Assembly (NCBI RefSeq): GCF_041381155.1
Contig: NC_091142.1
Coordinates: 25,736,963 to 25,800,962 of the forward strand
DNA from: Argopecten irradians
Lineage: Eukaryota; Mollusca; Bivalvia; Pectinida; Pectinidae
Length of the DNA stretch: 64,000 nt
Direction: 5' to 3'
Shown: positions 1-64,000 of the stretch, piece after piece
Layout of the letters: every line of letters begins with the position of its first letter
Position numbering within the stretch: position 1 is the stretch's first letter
Translations under genes and position numbers: made by a program
Notes under the pieces: generated by a model
Databases searched by the model: none
Told to the model about the DNA's origin: nothing
What the model saw: the letters and a program-made list of their open reading frames with translations, nothing else

Positions 1-363
1 TCAATAATTATGTTTTATCATAATTATTTTATGAAGAATTCACAACACTGCATCGAAGCGTGGATACGAAAATAACATGTTGCTAGCTTTACTTCACGCA
101 GCTCTTGTGTACTTCCGGTCTACTTCAAAGTGAAAACATCGATGATATTCAGATTTTAGTGTACATTCCTTCACATTTTTGAGCTATGACAGCATTAAAG
201 AAGGTATTATTTTTTGCTTTTGAAAGATCGCGATCCACAAATATAAGGAGTAACGAATACTCGTATCCGATCTTTCTCAATAATTCGTGAATACTCGAGT
301 ACTCGGATACTCGTTACAGCCCTAGTTGTATATAATTTTCGTACATGTATATCAGGCCATTTA

Positions 364-438
364 TTTTTTTCTTTCTTTCTTTCTTTTCTTTCTTTCTTTC
401 TTTCTTTTCTTTCTTTCTTTCTTTCTTTCTTTCTTTCA
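364..438. repeat. (CTTT)n microsatellite
   Basis: Pyrimidine microsatellite of CTTT units with two one-base interruptions that give an extra T. It lies in a gene-free stretch; nothing coding is seen from 1 to about 680. Confidence 0.95.
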
Positions 439-683
439 GAGGTGAGAGTGTTATACCTATGAAGTTACAGATAAAGTCTACAATGGGTAAGAGTTATTCC
501 CCTTGTAGCTTACAATATGGATAATAGCCGCTCCTGATACCAGTGTTCGATCTTTTGGACATTATATTATATATCATGTCGATCAGATCAAGAAACACGT
601 CCAAACCCAAAAAGATCATAATAAGACTATGTCATTGTCCATTGTCTTACAACTAATAATTGATCTATGTGCATGTCATACAA

Positions 684-941
684 CATCCTCAATACTCCGG
701 GGGTTACAATGACGTTACACGTTACACTGTACTATATAAAGCCATGGACTATGTCTTAGTAAAACTGGAGGCAACATATATATGACACAGGTAATTTCAG
801 CTGAATTTGTTCCTTTAACGCAAATCAAATAAACCTTTTGTTGGTCAGTTGTTTTTTCCTGAGCTGCCACCATTTTTACTATGAGATAGTACAGGGGTGG
901 ATATACAATCAGTGATAGTAACCCCTAAATCATCGAGGATG
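684..941. mobile_element. MITE family B, diverged copy
   Basis: The left end reads CATCCTCAATACTCCGGGGG and the right end CATCGAGGATG, an imperfect inverted pair. They match the intact copy at 63230-63546, including the inner blocks TAGTAAAACTGGAGGCAAC and CTATGAGATAGT. The flanking 9-mers (GTCATACAA / GCCACATAG) are only partly alike, so the insertion is old. No ORF; a non-autonomous DNA element. Confidence 0.75.
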
Positions 942-1111
942 GCCACATAGGGTGTCCGAGTTACTTTTGGACCCAACAGAGTGTCCATAGACCATTTTAG
1001 ACTTTTTATTGGTCTAGATCAAAAATCGATAAAATTCGTATTCTAAAGTTGACTACATGTGAGCACGAGCATTTGAAGACTAAACCAATATCTTAATTAC
1101 GTGATTTTCAC

Positions 1112-1600
1112 ATGACCTTTATGGATACTTTCAAATCTGTTGGGTATGGAGTTATTGCCAAACCTGTTTTTGAGTTAGATCCTTTTAAGTACAGATGTAA
1201 CATCAGAGGGGGTGTTGCTCTTTTGTATAAAGAATCCTCTTTTGTTGTCCAAGCCATTGAGGTGGATAGTCCACGGATAGTAGGGGCTGAGATAACTATA
1301 TCTGATGATCTTGTATTTTATTGTTTTGGTGCTTATATGCCAGCTTCTAGAATGTTTATATCCAATATACTCTGAAAGAGGCAAGGTTATTTTTATGGGA
1401 GATATGAATGTTAAAATCCAGGGTCCTAAGTGTAATTTTGTTGAAAATAAAAGGTCCAACATTTTCAAGATTTTTTAAACAGATGTAATCTAATATCAGT
1501 GGATATACAAGCTAAGTGTATAGGACCAAATAGTACTTTCTTCACTTAGACTGGAAATTAACACTTATTGACCATATTATTGTTGAATCCAGTTATTTTA
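1112..1600 (+). pseudogene. LINE endonuclease domain remnant
   Basis: The frame from 1112 contains GGVALLYKES and the hydrophobic run LVFYCFGAYMPAS, which fit the beta-strand blocks of AP-endonuclease domains (GG-x-LLY-x, then a short strand). After a frameshift near 1375 a GDMNVKI block appears (about 1397), corresponding to the conserved GD-x-N motif. Near 1560 the bases encode LIDHIIVESS after a stop codon, matching the terminal D-H catalytic block. The domain is split over at least two frames, so it is non-functional. Confidence 0.7.
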
Positions 1601-1626
1601 GATGAAAAGTACTAAGTTCAGTAAAG

Positions 1627-2139
1627 TTGCCAATTAATGTCACACGTGACTGTAGTACATGCAATAACAATTATACTCGGTTCAATTGGAAGAAGGTCGA
1701 CCATAGTGCTTACAAAGCAGTCTTACATAAGAATTTGTCTTGTGTTAGTAGTATAGATATTGGCGATATCGAACCAGGGTGTTGCTCTAGTTTCGAATGC
1801 ATAGAGAAATATTATGATAAGATAGTATATGCAATATTTAAATCTATCGAAGAAAGTATCCCAATTAAAATGTATAAATCTTATTTAAAACCATACTGGA
1901 ATGACCAGTTATCTGTTTTTCATCAGAATATGAAAAATACTAGGCAAATATGGATAAATGAGGGAAAACCGAGATATATGAACTCAGAAAGTTTTAAAGA
2001 GTACAAAGTTATGAAGAAAGAATTCTGGAAAGCGCTGAGGAAAGCGTTTGAAACCTATATGTATAATCAGTTATCAGAGATTGATAAATCAAGTGAAATA
2101 GATCAAAAATTGTTTTGGTATCTTTTAAGGAATAAATGA
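1627..2139 (+). pseudogene. LINE linker between endonuclease and RT
   Basis: An open stretch of 170 codons rich in Trp, Lys and Tyr (for example FNWKKVDHSAYK, LKPYWNDQLS, WINEGKPRY, FWYLLRNK), typical of the region between endonuclease and reverse transcriptase in invertebrate LINEs (x-PYW-x, then W-x-x-x-G-x-PR). It ends at a stop 70 bp before the RT frame, so the polyprotein is interrupted. Confidence 0.7.
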
Positions 2140-2209
2140 AAAAAAACCACGACGGAATTGTCAAACAGAGTTTACATGTAATGGGGAAACATTTAGAGAC
2201 CCTAAGATC

Positions 2210-3643
2210 TTGAAAATATGTTCAAGAATGATTACAGTAGTCCTTTTGATGACAGTTTTAAAGATAATATTTCAGGTAAAGTTACAGAAAATAAGTCAAC
2301 CTTGCGAAGCTGATACGTTTTTAGAGGAACCCATTTCTATATCTGAGGTGAGGAACATTCGTAATAAGTTACAGATCAATAAGTCAGGGGGTCAAGATAG
2401 TCTTGTTTATGAACATCTGAAATTTGGGAATGTGGTGTTGTATACTCATCTATCAAATTTATTTAATGCTGTAGTTAAGTGTCGTTACGTACCAGCAAAA
2501 TGGAAAATGGGCACAATAATAACATTGTATAAGGGAAACGGTAAACCTGAAGATGATCCTAATAGCTATAGGGAATTAACTCTTTTTACCTGTCATTTTT
2601 AAAGTATTTGAAATGAATTTAGCCAAGAGATTGCAAGCAGCCCTTAATTCTAATAATTTTCCGAATAGACATCAATCAGCATATCAAAAAGACCTAAGTA
2701 GTCTGTTAACTTCATTTAACTTACAGGAAAGTATTAATAATAACCTGGAAAGATAGGAAGATGTTTATATAAACTTCCTCGATAGTAATAAGGCATTTGA
2801 TACAGTGTGGCACGATGGGTTACGATATAAACTAAATAAGATCGGTATAACGTCAAAATCATAGCATATTTGAAATCAATATATACAGATATAACAAGTT
2901 CTGTTGTGTTTAATGGCTGGAATTCAAGATGGATACGGATGGAGAGAGGGATTTTACAAGGGAGTGCGTTGTCTGTCAAAATGTACTTAGTGTTTATAAA
3001 TAATTTATTAGACATAATTGAAAATTGTAATTATGGTGCGCTTGTTGTGGATTTAAGAATCAACGTACGAACACAAGCTGATGATATATGTCTAGTTAGT
3101 ACACAGCGTAAAAGTTTACAAAATATGCTTGATATACGTGATTTATACAGTAAAAAGTGGCGCTTCACATTTTCTGCAGTTAAAAGTAAAATAATGCGTT
3201 TCACAAGAACAAAGAAGCGAAACTGCGTTGTTAGAAATCTGTATCTATATGAGCAAATTCTTACTGTAGTTAAGGACATCACACATGTTGGTGTGATATT
3301 AAATAATAATTGTAACAGTATGGAACGCACAGTGCGTGCTTGTAATAAGCTTAGAAGTGGCGTCATGAGTTTAATCAGAAGCGGTGCTCATCCGTGTGCC
3401 TTAAATCCTTTGACTGTGTATAAAGTAATTAAATCAAAAATATATGCTTCTGTCCTGCATGGCTGTGAATTGTGGTGCCTTCCAAAATGTAAACTTACAA
3501 TGCTAGAAAGAGCTCAGAGGTTTATTTTAAAATCAATTCAATGGTTTCATACAAGAACTCGTACGGATATGTGTACGGGACTTCTTGGATGGTTCAGTAT
3601 AGAGGCATATATAGACATGAGGAAATTGATGTTTTTTTGGTAG
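2210..3643 (+). pseudogene. LINE reverse transcriptase domain, frameshifted
   Basis: Successive RT blocks are visible: SGGQDSLVYEHLKFG, then PAKWKMGTIITLYKGNGKP with DDPNSYR (about 2390-2575). After a frameshift comes a KVFE start followed by FPNRHQSAYQ (about 2600-2690), then motif A as FLDSNKAFDTVWHDGL (about 2775-2822). The next open frame (2870-3643) has GILQGSALS (motif B), QADDICLVST (motif C with both catalytic Asp) and KWRFTFSAVKSKIMRF (motif D). Both Asp of motif C and the first Asp of motif A are kept, but at least three frame breaks or stops separate the blocks. Open runs on the other strand here are shadows. Confidence 0.9.
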
Positions 3644-4668
3644 ATTATTTAACTTCGATAAAAACTGTATGTCATATCACATATTTTTCACTCATATTTT
3701 TATGTCAGACATGGGATCAAATATGTACAGTATAGTTTTACAAGTGATATATTAATTATTTTTTAGAAATATAATTTATACAAGTTCTTAAAAGAATATT
3801 TATCAAATGGTGTGTTTCCAGTGAAGAGTTCATGGAAAGCGAAAGTAAAGTATAATGCACATTTATATGAAAAAAGCGCATCGAAAAAAACGATGCGTAG
3901 TGATTGTGATTTTAATAGATTTATTTTGGTCCATGAATGATTATTGATAAAACATCCGCAAATTAGAACATCAGTCTACAATATAACGTCATTAGTTGTT
4001 AATTTAAGAAGTCCAGAGACGGATAAATTTATAGGTGTGGGAAAATGTATAATGATATATATACGCATATTGTTTTACAGTGTGGATTTACGGAAGAGGT
4101 GCGAGATCCGTTATGGTGTGAGCTTTTAAGTATAGATGGAATCGGTTTTAACGTGTACTTACATGCCCATTCAGACTTCCAATTATACTTATAGGTGGTA
4201 AAATATGCATGATTTGAACAGTATAGATATAACAGAATTTCGCCACATTTCTGTCAGATATGTTTCAAAAATGTTAATTGATTTTTTCAAATAGTTATCA
4301 CGTCTAATTATGACTATTCTTACTACTTGTACTATATGTAGTAAATTGATTGGGTTCATTGTGTATATATACATGTACATACCGAAGTGTTAATGTTTTC
4401 CCCCGATATATTATTTTTTTAATATTATTATTTTTTTTTTTATTTATTTACTATTATTATCATTATATTATTGTCTATATTTTGCACCTCTATAATGCAC
4501 TATAGATAGTACTAAATAGTTTTATGTACATTTACTCAACTAGTTGTCACATCGCTTGCATTATTCTTTGTACAGATTAAGCCATGTTGAATATTGTATA
4601 TTACATGTATATTATTCTATTTATGTGATCTTCAAATTGGAGGAAATAAAAAAAGAATAATAATCCTA

Positions 4669-6088
4669 CTACTATAAAAGAGAGTGGCAGCCCGGTTTCA
4701 ACAAAAAAGATACATGTACGTAATTGTATTGTCTTCAACAGGGTTTTAGAAATCCGTGATGGTACATGGGGTACATACATCTAACGTTTCACAGTTTTCA
4801 TAGTGAAAATCTGTGATTTTTGTAAAAAGTTTTATTTTAGACTTTTCTTTATAATTCTCTGTTTTTGTAAATAAAAGGTCATATTTAGTAAGAAAAAGGA
4901 ATTAGAAATCAAAATGCATTGAAGAAATTATTTCAAGAATTTAAAATAATTATGTATAAAGTATGTGATACAATCTTTCTCAAGAAACATGTGTGTGTCA
5001 GCTTTATTGTATGTAATTCCTTTCCTTTGATCATTGTAATAATATCCTACCCACGCCGTGTGTTATTAGTGTTGGCTAGTTAACAAACAAAGAATATCTA
5101 CATAGCTAATTGCAATTTTAATTACTCTATGGTCACTTGAAGTAAACACCTGTTCCTCCAGATTTATCTTCCCTTTGTACAAGTTATGTCACCATCATGA
5201 CATTTACATGGGGTACATTTATGTACGTATGATCTCGCTTTAGACCCTCTAGAAATATGAGGTTATTAGCCGCTAAATCTAGGTGCGGTATAGTTATATA
5301 GTGGATATGTGATCACACAATGTATACTACATTGTATTTCACCCATCCCTATAACACCCATTGTTATAAAGATTAACCTTGCTAACAATCCTTGATCCAC
5401 AGTTCCCGTTAGGGCTACAAAGTCAGCCCCCGTCTTGTGCCTCCGCCCACCTCATCAATACGACTTTCAAACAACACAAAAGAAGTTTGAATCTACACAA
5501 AAGAAGTTTAAATCTGCTTTCAGTTCAGACTGAGTCCTTATCATAACTAGACTTGCACAATCAATGACATAGCTAGTTATATAATCTGGCAACATTCCCG
5601 AGCATTATCAAGCCTTCAAAGTTGTTGCCCTATAATGACTTATCAGTAAGGTCTCGGGAGTTATTTCCCTTCTATTTAAATTAAATACGATTCCACTGAC
5701 CAGAAATTTATAAACATATGTATGTTTCTGCTCTGACCAAATCATACCAAATGTTATTTCTTTACACGAAAACATGATAACATTATGATATAAATACCTT
5801 GTTAGATATTAAAATACCACCGAAAAACCCAGATAAAAGAGGGTTGATTTTTCAAATATTTAACCGATCGCCTCGTGCTCACAAACGCACGTGGTCGGAG
5901 CAAACATCGTAGCGCACATAATACAAAATGCAAAGTCACGTGCGGTTTGATTGACAGCTGGCGATCTGTCAAATAAACAGATAATAATATACATTGTACC
6001 TGCCGTCTAAGACAAATAGCCAATTAGTTCGTAACTGATTAATCAAATGGAAAATGAACTATATGTATCAAAGATGCCAGTGGTGACG
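4669..6088. other. Intergenic stretch, no gene seen
   Basis: AT-rich DNA without supportable coding sequence. About 5860-5960 is a diverged relative of about 52045-52140: both carry GCCTCGTGCTCACAAAC and, some 70 bp on, ACGTGCGGT. The 73-codon open frame on the - strand here falls in this repeat and is not accepted. AGTTATTTCCCTTCTATT near 5660 resembles the ends of several small bivalve repeats. Confidence 0.6.
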
Positions 6089-6090
6089 CT

Positions 6091-6918
6091 TTTAAGGTGC
6101 ACCAGGATACTTTTTGCTTCCCAAGATTTATAAATGGAAAAAGAAGGGAAAACAAACAAAAAAATACATTTTTATATACCAAAATGAATATCAGGATATG
6201 GTGTTTCATCTCTGCATTATAGCTTTTACAGGAGATGTTCATATAATATATCATTAAAGAGTCTTTGAACCCAAACTCAAACAATTTCCTTCCACAAAAC
6301 ATTAATGTACTTAATTTTATAATACATATGTTGTATGGATACCACTTGAGGTTGTGCCACTGTTATTTATTCCAATTTAAGACTATATGACTTGCTACAA
6401 CAAAATACACACATGTGCAAGTGATTGGATTGGAAAACATGGCAAGTTACATTAATGTTCGTGCTTAGTCCGCAAAACCTGTCTATATTATTAAGCCTTT
6501 TTAATATATTTTTTAATTAGCCTGATTTATATTAGTCAATTTTTTGAAAGCCTAATCATGTAATATAGGCAGGTTTAGCGGACTAGTTCGTGCTACGTAA
6601 CGATATTGAAATCGGACAACGTTAAACGGGACAACTTTCCTAATACATAAGAGCACAATCAGAGATATATTACATATTTGAATTTTGATCAGTTTTATCT
6701 GTAGGAATTTTGTAAGTTACAGTTACAATCACGTGTCAATTGTACCTCAAAACAACATTTTCCTCTCCCTATAAAGTACTTATTTACAACGAAATGTACA
6801 ACATGTATATAAGTATATTTAGTCCTACTTACGAAACTGAACATTGCTTTAATTCAAAATTGTTTATTTTCATTTTCAACTAAATATGGCGATCTCACAA
6901 TGTACTGGTGCACTTTAA
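6091..6918. repeat. Possible 0.83-kb element with short inverted ends
   Basis: The left end TTTAAGGTGCACCAGGATA and the right end TACTGGTGCACTTTAAACC are inverted copies with a few mismatches. They could be the ends of a non-autonomous transposon that was later hit by the 120-bp MITE at 6466. The inverted pair is short and no target duplication was confirmed, so the boundary is tentative. Confidence 0.35.
6466..6585. mobile_element. 120-bp palindromic MITE with 9-bp target duplication
   Basis: The element starts TAGTCCGCAAAACCTG and ends with the inverse CAGGTTTAGCGGACTA; the two halves remain complementary over about 40 bp each. It is flanked on both sides by the identical 9-mer GTTCGTGCT (6457-6465 and 6586-6594), a clear target site duplication. 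A 9-bp duplication is typical of Mutator-like or Merlin-like transposases, so one of these probably moved it. It has no coding capacity. Confidence 0.92.
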
Positions 6919-7046
6919 ACCATAAGTTTTACATGGACATCCAGTATTGTCAAATAATGGCCATACGCTCTGCAAGGGAGGGAACTCTTGCTCAATATCC
7001 GGTTTCGTTTTACAATCAGTTTGGCCGGAGCGTGGAATAAAACGTG

Positions 7047-7181
7047 ATGTTGTGTCCGAGCAGTATATTGATCACCGGGGCAAACCGCGGGATTGGCTTA
7101 GAACTTGTACGACAATTGTTGCTGCTAGAAACACCACCAAAACATGTATTTGCCACGTGTAGGAGTCCCGATAAAGCAGAG
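7047..7181 (+). CDS. SDR exon 1
   Basis: 45 codons from ATG to GCA GAG, then the donor GTATGT, phase 0. Encodes the first beta strand, the ITGANRGIG cofactor loop and the VFATCRSPDKAE segment around the second strand, where SDRs choose NADP or NAD. The Arg in TCRS favours NADP (family knowledge). Confidence 0.93.
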
Positions 7182-10100
7182 GTATGTGTGTCTACACACG
7201 TGCACGAGTGTAACGTTTACACTATGTACTGATGTATGTAAGCCGCCTATAGCTAGAGTGGCCATGTGTCGTATAAGAACGTGTGCTCAATGTGATAAAT
7301 GTACAAGTAATACAAGAGATTAAGTTACATCTCGTTCGTACGCCAGACGTCAACTTCTTCTCAACATCCAAAAGGCATTATATGTAATGCTAAGTACTGA
7401 TATTTAAAAAAAAAACCACTTGATTTTTCGGTCCGTGTCATAGATGTCATTACAATTTACATTTTATGTATTTGTAAACATCTATTTCTCGACAGTCCAT
7501 CTACATGTAGATACCAGTTCGGCATTTTTTTATATCAACAAAGACAAATATCATAAAGTTAGCCCTAACTGCTATGCCACCAACTGAGCAGGCTGTCAAC
7601 TAAACAATCCCCCAAATTAACATGCATTGATATATTAAATAAGGCACTATGGGTGCATCAACTGCAACTCTGCATATAAGTAGAAATAATTTTCTAAAAT
7701 TTAGAATATACACCAAAGTAAGATAAAAGATGCCAAAAAGCGAAGGCTTCGTTATGTAAGGCAGATACTGATATAACTGATATAACTAAAGACTAATAAG
7801 TTATAAAGAATTAATTAAACTACATTTTTTATGTTGAAATTGTACTGTACCTATGGATTTTGAAGACAATCGTAAATATATTGAGTAAGCGTGCATTGTG
7901 ACGTCTGTCAGTAAAACCCTGGTATATGTTCACTGTATATAGAAAACAAATGCCATATCAATCTTGTTTTGCATTGCACAGGATCTTCAGAAACTTGCGG
8001 AGTCGAATGGAGCTGTTAGGGTGTTGAAGCTCGGTAAGTACTATTTTAAGAACAAATACGTATAGCGGTTTTCTCCTGACTGACAGTTTACTTGCCAAAA
8101 TAACTTAAAAATATGCTGCACTCAAGGGTCGATAAAATCAAAGTGCTTAACAATTCCAGATTGATTATTCTGCAGCATACATGTATACATACATATCCAG
8201 TAAACGTGATTGCTGTTGTTCCTGCTTAGGAGAAAAAAAATCTGTCCCCGTCAAACAATTCGTATATTGTTTTTATATGCCACCTCACGTTTTCAGCTGT
8301 GCCTTTGCCCTTTTGAATAAAGTTCTTATTTCTTTCATTGAGAATGACATTTTATGTTAGCGTAACCAATGATAAAAGGATAATAATCAATTAATTAATT
8401 CAAATACTTGGTTTTAAAATTAATTAATTCAAATACTTTGTTTTAAAATTAATTAATTCAAATACTCGGTTTTAACACTATGCCTTTAAATGGGAAAGAA
8501 CCTTAGTTAATTCAAATCATAAGAATTAACGAGTGTGTATATTTTCTTCATATATTTTCCACTTCAAATGTTTTTTTCTCCAGATGTCTACATGTATATC
8601 TACAGCTGGTTGATTATCTTCCTCATATATTTAAGGTTTAACTTGAATAGATTTTATCATGAATACACTCAGATTTTTGTTTTATATTTCTATAACATAA
8701 AAATCTATTTAAATTAATCCTTATGATTAAATTCATTAAGGACAATCCCATTATTCAAAATTCATTTTGGGACTCTTTTGTCTATGAAATCATTACGCCG
8801 TCATCTGGGCCGATTCGAAGCGACTTTACAAACGGGACACCATTTTTGCCTTTATGGGCTGATAAAATAATTTTTTAAGTCAATGAAAATGCTCGTTACA
8901 AGTAAAATTGAATTATTTTCAGATGTCTCCGAACCGGAAAGTTTTCCCGGTGTCCGAGAGGAGGTGGAAGCTGTGTTACAAGGCGACGGACTTAACCTGT
9001 TAATTAACAATGCTGGGATTATCGCACGTGACAATCTGGCTGCCGTCACCGTTCAGAGGATGGAAAGCCTGTACCGGACAAACACTATCGGCCCACTGTT
9101 TCTGGCTAAGGTTAGTAGGTGTTCTTGTTTTCTATGGATTGAGTTGGAGATAGTTGTACTCCAGAAAACTTTAAAGCAAATTCGATCGCAGGTTCCATAG
9201 GAGTCATCACAATACATTCACATACCATGTGTATCTTGTCGTACGAAAGACAGACTTATCCAAATAATATAACTAATGTTCACCCTCCCTATTGCAAAAC
9301 ATGTCGGACAACCATTCTGAGAATCATGTAAAATGACATTAAAATTTAGAACAAGAAGTGTCACTTACCTCTATACACTATTTGTATGTTGTGCCATGTT
9401 TCTATGATTTTATACACAGTTAAACTACTGTAAAGTCCATCTATATAAATGACAACTGTCTATAAAGGACTAGACTCATCAACCCCATTCGGTGTATAAA
9501 GTACACCTGTATCAAGTTCCTCGTTTGTTTGTAGGAGTTCCTTCCCCTTATTCAGAAGGCCGCCAAAGCGGGCAGTGGACAACCGATGAGCTGTTCAAAA
9601 GCTGCCATTATCAACATGACCAGTAAGGTGGGATCTATGGAGGACAATAGCAGTGGAGGCCGCTACCCATACCGTATTTCTAAGGTACACATAGTTATTT
9701 ATATAGTTCTAAGATATCTGAGTCCATCCTCGATTCTCTAATGACAACAGAACAGGTAATGTAATTCTTTAATGTACATCAAAAGAGTCGTATGAATGTA
9801 CACTGTGGTTGACCGTGTGGCTTTGAAATTGGGCGTCGCTTTCTCAGTCTTTAAAGAATTTTTGCAGGCCTGTGATTGGTTCAGATCTGTTCCCCTGAAC
9901 TGCCCCTAGTTTTACTATGAGAGAGTCTAGAGGTTTAGAGATTGTAAGTGATCGGAAGTTGAACTTCCGAACCCCTGGTGTATTGAGGATGTGTTCCTGT
10001 ATACATGTATTAACAGGATCCGGATTTGCTTACTGGTATCATTCCTTAATAAATTGAAGGAGACCGAACCCGAAACCATAATTGGATTGATTCTTTTCCA

Positions 10101-12052
10101 TCCCCTGTTACAATAAGATTGATGTATAAAGTAGAATTGTTCCCTGCTTGCTCCATCAGCAATACAGACATTCCTTTCTTTTTCATTATTTTCATCCATT
10201 AAGCCTCAGATGCTGTCATGTTGTATTGTTCAGCAGGATGAAATGTTTACATGATATCTTCAATTCAGGACTAAACAAGGTGTATCTGATTTGATAGTTA
10301 TATATTGTTATATGTTTGATAGTTATATATTGTTATATGTAGTGTTATTTAAAGTATCGATGCTCCACCGCCGACAGAGCATAAATGATATTCATCATTT
10401 GAACAATAATTGGTGTTTAATCGTGTATATATATGCCTAATTAACACAAAAAATAACATAAAATAATTTATTTCGCCTTTGGTGCATGCGCAATCAGTAC
10501 TTCATTCCATATAAGGATATAGTGCCACGGAATTTTTTCGGGATGCAATTAATTATTTTTCGTATATTTAACTTTAAGTAAAATTAGAAGCTCAAACTTT
10601 TCAATGGTGGTAATATGTGTAAAGTAAGTAACTTTTGTAACTGAAGAAAAATACTAAATCGTCTGCTCCTGTTTTTGATAGTGAAAGAATACCATTTGTC
10701 AGCGGTGGAGCATCTTTAAAGTTATATATCGATGAAATAATTACTCTTAGGAGGGTTATCAAATGGAAGTAAGGTCAGTTATTAAGAGCCTTACAAGCAT
10801 CATGACGACTTACCCCTAGGTATCTGTCAGCAACAGATTAAATCTATCAACCATGACCACCAGATGGCACAAGTTTTCCTTACCCGAACTCCCGATAAAT
10901 ATGTCTTGACCTGAAATAGACCAGAAATTCTGATAAAAAGCTTTACCTGTAAGTTTCGTAAATTCCTGGTGAACTTTAGATTAAGATTTCTTGCCCTAAA
11001 AACTCGAGCCAAATTCCTTGTGAAATTCTGATCAGGATTTCTTGACCTCAATAGCATCAAGCACGTATATCTATTTAAAAGTTTAACACTCATCATATAT
11101 GGTGAGAAATACGTCAGGCAATTTCTTTTCTGTACTTTCTGAAATACTAGCTACGTTGTCTCCTGATGGTAGCATTACCCGACTGTACGTGTTGAAGAAG
11201 GTTATAAACGTGTGCGGATGCTGCAACCTAGTAGCCTCCTGACCTGATCATTTGGAATATTTAAGGCCATAAGATCCTTCCTATGATTGGATGCGGTCAT
11301 TTATATCCACGAAGTTCATGGTCTAGAAGTGGTAAAGCCGCCTCTGCTACTTTTTGGTGGTCAGTAAAGTTGTAAAGAATAAGAAAACCAATTCAATTGT
11401 TCAAAACAATATATGTTTCATTCAATTGTTCAAAACAATATATGTTTCATTAAAATGTCTATACAAATCACAAAATTCACTTAGCATTCCCCAGCAGTGT
11501 GATTGCAAACCCTGGTATGCTCAAAACTGGCTACAATTAGGGGAATACCCGAAATTCAGGTAACGATGTAAATAGTTAATTTAAGATTAAAACGCTAACC
11601 GAAATTGATCAGAATTATGAAATCTACCAGCCTATAAAATGAAGTAATTTTCAGGTTAAAAATCTAATTTGAAAATGATAAGAATTTTGACAGTCACGAA
11701 TCCAACATAATTTTACATAAATTAACAAGAATATAACTTTAGTTCAATTTTAGGAGCTCCTGCGCACTAACAAAGCGAAATTTTAGTATCTAATCTGCTT
11801 CCTTTCCTTTATTATTTTGTCTTACAGGCTGCTCTTAATATGGTGACAAAGAATCTCAGTGTCGACCTAAAGGCTGATGATATCCTTAGTGTTTGCTTAC
11901 ATCCGGGTTATGTCAAGACCGAAATGGGAGGACCAAACGCTCTCATTACTTCGGAACAGTCAGTGCAAGGGATGATCAACGTCATGGCAAGTCTTGACGC
12001 GGAGAAAAATGGACTGATGATTGACTACGCTGGTAAAATTATTCCTTGGTGA
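7047..12052 (+). CDS. Short-chain dehydrogenase/reductase, C-factor/sniffer-like (5 exons)
   Basis: Five exons (7047-7181, 7982-8033, 8923-9110, 9535-9684, 11828-12052) with GT-AG borders and matching phases give 249 aa, the usual length of a classical SDR. The Rossmann fold shows the NAD(P)-binding glycine motif ITGANRGIG (residues 9-17) and NNAG near residue 90. The catalytic Ser lies in MTSKVGS and the active-site Tyr/Lys pair in YRISK. PGYVKTEMGG follows, as in C-factor (CsgA-like) and sniffer-type carbonyl reductases. It probably reduces a carbonyl substrate with NADPH in the cytosol; the substrate cannot be told. The start is the ATG at 7047, two residues before the CPSS that leads into the first beta strand. 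All signature residues are present, so it looks functional. Introns carry MITEs. Confidence 0.93.
7982..8033 (+). CDS. SDR exon 2
   Basis: A 52-bp exon too short for ORF scans. The acceptor is TTGCACAG, the coding DLQKLAESNGAVRVLKL, the donor GTAAGT. It leaves one base (G) that joins AT of exon 3 to make Asp, giving LKL-DVSEPES, the expected adenine-pocket Asp-Val. Confidence 0.92.
8390..8475. repeat. Tandem repeat, about 30 bp x 3
   Basis: Three head-to-tail copies of a unit reading TTAATTAATTCAAATACT, then a GGTTTTAAAA-type end, in intron 2 of the SDR gene. Confidence 0.9.
8633..8905. mobile_element. MITE family C, copy 1
   Basis: Matches, in inverted orientation, the element at 45303-45645. 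Shared blocks include GAATACACTCAGATTTTTG, GGGACTCTTTTGTCTATGA, AATCATTACGCCGTCATC and CTTTATGGGCTGATAAA. It has an inner imperfect palindrome (TTGAATAGATTTTAT ... ATAAAAATCTATTTAAA). Non-coding; sits just before SDR exon 3. Confidence 0.85.
8923..9110 (+). CDS. SDR exon 3
   Basis: Acceptor TTATTTTCAG, 188 bp, donor GTTAGT. Encodes VEAVLQGDGLNLLINNAGI (the NNAG motif of beta strand 4) and the following helix ending GPLFLAK. A MITE (8633-8905) ends only about 18 bp upstream of the acceptor, so the branch-point region is partly transposon-derived. Confidence 0.94.
9535..9684 (+). CDS. SDR exon 4 (catalytic Ser, Tyr, Lys)
   Basis: Acceptor TTTGTTTGTAG, 50 codons, donor GTACAC. Holds INMTSKVGSMEDN with the catalytic Ser strand, and RYPYRISK with the Tyr-x-x-x-Lys pair at the exon end. 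Phase 0 on both sides. Confidence 0.94.
9725..9991. mobile_element. MITE family B, copy 2 (left arm partly deleted)
   Basis: Begins CATCCTCGATTCTC and ends TATTGAGGATG. The interior (ATGTACATCAAAAGAG, GTACACTGTGGTTGAC, GCCTGTGATTGGT) matches 63230-63546. Part of the left inverted arm is missing compared with that copy. Lies in SDR intron 4. Confidence 0.85.
10295..10345. repeat. 26-bp direct duplication
   Basis: Two head-to-tail copies of a unit containing TTTGATAGTTATATATTG, directly beside the MITE at 10349. Confidence 0.85.
10349..10719. mobile_element. MITE family A, copy 1
   Basis: The ends GATGCTCCACCGCCGACA and TGTCAGCGGTGGAGCATC are inverted and flanked by TTAA on both sides. The body carries TGCGCAATCAGTACTTCATT and GTAAAATTAGAAGCTCA, seen in five further copies (18641, 20251, 28937, 46074, 55031). 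The outer TTAA suggests a piggyBac-type target, by inference. Lies in SDR intron 4. Confidence 0.92.
11392..11450. repeat. 32-bp direct duplication
   Basis: Two tandem copies of a unit containing TTCAATTGTTCAAAACAAT then ATATGTTTCA. The open frame that spans them is not accepted as a gene. Confidence 0.9.
11828..12052 (+). CDS. SDR exon 5 (C-terminus)
   Basis: Acceptor TTGTCTTACAG, 74 codons and TGA. AALNMVTKNLSVDL continues the helix after the active site. LHPGYVKTEMGG is the conserved PG-x-V-x-T segment that closes over the nicotinamide. The protein ends GKIIPW, a typical C-factor type end. Confidence 0.94.
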   Translation, partial: AALNMVTKNLSVDLKADDILSVCLHPGYVKTEMGGPNALITSEQSVQGMINVMASLDAEKNGLMIDYAGKIIPW

Positions 12053-12131
12053 TATTAATCTTAATTTATGAAGCATGAAAACGCTTGATCTTCCCAGTTG
12101 ATCATTCAAATGTCTGCCATACCTTGTTGTG

Positions 12132-12137
12132 AATAAA
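12132..12137 (+). promoter_or_regulatory. Candidate polyadenylation signal of the SDR gene
   Basis: AATAAA 80 bp after the SDR stop codon, a usual distance for a short 3' UTR. Confidence 0.65.
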
Positions 12138-12785
12138 CCTTCGTATGAGATACAATCCACCTTGATCTCGTGATGGTTCTGCGTGAGACATGTTAGTCAA
12201 TTGAGCATGGTACAATATAGGACATAAACGTTACCATTTATTTGCTACTCCTATACCGCTGGTTTGGGATATTGGAAGTGGGACACTGTTGAATCCAATA
12301 CAACATATTCTTTCTACACAAATGGAGATACATCCACTAAATCAGATAAGTTCCTAAATGTAAATAAATGTCCTCATGAATCCATTCATGAAGAGAAGTA
12401 TCAATCATTTTTGTGTTTATTCCTGGCTATAGTGGTTTATTTATTGTAGAAGAACTCTGTATGGTGTACATTCTAAAATCAAATATAGGTAAGATACACC
12501 TTAGCCATATATCATTGACACATTGTTTTCATATAAGCATTTACAGATTGAGACTTGACACTACTTGCCATATAAAAGATTCGCCTTGAATTTAACACTG
12601 AACATAATGTAAAACATCCACCTAAAAAGTTTCAAAATGCATTGAAACACATAAACGGATATAAATCTATCAGTCTTTTTTCAACAAAAAGGAAATTAAG
12701 ATGACAAATTATTTATCTTGGATTCAAGTGGTCAGCTTCAAGAAACATACCACTAGCTTGTTCAGTTCGGTTCGGTTGGCATGAC

Positions 12786-13314
12786 TTTTGTTTGTTTGAT
12801 TAATTAACGTCCTATTAACAGCTATGGTCATGTAAGGACGGCCTCCCATGTATGAGGTGTGTTGCGTGTATGTTGTGCGAGGTGCGTGTTTTGAGAGACT
12901 GCGGTATATTCATGTTGTGTCTTCTTGTATAGTGGAACTGTTGCCCTTTTTATAGTGCTATATCACTGAAGCATGCCGCCAAAGACACCAAGCAACACAC
13001 CCCACCCGGTCACATTATACTGACAACGTGCGAACCAGTCGTCCCACTCCCCGTTTGCTGAGCGCTAAGCAAGAGAAGAAACTACCACTTTTATAGACTT
13101 TGGTGTGTCTCGGCCAGGGGACAGAACCCAGAGCCTTCCTCACAGGGGCGAACGCTCAACCCAAGGCCAAAAGTGAGGCGGTGCCAAGGGAGGCATTCGG
13201 AAAGATAAAGTCAGTTAGGAAGAAGAGAAAAGATAAGATCTTAAATTTAGTCGCATTTTACGATCATGCAATAGGGGCAGCAGGTACAATTCTAACGCCC
13301 TACCTGCAGGGCAG
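12786..13314 (-). mobile_element. Full-length tRNA-derived SINE (family S1) with 12-bp target duplication
   Basis: Read on the - strand, the element starts CTGCCCTGCAGGTAGGGCG. It carries tRNA-like promoter boxes (box A around TAGCGCTCAGC, box B GGTTCGCACG, which is GGTTCGAACG in the 23982 copy) and ends with CTGTTAATAGGACGTTAATT and a (CAAA)n tail. The identical 12-mer GGTTGGCATGAC flanks it at 12774-12785 and 13315-13326, a target duplication of the kind LINE machinery makes. Two further long copies and several fragments lie in the window. Open frames inside it are shadows. Confidence 0.93.
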
Positions 13315-13555
13315 GGTTGGCATGACGCCCTCCATGATGATTCGCACTGGTATTACATGTAGGTAGGGTGAACCCTCTAATGGAATGCACAGTATATATA
13401 TTGTTAGTGCATAGCGTAACGTTAACACATTTCTTCGACATTAGATAAAGTAATATGTCCTGCAGGAACGAACAGCTACTGTATATATAATTCAATGCTT
13501 ATATAAACCACAATGTACGTAAAATAAAGTGAGAATACGAATCCTCCGCTCAGAA

Positions 13556-13672
13556 ATGGACCACAGCGACACTAGCAGTACCACCGGTGAGAGGGGAACG
13601 TTTTTCATAAACCTCCCGCCGGAATCAGATGATGCTGCAGAAAGTCGTAAACGTTGCTTATATGATATCTAG
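13556..13672 (+). CDS. Possible short ORF or isolated first exon
   Basis: ATG with codons MDHSDTSSTTGERGTFF, continuing to ...ESRKRCLYDI and a stop, 38 residues. A donor-like GTGAGA lies after MDHSDTSSTT, so it could be a first exon. The composition is hydrophilic and less AT-rich than the surroundings. No downstream exon was found and no family is recognised; it may be a repeat fragment. Confidence 0.2.
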   Translation: MDHSDTSSTTGERGTFFINLPPESDDAAESRKRCLYDI

Positions 13673-13871
13673 ATTTCTGTCATCGTGTTGTTTTATATCG
13701 CAGTGCGGTAACTTCACAGCAGGCGAACTCCATGCCACTGTATAAATATCGGACGCTGCGACCGCCGAAGCGAGAGATTAAAAAAACAGGTTAGCGGGTA
13801 ATGATATTCAAATGCGTTTGTTGATATTGTTTTTTGCTCCGGACGGAACCTGTCCGTCCGAGATCATTTTC

Positions 13872-14466
13872 CTGGCTATAACTCAAAAACAGTTCAACGC
13901 ATCTCCATGAAACTTTCTGAATACATCAGACAAGTGCCCTAGTTGTGCCTTTTGCTATTTCGGACCTTCCTTTTTGAGAATTGTTTTCCGTTACCATGGA
14001 AACTTTGTCAAAAGTACCAAATTACTGTTTCCGGAATATAACTCAAAAACAGTTCAACGCATCTCCATGAAACTTTCTGAATACATCAGACAAGTGCCCT
14101 AGTTGTGCCTTTTGCTATTTCAGACCTTCCGTTTTTGGATAATTTTCCGTTATCATGGAAACACTTTGTCAAAAATAATAAATTACTCTTTCCTTCTGTT
14201 TCCAGACTATTACTCCAAAACCGTTCAACACAACCTAGGAAATTTTCCGAATATATCAGACAGGTCCCCTAGTTGTACCTTTTGCTATTGTGGACCTTAC
14301 ATGTTAGTTTTTTTCTGATACCATGGAATACCAAATTGCTGTTTCTTTTAGTTTCTGGGCTATAACTTTAAAACCATTCAACGCAGCTCCATGAATCTTT
14401 CTGAATATATCAGATAAGTGCCCTAGTTGTGCCTTTTGCTGTTGCGGAACTACAATTTTAGGTTTT
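13872..14466. repeat. Tandem array, about 160 bp x 4
   Basis: Four diverged units start near 13872, 14032, 14202 and 14355. Each has CTATAACTCAAAAACAGTTC-like and CAGACAAGTGCCCTAGTTG-like blocks, then TGCCTTTTGCTATT and CCGTTACCATGGAAAC. A fifth, partial unit resumes at about 15491-15530 after the element at 14467-15490. The array is non-coding. Confidence 0.9.
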
Positions 14467-15490
14467 TAGGTCATCTGACCGAAGGTCAGGATGACCTATT
14501 GTTATCGTGTTTCGTCCGTCGTCGTGCGCCGTCCGCCGTGCGTCGTGTGTAAAACTATTTATACAAAAGCCTACTCCTCCTAAACCCTTGAGTGAATTAC
14601 ATCCTTATTTGCTGTGAAACATTATTGGTGAAGGAAAATTATATTCTATATAAATGAGTCTGGTCCTACCCCTAGGGGCTGTTTGGTGCGGCACCAAAAG
14701 GGCCAATTTTCTTAATTTTAGCTTAAAATCCTATTTCTCCTTCATCCTTGGATGTATTTCATCCATATTTAGTGAGAAACATCATTGGGGAAGGACAATA
14801 ATATTTTATATAAATGAGCCTGGTCTGACCCCTAGGGGCTGAGGGGTGGGGCCCCAAAAGGGCATTTTTTTTCTTAATTTTAGCTGGCCCACCTCCTGTT
14901 TTCAGTTTACGGTCTCCGATCTTAATGAACATTGGTTTATAGGGGTTTTAGTTGATGCCGAACAACATGCAAACATTTCAAACAAGATTTCTTCTGTTTT
15001 AAAGAATGAAAATTGTAGGGGTTTTAATTGATGCCGAACAACATGCAAACATTTTCGTAAAGATTTTGATATTCCAAGATATTGGCCGCTGGCCCACACT
15101 TCCTGTTTTCGGGTTCAGTCTCCGATCTCAATGAAAATTGGTCTTAAGGGGTTTTAATTGATTCAGAAGGGGGGACTTTAGGTGAGGACAATCATATTTT
15201 ATAAAGGACGGAGTTAAGACCCATGGGGATAGTACGGTGGAGGCTTTGTTGAAATTTGGCTTTAAAATCTTACTCCTCCTTATATTAATCCTTGAATGGG
15301 TTACAACCATATATGGATGAAGGGCTACCAAGTTTGTTCAACAAATGACATTAACCTATTTCAGAATCTTACATATTCAACTAAGGAGTTCTTTGTATTG
15401 CTTATATTAAGCGTTAACCAATACTTTATACTGTGACTTTGTTTTTTTGTACCATGAGTCAGATGACCGTTAAGGCCCATGGGCCTCTTG
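14467..15490. mobile_element. 1.0-kb element inserted into the tandem array
   Basis: Starts TAGGTCATCTGACCGAAGG and ends with GTCAGATGACCGTTAAGG followed by the palindrome AGGCCCATGGGCCT, giving an inverted GGTCATCTGAC core near both ends. Inside are two or more tandem sub-units (TATAAATGAGTCTGGTCCTA / TATAAATGAGCCTGGTCTGA, each followed by CCCCTAGGGGCTG). It splits a unit of the 160-bp array. Non-coding; the superfamily is not clear. Confidence 0.75.
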
Positions 15491-15530
15491 TTTTCTGTTA
15501 CCATAGAAACTCTATCAAAAATACCAAATC

Positions 15531-16380
15531 ATTTTTATCAGTTTTACTTTATTCGATTACATTTAAAGTTATACTTGAATAAATATTACTGATGAGCTTA
15601 TGTATTTGGGTTTTATTCCAACCGCGGGGCGCGGGGGATTATGGTGGGCTTTGCGACTCATCGTTTATTTAAATTTTGCAATCGATATAATTACATATAT
15701 ATTGATAACCACTTAACAATCGTTCATAATCAACCATTAATCAACAACACCAGCATTCGAACCGACCTTATTTTATTTTAATGAATGATTCATAATACAT
15801 GTATATGACGAACAAATTATGTATGGAGAGACAACCAAACGATATATGTGGGAATTACTATTCAGAATGTCCACAACCATGTCTTTTATTCGAGAGCTAA
15901 TGTATGGCTTGTAGCTGGTCATGACGGAATTGACTGTATGGTTCATAGTGATTATACTGTCGATTGCTAGCGATTTGCTGTATGTATCTTTCGATTATTT
16001 TCATCATATTAGATAGAGGTGTACCAGTGCTGTGTATATTATATTAAGACACATTTAATTGATTAAATTTTACAATTTAAATTTAATTCTATTTTAAATC
16101 TTACTCGCACATATAACGAATACAAAATAACAATAAACGTATACAGAGGAGTATATCTAGAGTTTTTACGACGTTATTAATAATTATTGATGTAAGATGT
16201 GTCTCAAGGTTCTACATAATGTGCATTTAACCATATTTCCATCATTTCAATCCTAGTTTTTAGGTCACCATGACCTATCCTATTTAGGCCATGGGCTAGG
16301 AGGGTCCCACATGCACCCCCCCCCCCAAACCTCCGAACCAATATTTTTCTTAACCCTTATGACCCACTGATCACAAATCA
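15531..16380. other. Intergenic stretch, no gene seen
   Basis: AT-rich sequence with a short C run near 16315-16326. A fragment TAGGTCACCATGACCTAT at 16261 resembles the end of the 14467 element. Nothing else recognised. Confidence 0.6.
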
Positions 16381-17110
16381 AAATGTTAACATTGCATAAG
16401 TTGGGATGAACTTCCGGTTATGACGTCATCAAGAGGGCCGCCATCTCGAATTTCACTAAAAAATGAAAAATAGTCGTAACATTGACATTTTTTCAACCGA
16501 CGTAGACAAATGAGGTATCAAAATGACCACAATAGACCAACAAATACATATCAGAACCAAATAATACAATATATGTAGTGATTTTTACGCAGGAAATGAA
16601 AAAATCGGATTTTAAGTTCAAAAATGGTGAATTTTCAGCAATTTTTTCATATTTGGCTTGACGCAGCAAAAATGTTTTCCAACAGAAATCTAGTATTTCT
16701 CATATGTTTTTTTACCTCTTATCAATCAGTTTTTATAACAACAACAACAAAAACCAATGTTAACATTGTATAAGTTCCGGTTATGACGTCATCAAAATGG
16801 CCGCCATCTCTAACTTCACTAAAAAGTGAAAAACAGTCATAACATTGACATTTTTCAACTGAATTAGACAAATGAATGATCAAAATGACCACAATAGAAC
16901 AACCAATACATATCGGGACCAAATGATCCAATATATGTAGTGATTTGTACGCAGGGAATGAAAAAATACGATTTTAAGCTCAGAAATGGAAATTTTTCAT
17001 ATTTGGCTTGACGCAGCAAAAATATTTTCAACAACAAAAAATTATTATTTGTAATCAGTTATTTGATCTCTTATCAATCAGGAAAAACAAAAACAAAAAT
17101 ATATAGAAAT
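16381..17110. repeat. Tandem pair, about 375 bp x 2
   Basis: Two diverged head-to-tail copies starting near 16381 and 16756. Both share AATGTTAACATTG, AAGTTCCGGTTATGACGTCA-like bases, GGCCGCCATCTC, CAAAATGACCACAATAGA and TTTCATATTTGGCTTGACGC. Each copy has a TGACGTCA (CRE-like) palindrome. The CRE-like site is a sequence observation, not evidence of regulation. Confidence 0.88.
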
Positions 17111-17349
17111 GCAAAAGAGAATTATTTTTATACCCTCATTAGGTTTACAAAAACATCACCGGGTGCGTATACAGGGCATATGATTGTTATCTAAGTGGGA
17201 CTTCAAAATAATCCATTTCCATGCTCGAAATTTTTTGAAAAAGTATTTCTATCTTGTTATTGGATGCTAAATTAATATTCTAGGAGATATTCACAATTAA
17301 CTTGATAAGCTAATTTTAAAGTAATCTATTAGATATATTTAGCATATCG

Positions 17350-17381
17350 ACTCGGTGTTTCCATTTTTAGAAACACCGAGT
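17350..17381. other. 12-bp perfect hairpin
   Basis: ACTCGGTGTTTC and GAAACACCGAGT form a perfect 12-bp stem with an 8-base loop. No U tract or gene end lies next to it, so it is not called a terminator. It may be the end of a small element. Confidence 0.7.
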
Positions 17382-18610
17382 TAATATTCCTACTGTGGCG
17401 TCACTCCCAAGTCAATATTGCGATTGTGACGTCACACTATCCCAACGTTGAGTTCTTCGGCAATATGTAGTCGAGTCATTCGCCATGCAGTTCTATATCA
17501 TGCAGAGTATTCGGTCTTTGCATTCAATTATCACACCATGTGGACGGTTACTATTAGTATAATATTCTCCCATCATTATAAAAACCTTATGTGCAGTCAA
17601 AAATCAGTATGAACTGTGATGAATGTTATCAAACAATTATCATATTGTAATTTACAGAGTAATCGCCCTTTACAATAATAATAATATCTAGCCTTATCAT
17701 GTGAACACCAACTATATAATTTGAGCATGCTCAGACAATATTCACGATTCAATTGGGGCATGTCAACATACTATAGGAATGTTTTATGTGGATAACACAA
17801 ACAATTCTGCGAAACAGGTCCCGACATGGTCATTTTAAGCAAGTCTGGCGAATAGGGAATCAAATGTAAAATGTTAACATAGCATAAATTAAGAAGACAG
17901 ATATGATAAATACATGTACAGTTGATCATGACATAACGTTTCTATACGTAAGTATGGTCACGGATCAGACAAAAATTACTTAAAAGAGCACTGCGAGAAG
18001 CGCGGAAGATTGATTTAAATCTGTTTACTGTTCTTACTGTTTAAGTAAAACCAACATGAAAGTCGATTTAAAATCCAACTTAAAAGATTAAATCGTAACC
18101 AAGTTGAGACTGTCGAAAGTGGTTCATTTTAAATTCAGAAGGAGTAAATATTGAGAAATAAATAAAACGAAAATAGGAACTTATTACTTATGTCGAAGTT
18201 TGATGCAACCTGCGAAAATCAACATTAGAATAAAATGAAATATAACAAATTCGAAGCTAGGTAAACTTTTAATTGTAAAGTGTCGTTTAAAAGGAATTGA
18301 CAACGCAAAGAGCGACAATAAAATAGGTGTTTGTGTTGTAAACCAAACGAGTAAGTCGTGTTAGAACACTGACAATTGAAAGAGGGCGTATTTCCGGTTG
18401 GTTAAATAGCCTTCAAAAATAAACTTTCGGGTATTACAAGAAAAGGCCAAATATTGTGTGTAAGAAAATATAGATAAACAAATGTAAATAATAACTTCAA
18501 ATAGTAAATAAAACTCAAAACGTGGGAACGTTACAAAAATAAATTGTTAGTCACTGAAATATCTCTACAGTGTTTATCACAAGAACAGCAGGTTTCAAAG
18601 TAAACTGCAG

Positions 18611-18622
18611 ATGGCCTCACAG
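18611..18622 (+). CDS. Tctex gene A first exon, copy 1 (MASQ)
   Basis: ATGGCCTCACAG followed by the donor GTATGTAC, with G at +4 of the start codon. The same exon and donor are kept exactly in the duplicate. Splicing to GAA ATG AGA at 25765 keeps frame. Confidence 0.72.
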
Positions 18623-21600
18623 GTATGTACTTAAAATAACTTAAAGATGCTCCACCGCTGACAAATAGTATTTTTTTCACTATCAAAAACAAGAGCAGAC
18701 GATTAAGTATTTTTCTTCAGTTACAAAAGTTACTTACTTTACACCATTACCAACATTGAGAAGTTTCAGCTTCTAATTTTACTTCAAGTTAAATATATGA
18801 AAAAATCCATGACTGTAAATGGAATGAAGAACTGATTGCGCCTGCACCAAAGGCAAAATAATCTTTTTTATTTTATTTTTTGTGTGTAAATTAGACATAA
18901 ATATACACGATTAAACACCAATTATTGTTCAAATGATGAATATCATTTATGCTCTGTCGGCGGTGGAGCATCTTTAATAAGAATCTTTTTGTTTTCGTAA
19001 ACTGCTACCCTGGAGTTAAATGGTCTTTTTCTGCTTTGGTTATGGATATTGCTGTTTTGCTTGTTGGCAATCACGTGTTTGTGTATGTATATCTATTTGT
19101 AAGTTTTTTGATGTTTAAATGTCATTAGGGCTTCTTTTTTAAAATATTTTTTATCACGGTTTGTTTATACACAGCAAAAATTGCATACACGTTTTACGTA
19201 CGTCATAAAACACGTGTAAAACTGTGATGAATGTTATCAAACAATTATCATATTGTAATTTACAGAGTAATCGCCCTTTACAATAATAATAATATTTATC
19301 ATGTGAACACCAACTATATAATTTGAGCATGCTCAGACAATATTCACGATTCAATTGGGGCATGTCAACATACCATAGGAATGTTTTATGTGGATAACAC
19401 AAATAATTCTGCGAAACAGGTCCCGACATGGTCATTTTAAGCAAGTCTGGCGAATAGGGAATCAAATGTAAAATGTTAACATAGCATAGATTAAGAAGAC
19501 AGATATGTTTTATATGATAAATACATGTACAGTTGATTATGACATAATGTTTCTATACGTAACGTATGGTCACGTATCAGACAAAAATTACTTAAAAGAG
19601 CACTGCAAGAAGCGCGGAAGAACGATTTAAATCTGTTTACTGTTCTTTAAAGTAAAACCAACATGAAAGTCGATTTAAAATCCAACTTAAAAGATTAAAT
19701 CGTAACCAAATTGAGACTGTCGAAAGTGGTTCATTTTAAATTCAGAAGGAGTAAATATTGAGAAATAAATAAAACGAAAATAAGAACTTATTACTTATGT
19801 CGAAGTTTGATGCAACCTGCGAAAATCAACATTAGAATAAAATGAAATATAACAAATTCGAAGCTAGGTAAACTTTTAATTGTAAAGTGTCGTTTAAAAG
19901 GAATTGACAACACAAAGAGCGACAATAAAATAGGTGTTTGTGTTGTAAACAAAACGAGTAAGAGTCGTGTTAGAACACTGACAATTGAAAGAGGGTGTGT
20001 TTCCGGTTGGTTAAATAGCCTTCAAAAATAAACTTTCGGGTATTACAAGAAAAGGCCAAATATTGTGTGTAAGAAAATATAGATAAACAAATGTAAATAA
20101 TAACTTCAAATAGTAAATAAAACTCAAAACGTGGGAACGTTACAAAAATAAATTGTTAGTCACTGAAATATCTCTACAGTGTTTATCACAAGAACAGCAG
20201 GTTTCAAAGTAAACTGCAGATGGCCTCACAGGTATGTACTTAAAATAACTTTAAAGATGCTCCACCGCTGACAAATAGTATTTTTTTCAAAAACAGGAGC
20301 AGACGATTAAGTATTTTTCTTCAGTTACAAAAGTTACTTACTTTACACCATTACCAACATTGATAAGTTTCAGCTTCTAATTTTACTTCAAGTTAAAGAT
20401 ATGAAAAATAATTAATTGCATCCCGAAAAAAATCCATGACTGTAAATGGAATGAAGAACTGATTGGACCTGCACCAAAGGCAAAATAATCTTTTTTATTT
20501 TATTTTTTGTGTGTAAATTAGACATAAATATACACGATTAAACACCAATTATTGTTCAAATGATGAATATCATTTATGCTCTGTCGGCGGTGGAGCATCT
20601 TTAATAAGAATCTTTTTGTTTTCGTAAACTGCTACCCTGGAGTTAAATGGTCTTTTTCTGCTTTGGTTATGGATATTGCTGTTTTGCTTGTTGGCAATCA
20701 CGTGTTTGTGTATGTATATCTATTTGTAAGTTTTTTGATGTTTAAATGTCATTAGGGCTTCTTTTTTAAATATTTTTATCACGGTTTGTTTATACACAGC
20801 AAAAATTGCATACACGTTTTACGTACGTCATAAAACACGTGTAAAACGAATGTTGAGGACCACGCATGTAAAACGTACCTAAGAAACGTACATGCATGCA
20901 ATACGCGTGGTAAACATGCGTAATACGCATGGTAAACAGACGTAAAACATGCGTTTATTAAAACGCATGTAAAACGGACGTATCAAAACATGTGTTATAC
21001 ATACATTTGATCCTTTTAGAAAATCCATATTTTTTAGGTACATTTACATGGTCTTTGAAGCTGCACCATATATTTGTCATTTCCAAAAGTAAAGTTTAAT
21101 TCCATTTTATTTGTTTTTTCGTTTCCTTTTTTTATTTAAGATATTTGATTGCGTAATTTTATATGCAATGGAATTTGGCACAAGTTTTCCAACGTTTATG
21201 AAGCCCTCTCCCTACAGAATTGTAATTAATTATATGACAAAGAACACAAAAATGGCAAAAATATACATATTTACATGATTTTAGAGAGAAAGAGAGAGGG
21301 AGAGGAAGAGAGGGAGAGGGGAGTATTTGTTTATTTTAACATATCTATATAATTTCTTAATTCATTGATATACATGTATTTGTAATCACTCCCGATGCTG
21401 ACGACCGAAGTTGTACTAATCGCTGTTCTTGTCTCGTTGCTTTACTTAAAGTTCATCACATCCCGTGCCTTGGTATCTTTCTCCTGTCAATCTGGTGCTT
21501 TCTTGATAACGTTTCTCTTCTGTCGCCAGTATCGGAAGGATATATAGAAACTTTTTTTTCGTTTCCTGTCCAATGACTGATATTTTTTCATACATAGTAT

Positions 21601-24600
21601 GTTGTTTTTACATCCGTGAAAAAAGTACATGTCCAATGTACATGTAGCAAATGTTATAGTAAACGAGTTGTTTAATTTTTTACACCCGCTTTGTCAAAAT
21701 GATACCATGGGCCTTGTGCTTTGCCAATGATTGTATCATTGCAGCTTTGGAGTAATAATCGACATTAACAACACTGTAAAATGTACAGTATAGTTAAAAG
21801 ATATATTTTTAATTCCGTCTAAAACAAATCTTACCGCGATGTAGCCCTCACTTGTATACCGCAATGTAGTCCACACTCGGAACGCCTCGGGTGTAAGTGT
21901 CGTACATTCATCCGATGATCTAACATTGTGAACGTGTTGAACAGTTTTTTTACATAGCAACCTTTATTCATGTTCATCCAATTTTTAAAATACAAATCAA
22001 ATCATTAAAAGTACAATCGCAACTCCTCGGATGTAATTGCCGTTATCTTTTACCTCCGAGGAGTTCCGATTGACAAGAATATATACATACACTATAAGCT
22101 AGCACAGGCGTCTGGTTTTGGAAAAAATACAATAACCTACTCCTACTATATAGTAGCGAAGGCTATTTTTTTTAATTATCAGAAGTAGATCCCTGTTGCA
22201 ATAGCGACGGAATCGATGTCATCGATGTAGCCTTGCACAAGTCCCCAAATGCCTCAAATGACTTGAACGTTTCAAGAAAAATTCTAATGAAAATCTGAAG
22301 TAAAAATGAGTTATCTATTTTCTAGTTTACAAAATAAATACATCTAAATACACTTTTTTCTTTCCCTATGCATTATGTAGCTACACGTATAATCCTTAGC
22401 TACATGTATAATGACAATTTTAAGACACATGCTCATGATCTCGTAGATCAATCAACAGTTGTAGACCTACTACATCATGAACCGCTGGTCAACTAATATT
22501 GATCATATGTATTTAGAGCATTAGTCTTCAGAACTATTAAAATTAAAAGGTGGTGTTCAAGCTAATGTTAAAAATCCCATAGAAACTGCCCACAGCCCAA
22601 TTTTCTTGAAACTTTGCATATTGAAAGTACTACTAGTTGTCCCTTTAAAATGACACTTCTTTATTCTTTTGTGATTTTAAAAAGGCCCAAATGGCCTGAA
22701 TTCTTTATAGTCACTTTCATTAAAACTACCTGCACAAACATGCCAAAAAAGGTTAGCCTTTGTTAAATATTCTACATTTTTTTTTTATTCATAAATCATT
22801 TGAGTAGATCGTATACTTTATTTTTAACGGATTTTTAACGGAAAATTTTGTTTGAAATAATATTTTTTACGAAAAAGTAATACTTTTTGCGAAAAACGAA
22901 AACGGAACATTGCTCTTTATCTTATTTCACCCTGTTACTGGTTTTGTCCACAATTTTACACCCCCCCCTATTTAAAAATACTCCCATGACATTTTCTGTC
23001 TATGTGTAAATTAGGTTCAAAATTAAAATCCGGGGAAACTGTTTTGAGTGACTTAAAAATAGAGACTACATGTAGCAACGACCACTTCTTTGTAAGTATA
23101 CCTAGTTATACAGTTCTTGTTTATGATTCCAGAGTCCGATATACGTGAAAATCAGTGTACAGTAATAATTTTAGATGCTATATATCATGGTAACACCTTT
23201 TAAAATATTGTTTGCCATGGTAACAAAACGGAGGCCTCTGATTGGCTGAAATTTAAATGATGTCAGAATTAAGTGAAAATTGGTATATAGATGTAACGAG
23301 GTATGCTGAATAACATGGTAACACTTTCAAACAGATGGGTTGCCATGGAAACAAAATGGAGGCCTCTGATTGGTTGAAATTTAGATATTTTCAGATTTAA
23401 GTGAAAATTGGTATATATGGGTTATGAAATATGCTGAATAACATGGAATCCCTTTTTAAAATATTTTTTGCCATGGAAACAAAATGGAAGTCTCTGATTG
23501 GTTGAAATTTATATATTATTACAGAGTAGATATTAGTGAAAATTGGTACATATGGGTTATGGGGTATGCCGAATGAGATAGTAACAGTTTTAAATACATT
23601 GTTGCCATTGTTTCGAAATAAAAGCCGTCGATTGCTCAAAATTAATATTGTAGTCTTTGTGGTGCTGGTATTATTTTTAAATAATACATATTTTATTTGA
23701 AAATCAAATGTAACTCTGTTTCCGTCTTTAATCATTTTTAATTCAATTTAAGATGGTTTCTATCTACATAAGAGAGATGGATAATCTTAATTTGTATCTT
23801 TTGAGTTTAAGATGCTGACGAAAATACATTTCCTCCCAATAATTATTTATTTCTTACCAATAATTATTTGATTTCTGATAAGAAAAGAGAAACTATTTGT
23901 TTCACCCAAGAGCATATCTAGTTGTTAGGCTTTTTTATACTGTTAAGGAAGATGCATGAATAGAAATGCAATAATTTTAAATTTGTTTGTTTGTTTGTTT
24001 GATTAATTAACGTCCTATTAACAGCCAGGGTCATGTAAGGACGGCCTCCCTTGTATGCGGTGTGTCGTGTGTATGTTGTGCGAGGTACGTGTTTTGGGAG
24101 ACTGCGGTATATTCATGTAGTGTCTTCTTGTATAGTGGAACTTTTGCCCTTTTTATAGTGCTATATCACTGAAGCATGCCGCCGAAGATACCAAGCAACA
24201 CACCCCACCCGGTCACATTATACTGACAACGTTCGAACCAGTCGTCCCACTCCCTGTATGCTGAGCGCTAAGCAGGAGCAGAAACTACCACTTTTATAGA
24301 CTTTGGTGTGTCACGGCCAGGGGAAAGAACCCAGAGCCTTCCTCACAGGGGCGAACGCTCAACTCATGGCCAAAAGTGAGGTGGGACACATTAGGATCGG
24401 TTAGGAAGAAGAGAAAAGATAAGATCCTAAATTTAGTCGCCTTTTACGATCATGCAATAGGGGCAGCAGGTACAATTCTAACGCCCTACCTGCAGGGCCT
24501 ATATAGTACAGATGTTAGTTAACAAAAAATTCTATCTCTAACTGTTGTTTTATTATGGTGTTTATGATCAATTTAAAATTTATGGTCAACTAGGGCAAAT

Positions 24601-26619
24601 ATTGATATTTTAGAAAATTCCCCTCGCTACATTTCAGCCTATGAAATTCTATTTTCCCGGATTTCATTTTTTTTTGAAAAAGTATCTGTTATAAGATTAT
24701 AAATATGGCATGTTTTTAAAATGGTTTTAAAGTGTGGACAAAAGCGATAACATGCCAAATATTTCGAGCAAACCCAATATCCTCAATTTTTATCCTGACA
24801 AAAATTTCAGATTTTTTTGCTTCAAAATCAATTTGTCTTAAAAATAATTCTTAAATATCATAATAAATGGATATGAAATAAAGAATGAAGTATCTTTTAT
24901 TAACACAAATAATTAAAAAATAAAATTATGTTCAAAATATGGACACAAGGGGTCCCCTTGCCACATACCCAAAGTAATTTTAGAAAACATCATTTTAGGC
25001 CCTTTATGCCTTTTTAAAAAATACAAAATAAATAAAAAGCACATAAAAGTAGTTATGTACCTAGACCTTAACACTGCAAAATTTGAAAAAAATCGGCGCG
25101 TGGGCGGATTTTGTAACCCCACCTTTAAACAGACGGAATCCATATTAGTGGTTTTGCTTTTCTTCACAATCAGCTACATGTAGATGTATATATAATCGTA
25201 GACCTACATGTATCATCATACGATATTGAATTCGAAGCTGTGTATTATTCTATCATGAGGCTAGTATGAGGTTCACTATTTAGGATTTTTTGTTAAAAAA
25301 AACCCACTGCAGGTCTTCAGTAACATTGATAAAACTAATATTTTATATGTAATTAGTAGGGTTATTTGAACTGACGGAGTATTTTTACATTTGCCGCATA
25401 AATATGTTTTATGTCTGATTATAAACATCCGATTTACACATGTTCTCAAAGTTCGTTTTACATGTGGTGGAAAACAAACGTTTAACGAATGTCTTTGGTG
25501 GAAAACAAACGTTTAACGAATGTCTTTTATTCAAACGTACGTTTTACGCATGGTGGTCAAAACGTACATAAAACGCATGGTTTAAACATATGTGTAGCGC
25601 ATGTTCATGTAAAACATGCGTTGCACTTTTTGCTGTGTATGGTTTAATTGCGGAGAGTTTCATTTGATTATTTTTTACTTTTCAAATTACTTGTATAGCT
25701 AAATTGAAACTTGTAAAAGTCAAAATATTTACAAATTAAAATATCTTTTTTTTCTTTTTTAAAGGAAATGAGAGAAGATTTGGGTGATCAGCCCACGTCT
25801 TTTTTTAAAACTGCTTTGACGTTTGAGGATTATAAAGGTGGATCTCCTCAAAATTCACGCGATGCAAGCAAACCGGACAAACCGGATAAACCGGAACCAG
25901 AACGTTATGGTCCTAATGGATCAAAAAAGCATACGGATTTGGGAACAGAAACCAAAAACCTTCCAGCCCTAAAATCAGATGTTTCAGACCAAAATGCACA
26001 TACGATGCTGAATAAAATGACTGCCCATATCCGCGTCCAATCGCCAGCGTTAGTAAGTGCTTTAAAATCGGATGTAAAACCTGAAAGCGAGAAATTGTAC
26101 CGGGGGCCTCAAACCAATAAATTGCTGTCGGTTTTTGGCCGAGAAAAATCGACATCCTCACAAGATGGCGACAGTAGTGCAGGAAACATGATGCAAATGA
26201 TCAAGCTGAGAAATATCGCCCGAAATGTAAAGCACATACAGCAAGATCGCCAGAAACGACTGGAGAACACGGGCAACGTGACAATATACGACAGATTCAG
26301 GAAATTTGACCACAAAGAAGCAGAGGAAAGCATGCGGTTCGTCCTACAAAGTTCCTTAGAACATGTAGTGTACGAGCCTAAGAGATGTAAAGTCCTATCA
26401 CTACAGCTCAGTGATACGATTAGGAACACTATCAAACGGATGAAGTTTCCCAGGTACAAGTTCGTATCGTTTGTGACAATCGGACAGAAAGGAAATCCGA
26501 ATGTCGTCGTTGCTAGTAGATGTGTATGGAATACGGATGATGATAGCTTTGCTAGTGTCACGTATGAAAACAAGACGCTTTTTGCCAATGCTGTAGTATT
26601 CGCAATGCTTCACGAATAA
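18611..26619 (+). CDS. Tctex-1 domain dynein light chain-like protein A
   Basis: A 12-bp first exon (ATG GCC TCA CAG, MASQ, followed by GTATGT) joins in phase 0 to the exon at 25765-26619, giving 288 aa. Residues 1-170 are hydrophilic, low-complexity and probably disordered, with a proline/lysine run (SKPDKPDKPEPERYGP). The C-terminal ~105 residues are a Tctex-1 fold: VYEPKRCKVL, LSDTIRNTIKRMKFPRYKF, VASRCVWNTDDDSFASVTYENKT and the final VVFAMLHE. The family dimerises on dynein intermediate chain and acts in cytoplasmic or axonemal dynein; long N-terminal extensions occur in the TCTEX1D group. An identical first exon exists at 20220-20231, so two start regions can serve one protein. Cilium or flagellum use is inference. 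Confidence 0.85.
18641..18977. mobile_element. MITE family A, copy 2
   Basis: TTAA, then AGATGCTCCACCGCTGACA; ends GGCGGTGGAGCATCT, then TTAA. Opposite orientation to the copy at 10349. Begins 19 bp after the MASQ exon, in the intron. Confidence 0.93.
20220..20231 (+). CDS. Tctex gene A first exon, copy 2 (MASQ)
   Basis: Exact duplicate of the exon and splice donor at 18611-18622, with about the same upstream 1 kb. It lies closer to exon 2. If both are transcribed they give mRNAs with the same protein and almost the same 5' UTR. Confidence 0.72.
20251..20604. mobile_element. MITE family A, copy 3 (duplicated with copy 2)
   Basis: Carried along by the 1.6-kb tandem duplication. Keeps TTAATTGCATCCCG, which copy 2 lost and which the independent copies at 10349 and 28937 match with small changes. 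Confidence 0.93.
21282..21323. repeat. GA-rich tract
   Basis: Purine run of GAGA, GGGA and GGAAGA units, a simple-sequence tract. Confidence 0.85.
23188..23645. repeat. Tandem array, about 125 bp x 4
   Basis: Units starting near 23188, 23314, 23442 and 23578 share CATGGTAACAC, TTGCCATGGAAACAAAATGG, CCTCTGATTGGTTGAAATTT and GTGAAAATTGGTATATA, most diverged in the last unit. The long - strand frame over it is a by-product of the periodicity. Confidence 0.92.
23982..24498 (-). mobile_element. SINE family S1, copy 2
   Basis: Same element and orientation as 12786-13314: (TTTG)n, GATTAATTAACGTCCTATTA at the left, CTACCTGCAGGGC at the right. Box B reads GGTTCGAACG on the - strand. No clear target duplication. 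Confidence 0.92.
25765..26619 (+). CDS. Tctex gene A main exon
   Basis: The acceptor TTTCTTTTTTAAAG has a strong pyrimidine tract. 284 codons and TAA follow, with the Tctex-1 fold at the C-terminal end. The ATG at 25768 could itself start translation if the short first exon is not used. GC content is higher than the flanks, as expected for coding DNA. Open frames on the opposite strand (26109-26588 and others) are shadows. Confidence 0.92.
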   Translation, partial: EMREDLGDQPTSFFKTALTFEDYKGGSPQNSRDASKPDKPDKPEPERYGPNGSKKHTDLGTETKNLPALKSDVSDQNAHTMLNKMTAHIRVQSPALVSALKSDVKPESEKLYRGPQTNKLLSVFGREKSTSSQDGDSSAGNMMQMIKLRNIARNVKHIQQDRQKRLENTGNVTIYDRFRKFDHKEAEESMRFVLQSSLEHVVYEPKRCKVLSLQLSDTIRNTIKRMKFPRYKFVSFVTIGQKGNPNVVVASRCVWNTDDDSFASVTYENKTLFANAVVFAMLHE

Positions 26620-27740
26620 GATTAATATTGTGATGTTCAGGTAAATACCGATTGTGCATTGCTTTTTCCATTAGCTACAAAGTATGTTCAAGGTATACTT
26701 TCCCGGGCGATGTAATTTTCTGGAGGCGCAAATATGTGTGGTGTATGTTAAGATTCGTCCGACTATAGTATAGATGAACGTGAAGCAGTCTAAGTATTAA
26801 GCAGTCTTGTTAGTAATAATACTCATAAAACGGAGTGTGGAACTTAATATATATGCCCCTTAATTCTTTTCAAATTTGTTAGGCCGATTTTGTTGCATAT
26901 CCATTCATGTTGCAGTCTGTTGATTAAGTACATCCTGCACATGTTTACTAAGGTAACCCTAAATTAGAGTCGGCATGTGTCTCACCCATGTAGTGTAAAT
27001 TAAAAAAGTACTTTATCAATTAAATTATGATAAATGTAATTGTGTACGTAGATCAATGTAGCAATGTTATATAAGGCAAAACGCTAAATAGGTCACTTCA
27101 TGAGATAACATGGCGAAGCAATCTATTCAAAGACGTCACTAACTAAAACCGGAGTGTCAGGGAAAAATACCATCAACAGAGATATATGTTTATAAACATT
27201 ACAGCACGCCTTATATATAACGAACAAAGTTACAATTGTAGGACGATTTCGTCTATATCGCAGTACAAAAACAACTACAGCACTATACTTATCACAAAAT
27301 ATTCTTTTTGTTCATAACAAATTAATTCTTGCGTCCGTTTACATTCTTATTGTATTGAATACGTATTTAGCAAAAGTATGTGGTTGGATCTTTCGAGAGC
27401 AAAATAGAAATAAACTCTGTTTCGTGAACAAATGTGTTTTGAGACTAAAAGCAAAAAAAAAATGTTTACCTGTTTATTTAAAACGGTTATTCCCGCCCGA
27501 GTCGTTTAAGGAAACAAAATAAGTATAACGACATTAGTATATGTTTATTTGTATTCATACAACGAAATATTTGTATTAAGAATTTTTTTCATGTCTCATA
27601 GATTTGTATCAAAATGCGTTTTACAGTATTTTGCTCAATCGATAAGACCTCAAAATATCGAAATGATGCATTTATTTTAACTTAAATTCTATTAGATTTC
27701 ATAAATAATACAAGCAACAGTTATTGTAACGTATAAAATG
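26620..27740. other. 3' flank of Tctex gene A, no further gene seen
   Basis: AT-rich. No AATAAA occurs close to the stop; the first is near 27408, so the 3' end of the transcript cannot be placed. Confidence 0.5.
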
Positions 27741-27744
27741 TCTC

Positions 27745-27930
27745 GACAAGCCCTCCACCTCTGGGTCGCGAGTTCGAATCCTATTTGTGACAGTTGCCAG
27801 GTACTTATTGCTGGTCGATGGTTTTTCTCCGGGTACTCCGGCTTTCCTCCACGAACAAACCTGGCACGCCCTTACTTGACCCTGGCTGTTAAGAGGACGT
27901 TAAAATAATAAAACTCAATAAACTCACAAA
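27745..27930 (+). mobile_element. tRNA-derived SINE (family S2), 5'-truncated
   Basis: Contains a box B match in GCGAGTTCGAATCC and the core GGGTACTCCGGCTTTCCTCC, seen again at about 42965. The end CTGTTAAGAGGACGTTAAAA, followed by AATAATAAAAC, is the same 3' end as family S1 (CTGTTAATAGGACGTTAATT). Two SINE families that share a tail probably use the same partner LINE. Confidence 0.75.
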
Positions 27931-28016
27931 CCCCGCGGGTGTCAGAGATCTTTCTTTAATGTTCAGCATTCCTGTACTGCAATGTTAATACTCACTTATT
28001 TATCGCTAGACTCACA

Positions 28017-28162
28017 ACGTGATGATATGGTAAAACGTATTCTGTCTTTATGTGATAAACACGACTCAACAATCTATTCGAATTCACAAAACGTGATGAT
28101 ATGGTAAAACGTGTTCTGTCTTTATGTGATAAACATGACTTAACAATCTATTCGAATTCACA
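28017..28162. repeat. 74-bp tandem pair
   Basis: Two near-identical copies of a unit containing ACGTGATGATATGGTAAAAC and CAATCTATTCGAATTCACA. Confidence 0.95.
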
Positions 28163-28300
28163 TGTAGCTGTCCACTTGTCAACACGCCAATCCAGGTGAC
28201 AATAAGGTCACGTTTCGGAGGCTGGAATAGGAAGGAAGTCATGGTATCAAGATGTCCACCGCATAGTTCCATAGTTCCCTATATTTCTTATGTGTTTCTG

Positions 28301-28343
28301 TTTTTTTTTTTTTTTTTTTTTTTTTGGGGGGGGGGGGGGGGGG
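28301..28343. repeat. T25-G18 homopolymer junction
   Basis: 25 T followed directly by 18 G. Length may be unreliable because homopolymers are hard to sequence. The Pro/Lys-rich - strand frame here is only the tract read as codons. Confidence 0.9.
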
Positions 28344-28936
28344 TTGCTAGATTGATTTAGACATCTTTTATTGCGGTACATAGGAGCAATAGAATCTGAC
28401 ATACGATGTACAACTAATGTTACGTCCGTTCCCATGAAATGAAGCATTTTAATTACACGAAGATTGCTTTTGCAATTATATCAACCTGTATATAAAATAC
28501 ATATGATATGAAAAAAATTGTATGATAGAGCAAGGTGACAAATTTTGTAACCATTATGCTCATATATGAGGTCACACGATTCGCTACATCCTCCGAGTCA
28601 TTATCAAGAAAGTGTACTTAGTTCCTGGATAAATACGACAGAATGGTTTATTCTAATAACCACCTATCAAATCTTTCAATTTATCAAATGTCCATACACT
28701 CCTTTCCTTCGTTTGGCTTCTTCCTCTCAAGACTTTCTGTGGATGTTTGTTACACTTCTCTTTTGTCGGCAGCATCGGAGAGTTCTGTATATAATTATAC
28801 AGATAAAACGTAAATACATCAGAGGATGACAGAAAAACAGATAAAGAAGAATAATTGGTGTATTATAGTAGAATAGGGATTTGATATGAGTATCTTCGAT
28901 TCGTTTCATATAATCTAATACAAAATAAACACTCAT

Positions 28937-29299
28937 TTAAAGATGCTCCACCGCCGACATAGCATACATGTATTCATTATTTGAAGAATAATTGGTGTAT
29001 TATCGTATATATACATGTCTAATTAACACAAAAAGTAAATAAAAATAATATATTTTGCCTTTGGTACATGCGCAATCAGTACTTCATTCCATATAGGATA
29101 TAGTGCCATGGATTTTTTTCGGGATGCAATTAATAATTTTTCATATTTTTAACTTGAAGTAAAATTAGAAGCTCATAGTTTTCAATGTTGGTAATGGTAT
29201 AAAGTAAAGAACTTTTGTAACTGAAGAAAAAAACTAAATCGTCTTCTCCTGTTTTTGATAGTGAAAAAATATCATTTGTCGGCGGTGGAGCATCTTTAA
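28937..29299. mobile_element. MITE family A, copy 4
   Basis: TTAA, then AGATGCTCCACCGCCGACA; ends GGCGGTGGAGCATCT, then TTAA. Same orientation as 10349. Confidence 0.94.
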
Positions 29300-31836
29300 A
29301 GATACTGTATGTACGAATTTATCTTTCAATAAATTAATTACAATTAAAATGAAATGCGGTAGGTCTTGATCTCGAATCCACACTGATATTTCTTATCTGT
29401 TAACAAGATTAGCTCTAAATCAATGACTGCATTCTACTAATACTCAGTTTGGTTTGCATTGTGTTAAGATTACAATCTCCAAAAAGGAAAAAAGTCGGGT
29501 ACTAAATATCAGTCTTGGTTTCGAGAAGCATATTTAAAATAGACAACGACACAGTTTGCCTGGTTCCATAAAGGAATGGTATCGGACAAAAACGAGATCA
29601 TCGAAGAGTCACGTCTTTTCTAAGTTAGGTGTTTTGTAGTATCATTAACTTTAGGATCAAGGCATATAGGTTGGAGTTCATCCATAATATATTTTATAAA
29701 TAAAACGTTTTACACGAGACCCTCTGTTAGTTTCCGGCCATTTTCACAATAGATATAATGTCTGCCTGAAAAATAGGGTTCACCCGTAACATAACGACCA
29801 GCCTCAAGTTGAAGCTTTTTCAAAGATTTCTACTTCACCGACCGTGTATCCCGTTCTAAAACTCACAACGGTATTCTAATACATTCAGGGGATAAGCCTT
29901 AAATTGTATTACATGTGTGAAAGGGTACAGGTATGAAGGGTTCACTCTATGTTAATAAAGCCCTTCTATACAATTAAAACATTCATTATTTATAAACCAG
30001 GTAGGTAACAAAAGCTGAAAATAGCAACAATGTGGATTCATTCATATTATTCACAACAAGTCATACCAGCAAGGTAAAGTTAATTATGCATATTTTCACT
30101 AGCACATTTATGAGTGCAATCCATTATACCAACGTGTATACCCTGCCTTCGAAAAGTTGTGTTACACATAATTTTTTATTATTATACATAAAATATAGAA
30201 CTGTAAACCCTGTTAATACAGACATCAGTATATATATAATTTATCAACTTATTTATCTAACTCATCAATTCATTTTTGGAGAGTTTTCTCAGCGATAAAG
30301 TGTCAGCAAATTTTAACATATGTTACAGAACCTTTGAAGGCTAGTAGATAAGCCTGGTAAAGTTAAGATAACCACAGTGCAACCTTCAATAAATAATTTT
30401 TCAATTATAAAATGCCTTCCGAGGATGAACAAATTATTAGTCTACCAGGATAACGTTTAAACATGGTATTAAACATTGGATCTAGAAACTGAAAGGGATT
30501 TGTAATATGCAATTTAGTGTTTTCTGGCATATATCTGAAAACTGAGTGACGATTACCCAAGAAACAAAAAATATGTTAAGGTAGCTTAAATATACAGTAT
30601 AAAAAACATGGCATATTAGTGTATGATGATTTTTTATGTATCTTAAAACTAGGAAAAAAGAAAAGAGCTGAAAATTAGGATATTGTAAGACATTCGATAT
30701 AGGAGATTTATGCGTGTGCTGGTAAACTGAACAACACGTAGGAGTTGATTAACCCCAACAAAGAGTGAATACGTGGATCATGTCAATTGAATGTACAGGA
30801 ATACAACCCCAAGTTTTCATTAACAGCCCTAGCTGGTAGGAGCTTAAAAAATGTATATTGTTCGAGAGTAAATGTGGAATTAATATTTGAAAACAAATGA
30901 CCAAAGATCAGCTACTGTACTTACGATATGGAACAAGCTCACGTAGATGCTGTGCTACAGGGGAAGTAAAATATGATTATAACGAATCTATAGGGACCAA
31001 CGAAATCACTTCGTTATAAACATAATTCGTTATACGCTATTTACAGCCTTAGAAACATTGACGGGAATAAAAATATCTACGCTATAACAATTAATTCGTT
31101 GAAAGCGTGTTTGTTATAAACGTGTTTTACTGTAGTGAATATTCAGCCCAAAAAGAATGTCGAACTCAAATATAGTGTAGGATTCCAAAGAAAGTTTATT
31201 ATCAAAGACGGAATTAAATAATTTCTCACATGGTTCATATATATATACTAATAAGATAATTTAATTGTTTATAAATAAATGTATGAAAACTTGGAATATT
31301 TGCGCCAGCTCTGGTCTAGAGACATACGCAAACTTTTTCATAAAAAGATGACAAAAATAAAATATTTTTTACATTTTCTTTTTTTAACTTGGGCTATAAT
31401 TATTAGTTTGGAATTGAACAACTTTGTTAAGTTCTAGAAAAACGAATCAATGGTGTAAATTTACTCCTTTATAGATATCTTGACGATGATATGGAAAAGG
31501 GTTTGAAAATTTGATTCCTGTACTTTATTTTGCAGATTATACTGAACATTTATATACTGAAATCAACATAGTTTAGAACTGGGTTTGATTGATTTACTAA
31601 TTTAAAATTAGATATAACACCTTCATCGATTTTCTTTGTTTTCCATCATGTGATAATAATCGAATTATGCATAATAACTTGTTAACACAATAATGATTTT
31701 AAGTATTACCTGTCTCCTCGGGAAACAGAATGTCTTTTTACCCACGCACATTAAGCAGTTATACTGTGAAAAACATCTGGACGGTGGTGGTCTTTTTCGT
31801 TTCCATGGTGAAGTGTTAACACCAGCTCCCTTATGG
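29300..31836. other. Intergenic stretch upstream of the receptor gene
   Basis: No supportable gene. At about 30975-31135 lies a dispersed-repeat-like segment with ACGAAATCACTTCGTTATAA, then ATTCGTTATACGC, and near its end an inverse-like TTAATTCGTTGAAAGCGTG. The rest is AT-rich with nothing recognised. Confidence 0.5.
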
Positions 31837-31844
31837 TATATAAA
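31837..31844 (+). promoter_or_regulatory. Candidate TATA box of the receptor gene
   Basis: TATATAAA 131 bp before the receptor ATG, a fitting distance for a start site near 31865 and a short leader. Such a motif is common in AT-rich DNA, so it is only a candidate. Confidence 0.35.
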
Positions 31845-31974
31845 CCTGATTACTCTGAATGAAGCATTGTAACTGGCTTGGTTGACCGACTTGGTTCTCA
31901 ATAATGTAAATTTCGTCTTCAATCCATACTAGACGAGAGCAGCTTTGACGATTTCCGATCAGACGACAAACAGA

Positions 31975-32242
31975 ATGAATGAGAAATCGGACCTAACGTT
32001 AACATGGAGGGAGCGCACAGTCCTACAGGCAGCCCAAGCAGCTCTGTTTGTATTAGCCGTCGTATTGAACCTCCTTTATCTTTTCGTCATCAAGGCTAAC
32101 GGTGAGCGACTGAAGGCGACGGAAATTCTCCAGGCATGTAAAACTTTTCTCGTTCTTGTGACACTCCTGATCACCATGCCGCTACAGATGTTAGTTGTGA
32201 ATGGGATACAACAAACTCACCTCTCCATCTGTCTGCTGAAAG
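31975..32242 (+). CDS. Receptor exon 1 (helices 1-2)
   Basis: ATG, 89 codons and one base, donor GTAAGA. The hydrophobic segments VLQAAQAALFVLAVV and ACKTFLVLVTLLITM are helices 1 and 2. The open frame runs on into the intron to 32370, but that part is AT-rich and non-coding in character. Confidence 0.85.
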
Positions 32243-35200
32243 GTAAGACGCTATTATTTATCATTATCGTCAACACTTATTTTTTCTTGAAATTCACTTG
32301 TCAAAACAGTAAGTTAAAATCACAATTTAACTGTTCATTTTATATCCGTAAGTTTATTTTTTCTCTATAATTCCGCTTATTAAAAAATGTAAATTATATC
32401 AAAATTCAATTCCGTAGTTTCAATTCCTATACGCTGTATTAAAATAGCATATCATACTATAGTTGTCAATTTATTTATCTCAGAAGAATGAATGTTTTGC
32501 TTCGTTATTTCTTCTAATTCGATAAATTTAAAGCGCTGATCCAAAACGTTTACAATTTTTCTTTCTTTGTATGTATTTCACTGTACAAATATTGTATTCC
32601 ACTAGCATTTTTTTATTGGATCACTTCGGTTTTGAATGATTTTTATCATGTACACGAACCAAACTTAGGCCAAAGTTGTGTGTTTTATGTTTTGCGTCCG
32701 TATGCTTTAGGTGTTTTGATCCCGGAAAGTGAAAACAAACACAGATATTTTTAATATTATCATTTTGAATGATAATGAAATAATAAAAAACATACAATTG
32801 GTAAAAGCTAAAATAATATTGATAATTTATTTTCTAAATATGGTCTAGCGTAATAAAATTAATCACAAATGTACTGTCATATTCTAACTTAACTCTGGGG
32901 GAATGATACTAATTCAATCCAGAAAAATGAAGAAATATTTCTAGTAGTTCATACCTATATCAAATTAAGTAAACGATTGTGTTAATACATTGTATGTATT
33001 TGAGGAAAAATATATATGTAAGCACTTAAAGTGTTTAATTTGCGTTATTACACTTCTGTTAATTAAACTAAATAATTTATTTTTGGAGAGCAATGTACTT
33101 TATCTATATCAATATAAACACCCAAGACTTTATTTTAGTTTCTGTATTTTATTTTTCATTAATTTTCTTTCCCTCTTTCTGTTAGTTTTTTTTCTTAATG
33201 ACTGTTAGGTCTCAGAAAAATAGTAAAAGAAGCAAAAAAGAAATAAAAATACTATGACATTATTTTGTTCATTCCTTTGTATACACCATTTGATAATAGA
33301 AAGTACTTGACAATGAGAACTTTTTTACTGTGTTAAATAAAAATGGAAATGGATTTTCTTGTGCTAAAAATTGTGTCAATTCAAAATTAATCAGTATTTC
33401 ATTAAATAGAAAAAAACATGTCTTAAACTCGTGTTAAAAATCTTGTCACTTATTGTATGGTTGTATATATATCTCTAATTTTCATTTTATTTTAATTTAA
33501 AATTTAATGCTATTGAGAATGAATCATTTTAATGGAATGAGTTTTTTTATCGTGTATCTATAAAAATATCCGAGAATGGCGCAAAAGAGCAAAGCATTGA
33601 TTTAGAAATATAATCCTTTGATAAACAATGGAGACGGACATCAAAGCTTATTTAATTTTGTAGCATTAGCGGGCAATCACAAAGGTTTGCAAGCAATTTA
33701 CTCAAAACCCGGTGAAATTGGCAAAACCCCTCTTAGTTGTTATATTTATTTGAAACAATAATAAAGTTATTACACTATCATGATATCGGGATATATATTA
33801 CAATTATCCTAGAGCGTACGCGTACATACTCTTTGAAGTCTGTTAGATTTAACTACTGAACTCTCATCACTTTGTTATTTCTTCTTTTACAGACTTCATG
33901 GAGAAACTCTTATTCGATGCGTATCCATTCGTTATCATGGCAGTGGCGATAACACGGTTTCGAGTTAGCATCTGCAAAGGAAATTCGGCGATTCTAGTCA
34001 CAACGTCGTCCGCCATAGCAACGTTCGCTTTGTGTCTGCTACCAACGTTCCTATCGGGCAGTCTGACGTTGTTTCTCTACTTCTATAACAACGTTTATCA
34101 ACACGACCAATCGGAGAGTCATTCAGAAGGACAGAGCGTCAATGAATGCCGAGCTAACTATAACAGCATGGTAAGAACGTACCACGACGTCGTATTCATA
34201 ACCTTGGAAGGATTACCTGTGCTTTTCACGATTTTCACCTACTGTTTGATTTACTATAAAGTGTCCAATCAAAGATCCAAGACAAGTACTATCCAAACTG
34301 GACGAAGGCGGCACCAGAGTACAGCCTTCATCTTGCGCGAATACAATATCAAGGCAACCGTTATTTTGATTATAACGGTTTTTCCGGTGACGTGGTTGAT
34401 GTACATGTTCCTAACAGTGTTGAATATATATTGTCCGGTGAAATTGGTCTCGTATTGTCTGATACTATGGAAGCCATTGGTCTTTGTAATACATCCGCTT
34501 GCGGAAGGACTTCTTTTGCAACAAAAGCGACAGAGACTAATCAATATTGTTTCTAAATACAACTTTTGTAAAGAAAAGAAACATTTAGACGATTCATCCG
34601 GAGCAGAAGACTTGATTGATTCGTCTGTCTTAAGACCTTCGCCCAGTTGTCCATCACTACTTTCAGTCCAAAGGGAAAATATTGAAACGATATCATTGAC
34701 TCCGGACAGTCAGACTAGATTCAGTATACCATTGCTTGATGAAGAAGTGGAGTTTAAAGAAGAGGTTTTTGAAGATGAAATAGCGCCGCTAGCATGTCTT
34801 CATACTAGACGCACAGGGAATCCGATATCTATGCTCTCGTTTACTGAAGTAAATCCGGACAATGAAGAAACGGATTTAAGAAGGAGAGCGTCTGAATCAA
34901 CTTTTATCCGCGTGCCTAGCCACTACTCACATAGGCGAAGGTCACTAACTATCTCACCATATCGGATACGCTGTGCTTCTGTAACTAGCTCATCCATCAC
35001 GGGTGATCCGATTGGTGTGGTGCTATCTACGAAAGCATTACAAACACCAAAGTCATGTCTGAAACCCTCCAGTCGGAGGAGATCTACAAATATCTCCGAT
35101 AAGCGTTCCTCGTGTAGTTCTTGCTATCTTCGAAAAGATGTATCCCCAATTTCGTCATTTAGTTTCAAGGATGTTGACGTTTCTCCTAAAGCATCGAAAA

Positions 35201-35316
35201 AGAACTCTGCAAAACATTCAGTTAGATTTGTTGGGTCGCCATCACCGAAAGATTCATCAGAATATAGGTGTTCCAGAATGAATGATTTACCAAATTTGTT
35301 ATCAGCACACTTTTGA
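31975..35316 (+). CDS. Divergent rhodopsin-like seven-transmembrane receptor (2 exons)
   Basis: Exon 1 (31975-32242) and exon 2 (33893-35316) join in phase 1 to give 563 aa. Seven hydrophobic segments lie at about 19-39, 51-75, 93-116, 122-154, 188-211, 243-266 and 273-296. Cys86 before helix 3 and Cys175 in the second outer loop can form the usual disulfide. Helix 6 has FPVTW and helix 7 WKPLVFVIHP in place of NP-x-x-Y. The DRY box is replaced by TRF, so coupling may be unusual. The N-terminus is only ~18 residues, without signal peptide. The 267-residue tail is acidic, then rich in Ser and Arg (RRRSLTIS, RRRSTNIS), with likely kinase or arrestin sites. It acts in the plasma membrane; ligand unknown. 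Similar lineage-specific receptors are common in molluscs (family knowledge). Confidence 0.87.
33893..35316 (+). CDS. Receptor exon 2 (helices 3-7 and tail)
   Basis: Acceptor CTTCTTTTACAG, 1424 bp to TGA. It carries the third to seventh helices and the whole intracellular tail without an intron. Confidence 0.9.
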
Positions 35317-35761
35317 TAAAATTTTGTACTTTGAAATCAATTTAAAAGCCACGCAAATTAAACCTCCAAGAAATATACTGAGTTTTAAGTATCATTTATT
35401 TTTTATCAAAGTTCGTATGTATATATGAACTGTGTAAATTGCACAGTTCAATAATAATCGTATACGTAGTGTTTTCACGCGGTTATTTTTTTGCGATTTC
35501 GAGGAACATTGCTATGACCTTGAAAATTTGATACGCGATATATTAAGATATGATTGACTCAAAGTCATAGAGACCCAAAAAGTCATATTGTAAAAATCTA
35601 AAACCGCTAAAAATTTAATTTGCATGTTTAAAAATAAAAAGTTAGTTAAAATCACCTTTGGACCAAAGTACATTATAGATAACCGGTACACTTAAACTAT
35701 TGTGACGGAACTAGTTTACTTTACGTAAAATGCATGGTCAAGCGATTATTCCATCATATTG

Positions 35762-35909
35762 CAGTTAGTTCCCTTGCGGGTAGATATCGATTGTTAAGTC
35801 ATTATTTTGTAAGCACAATTCACATTGTTTTCACTGATACGTATGACGTTACTCTCGCAAACATATGACGTCACAATAAATACCTACCTGCAAGGACAGA
35901 TAACTCTGT
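35762..35909. mobile_element. MITE family D, copy 1
   Basis: The left end CAGTTAGTTCCCTTGCGGG and the right end CCTGCAAGGACAGATAACTC then TG are imperfect inverted copies. TATGACGTCACAATAAATAC inside matches about 56990. It lies in the likely 3' UTR of the receptor gene. Confidence 0.7.
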
Positions 35910-36279
35910 GATATGCAAACACGGAATAAAAGTTAGTTTTATTATTGGTGCAAAGATGATAAAATATTAAACCAGGTTGATAACGTGTTACAATAAGTAG
36001 AAGCGAATATTGTCAATGTTTGCCTGCTCATGTATCTTTCTTTTCTTTTGTAATTATAAGTCTTAAACATGTACTAGCATTGTTTTTATTATTTTAAGGT
36101 TTTATTCAAGACGTTTTGTAGAGTATCGATGATACACACCTACGTTACACATCCATTTTCTTATGTAACAAGGATTATTTGTTAAAGATTTACTAAGAAT
36201 ATTAAGGCACAATTTAAATACAGCTTTTGAAGAGAAGAATTATATTTGATATTTTATATCATGTATTTAATAGTTGTTT

Positions 36280-36285
36280 AATAAA
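36280..36285 (+). promoter_or_regulatory. Candidate polyadenylation signal of the receptor gene
   Basis: AATAAA about 960 bp after the stop. Another AATAAA at 35925-35930 is equally possible. Confidence 0.35.
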
Positions 36286-36299
36286 GAATTCATGAATTA

Positions 36300-39200
36300 T
36301 ATCCTCTGTGTTTTTTTGTTAATTTGATTGCAGAGATCGAGAACTTACAGGAGCATGCGTATCGATGATAAAGTCACGGTAAACTTGACGTCATTTAATT
36401 ATGACACCCCCAAGTCAAGCCAAATTGTTGACTTTACTTAAAATAATATGTTAAGGGCAAAAATAGTTCGTTTACTTCAGATTCAAATGCAAAGGTTTTC
36501 TTTGATATGGAAGTACCGTATGACCATAGAAAAGGAAGTATCCAGAGACACAAGTGATTTCTGGCATTATTTCTGAAATATACGCACTTTTCAGGATATC
36601 TGTAAGCATTATCCAATGTTTGCTTAAAAGGGATGGAGGTATTTAAAATAGTATGTTTTATCATCTACTTCCTGTATGCAATTGAAAAAAAGCATTTATT
36701 ACCAATATATGGATATAAATTTGTAGTAATACCCTGTGTGCAGTGTTAATTGCAAAGAGTTACGTCCCCTTAGCATCTTTCTTACCCTTTTTGTTGGGAG
36801 GGTGGGTTTTGGGTCACAGATATGCGAGGCGTGATATCCCTTTAGCATTATTACTCTACTTTGTTAGCATCTTGTTACCGAATCAATCTTTCAGTCAACA
36901 CCTATGAATCTCGATAGTCTAGATCAATGGTTGTGTATCGATCCCTATAGGGGTGTCTACCTACTTCATGAGGTTCGAATAGGTTTTCTTCAGAAGACGA
37001 TTTCCGAAAGCCTCGCAATCACCAATATTGATATCTACAGATATTGAGGATATTCCATATTCAGTACCTCTACTACGTATTCTGGTTTGACTACCAAATG
37101 TGACACGTTAATGGTTCTATGACGACTAGTTTCACGCTTGAAATCGGAAGGCTCATTCAGGTATGTTCTTTTGAATACAATCCCAGACGGCAAGAATGTC
37201 TACTTTTTCACCCGTCAACTTTTCGATAAAACAGTGTTTGACCAAAGAAAGTTGGTTTGTATTAAATGTGATATGGCTTAATGAACATTCTATCAGCAGC
37301 TATAAGGCCATTCAAAGATGGACTACCCAGCGAATTTTTGTTAACATCTCTGTTTGCCATAGATAACATAAAGTCCATGTTTCTCTGTTGTAAGTAACGC
37401 CATTTGTTCATTCCTCTGGCTTCATCCTGCTGTTCTTTCTTTCTCGTCTGTGCGTCGCTATCTTTTCTTTTATGTTGCCTTTTAACAAACTATGACAACA
37501 CTGTCCAGTAATATTGGTTACTATTCTTCCGCATTATATTCCCAATGCAATGGCAATACGTCTTTTTATCATTGCACGTCTTCTCTACTCCAGTCCAAGA
37601 TTTTGCATTGCTTTATGGGTTTGTGTAATGAATTATGTCTACTATTACCTCATTTATCTTGTTCATTTTCTATTTCTTTAAACCACCATAAATACACACT
37701 ATTCCTGTTATTGACTGAGATGACAATCTGAGCTTGGTAACCCTGATGATTTTGAATAAGCTCCGTATCTACTCTGAATTATATTAATGCTTTTGTGCCT
37801 TCTAGTCTTAATATATAGTACTTCCTCGTTCTTGTGAGATTCCTTGATATTCAGTGTAGTAGAAATGTGTTGTTTTAATCCAATTACTTTCTACTTCTGT
37901 AAAGAGAATGCAATCTTACAACTGGAGTTGAGCGAAGAAGAGAAATCTCACCAACTTTCATGCACACAAGAATTTGTACTAGTCATTCGTCTACCCGAAT
38001 AGGAATTTCGGGAGGAGCAGACCTAGAACAAGGTAGTCAAATTAATCGTAAATTTTGTGATGAGGTATTCAATTCAATCGGAAACTCTTACCTTTTTACT
38101 TTATTACATACAGTACATTTGCTTATCTTATAAAAACACACGTAGTGGGTGAAAGGATGGGATGGTCAATATTGAATGCGTGATAAAGAGTTTGATTACA
38201 ATGCGTTTATGGCTCATTCTAACACAAAATGGTGACACCAGCGCCAGCACTGTTATTAGTATGTAATTCCGGATTATTCGGATTCGGCTCTGTTTGTTAC
38301 TGTCGCCTCCATTACAACTTCCGCCATTTACCTCACGTGTTGTGTTGTGATTTGTCTCCCGAGTTCGGCTTAATATTGGCGCAGCAACACAATCCATCTG
38401 GTCACCAGAACATGATTTCCTCTTGCTTGGTCCTAAGAACAGCTCATATAAGATAAACAGTCTTTATTAAAATTTTATGGGTATATCCTGACGAGACAAA
38501 AATAAACCTCTAAGATCTTGCTGTCAAATATATTGGACATGCAAGATATTTCTATACAACCTCTTTCAAGATGAATAGTCCTGCGACTGTCATGAAGTTG
38601 ACTTAAATGTACGATTTCTGATGGAAGAATTCAGATTGGAGTCGTTAAATATAATGGTACTTACGGGGTTTATCTAAAAGGATGTCCATCATTTGGAAAT
38701 ATCTACTGCCACCAGGTAATGTAAAAACCTCTTTTGGTTAATGTTTTAAGTCTTCGAAGACATTCTGTTTTGCTTGATACGTATAAATTAGTAGTAGAGG
38801 AATCCAACATTGCCTTGCACTTGCTGTGCTTTTAGCGTCGGCATTCCTCGCCCTTGTTTAGTTATTTCCACTTTTACGGAAACTCATTAATATGTTTTTA
38901 CCTGCAATGCGCAACTTTACTATGTAAGAGAAGGTAAAATAAATGAAACAAAATCATATTTTACATTTTAACACAAACATCCACTAACTATTACAACTTT
39001 ACACAGTTCTCCTCCTATATGTGTGCTTAACGTTTTGCCTCCCCTTCCTCCCTTGTCTTGCACTCTATTTTTGGAGTTTAAGATCAACAAGGACATCATT
39101 TCGGCCAATGGGAAAAATACAAACTGATTTTAAAGGGTCTTTTGTTTTGTTTATACGATGGTATAGAGATAGCAGAAAGTAAGAGCGCCCATTTTAAAAC

Positions 39201-40689
39201 GTACTTTGATGTTCAAAAAGGAATTTGTAGCAGAATAGAATATAGATATAAAATAATCGTCCTAAGGATCTTATTGGTTAAACAATACCATTTGAAGAGC
39301 AATGCCCTTGATTATGCATGCCTTGAGTGCAGTGTTGCATTAGGATTTTTTTTACATTTATCCTCAAATTTCTCGAAAACCCATTTAAGGTAGAAGGTCC
39401 CTTTTTAGAGTGTGTTTTTCTAGTTAGAATTACAAGTTCAAAAACTGAAACAAAACATACATTCTATATACCAAAATGTTCAGTAGGAAACAGACTATTC
39501 ACTTGAACAAACTCTTTATTTAAAAAACTTTTGAAATGAAATTACTACCCCAAAATTGTTCAAATTTTGCTGCAAATCCTCAGAATTTTTGAAGTCATAT
39601 ATTGTTTGAAAAGGAACTCAAATATCTTTTAAAAGTTATGTTCTAGGTCATGCTATGCCTTTGGTTAATATACTATACTGATAAACATCTAAAATCGAAT
39701 GTATTAAAAGTTTGTTAATAAATGAACAAGAAATCCAAAATGGCAGCTATGGACTACTTTCTGCATACAATATATGGAGGCCCATAGGGCAAGTACATTT
39801 GTATCATTATTAAAAGAAAATTTGCAAGATAGATAAATTTAAAACTATATTTCCTTGTAATTATGTAGTATATTTTGAAAAAAAAATATAAATTTTATGG
39901 AAACAAAAGATAAAATGGCCTTAAAGGTCTTTTGAGTTATGTATGCTTGACCATTTTGGTAAAGAAGCATTCATGGCTCAAACAGATGCATATCAACACC
40001 AAATTAGCACCACATTTGTATTTTTTGTATGAAATCTTATTGCAATTGAATAAATAATGGTAAAAAGTTTTGTTTCATTTTCATATGAAAGCTATATGTA
40101 CAAGTAATAAACTTTTCTTTCTTGCTTTGGGGAAAGCCTGTTATCCCAGATTCTGGAAACTCATTCTTTTTGTAAAGGGTATTTGAAAAAGGAGACTTTT
40201 AACTGTAGTGAGTATCAAATTTGAGTATATCTGGATTTCGAGAAAAATAATGTAGACATCTTGGTCAGTTTGACCATTTTTGGTTTACCTCTCAGGTCCT
40301 GTGGCTCAGAAACCATGCAGATTTGTTTCACTATTTGTGTTTTTCAATTTTTGATTTCATTACATGGACATACTACATTGATATATTTTATACTATAATA
40401 CAGATATATTTTATATGCAATGTATAAAGTCTATATAGTGTTGGTTAAAAACTTGTGTCAGGTCCCTGTAATCTCTGACTGATAATTATAAGAAAGTTCA
40501 ACTTTTTCCTGATGGAAACAAATTATTCTCAAATCATGCTTCCCTATGTAACTGTAGTATCTTAGACCCAATCTCAGGGCCATGAAATTCATAAGAAAGC
40601 CGATTTTTCTTGACAAAAGTCAAGTTGTTGACAAAACTACAGAATCCTAGAAGGTGAATTAATCAAAGAAGAATAGGGATAAATATATA
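36300..40689. other. Gene-poor stretch
   Basis: Only short open frames that lack any family pattern. 39400-40620 is AT-rich with a faint resemblance to diffuse mollusc repeats. No gene or clear repeat boundary seen. Confidence 0.5.
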
Positions 40690-40810
40690 AACATGATTCC
40701 TATCGAGTGCCCGAACTAGGAATGAGGAATTGAACCCAGGTCTCCGGAGTGGAAATCTACAACTCTACTGACTGGGAAGCATATTCATGCTCCGTCAGCT
40801 AAGTGACACT
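40690..40810 (-). repeat. tRNA-like segment (SINE head or tRNA pseudogene)
   Basis: On the - strand it has a box-A-like TTAGCTGACGGAGC and a box-B-like GGGTTCAATTCC about 70 bases later, preceded by an anticodon-arm-like CCACTCCGGAGACCT. The acceptor ends do not pair, so it is not a working tRNA. Confidence 0.4.
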
Positions 40811-42900
40811 GACACCATATTTAACACTAACATTATTATATACAAACTACACTAACCTTTTGCTTTTTTTGATTGAATAAAAACACAACAATCATGCAAC
40901 ACTGTTTTACGTTTGTTCCAAAACTACTGTATTGTAATGCCTTTATATATACTTGTTACAAGATGATGAAGGGTACAGTCCTCTTGCACAGCCCATCTTC
41001 CCCTGTCCTACTCATTCATGTATAAAGGGGATGTCGTTAATGTAAGCCAATAGACGAAGTCATCATGAATTGTAAACATATTATGACGTCATGGTTCGTA
41101 ATACAGTTGGATGAAAATGGTGAAGACGTTGTTGTCGTTGTTTGTATAATTATATTTGTATGCAAATATATAGTCTCCCCACATCGCATACAGGGGATCT
41201 TACTTTCTAATTAGACATTCCTAATTTTAGGATGCAGCCTTTCCACATTCATTTAACATTAAAAACAACTTTTAATGGGTCCTTTGGAGACTGATTTTTT
41301 TGACAACATACACAATATTCTATGAAGGTTATTGACTTTCACATGCTTCCGTACTTTCGGTAATCGTGAGATCGCTGGCTTTGTTTAAATACGTTTCAAA
41401 AGTGTTTCGCGTTCGTCGTGTTAACATCATATTGTTAGCTAGAGTAAGGCTTCCATAGATTGACCCACGCTTTAAGGGACACAAAAACTCTCTGAAATAC
41501 GTTTATTATTATCAATTCATATTTTTTTAATCTGTGATAAAGAAGAAATGTTTGCAATACCCATGAAACTGAAAAATATCTAGTTTTAAGCGTTTATAAA
41601 TCATCCGGAAGTTGTCATATTCATATCAAATGTAAAACCTCACTGCTGGATAAATCAACAAAGAATTCGAGCGTTCTATCCATTTGATCGTTGATTTTAA
41701 CAATGAATAAATAACATGTGATGTTATTATCACTTATCAACAGTACTTACCACAATCAATCATATGTGTCAACACAAATGAATAACATTTTCTGCTCAGT
41801 TGCTGTCTGCATGCCCTCTCGCGAATAACCGGAACTCATTACATAATGAATAACAAGGTCCGCAGTACAATAATTATACTACCTAAACGTTCATATAAAA
41901 CAACCGTCTTCATCCGGTGGTTTCGACATGATATCGGACATTAAAATGGCTCTACAGTTATGCTAAAATGTATCGTTAAATATCATTACTGATCTACTTT
42001 CACTTTCAGCGTATTGATTTCCTAGCTTCCGGTATCTTCCGGGTAGGTGCTTTAAAAATAACTTTCGATACTCCTACTTTGTTACATTATTTCGAAGAAG
42101 TCTTGCGTCTGATGAAGTAAATTCGCGTGTTGATATTGCGGTAAAGACCTCAAATAAATATATACTTCATTTCAAAGTTTTGCATTTGTCTGTTTTGGTG
42201 TAATTTCCTATATTACAACTCTTGCTTATATTTCGGCATCGTTCCAATATGGCGAATCTCCGGGATTCGAAAATACGTCGTAATATTTTGTTAAATATGG
42301 AGCGTACATGTTGTGTCATTCTTTCTAACGCATAGCATGAAGTAGATAATCTCGACTACAAACTACTAATGTATTAGCCAAACCCGTTAACGCTAATGTG
42401 TATCTTGATGATTTGCACAAAAAATCATCATTTTGTTGAATATTTGCAGTATTTACCGACTAATTACTTGTTTTAAATTAAGTCAACACATACTCCATTG
42501 TGTTTAATTTATTCTTTATAAATAAAAGTATGCATATGCAAAATATTTAGCTTCAACTTACCCTATTTTTAGAATTATTTGGGTTTCTCTTTTTGTACTG
42601 TATGGGGAACCAAGAAGGGACCTTAAACCTTAATGTTTATATCAATAAAATGGAACTCCTTGAGCCCGGAAATGCTCATTTTGACATTAATATCTTCAAT
42701 ATAGCTTTATTTGAAAGGGAGATATGAGAATATTGTATATCATTAGCGGCTATTTTGAAAAATGTGTATATTTCCGGTAAACAGCGAGATCTTGCATGTT
42801 TTTTTTTGTTTTTGTTTTTGGATCGTATTATTTCTTATGCCCTAAGGTAATTTCATACCAAAGGGGACATTTGTATCATGACTTGACCACCCTACTACTT
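40811..42900. other. Gene-poor stretch
   Basis: No supportable coding sequence. TGACGTCAT-type sites occur near 41090. Nothing else recognised. Confidence 0.5.
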
Positions 42901-42904
42901 ACAC

Positions 42905-43045
42905 AAACCCTCCACCCCATGTAGTGCAGTCGTCAGGTATTAACCACTGGTCGGTGGTATTTCTCAGGGTACTCCGGTTTTCCTCCACCATCAAACATAA
43001 CACGTGCTTATAAAAACCCTGACTGATAATAGGGCATAGAACTTA
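42905..43045 (+). mobile_element. SINE family S2, diverged copy
   Basis: Shares CCCTCCACC, ACTGGTCGGTGGTATTTCTC-like bases and GGGTACTCCGGTTTTCCTCC with 27745-27930, in the same orientation. Tail and 5' end are worn. Confidence 0.7.
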
Positions 43046-45302
43046 ACACAGCAACCATTGTCTTCAGGATAGACAGTATGCTTTATATAATTCTGTTATT
43101 ACACGACCAGTTCATATACCACATGTGACGTTTCCATGACTTGTACTATGTGTTCATCTAACAAATGACCAGACAGTAAAAATATTAAAAATAGTTCGAA
43201 ATCGATCTAGCATTGATCTTTACTTTTCACTTCGAGGACTACTTGTACATTCTTAACACCATTGTAGTACTTCGTGGTCGTCTGTCGGATAAAGGTGACA
43301 GTGTGTAATTCACGCATACGCAATGTCCACTGGTAGTGTAACAATAGCAGTACATAAATTACACAAATCAAGTTTATAAAAATAAAAATAAATGAGTACA
43401 ATTTGCCTTTTAGTCGATGCAATTGACTATGAACCATTTGAAACCAGACTTTTTGTATCGCATATTAGTCACAATTTGTTGATTTTTTTTATAATGTGTT
43501 TGTAGTGATATTCGTCAATGTGGCGATACATAAGTAATCCATTGAATTACGTGTACGATAATGTGACATGGCTTTAATTTGCTGTCGTGGAGATGTACTC
43601 ATATAGCCTGCATAAAAGTTACCAAAACATTGGAAGGAGCTCAAACAGGCAATCTATACAATTCATATTATCATTCTCAATTCCTTTCATAATGGATATG
43701 ACAAGATCTTATTTGGGTGTTGGTGACCTTTTCGTCTCCTGAACGTCAGTTAAAAAACATTTTCACTATCTGGCGAGATCCGATGAAAACGAAATAGGAC
43801 AATGGGTTTTAATCATTTTTTTATGATTGGTTCAATAGAGAGTTTCCTTATGCATCTATCGACAGCTGTTTTGTTTTTATTGTACTTTTTAATATGAGCA
43901 ATATAAAGAGGAAACTACAACTCACTTTCGAATACAAATTAAAGTTAGTTACTTTTCAGCAATATCAATTCTGTTGATTTTTCCAATGTTTCATTTTCAA
44001 AATATCATTATTTTTGTGCACCACTTAGCTTTATGACATCATTTCCTTCTTTATTCTTACCAAAATGGCAACGAAAAAGTTTTGCTTGATAATAAAACAC
44101 GGTTTTATCAAAAAGTACATAAAAGTTATATCAATTTAAGAGCGGAAAGTGTAGACAATTTTCTTCATACCTACGGGTGTTACTGGCTGATTAGGGCAAT
44201 ACACTCGTGTTCCTGAGGCTGTATTGCATCTACCCATACAAAAAGCCTTGTGGTCAACGATGTCAACAAAATGTCTTTTCTTCAGTACAATTTTTAATTT
44301 TTTTCAAAACTTGACGGTTTTACTATAAAAGATGCAAACAACAGAATTTGTGTTGAAAATATCACATAATTTTTCATGCATAGAAAATTGACTTTCAGTC
44401 GTGGATTTCTTCGAATTATTTCAAATTGACGGTATATTACAGTGTATATTGCAATTAGAGGTATGAAAGAAAATACTCTTTCATAAATATGGATCATAAT
44501 CGTCAATAAATGAAATCAGGAAAATTCAAAGAAAAAAATAATACAGGGAAAAATGAGAATTAAGAATACTCATATCCCTAAAATGTTTATAAGTTTATTG
44601 TGACATACAAATGTAACTAAGAACGAACAATTTGTGATATTTTTATTTGTTTAAAAAATACAAATAATTATACATTGTAGATGTCAGACTTTATACATAA
44701 ATAGAAATTTAATTAAAATATAATGCAATGCAATGAACAATGCTTTGATAATTATACCTAGATAAATCCAGCTATAACACAAGTGGACTCATATATAAAA
44801 AAGTTTCTGTAATATTGGAGTATATATGTATAAAATATTCAACACCATCCCAGGTGGATGGTACAATGGTTAAAAAAGAAAAAAAGATAAATTCGGAACA
44901 TTTAGCATAAAAAAGCATGTTTCTATCAAATGTTGTTTTTTACCGATTCCAAAAGGAATTAAATATGGACAATAAAGTCATTTTTGCACGTCATGTGCAT
45001 CTGAATCCAATTTAAACGGCATGTTAATGGATGATCATGTTTCCGTTATTTAGCGTTAACAATTTGGGATAAATATAATTTTAAAATGAAATTCTTTATC
45101 ACAAAAATAATACCATTGATATAGTTGGTGATGTCTGGTCATGCAAATGAATATGTTGATTTCCAGGATTTATTTCCTATAATACAATAGAAATGTAAAA
45201 AGTAAACAAATAATTGCTACATGATTGTAAGATGGAAAATACATAATTATGAACTAAGCTGTTAAGGTTGCAATAATATAACATTTTTTTATAATTCAAT
45301 TT
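43046..45302. other. Gene-poor AT-rich stretch
   Basis: Short open frames only, none with a recognisable pattern. No repeat boundary found by eye. Confidence 0.5.
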
Positions 45303-45645
45303 TGCTTGTTACGAACATTTTCATTGGCTTAAAAATTTACTTTATCAGCCCATAAAGGAAAAAATGGCGTCGCCGTTTATAACGTTGCTTCTGATTGGCT
45401 AAGATGACGGCGTAATGATTTCATAGACAAAAGAGTCCCAAAATGATTTTTGAATATTGAAGAGATTATCTTTAGTAAATTGAATTATAAGGATTAATTT
45501 GAATATATTTTTTTATGTTATGGAGATATAACACGAAAATCTGAGTGTACTCTCATCATAAACCGCTTCGCGGTTTATTTAGAATACACTCAGATTTTTG
45601 TGTTATATCTCTATAACATACAAAATCTATTCAAGTTAATCCATA
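45303..45645. mobile_element. MITE family C, copy 2, with long terminal palindrome
   Basis: Inverse of 8633-8905 over CTTTATCAGCCCATAAAGG, GATGACGGCGTAATGATTTC and AAAAGAGTCCCAAAATG. The right part is a palindrome with ~60-bp arms (45491-45550 and 45585-45643; arm core AATCTGAGTGTA / TACACTCAGATT) and an inner hairpin AAACCGC-TTC-GCGGTTT. Confidence 0.88.
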
Positions 45646-46073
45646 AACAATATAATAATATCAAACAATAGGAATATCGTGTTAAAGGATGATTTTTGCA
45701 TTCTAAATTGTAACATATTAACTAATATGGTCAGTATTGATGTTGTCCTGCATCTAAAATAACAAAAATGCCAGGACCATAAATACGAAATGAGCTGACA
45801 TCTGTTTGATAGTGGGCAACCACGTGATAAAATGAAATGAAGTTAAAACAATCATATTGACAACGTAACTTTGTATCAGAAACCATCTTGTTTTTACGAT
45901 ATTATAGATGCTCATATATAAAACATGGTATATCAAAAGTAACCTATTTTGTAATCGTATATAGACTACAATCAAGATATATTTCAAAATCCTGCAATGA
46001 AGCAAGTAAAATATATCACAGACGGCTAAGGATTATATCAAAGGGAACTTCTCCACAACATTAACATTTATCT

Positions 46074-46423
46074 TTAAAGATGATCCACCGCCGACAGAGC
46101 ATAAACGATACCCATCATTTTACCAATAACTGATGTTTCATTGTGTATGTGTGCGTCTAATTAACACTAAAAAATGCATATACAATAATCTGCACAATCA
46201 GTACTCAATTCCATATAGAGTATAGTGCCGAGGATATTTTTAGGAACACAAGTAATAATTTTTAATATTTTTATCTTGAAGTAAAATAAGGAGTTAAAAT
46301 TTATCAATGATAGTAATGGTGTAAAGTAAGTAACTTCTGTAACTGAGGAAAGATATTTCGTCTGCTACAGTTTCGATAGGCTAGAGAAAAAATACCATTC
46401 GTCAGCGGTGGATCATCATTCAA
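46074..46423. mobile_element. MITE family A, copy 5 (diverged)
   Basis: Begins TTAAAGATGATCCACCGCCG and ends GTCAGCGGTGGATCATCATT. The A/T change (GATCCACC, GGTGGATC) is present in both ends, so the pair changed together. The outer right TTAA is lost. Confidence 0.85.
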
Positions 46424-46627
46424 TAAAAAGTCGAATCGGCATGGAATTATATCACTACTTAACAACCAATTCAGGGTTGAAAGTATGCAAATTATCACGT
46501 GATAGGATGTGAAAATTAACAATCAGAAACTTATCGCTAAGATCGCACGTGGTACTATCTACCTTGACGTCATTACAACTTCCGGATTAGTACACTGTTA
46601 CACGTCTTACAAACTGTATACAACGCG

Positions 46628-46880
46628 TATGTTGTTCTTCCCTCAGTCATCTAGTGCTTGCGTCAGAGAATAGTTTTACCTGACACCAAGATCTGTTGTT
46701 CTTCTCTCAGATAGCTAGTGCTTGCGTCAGAGAATAGTTTTACCCGATATCAAGATCAGTTGTCCTCCCTTGGACATCTAGTGCTTACGTCAGAGAATAG
46801 TTTTACCTGACATCAAGATCTGTTGTTCTTCCCTTCGACATTTAGTGCCTGCGTTAGAGTATAGCTTTGTCCGGCATCAA
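46628..46880. repeat. Minisatellite, 63-64 bp x 4
   Basis: Four units starting near 46629, 46693, 46757 and 46821, each with TGTTGTTCTTCCCT-like, CTAGTGCTTGCGTCAGAGA-like and ATAGTTTTACCTGACA-like blocks; the last is most diverged. Confidence 0.92.
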
Positions 46881-47454
46881 TATCGCTGTCGACACATCTT
46901 GTACTCGACATCAACCAAAAAGTTTTTGTTTCATCCTTATGTCCTTGCCGAACAAAAATTAAAACTTCCGAGACAAGTTGCATAAAATCTTATATGAAAT
47001 GAGTACAAATTTGCAGATCATATTACACTATAAATTCATGCAAAAATATTACACGGGCGAAATCACTGCAAATCAGGCGGATTATGTAATGAAATCTATT
47101 TCTTGTTTCAGCAGATTAAAATGCCCAATACTGTTAGCCTACTTATATTCGCTTGCGTTTAATTTTCGTGGGCATTAAGAAACCGCGGAACTGTTTCAAA
47201 TACAGCTAAAGTAGAACAGCAAAAACCGTCCTTAGGTATAAAAACGCGTTACTTCTATTCCATGAAATATTAAAAAAAGAAGAACAATTGATGTTGATAT
47301 TTGTCTTCTATTTTGCTAAATGGCTGTCACTACACAATTGTGATGTATATATTATTCTGGGTCAATGGAAATGTTCAAAGCAAAGTTTTGCTTGATACAG
47401 CAAAGACTTATATATACTAATCGTGCTTATTATAAATAATGTTTATGATGGCAT

Positions 47455-47927
47455 TAGGTTTCATTCAAAGTAAACTCTGTACACATAAGATTATCTATTG
47501 TTGAAGCATTTCTGTATGTATAATAGTGCAACTCTGTACACATAAGATTATCTATTTTTGTAGCTTTTCTGTATGTATAATAGTGCAACTCTGTACACAT
47601 AAGATTATCTATTGATGTAGCATTTCTTTATGTATAATTTTGCAAACAGTGAAAAAGTTTATAAAAGCAGGAATCAAATATAGCATACATAATGTTTCAT
47701 TCAAAGAAACTCCGTACACAGAAGCTGTAGTTACAGTCGTAGCATTTCCGCTAATATTTGAAAATGTTTATAGTGGCAGGATTCAAACACAGTGCTGTAT
47801 ATAACACCTTATGTTTCATTCAAAGTAAATTCCGTTCACATAAGGTATAGCTACAGTCGTAGCATTTCCGCTAATTGTGAAAAGTTAATGATGGCAGGAT
47901 TCAAATACAATATATCATATATTAGCT
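47455..47927 (-). repeat. Decayed tandem copies of the Tctex gene B 3' coding end
   Basis: On the - strand, segments ending at about 47880 and 47762, and a run of three at 47459-47640, match the last ~65 bp of the Tctex gene B coding sequence. The + strand signature is TTTCATTCAAAGTAAA, then CACATAAG, then GTAGCATTTC. In the full unit (about 118 bp) a spacer with GGCAGGATTCAAA follows. The unit at 47459 still reads YTYRNAS followed by a one-base deletion and frameshift; the intact gene has YTYRNAT. None of the copies is a usable coding end. Confidence 0.85.
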
Positions 47928-48458
47928 TCATTCAAAGTAAACACCATACACATAAGCTGTAGCTATTGTCGTAGCGTTTCTGTACGTGTAGGAGGCAAAG
48001 TTGTCTGTGCTTGGGTTCCAAACACACCTGCTAGCTACTTCTACTCCTTGGTTCTTGTTCTCCATAATCAGCACATTACACACGAATTTGTAGCGTGGAA
48101 AGCCAAGAGCTTTTACCCTCTGGTTTATAACATTAGACAGATCGGTTGTCAGATTTTTCACAAACATTGCACGATATTTAAAATCACGAAGTCGGGCTTC
48201 TAAGATATCTTTTATGACCTTCTCCACTTTTGATGGTACGAACTTGGCGCCATCTGCCGGCTCTAGTCTATATGTATTCTCATACTGAATGGCCGGCTTT
48301 GATACGGCGTTTTGTGCAGCCTTTCTCTTAGCCAATCGCTGCCATGCTCTTGTAGCTGCTACAAGTTTGAAAAAGTTCATTCCAGTTGGCTTCGGCGTGT
48401 TAACCGACTTCTGTGATTCACTGGTCGATGTGAGTCGAGGTCTCCTCTCTTCCCCATC
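47928..48458 (-). CDS. Tctex gene B last exon
   Basis: Acceptor TTTGTCGATTGTAG (- strand), then DGEERRPRLTSTSESQKS leading to MNFFKLVAATRAW. The Met at 48380 is internal; the frame is open from the acceptor on. 176 codons, then TGA. Confidence 0.93.
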   Translation of the reverse strand, partial: DGEERRPRLTSTSESQKSVNTPKPTGMNFFKLVAATRAWQRLAKRKAAQNAVSKPAIQYENTYRLEPADGAKFVPSKVEKVIKDILEARLRDFKYRAMFVKNLTTDLSNVINQRVKALGFPRYKFVCNVLIMENKNQGVEVASRCVWNPSTDNFASYTYRNATTIATAYVYGVYFE

Positions 48459-51400
48459 CTACAATCGACAAAGTTTAATGTAATACTTTATATAACATTA
48501 ATTCATATCTAAATTGAGTTCATATCCCATTTTTCGTGACCTTCAGCGAAGATCTTGGTCTTCAATTTCACCACCATCCGTTAGCATTAACAACCTGCTA
48601 GTCAATTATCATAACCTCCATATTGGTAAACTGAGCACACAATAGCACTATAAATATAGTAGTGAATAGACGGACTGACTTTAAAATCAACTTATAGATT
48701 TAGTTATTTATATGTAGTACACACTAGATGTGATATTCACCTGCTCGTTCTTTGCCGGTAAGGCATAACAAATATATATAATTGGAGGTTGAACTGAGAA
48801 TACTTCTACATGATCATGTTGGGTCTTGAACAAGGGCACCAATCGCAATGTGGAAAAACATTGCAACACGTTTTGTTTATTTTAGTATTGAAGCATGTGT
48901 TGTACCGATTCTGCGACAAACTGCAAAGTATAGCCAGCAAATAGGTTTGATATTATACATATATTGACCTGTTTTCAGGTAGATAGGGTCATTTATTAAC
49001 TCAATGAACTTTTGAAGGTTGATAAATATCAACTTATCTACATACAAGCAGGACGATATCTGTTTTCATTTTATGATATTTACATGACGTAAACCCTCAA
49101 GCTGTATGAATAACCTCTTGCTGATATTGAGTCTGCCAGAGCTTGAAGAAATCCAAAGAGAAAAATATGGTTGATAACATAATAATGAAATAATAAAAAA
49201 CCAGACGCTATTTCATACATTTTACTTACAGCCTGAACGATCCTTACGCATGCGCGGCGGTAGTTTACAAAATGTCGGTCGATTTTAGCCGAGAAATTGT
49301 GAACATTGGATTCAAATGCATGTATCTGATTAAATAATGGTGATAAAGTTAAAATCTCGACGTCTACAGCTAGAATAACATCCCCTACTAACATCCAGGT
49401 ATGTTTCAAAGCCGTGTTTGAACGGAATATTTTTTGACAAGACATAATCGATGGTCGGTCGTACCTGATTTGGTTTCCCACACCTTTATAGAGGGACCTT
49501 GCAATAGCGAAAAAGTCAGTCAGAAATGGCAAAAATATACATTATTTACAAGATGACCATATCATACAAAACTAAAGGTAGACAGTACTACATTCGGAAG
49601 AATATACCTAATCAATTAATAAAGCGATAGCCGCTTTGAGGTATCTTGCTAAGTTCTTTAAATCTTTTACATTTGTTACATTAAAGAGTACACATGTACC
49701 AAAACAGGCCATCCAGGATTTTTTCCTGACACAAGGGAGTGAGGTGGTATATAGCCGTGTACCAATCGAAACCCTCAGCAAGAAATAACACTACGTGCGG
49801 TAAAGTTCGTCATTGTACCAGCCTCGATGCAAAGTTAGTTCGTGATTTAACAATTAGCGAAGTACACACTCCCCGGCGATATATTATCATTGGATTTTAA
49901 ACAAATGATGACATACAATCTGATGTATGTGAATACTGACAATATGTTAATGAATCATAACGGACACATCACATTGTTTCTGATTACAGTGTTCGGTGGT
50001 TTTGTTTTTTAATTTGTATCGACTGGGTGTTTTTTAAATGAATAAAAATAATTTCAAAAATATGTTATTGTTATATTCTAATCTAATTTCCAGAAATTTT
50101 ACTGCAAAAACAACAATGTTATTTTTTCAGTATTATTATTTTGTTCATGAAAGGGACAATTCAGTCTGAGAACACAAAAGAAGTTGCACATATATCGGAA
50201 ACAAACCAGTTCTAAGATAAATTCGATTAGTTGGTTATACTGTGAAATGCCAGGGAGCCAACTGTGGTGAAATGCATGTGAATTGTTCAAACTTGCTTAC
50301 TGTCAGCCATTAAACATAATGGCCGGATGTCTTTTATGCCGAACCCTGGCCCTTACCAGCGTAGTAACGATTTTTTTGTCTAGAACTACTCAAATCGCTG
50401 TTACAGTAGTGTGTTTTATCATTCATCAACTCGTTACAGTAGTGTGTTTTATCATTCATCAACTCGTCAGTGGTTATATACAGTTTTGCATTTGTTTACT
50501 GTTCGGAAATTTTGCTCGGTTATGTGTACATTTGTACAGCGTACATGATGTACCTGCTTAATCGTATTGATCAACGATTTGGAATTTCAACAATATCAAT
50601 CAAAATACTTAACAAGGTCGTGAAGTTTGTCAATATTTCTTGTTATCTGTTTCATAAGAAATATAGAACAATACATTTATGTCATATTTCGTTTTGTGGT
50701 TATATAACAGACTCATTAAATTGTCCCTTTAAAAATTCTAGTAATTTACCTGTTTTTGATACAGATTTTCGCACAGAACATTGAACTGACCACACGTAAT
50801 GCTACGACACCGTTATTAACGATTATTGAACGCCCAATCGTAATAACCTAATTGACGACTTCCTTTCTCGACATATCATACTGTACAGTTAAGTTTCGCG
50901 GGTGTAAAATTTCGTGATTTGCTGTTTGGGGATTATTTTCGCGAATATTTTTCTTCATAGCCTATAAAAAGCATCACTCTTACAACAGGCTATACTACAT
51001 AATTTTGATTAATTTTGCGAGTTTTTAAATTTCGCGAATTTGGATCATTCCGCGAATTTAGCGAAATTAAAATCCTCGTGATTATAGGCAAGTTTACAGT
51101 AATGTATGATGTAGTCTTTGGAAGGGTCATTTTTAAGGACTTTAGAGTAAAACCAGGAATGGAATTATCTAGGTTGTAGATATAGGCATGTTGGTTGGTT
51201 GATGGAGCTTAATGTCATTTTTAGAACAGCTAACTTCATTTAAGGACGGCCGATTCTGTATGAAATGTCTCGCACGTGAATGTCTATATTTCGTGTGGCC
51301 GTGGTACTACTTGATGTCCAAAGTGAGGTGACGTCAATGGTGACGTTAGGAAGAAGGAAGTCAGAACATGCAGGAAAAGAGAGAAGAAAAGATCAAATCC

Positions 51401-54400
51401 CAAAATCGGTCGGTTTTCATGATAATATAATGGAGGCAGCAAGTCTATTTCTAACGCCTTTTCTGAAGGACATTTTAATAATGCTGTACAGGTGCCCACA
51501 TGCATGATCAAAAGAGACGACTAAATTTAGATACATTCTTAAGTTCTTTTTAGTATTATTACATTATCACGTAATACGGTAAAATTAGTTATTTTATGGT
51601 AAAATCGCAACAGTTGCCGCAATTTCCTTACTCATGCAGTATCTCGCCATTAGCATCGACATAGCATGCCCAAGGAAATCGTCATCAAACAAAAGAAAAA
51701 TAATCATAGAAGTACCTAATATTATTGTCAAAACATGACATGCTACCTATCAGTCTTACCCATCTTATTTACTCTGATATAATTCTTAGTAACCACAAAT
51801 CCACCAAGAGTGTTTCCCTGTCACATGTGGGTGTATCTAGCCGTGAAGCAATAGAAAGCTTTCACAAGACATAGCACCACGTGCGATAAAGTTCATAATG
51901 TTTTTGTGTGATTTAAACACTTAAAATAAACGCATTCCTCCACGAATCTATATTGGACTTAAGTATATAAAGACGTCCGTTGTTATGTATCTGAATACTG
52001 ACAAGGTGTTACCGCATCATCATGAATAAACAATCATCAATTAACCGACGCCTCGTGCTCACAAACACACGTTTACCTATTCAATGTCGTTGAAAATATC
52101 GAAGCATATAATAAAAATACAAAGTTACGTGCGGTACCCGGACGGTTTAGTAATTACAAAATAATAAATATTCTAATAATGACTAAACTTTGGTGTGAAA
52201 TCATTATTCCTACTAAAGTTTGATAGCTTCTCGTATATGTTTGAAGTGATACTGTAGGGAAAAACCAACTAAATGAAAAAATGACCTTCGAAATGGCCCC
52301 TGTGTAAACAAGATTGCGCCAAGGACAGAAATTTAACCTGGCCGCTGATTGGCTGGCTAATAATGAATTTCAAAAGTAAAATTATTTTCTGACAGGAAAT
52401 TATTCCTAGATAACCATAATATAAATTTGGAAATTCAGATTGAGATTGAGGTTCAAAATATCAATTTTTATAATGAATAGGTAAAAACATTAGAATTTCA
52501 GGATTTTTTAGTGGAAAATGCGCCTGATTTCAATATAGCTACCCTGGTTGGAGTTTGAGCTGAAGGACCCAAACTGTTTTTTCTATCTAGTGTTATATTA
52601 GAACCTAGACTCTGTTTATAGAATACAATTGCTAACTAATATTCCTTTGTTTTAATGATACATTACAAAACTTTAACAAACTTTAACACTGTGGTCTATG
52701 TAAAATTATTTAGTTGGTTGTTCTCTGTATATACTTCCTCTATTATACCGTTATACATGGTCAAATCATTCCCTCATTCAAGTTTCATGGCTAACTTCAG
52801 CGAAGACAGGTTCACATTTTATCCCTTTAATGATTTTATTGAAAACATATATTAATAAAACTTGTTGAAGTTAATATTACCTACCGTATTATTGGCATTG
52901 TCGATCTCACTGTCAATACAATCAGTCTTCGTATCTAAAATTCTGTGATGGAAATCAAGTAATATTGCCATCTTTCTAGTATTCGTTGACCAAGTTCCGG
53001 TGATACAAAATACAGCTCAACGCAAGGTTATGTATTTATCATAAACCATATAAATACGTACTAGAAATATAACAATATATCATGCTTCTCTCCGTGCCGG
53101 TACATATATGAAGCTAAAACTGCCAACATACCTCGGTGATAGGTACATTATTAGGTATTTAAAATTCTACATCTGCTTTAACAATACATTTGCAGAACTG
53201 ACGACATATCAAACGACGAAAGACGTATCAAGTGTGCTCCCATTGTTTACTATATTTAACATTAGGCATGCTTCACTTATTTACAGTTTACGACTTTGAT
53301 GGAGAACATTTCTATAAGGATATATAATGTTTTACATGGTCAATGATGTGTGACTAAATGCGTTCTGATCAGAACGATCACTACGTTTAGTCCCAGTACT
53401 AAAATTGTTTGTTTGTTTGTTTGATTAATTAAGGTCCTATTAACGGCTATGATCATGTAAGGACGGCCTCCCATGTATGTGGTGTGCTGTGTGTATGTTG
53501 TGCGAGGTGTATGTTTTGGGAGACTGCGGTATATTTATGTTGTGTCTTCTTGTATAGTGGAACTGTTGTCCTCTTAATAGCGCTATATCACTGAAGCATG
53601 CCACCGAAGACACCAAGCAACACACTCCGACCGTTTACATTAAACTGAAATTGTATTGTATAAGAGTAACTGTATTTTTTATTTTTTTGTTTGTGTTGTA
53701 TTTCTTTGATTGACAAGGATAGCGGATGACTATTTGATAGCTTACCTGGTCCAAAGGAGAGTTTATGCGATATCGCGGCGTCCGTCGTACGTCCGTCAAC
53801 AATCAACTTTTTATTGATAACTATTGGTCGAAATTTAACGACCTGTGACTGGTACCATCCCTATGAAATGGCAGTTTGGCTATGTTCAACGAATTTGTCT
53901 CTAAACATGAATAATCAATCAAGTCAGACTAGTATCATTCCTACGCTATGTAGTGGGATATATTTCAATTTTAAGATTTCTACAATTTATTTTTAAAATT
54001 ACGTATAAATAAACCAGAGTGATGCATGCTCTCTAAAACTCTTGTAACCATTGTTATATCTTCAGTAAAATAACTTACTAAGGATAAGTGTTGTTATCTA
54101 GTTCAAAGCTCACTTGCTCAACACTTAATTATCTTTACTATTCATATCAGCAAAGCCATAAATGTCGTGAAATTTGAACCAAAATTATCACCATTGAAGG
54201 TGACGGTAAAGGCGATTAGATGTATTTATTGAATTATTTCGAAAATGATACAACGAAAAAAATCAGAAAAAAACCATTTTAATTACGAGACGTTAAGCTA
54301 TAAATACGATTTGAATAGGTAGTAATAATCCCTTGATCATTTCTCGCCATTTGTGTTATAATCAGTCATATCTACAGTCGTATCTACAGACGAATATCAA

Positions 54401-57400
54401 ACGATCGATCACTTAACATAATTTTCTATAATAGGCCAAAATAACCCCATATCTCGCTACATGCTCCTTTGAACTAACTGTATGTATTCATCTGGAATCC
54501 TTCACATTAAATACTTGCATTACTGCGCGAAATACTTGGCAAACATACGTTTTTATCAAAATTTTCAGACGATGGTGACCTGTGTTATGAAAGGTTGAAT
54601 GAACCTTTACACACCAGAGGTCACTAAAATATCCCCTAGATTGTCCTATTTAGAGGGATGCTATCGATTTTAGATTATTTTCAAATAAACTTAAACCTAC
54701 GTACCCCACGAAGGACCAGTGGTGTGGACAGGTTTGTCTCTCTCACGACTCACCATTTATTTAACACTTGTTAGTTATGTTTATATTATATGTTTGGTTT
54801 GTAATCTAGTGCTAATTATTTATCCTGTATACGCATTCCACACCCAAAACAAGATTCCTGTGATGAACGCCTAACGGGAACAGTGATGTCTATCAGTACA
54901 GGGAACATTAAACGTGTTGTATGTTCACGTGGATGAGAACACGGAAATGATCATCAGAGTATACTGTAAATCAACTCTCTTCCGCGGCAACTTAATTTCG
55001 CGATTTCCATTTAAAATCAGGTATGTATAGATAAAAGATGCTCCAACGCCGACAAATGGTATTTTTCTATATTTCTACATCAAAACCAGGAGCTAACGAT
55101 TTAGTATTTGTATTCAGTTACAAAAGTTTCTTACTTTACACAATTATTACCATTGAAAAGTTTGAGATTCTAATTTTACTTCAAGATAAAAGTATCAAAA
55201 ATTAATGGTTTTCCGAAAATAATCTGTGGCCCCAGATATCCTAAAGGGAATGAGGTACTGATTGCGCATGTACCAAAACCAAAATATTTTTGTTTATATA
55301 TTATTTTTGTGTTAATTAGACATATAATATAAATTTAAACACCAATTTATGCTTAAATAATGGGTATCTTTTATGCTATGTCGACGATGGCCCATCTTTA
55401 ACAGTCGTGAATGCAAAAACTTGAATGAAAAGTCTTTTAGATATGGTGTAGATATCAATACATGGAGATAAACTTACACGAATTTACTCTGGTCGCGAAA
55501 TTCCCGAAAGTAAATAGCACACAAAAGAAAACAAAATTTCTTTCATACCTCGATGAAATTAATAATGGTGACATCAATCCTTAAATGAATGTGCACGGAT
55601 GTTAACACTGTGATTTTTACTTGCATGATAAAAACTAAGTACTATAATTGTAAAGGATGTAGATGTGACAATGATAGCGTTGATAATAATTAGAATGATA
55701 CACACATGCGTAAATGGGTGTGTGATGGAAAGTGACTATGTATACATAGTTGTATGTGTATTTATATTGCGAATAGCTGAAAAAATATATATCATCGCAA
55801 GAGGAAGATTTGTTTGTTTGTTTGTTTGTTTGATTAATTAGAGGAAGAATATAACGACCAAAGGAAGTAGTAACTCAAAGTTAAAAAATTAACTCAAATA
55901 TTCAAATTACCTATATTGACGGTTTTCCACATATATCCAATATAGTTATAGTGATCAAAGGTGTCTTCCGTGCATTGTATTAGATATTTTGTTCATTTAA
56001 ACATATTTTATTGTCACGACAAAAGGATCAGGCAAAAGGTATTACAACTTATAAAACCTTCAATGTAGATACCTAGACATTAAAATAACATAAGATACAA
56101 AATTTACAATTTTTTTTATAAAATCAAAATATTTTGCTGGCCTTTATAAATTGATGCACGTGTCTAAAAATACTTTGGTTTATATGATCAGCATATAGCT
56201 CGCTGCCACATCGTAAAACATTCAAATCTTCATCAACATCCAGGTTTCTTAAATAATCTAAAAAAATAATTCTGCCATTCTCAAACTTATTACATTGGAA
56301 GAAAAAATGATAGGCACACTTATGACCACAGATACAATTCGGACTGTTGGCGAGGTTTACATGAAATAAATAGAAATTTCACTGGCAACATCTATGGATG
56401 TCTTACCTATGTATGTACAATATTTGTATTTCTGTTTCTGTATTTCTGATAAATTTTTTTGTGGTGTTTTTCCCTTTTTCAAATAGTGTTTATCACCAAA
56501 GATAAAAAAAAGAAGAAAATAATCTCTCTCTATCGATAGTAAAACCCACATGCCGACTAGTGAGCAGCTGAATGTTAAACAGACCACATTAGCCAACCCA
56601 CATTTTCTACCTACACTGATCACACGTGATATCCGACATGTTTAGTGATATAAACACACTAGTCCCCGTGATAATTGTGGTCTGGAAGTCATTCACTCTA
56701 AACTGATTGATAACATCTGCATTATAATTATATAATACGGACATGTTGATAAGGTTTGTAAATAGGAAAATGACCCCACTTCAATATTTTAAAGTAGGAG
56801 GGCGATAGAACAGCATGGACTAGACTGATGTGAGTAAAACAATACAGTAAATTGACATATTTTGTCGATCTATTTATCATACATATTTATTTTTTTGCAT
56901 ATTGAATATTGCATATCTACCCTTGTTTTTTGTATGGATTGTAACGTCATGCATTTGTGAGTGTAACTCAAAAAATAACGACGATGTCACAATTGAAACC
57001 TACCTACCTACAAATTCAAGGGCAGACAACTCTGTTAGGTGCAGGGACGACAAATGTAAACCTTGTTAACTCGAACTCACAAACCTCTAAACTCCTGTTT
57101 AAATCGAAGCGATTTGGTGATCAGGACCCAACTATTTGCCATATCTACACTGGCAAAATGTCTTCAGGTAGGTTCAGGTCAATTTCAAACAATTTTTAGG
57201 CGAGATTTTGCAAGTCATCTAACCTGTGTTATATATTTCAATTAAATACTCGGATAACTAGAGGATTTTCCATCGACTTAACGAAGTTTTATTGTGTTAC
57301 AAAAACATAAGAGGAATATGTCTCCAGAGGATGTACAGGAAAAGATGATATCACTTACAATAATAAGTGTATTTCGTCATACACATAAAATACACATATT

Positions 57401-57672
57401 ATGGGAACCGTGATGGAGAGATGCTAATTACGACGTTATAACCATGATTACTTAATACATATATTGGTCATGAACGTGTTTTAATGTAGATTGTTCAGTA
57501 CAGTTATTAATGAGAGCTGTAGGAGATTAAACTAATAAGGAAGTGTTACCTCTTTTCTATCCTTGATTGATGACGTCAGAGTCGGTGGTCCTTTGGGAGC
57601 CTTAAACTTTGGCTGGACTCGGTCATGGTCCATCAGTGCCTGCATGGTCAGTTGTTTCTCTGCTGCCGCCAT
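47928..57672 (-). CDS. Tctex-1 domain dynein light chain-like protein B
   Basis: Read from 57672 down. Exon 1 (57550-57672) is MAAAEKQLTMQALMDHDR... to DRKE. A possible small exon lies at 52885-52926, and the last exon at 47928-48458 gives a protein of about 231 aa. The last ~115 residues are a Tctex-1 fold: ENTYRLEP, FKYRAMFVKNLTTDLSNVIN, KALGFPRYKFVCNVLI, VASRCVWNPSTDNFASYTY and the terminal YVYGVYFE. This is closer to the TCTEX1D/DYNLT consensus than gene A. The role is probably as a dynein light chain or adaptor, by family knowledge. All known junction phases are 0. The two Tctex genes converge; they are distant paralogues, not a recent duplicate. Confidence 0.85.
50400..50465. repeat. 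33-bp exact tandem duplication
   Basis: Two exact copies of a 33-mer starting GTTACAGTAGTGTGTTTTAT. The open frames over it are not supported as genes. Confidence 0.95.
50879..51104. mobile_element. MITE family E, copy 1
   Basis: The left end TACTGTACAGTTAAGTTTCG and the right end AGGCAAGTTTACAGTAATG are inverted, with several TTTCGCGA / TCGCGAAT words inside in both directions. Lies in an intron of Tctex gene B. Confidence 0.75.
51190..51480 (-). mobile_element. SINE family S1, diverged and internally deleted
   Basis: The left part shows a worn tail (GTTGGTTGGTTGATGG, AACAGC, TTTAAGGACGGCC). The right part matches the other end (GTTAGGAAGAAG, AAAGATCAAATCCC, GGAGGCAGCA, TTCTAACGCCTT). The middle, with the tRNA-like part, is missing. 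The open frames here are shadows. Confidence 0.7.
51500..52884. other. Intron of Tctex gene B; diverged duplicate segment
   Basis: About 51810-52035 resembles about 49735-49960: ACCACGTGCGATAAAGTTC against ACTACGTGCGGTAAAGTTC, and ATCTGAATACTGACAA against ATGTGAATACTGACAA. Both lie in the gene. They may be two old copies of one dispersed repeat. Nothing else recognised. Confidence 0.45.
52885..52926 (-). CDS. Tctex gene B tentative 14-codon exon
   Basis: TDCIDSEIDNANNT followed by the donor GTAGGT, joining in phase 0 to DGEERR of the last exon. Phase 0 with exon 1 needs the acceptor CGAAG at 52927-52928. Two upstream AGs (exon from 52934 or 52942) would give the wrong phase unless a further exon exists. 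Hydrophilic and acidic, like its flanks. Confidence 0.45.
53407..53648 (-). mobile_element. SINE family S1, 5'-truncated copy
   Basis: Tail half only: (TTTG)n, GATTAATTAAGGTCCTATTA, to CACCAAGCAACACACTCCGA. Matches 12786-13020, then stops. Typical 5' truncation of a retroposon. Confidence 0.9.
53700..54950. other. Intron of Tctex gene B, nothing recognised
   Basis: AT-rich. CGTCCGTCGTACGTCCGTCA near 53778 is a small CG-rich island like the start region of the 14467 element. No exon seen. Confidence 0.45.
54957..55500. mobile_element. MITE family E copy split by MITE family A
   Basis: TATACTGTAAATCAACTC with TTAATTTCGCGATTTCC on the left, and TAAACTTACACGAATTTACT with GGTCGCGAAATTCCCGAAAG on the right, resemble the two halves of 50879-51104. 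A family A MITE (55031-55401) sits between them. Confidence 0.55.
55031..55401. mobile_element. MITE family A, copy 6 (diverged)
   Basis: Starts AAAGATGCTCCAACGCCGAC and ends GACGATGGCCCATCTTTAA. Interior AGTTACAAAAGTTTCTTACT and GATTGCGCATGTACCAAA match family A. Same orientation as 18641. Confidence 0.88.
55809..55839 (-). mobile_element. 31-bp SINE tail insertion with 9-bp target duplication
   Basis: Only (TTTG)5 and ATTAATT of the S1 tail, flanked by identical AGAGGAAGA at 55800-55808 and 55840-55848. An extreme 5' truncation of a retroposon. Confidence 0.8.
55900..57540. other. Intron of Tctex gene B
   Basis: Mostly AT-rich with no exon seen. About 56985-57050 shares ATGTCACAATTGAAACCTAC, then GGGCAGACAACTCTGTTAGG, with MITE family D (35762-35909), so a worn copy lies there. 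The short open frames on + at 56957-57245 fall in it. Confidence 0.5.
57550..57672 (-). CDS. Tctex gene B first exon
   Basis: ATG in CATCAGCATGG context, 41 codons ending GATAGAAAAGAG, then the donor GTAACA. Higher GC than its surroundings. The Pro/Lys-rich segment (QPKFKAPKGPPTLTSSIKD) fits a disordered N-terminus as in gene A. It is linked to the last exon by strand, phase and family style only. Confidence 0.7.
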
Positions 57673-57910
57673 GCTGATGTGGATTCACAAGTTACCTTAA
57701 ACAATGAAACACAATGATGAAAATCAATATGGAAAGTATGGAACAAGTTGTGTGGGAAGTGATCAATCAATATGAGTCCATCAAAAGTTACTAAAAGCAA
57801 TAAAATACAACAATGGAATTTTATATTGAAATTATAGAACAAGTTGGAAAGGAAACGATATGGTTTCATCCAAAGAATGAAATAGAATTATAAAACTTAA
57901 TATAAAAAAA

Positions 57911-58420
57911 TAAGGGACGAGTTAACTTTTTGAGATCGGTATGGGAAAAGGTTACCAAAAGCTAAACTTAACATGGAAAATAAGGGACGAGTTAACTTTT
58001 TGAGATCGGTATGGGAAAAGGTTACCAAAAGCTAAACTTAACATGGAAAATAAGGGACGAGTTAACTTTTTTTGAGATCGGTATGGGAAAAGGTTACCAA
58101 AAGCTAAACTTAACATGGAAAATAAGGGACGAGTTAACTTTTTTTGAGATCGGTATGGGAAAAGGTTACCAAAAGCTAAACTTAACATGGAAAATAAGGG
58201 ACGAGTTAACTTTTTTTGAGATCGGTATGGGAAAAGGTTACCAAAAGCTAAACTTAACATGGAAAATAAGGGACGAGTTAACTTTTTGAGATCGGTATGG
58301 GAAAAGGTTACCAAAAGCTAAACTTAACATGGAAAATAAGGGACGAGTTAACTTTTTGAGATCGGTATGGGAAAAGGTTACCAAAAGCTAAACTTAACAT
58401 GGAAAATAAGGGACGAGTTT
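57911..58420. repeat. 70/72-bp minisatellite x 7, upstream of Tctex gene B
   Basis: Seven nearly identical units start at 57911, 57981, 58051, 58123, 58195, 58267 and 58337, with a partial at 58407. Lengths are 70, 70, 72, 72, 72, 70 and 70; the 72-bp form has two extra T in the T run before GAGATCGG. Units begin TAAGGGACGAGTTAAC and end TTAACATGGAAAA. Worn units lie at about 57780-57905 and 58480-58600. Long open frames on both strands here come from the repeat and are not genes. Begins 239 bp upstream of the gene B start codon. Confidence 0.97.
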
Positions 58421-58822
58421 CGTTTATGGGACACGGCATAAAACAGTAAGCAACACAGGAATACAGTTATGAAACTTAGTATTGAAATCAGGCAGAAGTT
58501 TACTTTTTGTGAAAAGGTATGGAAAAAGGTTAGTTAAAGCAATGAAATTCAAAAATGAAACTTAATATTGAAGTTATGGGACGAGAGTACTTTCTTTCGA
58601 AACCGGTAAAGTTTGGTAATGTATAAAATATCATAAGCGTTATAGATACGTCGATTTCAGAATGCAACCATAAACTGTTGCAGTCATTGGATTCGTATCT
58701 GCGTGTGCCTTGAAAGCATTCCAAATGGTTGGTTATAAGTGGACAAAATATTTATATAGATTCAAACGCCTAGTGATTGAACATTAATACCGCTATTACG
58801 TTTAAACACTATAGAGATGACT

Positions 58823-59371
58823 AGCCCTGCCACCAGACTCGGACATTATGACAGATAGATGTCTGGTGTAGGGTCAGAGCGTAGTGCTATATCAAAAGAT
58901 GTAATTCATCGACACCGTTTGGTATCGGACCAGGTCATTTCCGATTGAGACTTCTTAAAAAACATAACCACCGAGAAGCGTCACTTAACTTTATCTTTTC
59001 AAGAAATAAATAATTTATCTACCCATAGCAATCCGTTTTATCATGCATGCACGTTATATTATGTCAATACAGTAGTTTCCTTTACGCAACTAAAAATCTT
59101 CCTCCTCGTCGTCGCCATTTTCTCATAGTATGCAAATCGCCTCTTATCTTGACGGATCGCTATATTTGGGTAGATAAATTATTCATTTGTTAAAAAGACC
59201 AAGGTTAGAGGGCTTCTCGGAGGTCAGCTGAATTGGAAATGACCTGATCCGATACCAAACGGTGTCGGCGAGTTCCACTTTTTGATATAGCGCTGCGCTC
59301 TGGCTCACACCAGACATTTAGCTGTCAAAATGTCCAAGTCTGGTGTAAGGGGCCAGAGTATCTCGGACTAG
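58823..59371. mobile_element. 0.55-kb foldback element with ~200-bp inverted arms
   Basis: The left arm (about 58823-59035) and the right arm (about 59160-59371) are inverted copies. Shared words include CACCGTTTGGTATCGGA, AGGTCATTTCC, CTATATCAAAA and AATAATTTATCTACCC. Each arm also has its own inner inverted pair (CACCAGAC ... GTCTGGTG). No coding sequence. Confidence 0.9.
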
Positions 59372-60196
59372 GAAATGACATGCGAAATACTGTGCAAAGT
59401 AAATACTGTCAACTTGCAACAGTCCATAGCAAATAAAAAATACACTACTTATCGATGTGTTTTGAAGCCTTGGAGCTCTGTGCTACGTAGTCGGTCATCT
59501 GTTACTCATAATGAATTACAAGGACATCCATAAAAACACGGATTTTTAGTTCTAAGTTTTGCAGTCATACTCAGTCATAATTCATGGTCACATAACCAAT
59601 TAAGAATTTTCTTTCTGTCGACACAAATGACACTTATTCTGGGATCGACGTTCATTTGTTTTATATAATTACCCATTGAAAATAGCTTTAGAAGACTTTC
59701 TTACCGGACAGACTATGTGTAAATGGCATGTGAAGTGGAATTCCAGGAAGAATCCATGACAGGCCACTTCACCCTATCATTTTGGTATCTCGAAACACTC
59801 GTTTTTAATGACCAAAAATAAAGCCGACGACGTTTTAAACATTCGCCAACTTCCTTAGAAACGATGATCAATATTTAGAGGTCATCTGCAAACCATTAGA
59901 ATAAAAAACATTCATAACAATACCAACATAACAAGCTTGCCATATCCTGTTTTGTTTTGATGAAACTATAAGCGATAACGATACGGTTTGTTAAAGTTGA
60001 AGGAAGCTGTTTACATATTTCTAGATACTTTGACAAAGATGAGTTTTATTGCTTAGTAACGTATCTAAATTCAGAAAACAAATATTAACATAACACGTCT
60101 TATTAAGTTTTTTCTCCAAAATCTCTACATCCTTAAACCAACAGATGGATATTCGATCTTTGTCCTAGATCTAAATGTCTCTTAGTGTAAATTCCT

Positions 60197-60314
60197 AGAG
60201 CAAGTTTTACTAAAGGCCATATAAACGTATACGTGGACGTCAATGTAGAAGTAGACGTAACTTCCGACATTACATTTACGTCTACGACCTTCACTAAAAC
60301 TCGCTCCTGTACGA
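60197..60314. repeat. Small foldback repeat
   Basis: AGAGCAAGTTTTACTAAAGG and CCTTCACTAAAACTCGCTCC are inverted, followed inward by GACGTCAATGTAGAAG / TTACATTTACGTCTACG-like bases. The open frame on the - strand is not a gene. Confidence 0.65.
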
Positions 60315-60319
60315 TTCTC

Positions 60320-61375
60320 CGTTTATTCCCTACCTCGGGAGAATGTGTATTTGTATTTGACAAAACATAGGAGTTATAGCAAACAAATATGACATGTAAC
60401 AACGCTTCAGGTTCAATTTGTCACTTACGTTGTATGATAAATGACCGGTTATAAATATCTAATATTGACATACCAGCACTTCGAACTGTCAAAGTAGTAT
60501 CAAGTAATAGAGTCAAGACCAAGCATAAGTAAACATTTTACCGACCTAGATTTTCTACATCTGACCGTATGTCCTGGAGACTGTAAATCACCGCATGATG
60601 ATCGAATGTAAAGATCGAAGAATAGAAAATCTTATTCGAACTGATTTTTCTTTTTCTTTTCTTTATGTATACGTTATTGGAACATCACAAACAACTACCC
60701 TTAAAGTAATTGTTGTTGAAAAGAGCCATGTATGTTTAAGAGCCAAATTCCATTTCGTATAAAATAAATGTGATAAAATATTCGGAATATCGAGTACAAA
60801 CTGTCGTCACTCTTTAAAGTTAATTTAAGCGTCCCTGATAAATGCTTTCTCTGTATACTTGTCAAATCCAGTTTAACTCTGGTTTAAATACCTTTAAATC
60901 GTGTCCATGAACATATAGGTATATTACAATTCTGCCTTCATATAAACACCTATTTATTTTAATACAACAATGATATATATAAGTGAAACCAACTTCGTTA
61001 AAGGTCTTTACATTCTTCGATTTCAATATTGTTGTCGGAATTTTATAATGAGAATGGTATTTACTTTTACTATCAATCTCGTGTCACCTTTCATGTTGTC
61101 AAGGTTATCAATATGACTGTATAGACGTGGATATAAATAGGTTTACAACACAATGACTGCTAAAACCCAAACACTCCGTCACAAAAACTTTTAAACCAGA
61201 TTTTTCACTTCTATATAAAAGAAAACAAGAATACTTGTTTACGTGTTCGATTGAACTCAGGCGTCGAAATTGAAATTATTTTTAGTGGAATACCTTGTTT
61301 ATATTCAAGCAATCTGTTTGGTTGATTAACAAGCTTTAAGATGGTTTGAAATTCGAATGATTTCATAAAGTACAT
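60320..61375. other. Intergenic stretch, no gene seen
   Basis: AT-rich, no recognised repeat or coding pattern. Confidence 0.5.
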
Positions 61376-61561
61376 CTGGGTCCAGTTCACAAACACTCCA
61401 TAAAATAAGGAATACCTTAACTTAAAATTATCCATAGGAAAGCATTACGGATTTTTAGGAAGGCTCCTTAACTTCAGACTTTATTTTGTAATGTTATTCT
61501 ATGGAGAAATTTAAGTGAAGAAATTCCTTGAAGTTAAGTAATTTCATGAAACTGGGTCCTG
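61376..61561. mobile_element. Foldback MITE, 0.19 kb
   Basis: Left GGGTCCAGTTCACAAAC, AAGGAATACCTTAACTTAAA and TCCATAGGAAAGCATTAC; right GTAATGTTATTCTATGGAGA, GAAATTCCTTGAAG and ATGAAACTGGGTCC. These are inverted copies with scattered mismatches over most of their length. Confidence 0.75.
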
Positions 61562-61881
61562 TATTTTCATACAGGATACCGCAGTGATAAGTTCGTAGAC
61601 TAAAATGACGACATATAGACAATATAATTAGCAAATTTGTTAAATCTTAAAACTCTTGGTGTGAAAGGTGCTGAAATATATATATGATTGCCGATAACAT
61701 ATGTAAATTCACGATAGATAAGCGGATTGATTTCACATATATTCATAATTGATCTATTTGACTGGATACACCATCTTGTCAACATAAAATAAATTTAATT
61801 ATTGCCTTACTGTCGTATTGTCGTATACCATAACCAGATTATTATACTAAGCGTCATTAAGTCTGCCTGAAGGTCTCCATA

Positions 61882-62640
61882 ATGACATGCCGAGAATGTT
61901 TAGATACTAGAATTGAAACTAATGATGAGTGGTCAATCAACATTAAAAATGAACTAGCAAAAATTGGATTAGCATACCTCTGTAATGATAGATACGTTGA
62001 CTGTTATACATTTAATATTATTGAGAATAGAATTAATGAGGTATATAGACAAGAGGTTATCAAGAATGTAAGTAATACAACACGAGGTACAGTGTATACT
62101 GTATAAACATTTAAATGATAATTTTTGTTTACAAATTTTATTTAACAAAGCCTATTGGCACTGTATATAAAAATGTTTAACCAAAATAAGAATTTCGGCA
62201 CACTATCTGAATATTGAAAAGGGTAGAAAACAAAATATCCCACGAGAGAATAGATTATGTACATGTTGTGATTTGAATGAACTTGAAGATGAATATCACT
62301 TTCTATTACAAAGTCCATTTTATGTTGATTTACGCCAAAAGTATATTAAGAAATATTATTACAGAAGACAAGTGTTTTTAAATTAGTTAAATTATTAAGC
62401 GTTAACAACATTAAAGAATTACAAAATACTGGTAATTTATTCATTTTGCTTTTAAGAAAAGGTCAGAAAAGTTAAAAAAGTTGAGACATTTGGCTGGAAA
62501 TTTAATATCTTTAATATATAAATCACTCTACATCTCTTTTGTTATATCAATTGTATATATTACATGATGTAATTTGTATTTATGGACCGTAAGGTCCACG
62601 GAATAAAATGAATTGAATGAATGACAAGACAACGGTAAAG
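61882..62640 (+). pseudogene. LINE 3' end with zinc-knuckle C-terminus
   Basis: 5'-truncated LINE. The frame from 61882 (MTCRECLDTRIETNDEWS...) ends at 62106. After frameshifts a CDLNELEDEYHFLLQ block followed by SPFYVDLRQKYIKKYYYR (about 62260-62370) shows the C-x-x-C ... H ... remnant of the Zn-binding C-terminus found after RT in invertebrate LINEs; the last Cys is now Ser. The 3' end is GGAATAAAATGAATTGAATG near 62600-62640. A different copy from the 1.1-4.7 kb LINE. Confidence 0.75.
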
Positions 62641-63220
62641 AAAAATTGGGTATAACTTTAAAACTTCTAAATGTTCATATACCATTCAGCTGAAGGAATA
62701 CCACATGGGCTTCGGTATGTGGAAGCTCGTACGACTTAAATCATTTCAAATGACTCATTGATGAAATCACCTTTTAGATTTACAGTTATACGCATTTCAA
62801 ATTTCAAAATTTTATTGAATAACCAATCAAAACATCGCCTATATCGGTTATCTATAAAGACATTTACTAGTACATGGGTTTCATTTAATATCATACTGAT
62901 GAGCTATAGTTTGGCAGTTTGAAGTGGGAAAAAAGTGCTTTCTAAAAGGAATTTGATGAACGGCATTTAATAGCCTAATAACCCTAAAAACTGATTTATA
63001 AACTGAATATAAATGGAAAATTAATGGTATTTATTTCATTAATGTTGATTAAGTGCTAGATATGACTCTGTGAATATTTTATCATTCTTGTTTTTGTGAA
63101 ATATGATCATACATATAAATGAATAAAACCTTTATTTTCTTCGTTTGAAAAGGATTTCGCGTTTCATAATGAAATTAAATGGGATATCATAATATATTTA
63201 ATTCACCAAACGGTTATAAT
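62641..63220. other. Intergenic stretch, no gene seen
   Basis: AT-rich without recognised pattern. Confidence 0.5.
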
Positions 63221-63229
63221 ACCTTCGAT

Positions 63230-63546
63230 CATCCTCGATACTCCAGGGGTTCCGATCACTTTCGATCTCTACACCCCTGGACTATCTCATAGTAAAACTG
63301 GAGGCAACAGAATAGAACAGGTAATTTAGTCATTTGATGTACATCAAAAGAGCCGTATAACGGTACACTGTGGTTGACTCTGTGGCTTTGATGTTAGGCG
63401 TCGCTCTCTCTGTAGTCTTCAAAGGAAATCTTTGCTAGCCTGTGATTGGTCAAATGTTTTCCGCTGAGCTGCCTTCAATTTCACTATGAGATAGTCCAGG
63501 GGTGTAGAGATCGTAAGTGATCGGAAGCCCTGGAGTATCGAGGATG
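63230..63546. mobile_element. MITE family B, intact copy with 9-bp target duplication
   Basis: Perfect 15-bp ends CATCCTCGATACTCC / GGAGTATCGAGGATG. The inverted arms run on imperfectly for about 70 bp (AGGGG, CGATCACTT, GATCTCTACACCCCTGGACT). Flanked by identical ACCTTCGAT at 63221-63229 and 63547-63555. The 9-bp duplication again fits a Mutator-like or Merlin-like transposase. The best reference copy for the family. Confidence 0.95.
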
Positions 63547-63555
63547 ACCTTCGAT

Positions 63556-64000
63556 ATGCCCACACAAATTTTATTTCAACTCAAATCACGAAGTATCCTT
63601 AATTTTAACAAAGGTTAAATACACTACAACCATTTCCTAAAGCATTCGGTAATGATAACACAAATGATAGACATAGTAGCATATCGAAGATAAACATTCT
63701 AGTATATACTTTATATTTATAATGTATCCGAACAAAGGAGCAAACGCTAACGGAAGAAGCTTCTTTAATTAGTCTTTCACGTTTCGTTATTAACACATTA
63801 TTCACAGATTAGTATGCATAAATTAGATACTATCCTAAGATGGTACGTCTTATTCCATTTCAACGAGATTTTACGTGATTTGAGTATACTGGGTTGCTCT
63901 GGCTTGATTTTATCAACAAATATGTTAATAATCTTTTATAGTTTTTTAGTAATTATTTCATATTTTTTATTTTCCATTTTGATTTTTTGTGTGTTTGTGA
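63556..64000. other. Window end, nothing recognised
   Basis: AT-rich. One short - strand frame with a hydrophobic end (LLCLSFVLSLPNALG) but no family pattern. Confidence 0.5.

Follow-up and report, generated by a model that had tools for sequence, protein, structure and literature searches.

Two 1.6-kb units of DNA lie head to tail upstream of a dynein light chain-like gene of the bivalve Argopecten irradians, and the arrangement raises the question of whether one coding exon has acquired two start regions in the animal or whether two alleles have been set side by side in its assembly. The locus was analyzed within a window of 64,000 bp (C9:25736963-25800962) from an assembly of 846 Mb in 1508 contigs; 5000 N, possibly a scaffold gap, occupy C9:25800963-25805962, directly past the window end. 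In the downstream coding exon, residues 186-279 of the product match PF03645 with an E-value of 1.1e-25 and 90.2 bits (curated cut-off, 22.8 bits), and by this domain score the predicted product is a member of the Tctex-1 dynein light chain family, its best solved-structure matches being flagellar outer dynein arm light chain 2 and DYNLT2B. The exon has one match at 100% in the assembly, the other 14 matches being 26-43% identical. A second Tctex-1 gene (window 47928-48380, minus strand; PF03645 E 1.1e-30) lies on the opposite strand, some 21 kb farther downstream, and is 40% identical to the first over the matched stretch. The window also includes a large rhodopsin-type receptor reading frame (33898-35316, plus strand; PF00001 E 5.9e-9).

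Self-comparison of the window returned a single direct pair of adjoining 1.6-kb stretches (17612-19222 and 19220-20847), with 95.4% identity including gaps and an E-value reported as 0 for this self-comparison. Global alignment of the two units yielded 1566 matches, 23 mismatches (14 transitions and 9 transversions among 1589 compared bases), and 10 gap runs, six in unit 1 and four in unit 2; one of these runs is the terminal AAC, three bases within which the breakpoint can be placed at any point. Both analyses confirm the head-to-tail duplication claimed in a preliminary description of this DNA, whose limits of 17615, 19223, and 20847 denote the same junction within the AAC ambiguity. In an all-against-all listing of matches of at least 120 bp at 90% identity or more, covering about 169 kb of bases, no other non-overlapping pair in head-to-tail order has a unit longer than 1 kb, and the remaining long direct matches are offset overlaps of the kind seen in short-period arrays. 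Separately, at window 57907-58419 a 70-bp unit is repeated 7.2 times in tandem with 99% matches, and the other four rows of the tandem-array listing show 79-84% matches. Selective constraint on the candidate exon and its upstream DNA was considered and rejected, for the interval 18391-18691 has no substitution between the units, but 18841-19145, composed of element and intron, likewise has none. Going upstream from the ATG, the first difference between the units is met at 18390, about 220 bp away.

Table 1. Features of the duplicated region and its surroundings, in window coordinates
Feature	Position	Strand	Description	Basis
Left-side piece recurring inverted beside the third copy	15885..16284	+	399 matches, 1 mismatch, one 10-bp indel	
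Dispersed repeat, left side of the window	16276..17236	.	at least 39 other places at 87-95%, from the best 40 of 4939 candidates scored	
Left flank	17239..17611	+	assigned to haplotype 'A'; 97.0% identical to its counterpart beside the third copy	
Unit 1	17612..19219	+	1608 bp; assigned to haplotype 'A'	self-comparison, global and three-way alignments
Candidate first coding exon, copy 1	18611..18622	+	MASQ, donor CAG/GTATGT	
MITE-like element in unit 1	18636..18977	.	inverted ends; starts 13 bp past the donor	
Element start at the end of unit 1	19168..19219	.	first ~52 bp of the dispersed element's left end	
Unit 2	19220..20847	+	1628 bp; assigned to haplotype 'B'	global and three-way alignments
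Candidate first coding exon, copy 2	20220..20231	+	MASQ, identical donor	
MITE-like element, second copy	20245..20604	.		self-comparison
Transposable element	20793..25640	.	TIR-like ends, ATACACAGCAAAAA at both ends; nested repeats ~22546-25126	
Tctex-1 coding exon	25765..26619	+	284 aa, then stop	PF03645

Several repeats lie in and around the units (Table 1). Among the matches listed, the MITE-like element occurs in at least 38 other places at 83-88%, and the left end of the large transposable element in at least 40 other places at 81-86%. The right breakpoint (20847) falls about 55 bp inside this dispersed element end. Since unit 1 carries the start of the same element, the tandem arrangement is younger than that insertion; and since unit 1 stops there while unit 2 continues into the whole element, the new junction joins the end of one unit to the start of the next. 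The left breakpoint is within DNA that has weak similarity (62-63%) to repeated stretches in the 3742 bp beside the third copy described below. At the junction there is a microhomology of 3 bp (AAC); among 100,000 junctions drawn at random in this window, 6.8% show microhomology of at least 3 bp, and the AAC match is weak evidence. Elsewhere, a reverse-transcriptase match (window 2870-3640, plus strand; PF00078 E 1.7e-8), in one of several short neighboring reading frames, is probably a retroelement remnant, and two 470-bp direct repeats, 99.6% identical and about 5.8 kb apart (window-relative -61783..-61314 and -55991..-55522), could be the termini of a young LTR element.

A genome search revealed a partial, inverted third copy at C9:25691274-25692535, about 62 kb upstream of the units, in which 379 bp of left flank continue directly into the unit's first 883 bp; its homology ends 118 bp before the candidate exon (18492 to 18611). 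Aligned with unit 2, this copy shows 882 matches, no mismatches, and one 1-bp indel; aligned with unit 1, it shows 854 matches, 16 mismatches, and six indels. In a three-way alignment, every one of the 16 variable substitution columns separates unit 1 from unit 2 and the third copy, as do five of the six indel events. The preliminary description had held that the private small indels of each unit exclude an assembly artefact. This argument fails, given that substitutions and indels alike join unit 2 with the third copy over the 882 bp they share: two alleles laid adjacent by an assembler would differ in the same way, so the indels exclude no assembly error.

The surroundings of the third copy are less uniform. 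Its left flank, compared with that in the window, differs at 11 of 372 compared bases (361 matches, two gap runs), whereas the piece farther to the left, at 15885-16284, is 99.75% identical, and between them a different stretch of 3742 bp occupies the place of the window's dispersed 0.96-kb repeat. A simple inversion polymorphism was not supported as the origin of the third copy, the homology with the window ending at 15885 and at the equivalent of 20101; the approximately 3 kb past the latter point match only themselves among the best 40 of 6936 candidates scored. A second copy of the Tctex-1 gene behind the third copy was rejected, none of the 14 lesser matches to the exon being near it.

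Most simply, units 1 and 2 appear to carry two haplotypes, A and B, that diverged before the tandem arrangement arose. The third copy cannot derive from unit 2 in its present setting: unit 2 is preceded by unit 1, whereas the third copy adjoins the left flank. Most likely, then, there existed a chromosome on which flank B led into unit B. Both unit types and one B unit joined to a left flank are seen, although the third copy is itself no allele from a second individual. Owing to the uneven identity noted above, some mosaicism must be added to this two-haplotype picture.

Our preferred reading, held at a confidence just short of even, is that the arrangement represents a real and recent heterogeneous (two-allele) tandem duplication. 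Unequal exchange or a template switch between two diverged homologous chromosomes would have joined the right breakpoint, inside the repeat-rich transposon end, to the left breakpoint via the AAC microhomology, producing a chromosome on which flank A is followed by unit A, unit B, the transposon, and the Tctex-1 exon. Speaking for this reading are the third copy, with its unbroken join of flank to unit and its match to unit 2, the clean end-to-start junction with its microhomology, and continuous sequence: no N occurs in the window, the junction included, or in the 80 kb upstream. The join would then be present in the animal, and transcription would cover the upstream DNA and first exon of each unit. 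A message started in unit 1 would skip the second candidate exon (exon 1b), for which no upstream acceptor was identified, and splice to 25765; either of the identical donors would be available to such messages.

The haplotype split is predicted equally by an assembly join. In a heterotype false duplication, each chromosome would bear a single unit, allele A on one and allele B on the other, and a contig ending in A would have been set beside a contig starting in B with the 1.6-kb overlap left unmerged; the third copy would be either another misplaced piece of haplotype B or a separate real duplicate. Errors of this kind are known from long-read assemblies: false duplications, mainly heterotype, amounted to 0.3-2.3% of three VGP long-read vertebrate assemblies, and 61-92% of them were on the same scaffold (Ko et al., 2022; PMC9516828). 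As in the cases described there, which often lie within the same scaffold, a single haploid assembly would present two alleles as though they were paralogs; unlike the usual case, the present pair is gap-free between the copies, and gaps are among the marks of false duplication that these authors give (Ko et al., 2022; PMC9516828). A gap is not a strict requirement, and gap filling could have erased one here. The differences between the units, which split by haplotype, and the position of the right end in a dispersed repeat, together with the weak repeat similarity at the left end, fit such an error and weaken the case for a real duplication. Contigs also tend to end in repeats. Running counter to an assembly join are the continuity of the sequence, the microhomology at the junction, and the lack of a second near-identical Tctex-1 exon in the assembly, so that a larger leftover haplotig of the gene is not seen. 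The join is a serious contender that we consider somewhat doubtful; both accounts fit, and we lean slightly toward a real duplication.

Whether the duplication also doubles a first exon is a separate matter. Each unit contains ATGGCCTCACAG followed by GTATGT, reading ATG GCC TCA CAG ahead of the donor, and both candidate exons are 12 nt long and end in phase 0. The acceptor, TTTTTTAAAG ahead of GAAATGAGA, opens the Tctex-1 exon in phase 0, reading EMREDLG, and is preceded by a long pyrimidine tract and AG. From either copy, the predicted splice would give MASQ-EMREDLG, in agreement with the preliminary description, which had proposed a doubled first exon in phase with the Tctex-1 exon. The present intron is enlarged by the MITE-like element and the large transposable element; without the identified insertions it would be about 330 bp (13+194+123), a plausible older length for a first intron.

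A 12-nt reading frame could nonetheless arise by chance. In that case the gene would begin at the ATG at 25768, or in another, unseen exon farther upstream, and its first exon would be unrelated to the duplication, an alternative compatible with any account of how the units arose. A scan for reading frames that run in phase 0 from an ATG through 2 to 50 codons to a donor of equal quality, scored with a weight table, found nine pairs across the window, seven on the plus strand and two on the minus, so that one per 9 kb is not rare. Within 17000-25764 on the plus strand, however, the two identical MASQ copies stand alone, against a mean of 0.35 expected by chance in 100 first-order Markov sequences, and the spacing of the older intron and the quality of the acceptor also argue against chance. 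A chance frame is distinctly possible, if on balance doubtful. The exon call is therefore a modest one, drawn from a 12-nt reading frame with a good donor and backed by these statistics.

Two further accounts of the units are less probable. In the first, which we consider unlikely, a natural duplication anchored in the transposon would have fused two divergent regulatory alleles in cis before a single coding exon, creating on each chromosome that carries it a permanently 'heterozygous' promoter with the protein unchanged, and the inverted third copy, of the same haplotype, would have arisen as a side product of that template switch. The second, an ordinary homogeneous tandem duplication later reshuffled or diverged (whether by the third copy converting unit 2, by a crossover replacing the left flank and unit 1, or by plain divergence), could draw on the perfect agreement of unit 2 with the third copy at every aligned base of the shared stretch and on the mosaic look of the uneven identity with the third-copy locus, but seems quite improbable, since divergence on both units predicts some differences in unit 2, where none of the 16 variable columns has one, since gene conversion would have to span the whole homologous stretch, and since conversion and crossover alike need extra steps.

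As a class of event, the arrangement belongs with known kinds, being either a heterogeneous tandem duplication (Milesi et al., 2017; PMC6121789) or a heterotype false duplication. For example, the heterogeneous duplications of mosquito ace-1 are described as joining two already diverged alleles on one chromosome, as would be the case here, with unequal crossing-over in heterozygotes given as the probable cause (Milesi et al., 2017; PMC6121789). Unlike ace-1, the scallop locus has its upstream DNA and candidate first exon doubled rather than the gene and is not known to be under selection, and the join is seen in the assembly. Another parallel is offered by tandem first-exon arrays, such as those of the clustered protocadherins and the Dscam 5' cassettes of Chelicerata (PMC4835542), in which several starts likewise share common downstream exons; the copies in those arrays yield isoform diversity, whereas the two candidate exons here encode the same four residues and would add no protein diversity.

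The preferred reading of a real two-allele duplication, taken together with MASQ as the first exon, would give the gene two putative promoter/start regions for one protein. The protein would be identical from either start; the probable effect would be none, or a slight change in dose or regulation, with neutrality as the simplest expectation. If real, the duplication would be a young case of two regulatory alleles locked together before one gene and would be useful for asking whether duplication can fix promoter heterozygosity. If it is an assembly join, the locus offers a compact example of how small differences between tandem copies are no proof of duplication in a polymorphic species.
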